A stretch of DNA of 10,105 nucleotides from an uncultured Mycoplasmatota bacterium (lineage in GTDB: Bacteria > Bacillota_I > Bacilli_A > RF39 > UBA660): positions 1 through 10,105 of the forward strand of contig CAMMBO010000031.1 in NCBI GenBank assembly GCA_946494435.1. The letters run 5' to 3'. Shown here one piece after another: positions 1 through 10,105 of the stretch. Numbering within the stretch: the stretch's first letter is position 1; every line of letters starts with the position of its first letter. The notes under the pieces are model-generated. The model made no database searches. It saw nothing but the letters and a program-made list of their open reading frames with translations, and had not been told where the DNA came from. The translations under genes were made by a program, and so were the position numbers.

Positions 1-84
1 TCTCTTGAAGAAGGACAAAAGTCTCTTGAAGAAGGACAAAAGTCTCTTGAAGAAGATAAGAAGTCTTTTGAGAAAGATAAAGAA
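1..84 (+). repeat. 21-bp in-frame tandem repeat encoding heptads
   Basis: Two identical 21-nt units occupy 1-21 and 22-42, each encoding SLEEGQK. A third unit (43-63, SLEEDKK) differs at a few bases, and a fourth (64-84, SFEKDKE) is more diverged. The array touches the window edge, so its true copy number is unknown. The period of exactly seven codons keeps frame and heptad register. Perfect copies on the left and decayed copies on the right suggest recent copy-number change by slippage or recombination. Confidence 0.85.
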
Positions 85-186
85 AGCCTTGCCAAGAGAA
101 TGTTAGATATAGGTTTATCTACAAGTGATATTATTAAAACAACTGGTTTATCTAAAAAACAAATACAAGAGTTAAAAAAATCTTAA
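1..186 (+). CDS. Rpn/PD-(D/E)XK-family transposase-like nuclease, C-terminal end (partial)
   Basis: The reading frame is open from the left edge and ends at TAA 184-186, leaving 61 residues. It begins with seven-residue repeats (SLEEGQK, SLEEGQK, SLEEDKK, SFEKDKE), which read as a charged coiled-coil stalk. The tail AKRMLDIGLSTSDIIKTTG followed by LSKKQIQELKKS looks like the C-terminal helix-turn-helix-like segment of Rpn/YhgA-type recombination-promoting nucleases (PD-(D/E)XK family). In that family such tails commonly follow a variable charged linker. The catalytic domain lies outside the window, so activity cannot be judged. A strong hairpin terminator follows within 10 nt, so this is the end of its transcription unit. 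The family call is by recall of the tail pattern; another protein with a coiled coil plus a small HTH is possible. Confidence 0.6.
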   Translation, partial: SLEEGQKSLEEGQKSLEEDKKSFEKDKESLAKRMLDIGLSTSDIIKTTGLSKKQIQELKKS

Positions 187-193
187 AAATATG

Positions 194-228
194 ATAATAT
201 AGTAACTGATGTTACTATATTATTTTTA
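194..228 (+). terminator. Rho-independent terminator after the Rpn-like gene
   Basis: Arms 194-206 and 211-223 are perfect reverse complements (13 bp) closed by a TGAT loop. A T-rich stretch follows (224-228). The stem is AT-rich but long. It sits 8 nt after the stop at 186 and just before the lepA ribosome binding site, so it isolates lepA from upstream transcription. Confidence 0.75.
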
Positions 229-231
229 AGC

Positions 232-238
232 AGGTGAT
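232..238 (+). promoter_or_regulatory. Ribosome binding site that fixes the lepA start at 243
   Basis: AGGTGAT at 232-238 matches the 16S anti-Shine-Dalgarno region and lies 4 nt upstream of GTG 243. The in-frame GTG at 234 lies inside this motif and would have no site of its own. The lepA protein should therefore begin [10 protein letters not shown], which agrees with the short N-terminus of known LepA proteins. Confidence 0.6.
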
Positions 239-242
239 AAAA

Positions 243-2042
243 GTGAAACAAGAAAATATTCGTAATTTTTCCATAATCGCTCATATAGATCATGGTAAGA
301 GCACTTTAGCAGATAGAATTTTAGAAGAGACTAAAGCAGTTACTGAAAGAGAAATGAAAGACCAATTATTAGATTCTATGGATATAGAAAGAGAACGTGG
401 TATTACTATTAAATTAAACGCTGTATCTATTAATTATCTATATAATAATGAAACATATCTATTAAATTTAATAGATACTCCAGGTCATGTTGACTTCTCA
501 TATGAGGTTAATCGTTCTCTAGCTTCTTGTGAAGGGGCTATTTTAGTAGTGGATGCTACCCAAGGAATAGAAGCACAAACTCTTGCCAATCTCTATCTTG
601 CTCTTGATAATAACCTAACTATCATTCCTGTTATTAATAAAATAGACCTTCCTAGTGCCGATATTCCTAAAGTAACTGAAGAACTTACTAATTTAGGCTT
701 TGATGAAGAAGATATTATCTTAACTAGTGCTAAAACAGGCGAGGGGATAAAAGAATTGCTAGATGCTATCATTACAAAAATACCTGCTCCTAAAGGAGAT
801 ACTTCTAAACCTTTACAGGGATTAATCTTTGATAGTATCTATGACTCTTATCGTGGAGTTTTAACCGCTGTTCGTATATTTAATGGTAGTGTAAAAAAAG
901 GTGATACTATCTATATGTTAGAAAGTAAAGCATCATATGAAGTTTTATCTATTTTAAAAAATACTCCTAAAGAAGTAGAAGTTAACTCTCTAAGCACAGG
1001 AGAAGTGGGCTACATCTATGCCTCTATTAAAAGTATTAGTGATGTTCATGTAGGAGATACAATTACTTTAAACTCTACTAAAGACAAAGTAGAATCATTA
1101 CCAGGATATAAGAAATTAAAAAGCGTTGTCTACTGTGGGCTTTACCCAATTGAGACTAATCAATTTGAAGAGTTAAGAGATTCACTTGCTAAACTAAAAT
1201 TAAATGATGCGGCCCTAGTTTACGAACCTGAAACATCAGTGGCTTTAGGCTTTGGTTTTAGAACAGGCTTTTTAGGCTTATTACATATGGAAGTAACAAT
1301 AGAGAGAATTAAGCGAGAATTTAATATCGATGTTATTGCCACAACTCCATCTGTTATTTATAAAGTAACTCTTACCGATGGTTCCACTATCGAAGTAGAT
1401 GCTCCTAATAAAATGCCTCCTAAAGTTAAGATAAAAGAAATAAAAGAGCCTTTTGTTAAGACATCTATTTATACTCCAAAAGACTATATCGGACCATTAA
1501 TGGAATTATGTCAAGATAAACGTGGTACTTTTATTAATATGAATTATTTAGATGATACTAGAGTTTGCCTTATCTATAAACTACCTCTATCAGAAATAGT
1601 TTATGACTTCTTTGATAAATTAAAATCAATTACTAAAGGCTATGCCTCATTTGACTATGAAGTAACAGGGTATGAAGCTAGTGACTTAGTAAAATTAGAT
1701 ATTATGTTAAATGGCGAAGTAGTAGATGCTCTTAGCATGATAGTTCATAAAGACTTTGCCTATAATCGTGGTAAATTAATAGTTCATAGATTAAAAGATG
1801 TAATACCAAGACAACTATTTGAAGTCCCAGTACAAGCTTCTATTGGTAATAAAGTAATCGCTAGGACTGATATTAAAGCCTTAAGAAAAGATGTCCTTGC
1901 CAAATGTTATGGTGGTGATATTACTCGTAAGAAAAAACTACTTGAAAAACAAAAAGAAGGTAAAAAGAAGATGAAACAAATAGGTAGTGTAGAAGTACCA
2001 CCTGATGCTTTTCTAGCCATATTAAGTACTAAAGAAAATTAG
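243..2042 (+). CDS. lepA: Elongation factor 4 (LepA), ribosomal GTPase
   Basis: LepA is a translational GTPase that binds the 70S ribosome, remodels tRNA positions and affects translation or ribosome biogenesis under stress. From GTG 243 the protein has 599 residues, close to the roughly 600 usual for the family. All G motifs are visible: AHIDHGKST (13-21, P-loop), RGITIK (52-57, switch I), DTPGH (78-82), NKID (132-135) and SAK (162-164). The EF-G-like domains follow ([28 protein letters not shown]). The LepA-specific C-terminal domain is complete, including [20 protein letters not shown] and the ending [11 protein letters not shown]. No domain IV of the EF-G type is present, which separates it from EF-G. 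It appears monocistronic, flanked by terminators at 194-228 and 2040-2065. An internal start at 234 (GTG, three residues longer) is possible but less likely because the Shine-Dalgarno overlaps it. Confidence 0.97.
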
Positions 2043-2065
2043 AGTTGTTATTAACTCTATTTTTT
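2040..2065 (+). terminator. Rho-independent terminator overlapping the lepA stop codon
   Basis: TAGAGTT (2040-2046) pairs with AACTCTA (2053-2059) around a 6-nt loop, followed by six Ts (2060-2065). The lepA stop codon TAG (2040-2042) is itself part of the 5' arm, a sign of the compact spacing in this genome. Confidence 0.7.
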
Positions 2066-2073
2066 GTTAAAAT
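2045..2073 (+). promoter_or_regulatory. Possible sigma-A promoter for the CcdA-TlpA fusion gene
   Basis: TTGTTA (2045-2050), a 17-nt spacer and TAAAAT (2068-2073) preceded by an extended TG (2065-2066) resemble a vegetative promoter. It would overlap the lepA terminator. The predicted start point, about 2080, falls at the Shine-Dalgarno AGGAG (2079-2083), giving an uncomfortably short leader, so confidence is low. Confidence 0.3.
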
Positions 2074-2092
2074 CTTCTAGGAGAGTGATTTA

Positions 2093-3250
2093 ATGACTGA
2101 GTTAATGCAAATATTAGGTATATTTTTAGAAGGATTAATCTCCTTTTTTTCACCTTGTGTTATTCCTTTAATACCTTTATATATGGGCTACCTTGCTACT
2201 AATGCAAAAGAGATAGATAAAGATGGCAATGTTACTTATAAAAAGAAAGTAGTTCTAATCTATACCTTATTCTTTATCTTAGGAATATCTATGTCTTTCT
2301 TTATTTTAGGACTATCTTTTACAGGACTTGGTCTATTCTTTAAAGACAATAGAAAAATATTCTTAGAAGTAGGGGGCATCTTAATAGTAATCTTAGGACT
2401 ATTCCAGTTAGGTATATTAAAAGTAGATTTTCTAAATAAAGAAAAGAAATTAAAGATTAATTTTAATCCCAATAAAATGACTAAGAAAACAGCTTTCCTA
2501 ATGGGCTTTCTATTTTCTTTCGCTTGGACTCCTTGTGTAGGACCAGCCTTATCATCAACCCTAATCATGGCATCTACTGCAAGTACCGCTTTAATAGGAA
2601 ACCTTTTCGTTTTAGTTTATGCCTTAGGTTTTTTACTACCTTTTATAATATTAGGTCTATTTACTACAAAAGTTTTAAATATAATTAAAAGAAAACAAAA
2701 TATCTTAAATTATGTTGTTAAATTAGGAGCCTTAATTATTATTTTTATGGGAATCTTTGTATCTTATACTGGTTTTACTATGGAAAGCGTTAAAGATAAA
2801 GAGGCAGTAACTAGTACTGGTAAAGTAGAACTAGCAACTCCTATTAACTTTACTCTAAAAGACCAAAATGGTAATACTCATACTTTAGATGACTATATAG
2901 GTAAAACCATCATCTTACATTTCTATGCTATAGACTGTTTCGCTTGTTTAGATGAACTACCTAATATAGAGAAGTTATATAACGATTATAATCAAAATAA
3001 AGATGATGTTATTATTTTAGGAATCGCTAATACATCACGTAATCCTAAAAAAGATATAAAGAAATTCTTAACTAAAAATAATTATACCTTTACATCATTA
3101 AATGCTAGTAATAAATTATTTAATAAATACTATGTAACAACCTATCCCAATACTTATATAATAAACTCTAATGGTAATATTGCCTTTACATCTTTTGGCA
3201 GTATGACATATGATACTTTAAAAGAAGAAATAGAAAAAGTAAGAAAATAG
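2093..3250 (+). CDS. CcdA-TlpA fusion: thiol-disulfide transporter with thioredoxin-like domain
   Basis: Predicted to carry electrons from cytoplasmic thioredoxin through the membrane to an extracellular thioredoxin-like domain that reduces disulfides in exported proteins. Residues 1-230 form a six-helix CcdA/DsbD-beta-like domain. Its two redox cysteines sit in the conserved places, SPCVIPLIP (C22) and WTPCVGPALS (C148). After a short linker, residues about 248-385 form an AhpC/TSA-TlpA-type thioredoxin fold. The pair is DCFAC (C282, C285), and the cis-proline is P352 in TTYPNTYII. In most TlpA proteins this motif reads WCxxC; here the residue before the first cysteine is Asp. CcdA and TlpA are often separate neighbouring genes, so the single 385-residue chain is a natural fusion seen in some Firmicutes. 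AGGAG at 2079-2083 supports the start. Possible clients are the cysteine-containing exported proteins encoded later in the window, which is inference. Confidence 0.88.
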   Translation: MTELMQILGIFLEGLISFFSPCVIPLIPLYMGYLATNAKEIDKDGNVTYKKKVVLIYTLFFILGISMSFFILGLSFTGLGLFFKDNRKIFLEVGGILIVILGLFQLGILKVDFLNKEKKLKINFNPNKMTKKTAFLMGFLFSFAWTPCVGPALSSTLIMASTASTALIGNLFVLVYALGFLLPFIILGLFTTKVLNIIKRKQNILNYVVKLGALIIIFMGIFVSYTGFTMESVKDKEAVTSTGKVELATPINFTLKDQNGNTHTLDDYIGKTIILHFYAIDCFACLDELPNIEKLYNDYNQNKDDVIILGIANTSRNPKKDIKKFLTKNNYTFTSLNASNKLFNKYYVTTYPNTYIINSNGNIAFTSFGSMTYDTLKEEIEKVRK

Positions 3251-3302
3251 ACTCTTTAAAAAAAGTATATTTTCCTATATACTTATTATAGAGGGATAAG
3301 TA

Positions 3303-4196
3303 ATGAATAGTAGAATTGAATTAAATAAAGATAAACAAAAAGATATAGATAGAGAAAAACAGACAGAAAAAGTAAAAAAGATAGTTAAGAGAATAGTAAT
3401 ATCTCTTATTATAATCTTTTTACTTGTCTTTTTTACATTTTTTTACATTACTAATATTGGCACAACATCTCTAATAGTTAATGAAGAAGCGATTGTTAAC
3501 TCTAAACTGCCAGAGTCTTTTAGTGGACTTAAAGTTATTCAGTTTGGAGACTTACATTATAGTAATTATGACTTATTAAAAGAGGTTGTTAATGCCATTA
3601 CCAAAAGAAACCCTGATTTAATTTTATTTACAGGAGACTTATTAGGAAATGAAGATTTAACTCCTAAAAATAGAAAAAAACTCGTTAAAGAGTTAAAAAG
3701 GCTAAACTCTACCTTAGGTAAATATGCCGTATTAGGGGAGTCTGATAATGATGATGCCATATCTATTTTAGTAGATTGTGGCTTTAAGGTATTAGATGAT
3801 AGTAATGAACTTATCTATAACGAATCTAATGAACCTATTATGTTAGTAGGACTAAATACTAATAATGATTCTATTAATTACGATAAGGCTTTTACTAATT
3901 ATAATGATACTACTTATACTATAACAATATTTCATAAACCAGATTATATAGATGAGTTTGTAGAAGTATATCCTATTGATTTAGCATTAGCAGGGCATTC
4001 TCATTTAGGAGAGATTAGAATACCTTACTTACTTAATCTAGCTTCTAAAGATCATGCTTCTAAATATATAAATTCATACTATAAAATTAATAATACAGAA
4101 TTCTATATAACAAGTGGAATAGGAACAGATACTTATGATGTTAGAATTAATGCAAGACCATCTATTAACTTTTTTAGACTTAGGAAAACAACTTAG
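3303..4196 (+). CDS. Membrane-anchored calcineurin-like metallophosphoesterase (YkuE/YaeI-like)
   Basis: Likely hydrolyses a phosphoester at the outer face of the membrane; YaeI/YkuE relatives act on envelope or lipid-linked substrates, but the substrate here is unknown. The 297-residue protein has a lysine-rich cytoplasmic start (1-31), one transmembrane segment (about 32-50) and then the phosphoesterase domain. Metal-site motifs seen: GDLH (D83, H85), TGDLLG (G111-D112), FHKPD (H211) and GHSHLGE (H232, H234). The motif expected as GNH(D/E) reads GESD (145-148), so the usual Asn and His are both absent. This is odd for an active di-metal enzyme, although the other ligands remain. GAGGGAT at 3291-3297 is the likely ribosome binding site, 5 nt before ATG. 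The gene's 3' end overlaps the convergent carboxypeptidase gene by 17 nt. It may be cotranscribed with the upstream fusion gene, 52 nt away. Confidence 0.82.
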   Translation: MNSRIELNKDKQKDIDREKQTEKVKKIVKRIVISLIIIFLLVFFTFFYITNIGTTSLIVNEEAIVNSKLPESFSGLKVIQFGDLHYSNYDLLKEVVNAITKRNPDLILFTGDLLGNEDLTPKNRKKLVKELKRLNSTLGKYAVLGESDNDDAISILVDCGFKVLDDSNELIYNESNEPIMLVGLNTNNDSINYDKAFTNYNDTTYTITIFHKPDYIDEFVEVYPIDLALAGHSHLGEIRIPYLLNLASKDHASKYINSYYKINNTEFYITSGIGTDTYDVRINARPSINFFRLRKTT

Positions 4197-5229
4197 TAAA
4201 GAAGTTTTCTTTTTTCTTTGTCTCTTTTATATAAAGGGGTATTTTCTTTAAAGTCTTATTATTGAGAGTAATATTAATATTACCAACTTTACCACTTTTT
4301 AATGAGTCATCGATACTAGCAAGGACTTTAACATTATCTTTTTCTTTTTCTGTTAAAGGATAAGTAAAAGATTTATTTACATAGTACTTATTATCATCTA
4401 TAACGAGGTCAAAATCATTTTTATCAACAATATTATAGTTACTATAATTATCAAAAGCATATTCTGCCAATCTTTCATGATTATTATACTCATCATTATC
4501 ATCTAAAGTAACAATAGTTATGTTTAAATCATTCTTTTTATGAGTAGTGACAAGTGTTTTACCAGCACTAGGAGTATAACCATTTTTACCACCAGTACAG
4601 TATTTATAATCTCCTAATAGTTTCATTCTATTATACCAAAGATAACTCTTATTAAGAGTCTTTACTCGGTATTCTTCAGTACCAATTATTTTTCTATAAG
4701 TCTTATTTTTATAAGCATATCTTGATAATTTTGCCATATCTCTTGCCGTAGAGTAGTTCTTAGTCTCTTCATCAAGACCATGAGGATTACTAAAAGTAGT
4801 ATTAGTCATACCAATCTCTTTAGCTTTTTTATTCATCATTTTAACAAAGTCTTCTTCACTTCCTGCTACCGCTTTTGCAATTACAACTGATGCATCATTT
4901 CCACTTCTAAGCATAAGGCCATAGAGTAAATCAATTAACTTCATCTTTTCATTTAACTCTAAATAAATACTAGTTCCATACATCTTAAGTATTTCTTCTC
5001 CTGCTTTAATCTCTTTATCTAAATCTCCTTCTTCTATAGCGATAATACAAGTCATTATCTTAGTAATTGAAGCGATTAATCTTACCTCATCAGCATTATT
5101 TTCATATAAGACACGACCACTGTTTAAGTCTACTATAATACTACTTCTAGCAGTGTCAAAAGTATCTTCTTTACAAAAAACATTTAAGGGTACTAAAAAT
5201 AATAACAACATAACTAATACTTTCTTCAT
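4180..5229 (-). CDS. D-alanyl-D-alanine carboxypeptidase (S11 family, DacA/DacF-like)
   Basis: A low-molecular-weight penicillin-binding protein that removes the terminal D-Ala of peptidoglycan stem peptides outside the membrane. The 349-residue protein starts with a signal peptide (1-19, ending LNVFC-KED; the cysteine lacks a lipobox). Next come SITK (54-57, with nucleophile S54 and K57), SGN (109-111) and, in place of the usual KTG, KNG (215-217) in the context TGGKNGYTPSAG. The core ends near residue 250. A C-terminal beta domain of the PBP5-associated kind follows, and the protein ends in a lysine-rich segment (IKETKKKENFFTKLFS) that may be the remnant of an amphipathic membrane anchor. 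On the minus strand AGGTGA lies 7 nt before ATG, supporting the start. Its end overlaps the convergent phosphoesterase gene by 17 nt. Confidence 0.92.
   Translation of the reverse strand: MKKVLVMLLLFLVPLNVFCKEDTFDTARSSIIVDLNSGRVLYENNADEVRLIASITKIMTCIIAIEEGDLDKEIKAGEEILKMYGTSIYLELNEKMKLIDLLYGLMLRSGNDASVVIAKAVAGSEEDFVKMMNKKAKEIGMTNTTFSNPHGLDEETKNYSTARDMAKLSRYAYKNKTYRKIIGTEEYRVKTLNKSYLWYNRMKLLGDYKYCTGGKNGYTPSAGKTLVTTHKKNDLNITIVTLDDNDEYNNHERLAEYAFDNYSNYNIVDKNDFDLVIDDNKYYVNKSFTYPLTEKEKDNVKVLASIDDSLKSGKVGNINITLNNKTLKKIPLYIKETKKKENFFTKLFS
4184..4215 (+). terminator. Probable terminator at the convergent gene ends
   Basis: GAAAA and CTT (4184-4188, 4192-4194, with a 3-nt bulge between them) pair with AAG and TTTTC (4202-4204, 4205-4209), followed by a T tract (4210-4215). 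It lies inside the 3' overlap of the two convergent genes, so plus-strand transcripts of the phosphoesterase gene would end within the tail of the minus-strand gene. The stem is imperfect, so the call is tentative. Confidence 0.4.
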
Positions 5230-5380
5230 CGTACTTCACCTAATAAAACTTATTCTAAAAAAATAAAAGTATAACTAATAATATTAACATATACAGTTTT
5301 AATTTTACACTATCATTAAAAATAACTCTTGTCTTTTTTGTGTATTTAATATATCCTAGAAATAGGAAGGAGGAAAAACA
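5230..5380. promoter_or_regulatory. Divergent intergenic region with promoters for both flanking genes
   Basis: These 151 AT-rich bases must hold the start signals for the minus-strand carboxypeptidase and the plus-strand lipoprotein. On the minus strand TATACT (5268-5273) is a fair -10 box about 40 nt before the start codon, without a clear -35. On the plus strand TTGTCT (5329-5334) and TATATC (5350-5355) are separated by only 15 nt, a weak promoter candidate. A strong AAGGAGG (5367-5373) precedes the lipoprotein ATG by 7 nt. I see no operator or riboswitch. Confidence 0.35.
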
Positions 5381-5833
5381 ATGAGAGGTGTAAAAATATT
5401 TGGAGTATTATTAATAGCAGTATTTTTTATTACTGGATGTGGTGGTGAAAAAACTTTAACTTGTACAAATACAGAAGAACAAAGTGGTATCAGTATGGAC
5501 CAAGAAGTAACTATGACCTTTAAAGATGATAAAGTTACAGATGTAAAAATGAGTATTAATAGTAAAGCCACTAGTAGTCTTATAAAAAATAATTGGGATA
5601 CATTCGCATCTACTATGGATAAACAATTTGAAGAAAAAAATGAAGATGGTATAAAACTAAGTAAAACTAATGATGCTGATAACCATTCCTATAAAGTAGA
5701 ACTTGATATTGATTTAGAAAAAGCAAGTGATGATGCTTTATCTGAATATGGTCTTTCTGGTATAACTAATAGTAAGGCTTCTTATGAAGAAACTAAGAAA
5801 GATGCTGAAGATTCTGGATTTACTTGTAAATAA
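5381..5833 (+). CDS. Small cell-surface lipoprotein, possibly DUF1307/YehR-like
   Basis: Function unknown. The 150-residue protein has a lipoprotein signal peptide (1-19) with lipobox ITGC and lipidated C20. It should therefore be anchored on the outer face of the membrane. The mature part is acidic and predicted to be rich in beta strands. It carries two further cysteines, C28 in LTCTN near its start and C149 in FTCK at its very end, which could be joined by a disulfide. The order lipid anchor, LTCT, then VTMTFKDDKVTDVKMS resembles the DUF1307/YehR group of small lipoproteins, by recall only. The perfect AAGGAGG site indicates strong translation. It is monocistronic, with a terminator starting at its stop codon. 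The extracellular cysteine pair makes it a plausible client of the CcdA-TlpA protein, which is inference. Confidence 0.75.
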   Translation: MRGVKIFGVLLIAVFFITGCGGEKTLTCTNTEEQSGISMDQEVTMTFKDDKVTDVKMSINSKATSSLIKNNWDTFASTMDKQFEEKNEDGIKLSKTNDADNHSYKVELDIDLEKASDDALSEYGLSGITNSKASYEETKKDAEDSGFTCK

Positions 5834-5861
5834 AGAAAAGACTTTCTCTTTTCTTTTTTTT
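5832..5861 (+). terminator. Rho-independent terminator after the lipoprotein gene
   Basis: Arms 5832-5841 and 5847-5856 are exact reverse complements (10 bp, purine-rich 5' arm) with loop CTTTC. An unbroken T run extends to 5861. It begins within the stop codon. Confidence 0.8.
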
Positions 5862-5862
5862 G

Positions 5863-5871
5863 TGCTATAGT
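5863..5871 (+). promoter_or_regulatory. Possible extended -10 promoter of the surface-protein operon
   Basis: TGC followed by TATAGT (5866-5871) is an extended -10 (TGnTATAAT-like) element. The -35 position (TTTCTC, 5843-5848) is poor and lies in the terminator stem. A start near 5878 would leave about 20 nt of leader including AGGAGG. If real, it drives the three genes from 5899 to 8425, including the DGR target. Confidence 0.35.
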
Positions 5872-5885
5872 AATGATATAAGAAT

Positions 5886-5891
5886 AGGAGG
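5886..5891 (+). promoter_or_regulatory. Ribosome binding site deciding the start at 5899
   Basis: AGGAGG at 5886-5891 lies 7 nt before ATG 5899. The frame is open upstream to a TTG at 5860, but that codon is inside the terminator's T tract and has no binding site, so the upstream 13 codons should not be counted. Confidence 0.75.
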
Positions 5892-5898
5892 AGTTAGT

Positions 5899-6504
5899 AT
5901 GACAAGAGGAAGTGCTAGAAAAGAAGTAATAAAGCATGAGGAGGTATCAAGTTGGGTATATATATTATTATTAACAGCAATTGCAATATTAGGTTGGGTA
6001 TTAGGTAAGTTTGATTTTAACATAGGCAAAGCTAGTTTGACTTTTGCAATATTTGCTTATCCTTTTAGATATTTTGTAGCAAATATTATAACTAAAAAAT
6101 ACGGATATAAAGAAACGATGAATGGAATTAGTTATTCTGCTTGTTTAATGTTACTTTTCATGATCGTAGCGTCTTTGCTTGGCCAAAGAGATATTGATTA
6201 TATACCTGTAACTGGTGAAGTTTTTGGATATTTAGTAAGTCAAATGATTAACTTAACTATCTATTATTACTTATATATGAATACAGAAGGTAATAAATTA
6301 CCTATACTAGCTACTTACATATTTTCTATGTTAGTAGATAATTTAATTAGTATGTTATTTATAAGTAGAATGACTATGGTTGATGCTTTCTGGAGAACAT
6401 ATTTTGTTACTATATTAATAGAGACAATTATATCTATTATTTTGATTAATTTTGATGATAAAAAAGTATTACCAGTTAGTAAAAAAAGAAAAAAAAGAAA
6501 ATGA
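5899..6504 (+). CDS. VUT/YhhQ-like multi-pass membrane protein
   Basis: Integral membrane protein of 201 residues with about six hydrophobic segments (near 19-37, 43-62, 78-97, 107-125, 131-150 and 163-183) and a very basic C-terminus (KKRKKRK) that should be cytoplasmic. FAYPFRYFVANIITKKYGYK and LVSQMINLTIYYYLY match the pattern of the VUT family (YhhQ type; queuosine-precursor transporters). In that family the first stretch usually reads close to DxxTExYG. Here Asp and Glu are replaced (ANIITKKYG), so the transport substrate may differ or be absent. The gene opens a tight operon: its TGA overlaps the next ATG by 4 nt, and the DGR target follows. The family call is moderate; a generic membrane protein is the alternative. 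Confidence 0.55.
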   Translation: MTRGSARKEVIKHEEVSSWVYILLLTAIAILGWVLGKFDFNIGKASLTFAIFAYPFRYFVANIITKKYGYKETMNGISYSACLMLLFMIVASLLGQRDIDYIPVTGEVFGYLVSQMINLTIYYYLYMNTEGNKLPILATYIFSMLVDNLISMLFISRMTMVDAFWRTYFVTILIETIISIILINFDDKKVLPVSKKRKKRK

Positions 6505-6893
6505 ATAGAAATTATTCTTTAGTTAAAATGCTAATAGTTGTTATTATATTACTAGTGCTAGTATTGTTAGTTATAATAAGTGCTAAGAGACTAATAATAT
6601 CTAGTAATTTAGAATATTATAACAGAAAAGAAAAATTAATGATAAAAGCTAGTAGAGAATATTTTTCTGTTTATAGTAACTATTTACCTAAAGAAGTAAA
6701 TGATAATACTAGAGTATTACTTAGTGCTTTAGTTTTAGAAGAATATATTGACATGATAAAAGATGTTAATGATAATGATTGTAATAAAACAAAGAGTTAT
6801 GTAGAAGTAGAGAAGACTAGTGATAATGAATATCTATATAAAGCACATTTAGTATGTGATAAAGCAAACTATGAAACTAAGGATGGGGAGTAA
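6501..6893 (+). CDS. Single-pass surface protein with pilin-like N-terminus
   Basis: Function not established. The 130-residue protein starts NYSLVKMLIVVIILLVLVLL, which has the layout of a type IV prepilin N-terminus (GFTLIE then a hydrophobic helix). It lacks the Gly before the cleavage site and the Glu at mature position 5 (Lys instead), so normal prepilin processing is doubtful. It is better seen as a membrane-anchored protein with one helix (about 8-27). A short coiled segment (36-60) leads to an extracellular module with two cysteines (C94, C119) in EEYIDMIKDVNDNDC and YKAHLVCDKANYET. By recall, similar two-cysteine modules occur in predicted surface proteins of gut Firmicutes. It starts within the stop of the upstream gene (ATGA) and ends 2 nt before the DGR target gene, so the three should be cotranslated. 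It may assist export or anchoring of the target, which is inference. Confidence 0.65.
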   Translation: MNRNYSLVKMLIVVIILLVLVLLVIISAKRLIISSNLEYYNRKEKLMIKASREYFSVYSNYLPKEVNDNTRVLLSALVLEEYIDMIKDVNDNDCNKTKSYVEVEKTSDNEYLYKAHLVCDKANYETKDGE

Positions 6894-6895
6894 GT

Positions 6896-8425
6896 ATGGA
6901 TAAGACAAGAAAAAAGTATATAGCATTAGTAATAGTAACAGTAGTAATAAGTATAATAGCTTTAGTGGGAGCAAGCTATGCTTTACTTACTATGACTATA
7001 GAAGGTGATAAAAAAGTCAGTTTAACAGCAGGAATATTAAAAGTTGATTTTGATGAAGGTGATAATATTAATCTGAATGAAATAGCACCTATGACAGATT
7101 CTCAAGGATTAAAGACAACTCCTTATACATTTACTGTTACTAATAATGGAAATATAAATGCTTATTATCATGTGTCACTTGAAGAAGATAGTAATAATAC
7201 ATTAGATAATTCTTATTTAAAGATGAGATTAACTAGTGATAATGGGTATGATAGTGGAGTAGTTAAAGTAAGTAGTTATGGAACTGGAGAATTTGATATA
7301 ACTAGTGAAGCGACGTTAGAGCCAAGTGATAAAGTAACTTATCAATTATGGATGTGGTTAGATAATAATGCAGATAACTCTGCTCAAGGAAAAGTATATC
7401 AAAGTAAGATAGTTGTTACTAGTTATGATAGGAAAAGTCCAGTTAATGCAGTACAATTAGTTAAGAGTAAAGCTAATGAAGAAAGTTTAGACTTTAATAG
7501 TGCAACAGAAAAACAACAAAAAGAAGTATGGATACATAGTCATCCTGCAACAGAACAAACAGAGGCTCTAACAGATTATAGATATATAGGAAGTAATCCT
7601 AATAATTATGTAACTTTTAATAATGAAACGTGGAGAATAATAGGAGTATTTAGTGTAGATGATGGAACAGGTAATGTAGAAGAAAGACTTAAATTAATAA
7701 GAGATGAATTTATTGGAAGTTATTCTTGGGATAATAAAGATACTAGCACAGGAGCAGAGAGTACTTATGGTAAAAATAATTGGACTGATGCAAGACTTAA
7801 TTACTTATTAAATCCTGGACATGAAAGTGAAAGTGCAGGTGGAAGCCTATACTGGAATAGTGGTAGTGGAACATGCTATTCAGGTACTCGTAATGGAACA
7901 AAAAATTGTGACTTTACAACAACAGGGTTAAAAGAAGAAGCAAGAGAGATGATAGGAGACACACTTTGGTATTTAGGCGGAGCATCAAGTTACCAAAGTG
8001 CAAGTGATGGACTAACAAGTCACTTTTATTCATATGAAAGAGGAACAACTGTATATAGTGGAAGAGATACATCATGGGTAGGAAAAGTGGGCTTAATGTA
8101 TCCAAGTGATTATGGATATGCGACAAGTGGAGGAAGTACAACAGATAGAAATGCATGCCTAAATAAAGAATTATATAATTGGGCTAGCAGTGATTTTAGT
8201 GATTGTAAGAATAATGATTGGATATTTAATTCATCAAATCAATGGACAATCACTCCCCGCGCCTCTGCTTCTAACAATGTGTTTTATCTGGAGAACGCAG
8301 GTTATGTTAGCAGCGATTTTACGGCCAATGCTCGTGGTGTCCGCCCAGTCGTCTTTCTAAAGTCTAGTATCAAAATTGTTGATGGTGATGGAAGTAGTAG
8401 TAATCCATATATATTGCAAAGTTAA
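6896..8425 (+). CDS. DGR target (variable) surface protein with TasA/camelysin-like N-terminus
   Basis: Predicted cell-surface binding protein whose ligand-binding tip is diversified by the adjacent retroelement. In its 509 residues: a hydrophobic helix ends in GASYAL (8-31), a signal resembling SipW-dependent TasA/camelysin precursors. Residues about 32-178 look like a TasA/camelysin beta domain (SLTAGILKVDF; YTFTVTNNGNINAYYHVSL). After a linker, residues about 226-490 show the signatures of DGR target domains with a C-type-lectin/formylglycine-enzyme-like fold (perhaps DUF6273-like): YVTFNNETWRIIGVF, YSWDN, WTDARLNYLLNPG, GLMYPSDYGYAT, NQWTITPR and GVRPVVFLKS. Four cysteines (C327, C338, C421, C437) could form two disulfides. 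The likely variable segment is residues 454-487, followed by a constant 20-residue tail (ending GSSSNPYILQS). GGGGAG (6885-6890) precedes ATG. The operon context and the downstream MutS-like, Avd and RT genes support the DGR role. Confidence 0.88.
   Translation: MDKTRKKYIALVIVTVVISIIALVGASYALLTMTIEGDKKVSLTAGILKVDFDEGDNINLNEIAPMTDSQGLKTTPYTFTVTNNGNINAYYHVSLEEDSNNTLDNSYLKMRLTSDNGYDSGVVKVSSYGTGEFDITSEATLEPSDKVTYQLWMWLDNNADNSAQGKVYQSKIVVTSYDRKSPVNAVQLVKSKANEESLDFNSATEKQQKEVWIHSHPATEQTEALTDYRYIGSNPNNYVTFNNETWRIIGVFSVDDGTGNVEERLKLIRDEFIGSYSWDNKDTSTGAESTYGKNNWTDARLNYLLNPGHESESAGGSLYWNSGSGTCYSGTRNGTKNCDFTTTGLKEEAREMIGDTLWYLGGASSYQSASDGLTSHFYSYERGTTVYSGRDTSWVGKVGLMYPSDYGYATSGGSTTDRNACLNKELYNWASSDFSDCKNNDWIFNSSNQWTITPRASASNNVFYLENAGYVSSDFTANARGVRPVVFLKSSIKIVDGDGSSSNPYILQS
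8243..8365 (+). repeat. Probable variable repeat (VR) of the DGR, with IMH-like 3' end
   Basis: The island 8255-8356 has 53 G or C among 102 bases by my count, against a strongly AT-rich background. It uses CGC, CGT, CTG and GTC codons where the rest of the gene prefers AGA, TTA and GTA. From 8258 to 8335, 21 of 26 codons end in C or T, as expected when AAC/AAT template codons are mutated at their adenines. The last part (8333-8356) is almost free of A and encodes the constant RGVRPVVF, fitting a GC-rich initiation-of-mutagenic-homing (IMH) end. The boundaries are estimates, because the template repeat is not in the window. Confidence 0.7.
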
Positions 8426-8441
8426 TAAAGAAGTAGTAAAA

Positions 8442-8482
8442 CACGGCCCCAAAAGGTGAAATCTTTTGGCCGTGCTTTTTTT
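8442..8482 (+). terminator. Strong hairpin terminator after the DGR target gene
   Basis: CACGGCC (8442-8448) pairs with GGCCGTG (8468-8474) and AAAAG (8451-8455) with CTTTT (8463-8467). A 2-nt CC bulge is on the 5' side and TGAAA is at the loop apex. Seven Ts follow (8476-8482). This is the most GC-rich stem in the window. It starts 17 nt after the stop codon. Besides ending transcription, it sits where DGRs can carry a hairpin/cruciform needed for target recognition downstream of the VR. Confidence 0.85.
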
Positions 8483-8643
8483 GCCTTTTTTCGTTATCTG
8501 TTGTTTCTATTCCTTTAACAGTAAAGTCAATAAGAATAAGTATATCTTTAAAATGTGAGAATGTATTATAACAACATGATAAAGAATTACTACTATAATT
8601 ATTTAATAATATTATATAATCTAGTTATAGGAGAGAAGTAACA
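8483..8643 (+). promoter_or_regulatory. Intergenic leader with probable promoter of the DGR machinery genes
   Basis: AT-rich, non-coding stretch between the target gene's terminator and the MutS-like gene. TATAAT occurs at 8594-8599 and again at 8615-8620, both usable as -10 boxes, with no convincing -35. The first gives a sensible leader, while the second would start transcription almost at the ribosome binding site AGGAG (8629-8633). I searched it by eye for a template repeat matching the GC-rich VR on both strands and found none. Confidence 0.35.
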
Positions 8644-9027
8644 ATGAAAAATAGTAGTAATAACTTTATAACTTTAAGAAAAATGGGTGGATTTTATCAA
8701 TGTTTTGATAATGATAGTTATATCTTATATTATCTGTTTAATTATAAAATAACTAATAAAAGATGTGGCTTTCCTCATAGTAGTTTGTCTAAAATAATTA
8801 ATAATTTAGAATCTAAAAAGATTAGTTATAAAATTATAGATGATAAAATAAAAGATAATACTAAAGACTTTAAGAAACTTAATAACTATAATCACTATTT
8901 AAAACTAGGTATAGATAAATATAATCTAGATACTAAAAAGAAATCTTTAGAAGATAAAATAAGAGAAATGCCTTTTACTAAAATAGAGAAACTTTATAAA
9001 ATGATAGAGGATTATGTTAATGAATGA
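8644..9027 (+). CDS. MutS-domain-I-like DGR accessory protein
   Basis: A 127-residue protein whose first two thirds resemble the mismatch-recognition domain I of MutS. LRKMGGFYQCFDNDSYILYY aligns with the MutS stretch (L/F)-RMGDFYELFxxDA. KRCGFPHSSLSKIINNLESK followed by KISYKIID aligns with MutS CGIPxHAxxxYxxxLxxxGYxVAI. There is no MutS core, clamp or ATPase domain, so it is a free-standing domain I followed by a charged helical tail (about 98-127). In MutS, the Phe of FxE stacks on the mispaired base and the Glu bonds to it; here F17-Y18-Q19 keeps Phe but has Gln for Glu. MutS-like proteins are a recognised class of DGR accessory genes. A role in handling mismatched cDNA:VR heteroduplex is inference. 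AGGAG (8629-8633) precedes ATG, and the 3' end overlaps avd by 8 nt. Confidence 0.8.
   Translation: MKNSSNNFITLRKMGGFYQCFDNDSYILYYLFNYKITNKRCGFPHSSLSKIINNLESKKISYKIIDDKIKDNTKDFKKLNNYNHYLKLGIDKYNLDTKKKSLEDKIREMPFTKIEKLYKMIEDYVNE
9007..9010 (+). promoter_or_regulatory. Ribosome binding site deciding the avd start at 9020
   Basis: GAGG at 9007-9010 lies 9 nt before ATG 9020 but only 3 nt before the in-frame ATG 9014. Spacing therefore favours the shorter protein MNERFKLVIK. The site is inside the upstream coding region, which points to translational coupling. Confidence 0.5.
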
Positions 9028-9361
9028 AAGATTTAAGTTAGTAATAAAGATGAAAAACTTTATCTTTTATTTAGATGATATCTTAATTAATTATCCTAAA
9101 AGAGAATATATTTTGAAAGATGCTATTATGAGAGATTCTCTTAAAATATTAGAACTTATTTATGAAGCGAATAGTAGTATAGATAGAAATAATTATTTAG
9201 ATAAGATATCATCTAAATTATCTATGTTAGATTTTTACTTTAAAAAAAGTTATAGAAATAAATATATTAGTAAAAAAGTATTTGATAAAGTTATATTTGA
9301 ACTTACTACTATTATGAAGATGTTATATGGTTGGATTAAGTATGATAGAAGTAAAGTTTGA
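9020..9361 (+). CDS. avd: Avd, accessory variability determinant of the DGR
   Basis: Avd is a small, basic four-helix-bundle protein that forms a pentameric barrel, binds the DGR reverse transcriptase and template RNA, and is required for mutagenic retrohoming in the Bordetella phage system. This 113-residue protein has the family pattern: FYLDDILINYPKREYILKDA (helix 1 end, with the hallmark YPK), then IMRDSLKILELIYEANSS, a helix KLSMLDFYFKKSYRNKYIS, and the final helix ending MKMLYGWIKYDR, where Avd proteins commonly end in GGWIK or similar. It resembles the bAvd/23S-rRNA-intervening-sequence family. It overlaps the MutS-like gene by 8 nt and the reverse transcriptase gene by 20 nt, so all three are one translational unit. 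An alternative start at ATG 9014 would add two residues. Confidence 0.88.
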   Translation: MNERFKLVIKMKNFIFYLDDILINYPKREYILKDAIMRDSLKILELIYEANSSIDRNNYLDKISSKLSMLDFYFKKSYRNKYISKKVFDKVIFELTTIMKMLYGWIKYDRSKV

Positions 9362-10105
9362 TGATGTTTTAAGAATTTATGAAAAAGAGATATGTAAAAA
9401 CACTAAAAATAAATATAAGATATATAAATTTGAAAAATATAAAATGATGAATATAAAGAAAGTATGTAATGATTTAGTTGATTTAACCTATAATGGAGGT
9501 ACTTATAATATCTTTTTAATTAAACATCCTAAAGAAAGAATTATTATGTCTTTAAATATTAAAGATAAACTTATTAATCATTATGTTACAAGATATTATT
9601 TAATACCTAAATTAGAATGTAAATTAGATGATAGAAATACTGCAACTAGAAAGGGTAAAGGAAGAGATTATGCTCTTAATTTAATTAAAAAATATATAGA
9701 GAAGATGAAAAAGTATGATAAGTTTTATATCTTAAAGCTAGATATATCTAAATACTTTTATTCAATAGATCATAATGTTTTAAAAAATATGTTAAAAGAA
9801 GATTTAGGTAATACTTTTGAATATAAATATATATGTAATATTATAGATAGTACTAATAGAAGTTATATTAATAAATCTATTAGTAAGATAAATTCTAAAT
9901 ATAATTTATCTTTACCATATTATCTTTGTGATAAAGGCCTACCTATAGGTAATATGACTAGTCAGTTTTTATCTATCTATTACTTAAATAGATTAGACCA
10001 TAAGATAATACATGACTATAAAATTAAGTACTTCGTAAGGTATATGGATGATTTTATATTAATTCATCAAGATAAAGAATACCTTAAAGAAGTAAAAGAA
10101 AAGAT
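9342..10105 (+). CDS. DGR reverse transcriptase (partial, cut by window end)
   Basis: Copies the template-repeat RNA into cDNA with errors at adenines, the source of VR diversity. The 254 residues visible from ATG 9342 contain: a KGKGRDYAL segment (104-112), the catalytic-motif A helix LDISKYFYSIDH (first Asp D133), the DGR-specific motif LPIGNMTSQF (200-209), where other reverse transcriptases have QGxxxSP, followed by YYLNRLDH, and YMDD (234-237, catalytic D236-D237). The catalytic residues of the palm visible here are intact, so the enzyme looks active. The thumb and C-terminus lie beyond 10105; the family is usually about 330-400 residues. It overlaps avd by 20 nt and has no good Shine-Dalgarno of its own, so translation probably depends on coupling. 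The DGR assignment rests on IGNMTSQ plus the neighbouring avd and target genes; group II intron and retron reverse transcriptases do not fit that motif. Confidence 0.95.
   Translation, partial: MIEVKFDDVLRIYEKEICKNTKNKYKIYKFEKYKMMNIKKVCNDLVDLTYNGGTYNIFLIKHPKERIIMSLNIKDKLINHYVTRYYLIPKLECKLDDRNTATRKGKGRDYALNLIKKYIEKMKKYDKFYILKLDISKYFYSIDHNVLKNMLKEDLGNTFEYKYICNIIDSTNRSYINKSISKINSKYNLSLPYYLCDKGLPIGNMTSQFLSIYYLNRLDHKIIHDYKIKYFVRYMDDFILIHQDKEYLKEVKEK

Follow-up and report, generated by a model that had tools for sequence, protein, structure and literature searches.

Introduction

The diversity-generating retroelement (DGR) of Bordetella phage BPP-1 comprises mtd, avd, the template repeat (TR) and brt. 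Here we analyze a window, i.e., a whole stretch of 10,105 nucleotides from an uncultured Mycoplasmatota bacterium, that carries a putative DGR. The window and its relatives share with BPP-1 a variable repeat (VR) at the C-terminus of the target, Avd, a reverse transcriptase (RT) and adenine-specific differences between TR and VR. The relatives also share a TR in the same orientation near the RT. Unlike the BPP-1 element, the DGR in the window is chromosomal, the nearest relatives have their TR behind the RT, and a MutS-like protein (MSL) and, in relatives, a second one (MSL2) are added. To our knowledge, one step of mutagenic retrohoming is still unexplained, namely how a heavily mismatched cDNA gets into the target and escapes repair.

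The two MutS-like proteins resemble domain I of MutS and MSH proteins, MSL2 in the fold of its model, and MSL in its Pfam family and its wedge Phe, but they lack the ATPase, clamp and connector domains. In MutS, the wedge Phe enters the mismatch. In MSH6/MSH2, one partner has the wedge and the other does not, an arrangement that MSL and MSL2 recall.

In the portions of PMC10053308 covered here, MSL (PF01624) is a known DGR accessory, named after a 2018 survey, and one more DGR-linked protein without a Pfam family is mentioned, which could be MSL2. As far as these sources describe them, DGRs with an MSL accessory encode a small MutS_I-like protein together with RT and Avd, as the window does, whereas the clade of the window adds MSL2 and its sister lineages fuse MSL to the RT. 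A second MutS-like DGR protein was not found in the portions covered of the full-text DGR literature, including PMC10053308, PMC12875486, PMC8144416, PMC6642488, PMC8867640 and PMC10907252, where MSL is named; an earlier description, for instance in the NAR 2018 survey, is possible.

Results

The open reading frames of the window place target, MSL, Avd and RT one after another on the + strand between 6896 and 10105 (Table 1), in the order that the original prediction had claimed. Its description of the DGR as apparently complete did not survive. The RT runs off the contig end after 259 residues (360 in locus L002) and the window holds no TR, and thus the cassette is incomplete here. The end of the RT (about 100 residues), the TR and, judging by relatives, MSL2 probably lie past the contig end. 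With L002 and L003 as guides, the TR would be expected to begin no more than about 20 nt after the RT stop, and MSL2 some 250 nt after it.

Table 1. Features of the DGR cassette and its flank in the window
Feature	Coordinates	Strand	Description
Neighbour gene directly 5' of target	6501..6893	+	130 aa, N-terminal hydrophobic segment (ORF); not known to be part of the DGR
Target gene	6896..8425	+	509 aa; hydrophobic segment at the N-terminus, variable domain at the C-terminus
VR	8243..8361	+	Core set against TRs 8252-8348; aligned with TRs of L001, L002, L003 and L072
Candidate IMH at VR 3' end	8339..8351	+	GTCCGCCCAGTCG; from alignment of VR with relatives' TRs
Terminator-like hairpin followed by T-run	8449..8469	+	Separates target from MSL
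MSL, MutS-domain-I-like accessory	8644..9027	+	127 aa; Pfam MutS_I
Avd	9014 (or 9020)..9361	+	Pfam bAvd, NCBIfam DivGenRetAVD (below cut-off), PHROG 3206
RT, cut by contig end	9327..10105	+	Pfam RVT_1; 92-96% identical to RTs of L001-L004

Two terminator-like sites were found in 6300-8800 with both strands considered, compared with 0.4 (sd 0.6) in shuffled sequence. The flank is 98% identical to Candidatus Onthousia excrementipullorum (L002) over 2,651 bp (2626-5276), and identity is 81% over 5315-7737 and 95% over 8036-10105. Thus, divergence is greater in the 5' part of the target and in the genes upstream of it than in the cassette. The DGR is chromosomal. By the 98% identity of the flank, its host, a small gut bacillus rich in AT, is closely related to Candidatus Onthousia excrementipullorum. 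A phage origin was considered and rejected, as a scan of viral contigs with six patterns, all from one protein, found no relative of the RT. Rfam gave no match in the window or in L001, L002, L003 and L072.

The target protein of the window, putatively lectin-like in the original prediction, matches no Pfam family. DUF6273 was found in 4 of 25 relatives of the target, which suggests a DUF6273-like variable domain. As regards a C-type lectin fold of the variable domain, a PDB sequence search (query A3) returned no match. Homologues of the target adjoin the DGR in L001, L002 and L004, and also in L078. In the same four loci, a homologue of the neighbour gene, 56-69% identical, lies 5' of the target.

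The RT and Avd genes of the original prediction were borne out by family searches. The RT exceeds the Pfam RVT_1 cut-off (45.5 versus 29.6 bits), and its motifs IGNMTSQ and YMDD begin at residues 207 and 239, respectively; the SQ ending of the former motif marks DGR RTs. Avd is just above the Pfam bAvd cut-off (40.2 versus 40 bits, E 5e-10) and matches PHROG 3206, "Avd of DGR", at 1.2e-16. Its best NCBIfam match is DivGenRetAVD (1.8e-13), at 50.7 bits under the curated cut-off of 80. In principle this could be a different kind of RT (for defence, for instance, or from a group II intron), since PADLOC returned generic and defence RT matches (best "RT", 6.5e-24) and the best NCBIfam match is a group II RT, but the latter reaches 55.6 bits, far under its cut-off of 300. 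The presence of Avd, and of VR and TR with adenine bias in relatives, makes such an assignment hardly credible.

No TR occurs in the window on either strand. The best match to 60 nt of the VR elsewhere in the window is 33/60 on the same strand and 31/60 on the opposite strand, and the best TR-like score is 12.4, versus at least 30 for every TR/VR pair counted across loci. Just behind the RT of L001, L002, L003 and L072, by contrast with the window, there is a near-copy of the VR, i.e., a TR. The L072 TR is the closest to the window VR, though it belongs to a relative and not to the window itself; in this comparison, 16 of 34 template adenines and 1 of 63 non-adenine positions are changed in the VR core (Fisher p = 3.7e-8). 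The corresponding values are 19/37 versus 3/60 for the L003 TR and 18/33 versus 7/64 for the L002 TR. Against the L001 TR, whose 3' part has diverged, they are 14/29 versus 20/68 (p 0.06). The original prediction had named absence of a TR, or differences away from adenines, as evidence against it; in the relatives, the TR is present behind the RT and the differences fall at TR adenines.

Relative to the L072 TR, the VR changes are A to G (9), A to T (4), A to C (3) and C to G (1). The adenine changes number 9, 6 and 1 at codon positions 1, 2 and 3, so that 15 of 16 are at positions 1-2, and the template reads as an Asn-rich stretch. GC content is 0.53 in the VR, 0.40 in the L072 TR and 0.32 in the remainder of the target gene. 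The GC-rich segment noticed earlier is real: across the whole window, a GC of 0.526 is reached only by eight overlapping 97-nt stretches starting at 8250-8257. The high GC of the VR fits the rewriting of template adenines. The copies of the candidate IMH in the TRs of L002, L003 and L072 have C for T (IMH*), and the L001 TR has diverged at this site; the name IMH is given by analogy with BPP-1.

Taking together the VR at the 3' end of the target, the TRs behind the RT in relatives, the differences concentrated at adenines, Avd, and an RT with IGNMTSQ and YMDD, we conclude that the element is very probably a DGR, as originally predicted, with a probability of roughly 0.93. Whether this DGR is still active in the strain of the window, as the original prediction thought possible, is a separate matter. 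Among the four nearest relatives, L001 (diverged TR 3' end, no MSL2 found) and L004/L072 (an insert in the RT) seem to be damaged, and the VR of L002 is closer to another TR than to its own. However, the open reading frames of the window are open, its visible RT motifs are intact and its VR has a single non-adenine difference from the L072 TR; we regard loss of activity as rather unlikely.

Species genomes were scanned with the window RT, which gave 77 loci. An A-biased TR/VR pair is present in 44 of them, in which 701 of 1399 adenines and 49 of 2775 other bases differ; these counts are a biased estimate since the pair thresholds favour A-bias, and some pairs (e.g., L042) may be ordinary repeats. 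In the other 33 loci no pair passed the thresholds, for reasons that include early contig ends, a target on the opposite strand (L005) and length limits. In L005, target and TR are on the strand opposite to the RT, and differences are at 19/37 adenines and 1/73 other bases. As to the position of the TR in the 44 loci, 32 have it before MSL, 9 behind the RT, 2 between MSL and RT, and 1 before the RT.

Some VRs fit the TR of another locus better than the TR of their own locus or genome. The L002 VR has 1/63 non-adenine differences from the L072 TR and 7/64 from its own. The genome of L004 (G004) holds another gene with a VR, L097, for which the values are 2/67 from the L002 TR and 8/63 from the L072 TR. 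The L072 TR and L097 are in one genome (G004). After the VRs of L002 and L097 were last written, TRs seem to have been swapped or replaced. We also considered one TR writing a large target family. Target protein matches number 70, 45, 37 and 32 in four genomes (pieces, not genes), but a DNA search with the TR found the TR and 0-2 further places per genome. The idea was rejected on these few TR-like places, with the proviso that the VR of G003 (L078) escaped this search, which is therefore of limited sensitivity, and that there may be dispersed targets.

The MutS-like gene of the original prediction stands, as MSL is above the Pfam MutS_I cut-off (26.2 versus 20.6 bits, 1e-5), and of 45 MSLs examined 38 match this family with E <=0.1. 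The window MSL has the motif F-Y-Q, in which the wedge Phe17 is kept and Gln19 replaces Glu. The wedge Phe is present in all 67 MSLs (66 loci and the window). At the third motif position, where MSLs depart from MutS/MSH, N occurs in 39/67, Q in 7/67, E in 4/67 and other residues in 17/67. Thus the full F-x-E mismatch motif is absent from the window MSL and rare among MSLs. Single-MSL loci of other lineages have Glu in 2/12 (L166 and L169). The four near host genomes encode a separate cellular MutS with F-Y-E. Changes of Glu38 in E. coli MutS alter mismatch discrimination, and Lebbink in 2006 reportedly worked on this residue.

MSL2 is found in 66 of the 77 loci (with a profile built from 13 of them). 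Its model has a pLDDT of 94.6, and 34 of 35 rows of the structure search are MutS or MSH; these PDB matches include E. coli MutS structures in which Glu38 is altered. On this model, MSL2 is predicted to have the MutS domain I fold. The MSL2 profile matches MSL, while against Pfam MutS_I 3 of 54 MSL2 proteins matched (best E 0.032) and none was above the cut-off. By profile alignment, the MSL2 equivalent of the wedge column is K in 36/64 and F in 0/64.

MSL2 could be a chance open reading frame or an unrelated neighbour rather than a real partner, as it is only weakly similar in sequence to known families and, across 146 genomes, 3 of 30 MSL2 places are away from an RT match. Yet the other 27 are at or beside one, MSL2 is kept despite its changed place (57 behind the RT, 7 before it), and its model is MutS-like. 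In addition, dN/dS is 0.11-0.42, hence below 0.43, in 9/9 chosen pairs (4-18 synonymous changes per pair), which indicates that MSL2 is under purifying selection. Position and dN/dS speak against mere noise, and we consider this explanation very improbable.

An RT tree with 91 rows groups 62 of them, the window among these, into one clade with support of 100/100; the MSL + MSL2 label of the window in this tree is assumed. MSL2 is detectable in 58 of the 61 other members, 53 by extraction and L061, L139, L149, L150 and L151 by profile scan or the 146-genome survey. Within these five, the MSL2 of G107 has one stop codon. MSL2 was not found in the clade members L001, L009 and L071, and the L009 contig starts at MSL. 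L027, the sister of L009, has MSL2 upstream. Outside the clade, 26 rows belong to the same order or to Bacilli related to it. One MSL is present in 13 of these (12 labelled and L060), only an MSL2-like protein in 3, an RT::MSL fusion in 3 and a broken fusion in 1; none was found in the fetched stretch in 6. Judged from the sequences, MSL and MSL2 go with the RT in the clade of the window.

Read from the open reading frames, MSL is fused to the C-terminus of the RT in L158, L159, L160 and L066. The fusion profile was derived from these four, and only the matches to the MSL profile (9e-24 to 1e-13) are independent. L158, which is outside the tree, has a clean TR/VR pair (18/27 adenines versus 0/78 other bases), and L066 has one with 15/33 versus 0/80; no pair was found for L159 and L160. 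MSL and MSL2 look as if an RT-tied MutS domain I helper had been split or duplicated specifically in this clade.

These fusions put the MSL domain in the RT complex. Together with the loss of the F-x-E Glu in most MSLs, they would suit MSL and MSL2 being structural or RNA-binding parts of an RT-Avd-TR complex with no role at mismatches. However, a purely structural role would not need the wedge Phe, which is invariant. We see such a role as a serious possibility, somewhat short of even.

Discussion

From established DGR biology, the TR RNA would be copied by an RT-Avd complex with errors at adenines. The cDNA would then replace the VR and so rewrite the C-terminal domain of what is probably a surface protein.

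For MSL, with the wedge Phe, and MSL2, without it, we tentatively suggest that they may act jointly, either on the heteroduplex that mismatched cDNA forms with the VR or on the complex of RT and cDNA. Such action could help integration or hold off the host's MutS-MutL repair. With the Glu lost, mismatch selectivity would be looser and binding would be uncoupled from repair. A more specific version, by analogy with MSH6/MSH2, is that the two proteins might form a split MutS-type mismatch module, a two-part clamp that shields the programmed mutations from mismatch repair, with sister DGRs using one MSL or an RT-fused MutS domain; this version we hold to be doubtful. Mismatch handling in retrohoming is the leading single proposal for MSL and MSL2, and a structural or RNA-binding role is about as likely. 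A pair of mismatch domains that is tied to the RT, has mostly lost the repair-linked Glu and occurs as fusions in sister lineages would give this step of retrohoming named, testable proteins.

Mobile elements within the DGR reverse transcriptase

Among the loci with relatives of the reverse transcriptase (RT), the RT gene is in several cases interrupted by another element or extended by a fused domain (see table). In L064 and L065, a RIT-like element breaks the DGR RT at the identical codon of the IGNMTSQ motif, and all six recombinase ORFs of the two elements match Phage_integrase. The same junction is also found at the end of L004 and at the starts of L072 and L076. The first recombinase of L064 shares only 40% identity with its counterpart in L065, which points to an old preference of the RIT-like element for this site. 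Around the group II introns of L055 and L068, the RT match ends at residue 241 and restarts at 243.

Elements interrupting or fused to the DGR RT
Feature	Locus:positions	Strand	Remarks
Recombinase element	L064:1881-5300		three tandem tyrosine recombinase genes, inverted ends, RIT-like
Recombinase element	L065:1411-4862		as for L064
Group II intron	L055:1646-3525		Rfam; splits RT at YMDD
Group II intron	L068:8729-10591		Rfam; splits RT at YMDD
RT with C-terminal MutS-domain-I-like fusion	L158:2196-3725		F-Y-R (residues at the F-x-E motif, as in the next rows)
Same fusion	L159:1538-3016	-	F-Y-K
Same fusion	L160:1342-2871	-	F-Y-K
Same fusion	L066:2349-3866		F-Y-Y

Related DGRs and the target protein family

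The genome of Candidatus Onthousia excrementipullorum, the source of locus L002, has a second DGR (L163, G002:C58:10000-14500) that includes an MSL2-like gene as well as a TR/VR pair of its own, differing at 21 of 36 A and at 0 of 62 other bases. A third RT match, at G002:C1, contains a stop. Ahead of the target gene, the L002 homologue of window gene 6501-6893 starts with GFTLIELL, a prepilin-like segment absent from the window copy. L002 also has an extra 428-aa ORF (2804-4090; counterpart place in the window ~5276-5315), between the 98%-identical flank and a more diverged block; by eye, its predicted product is ATPase-like.

Matches to the target protein, counted as pieces, number 70, 45, 37 and 32 in near relatives G001-G004, whose genomes are ~1.4-1.5 Mb. 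The target is thus, by sequence, a member of a large family of predicted surface-like proteins in these genomes, many with repeated C-terminal domains.
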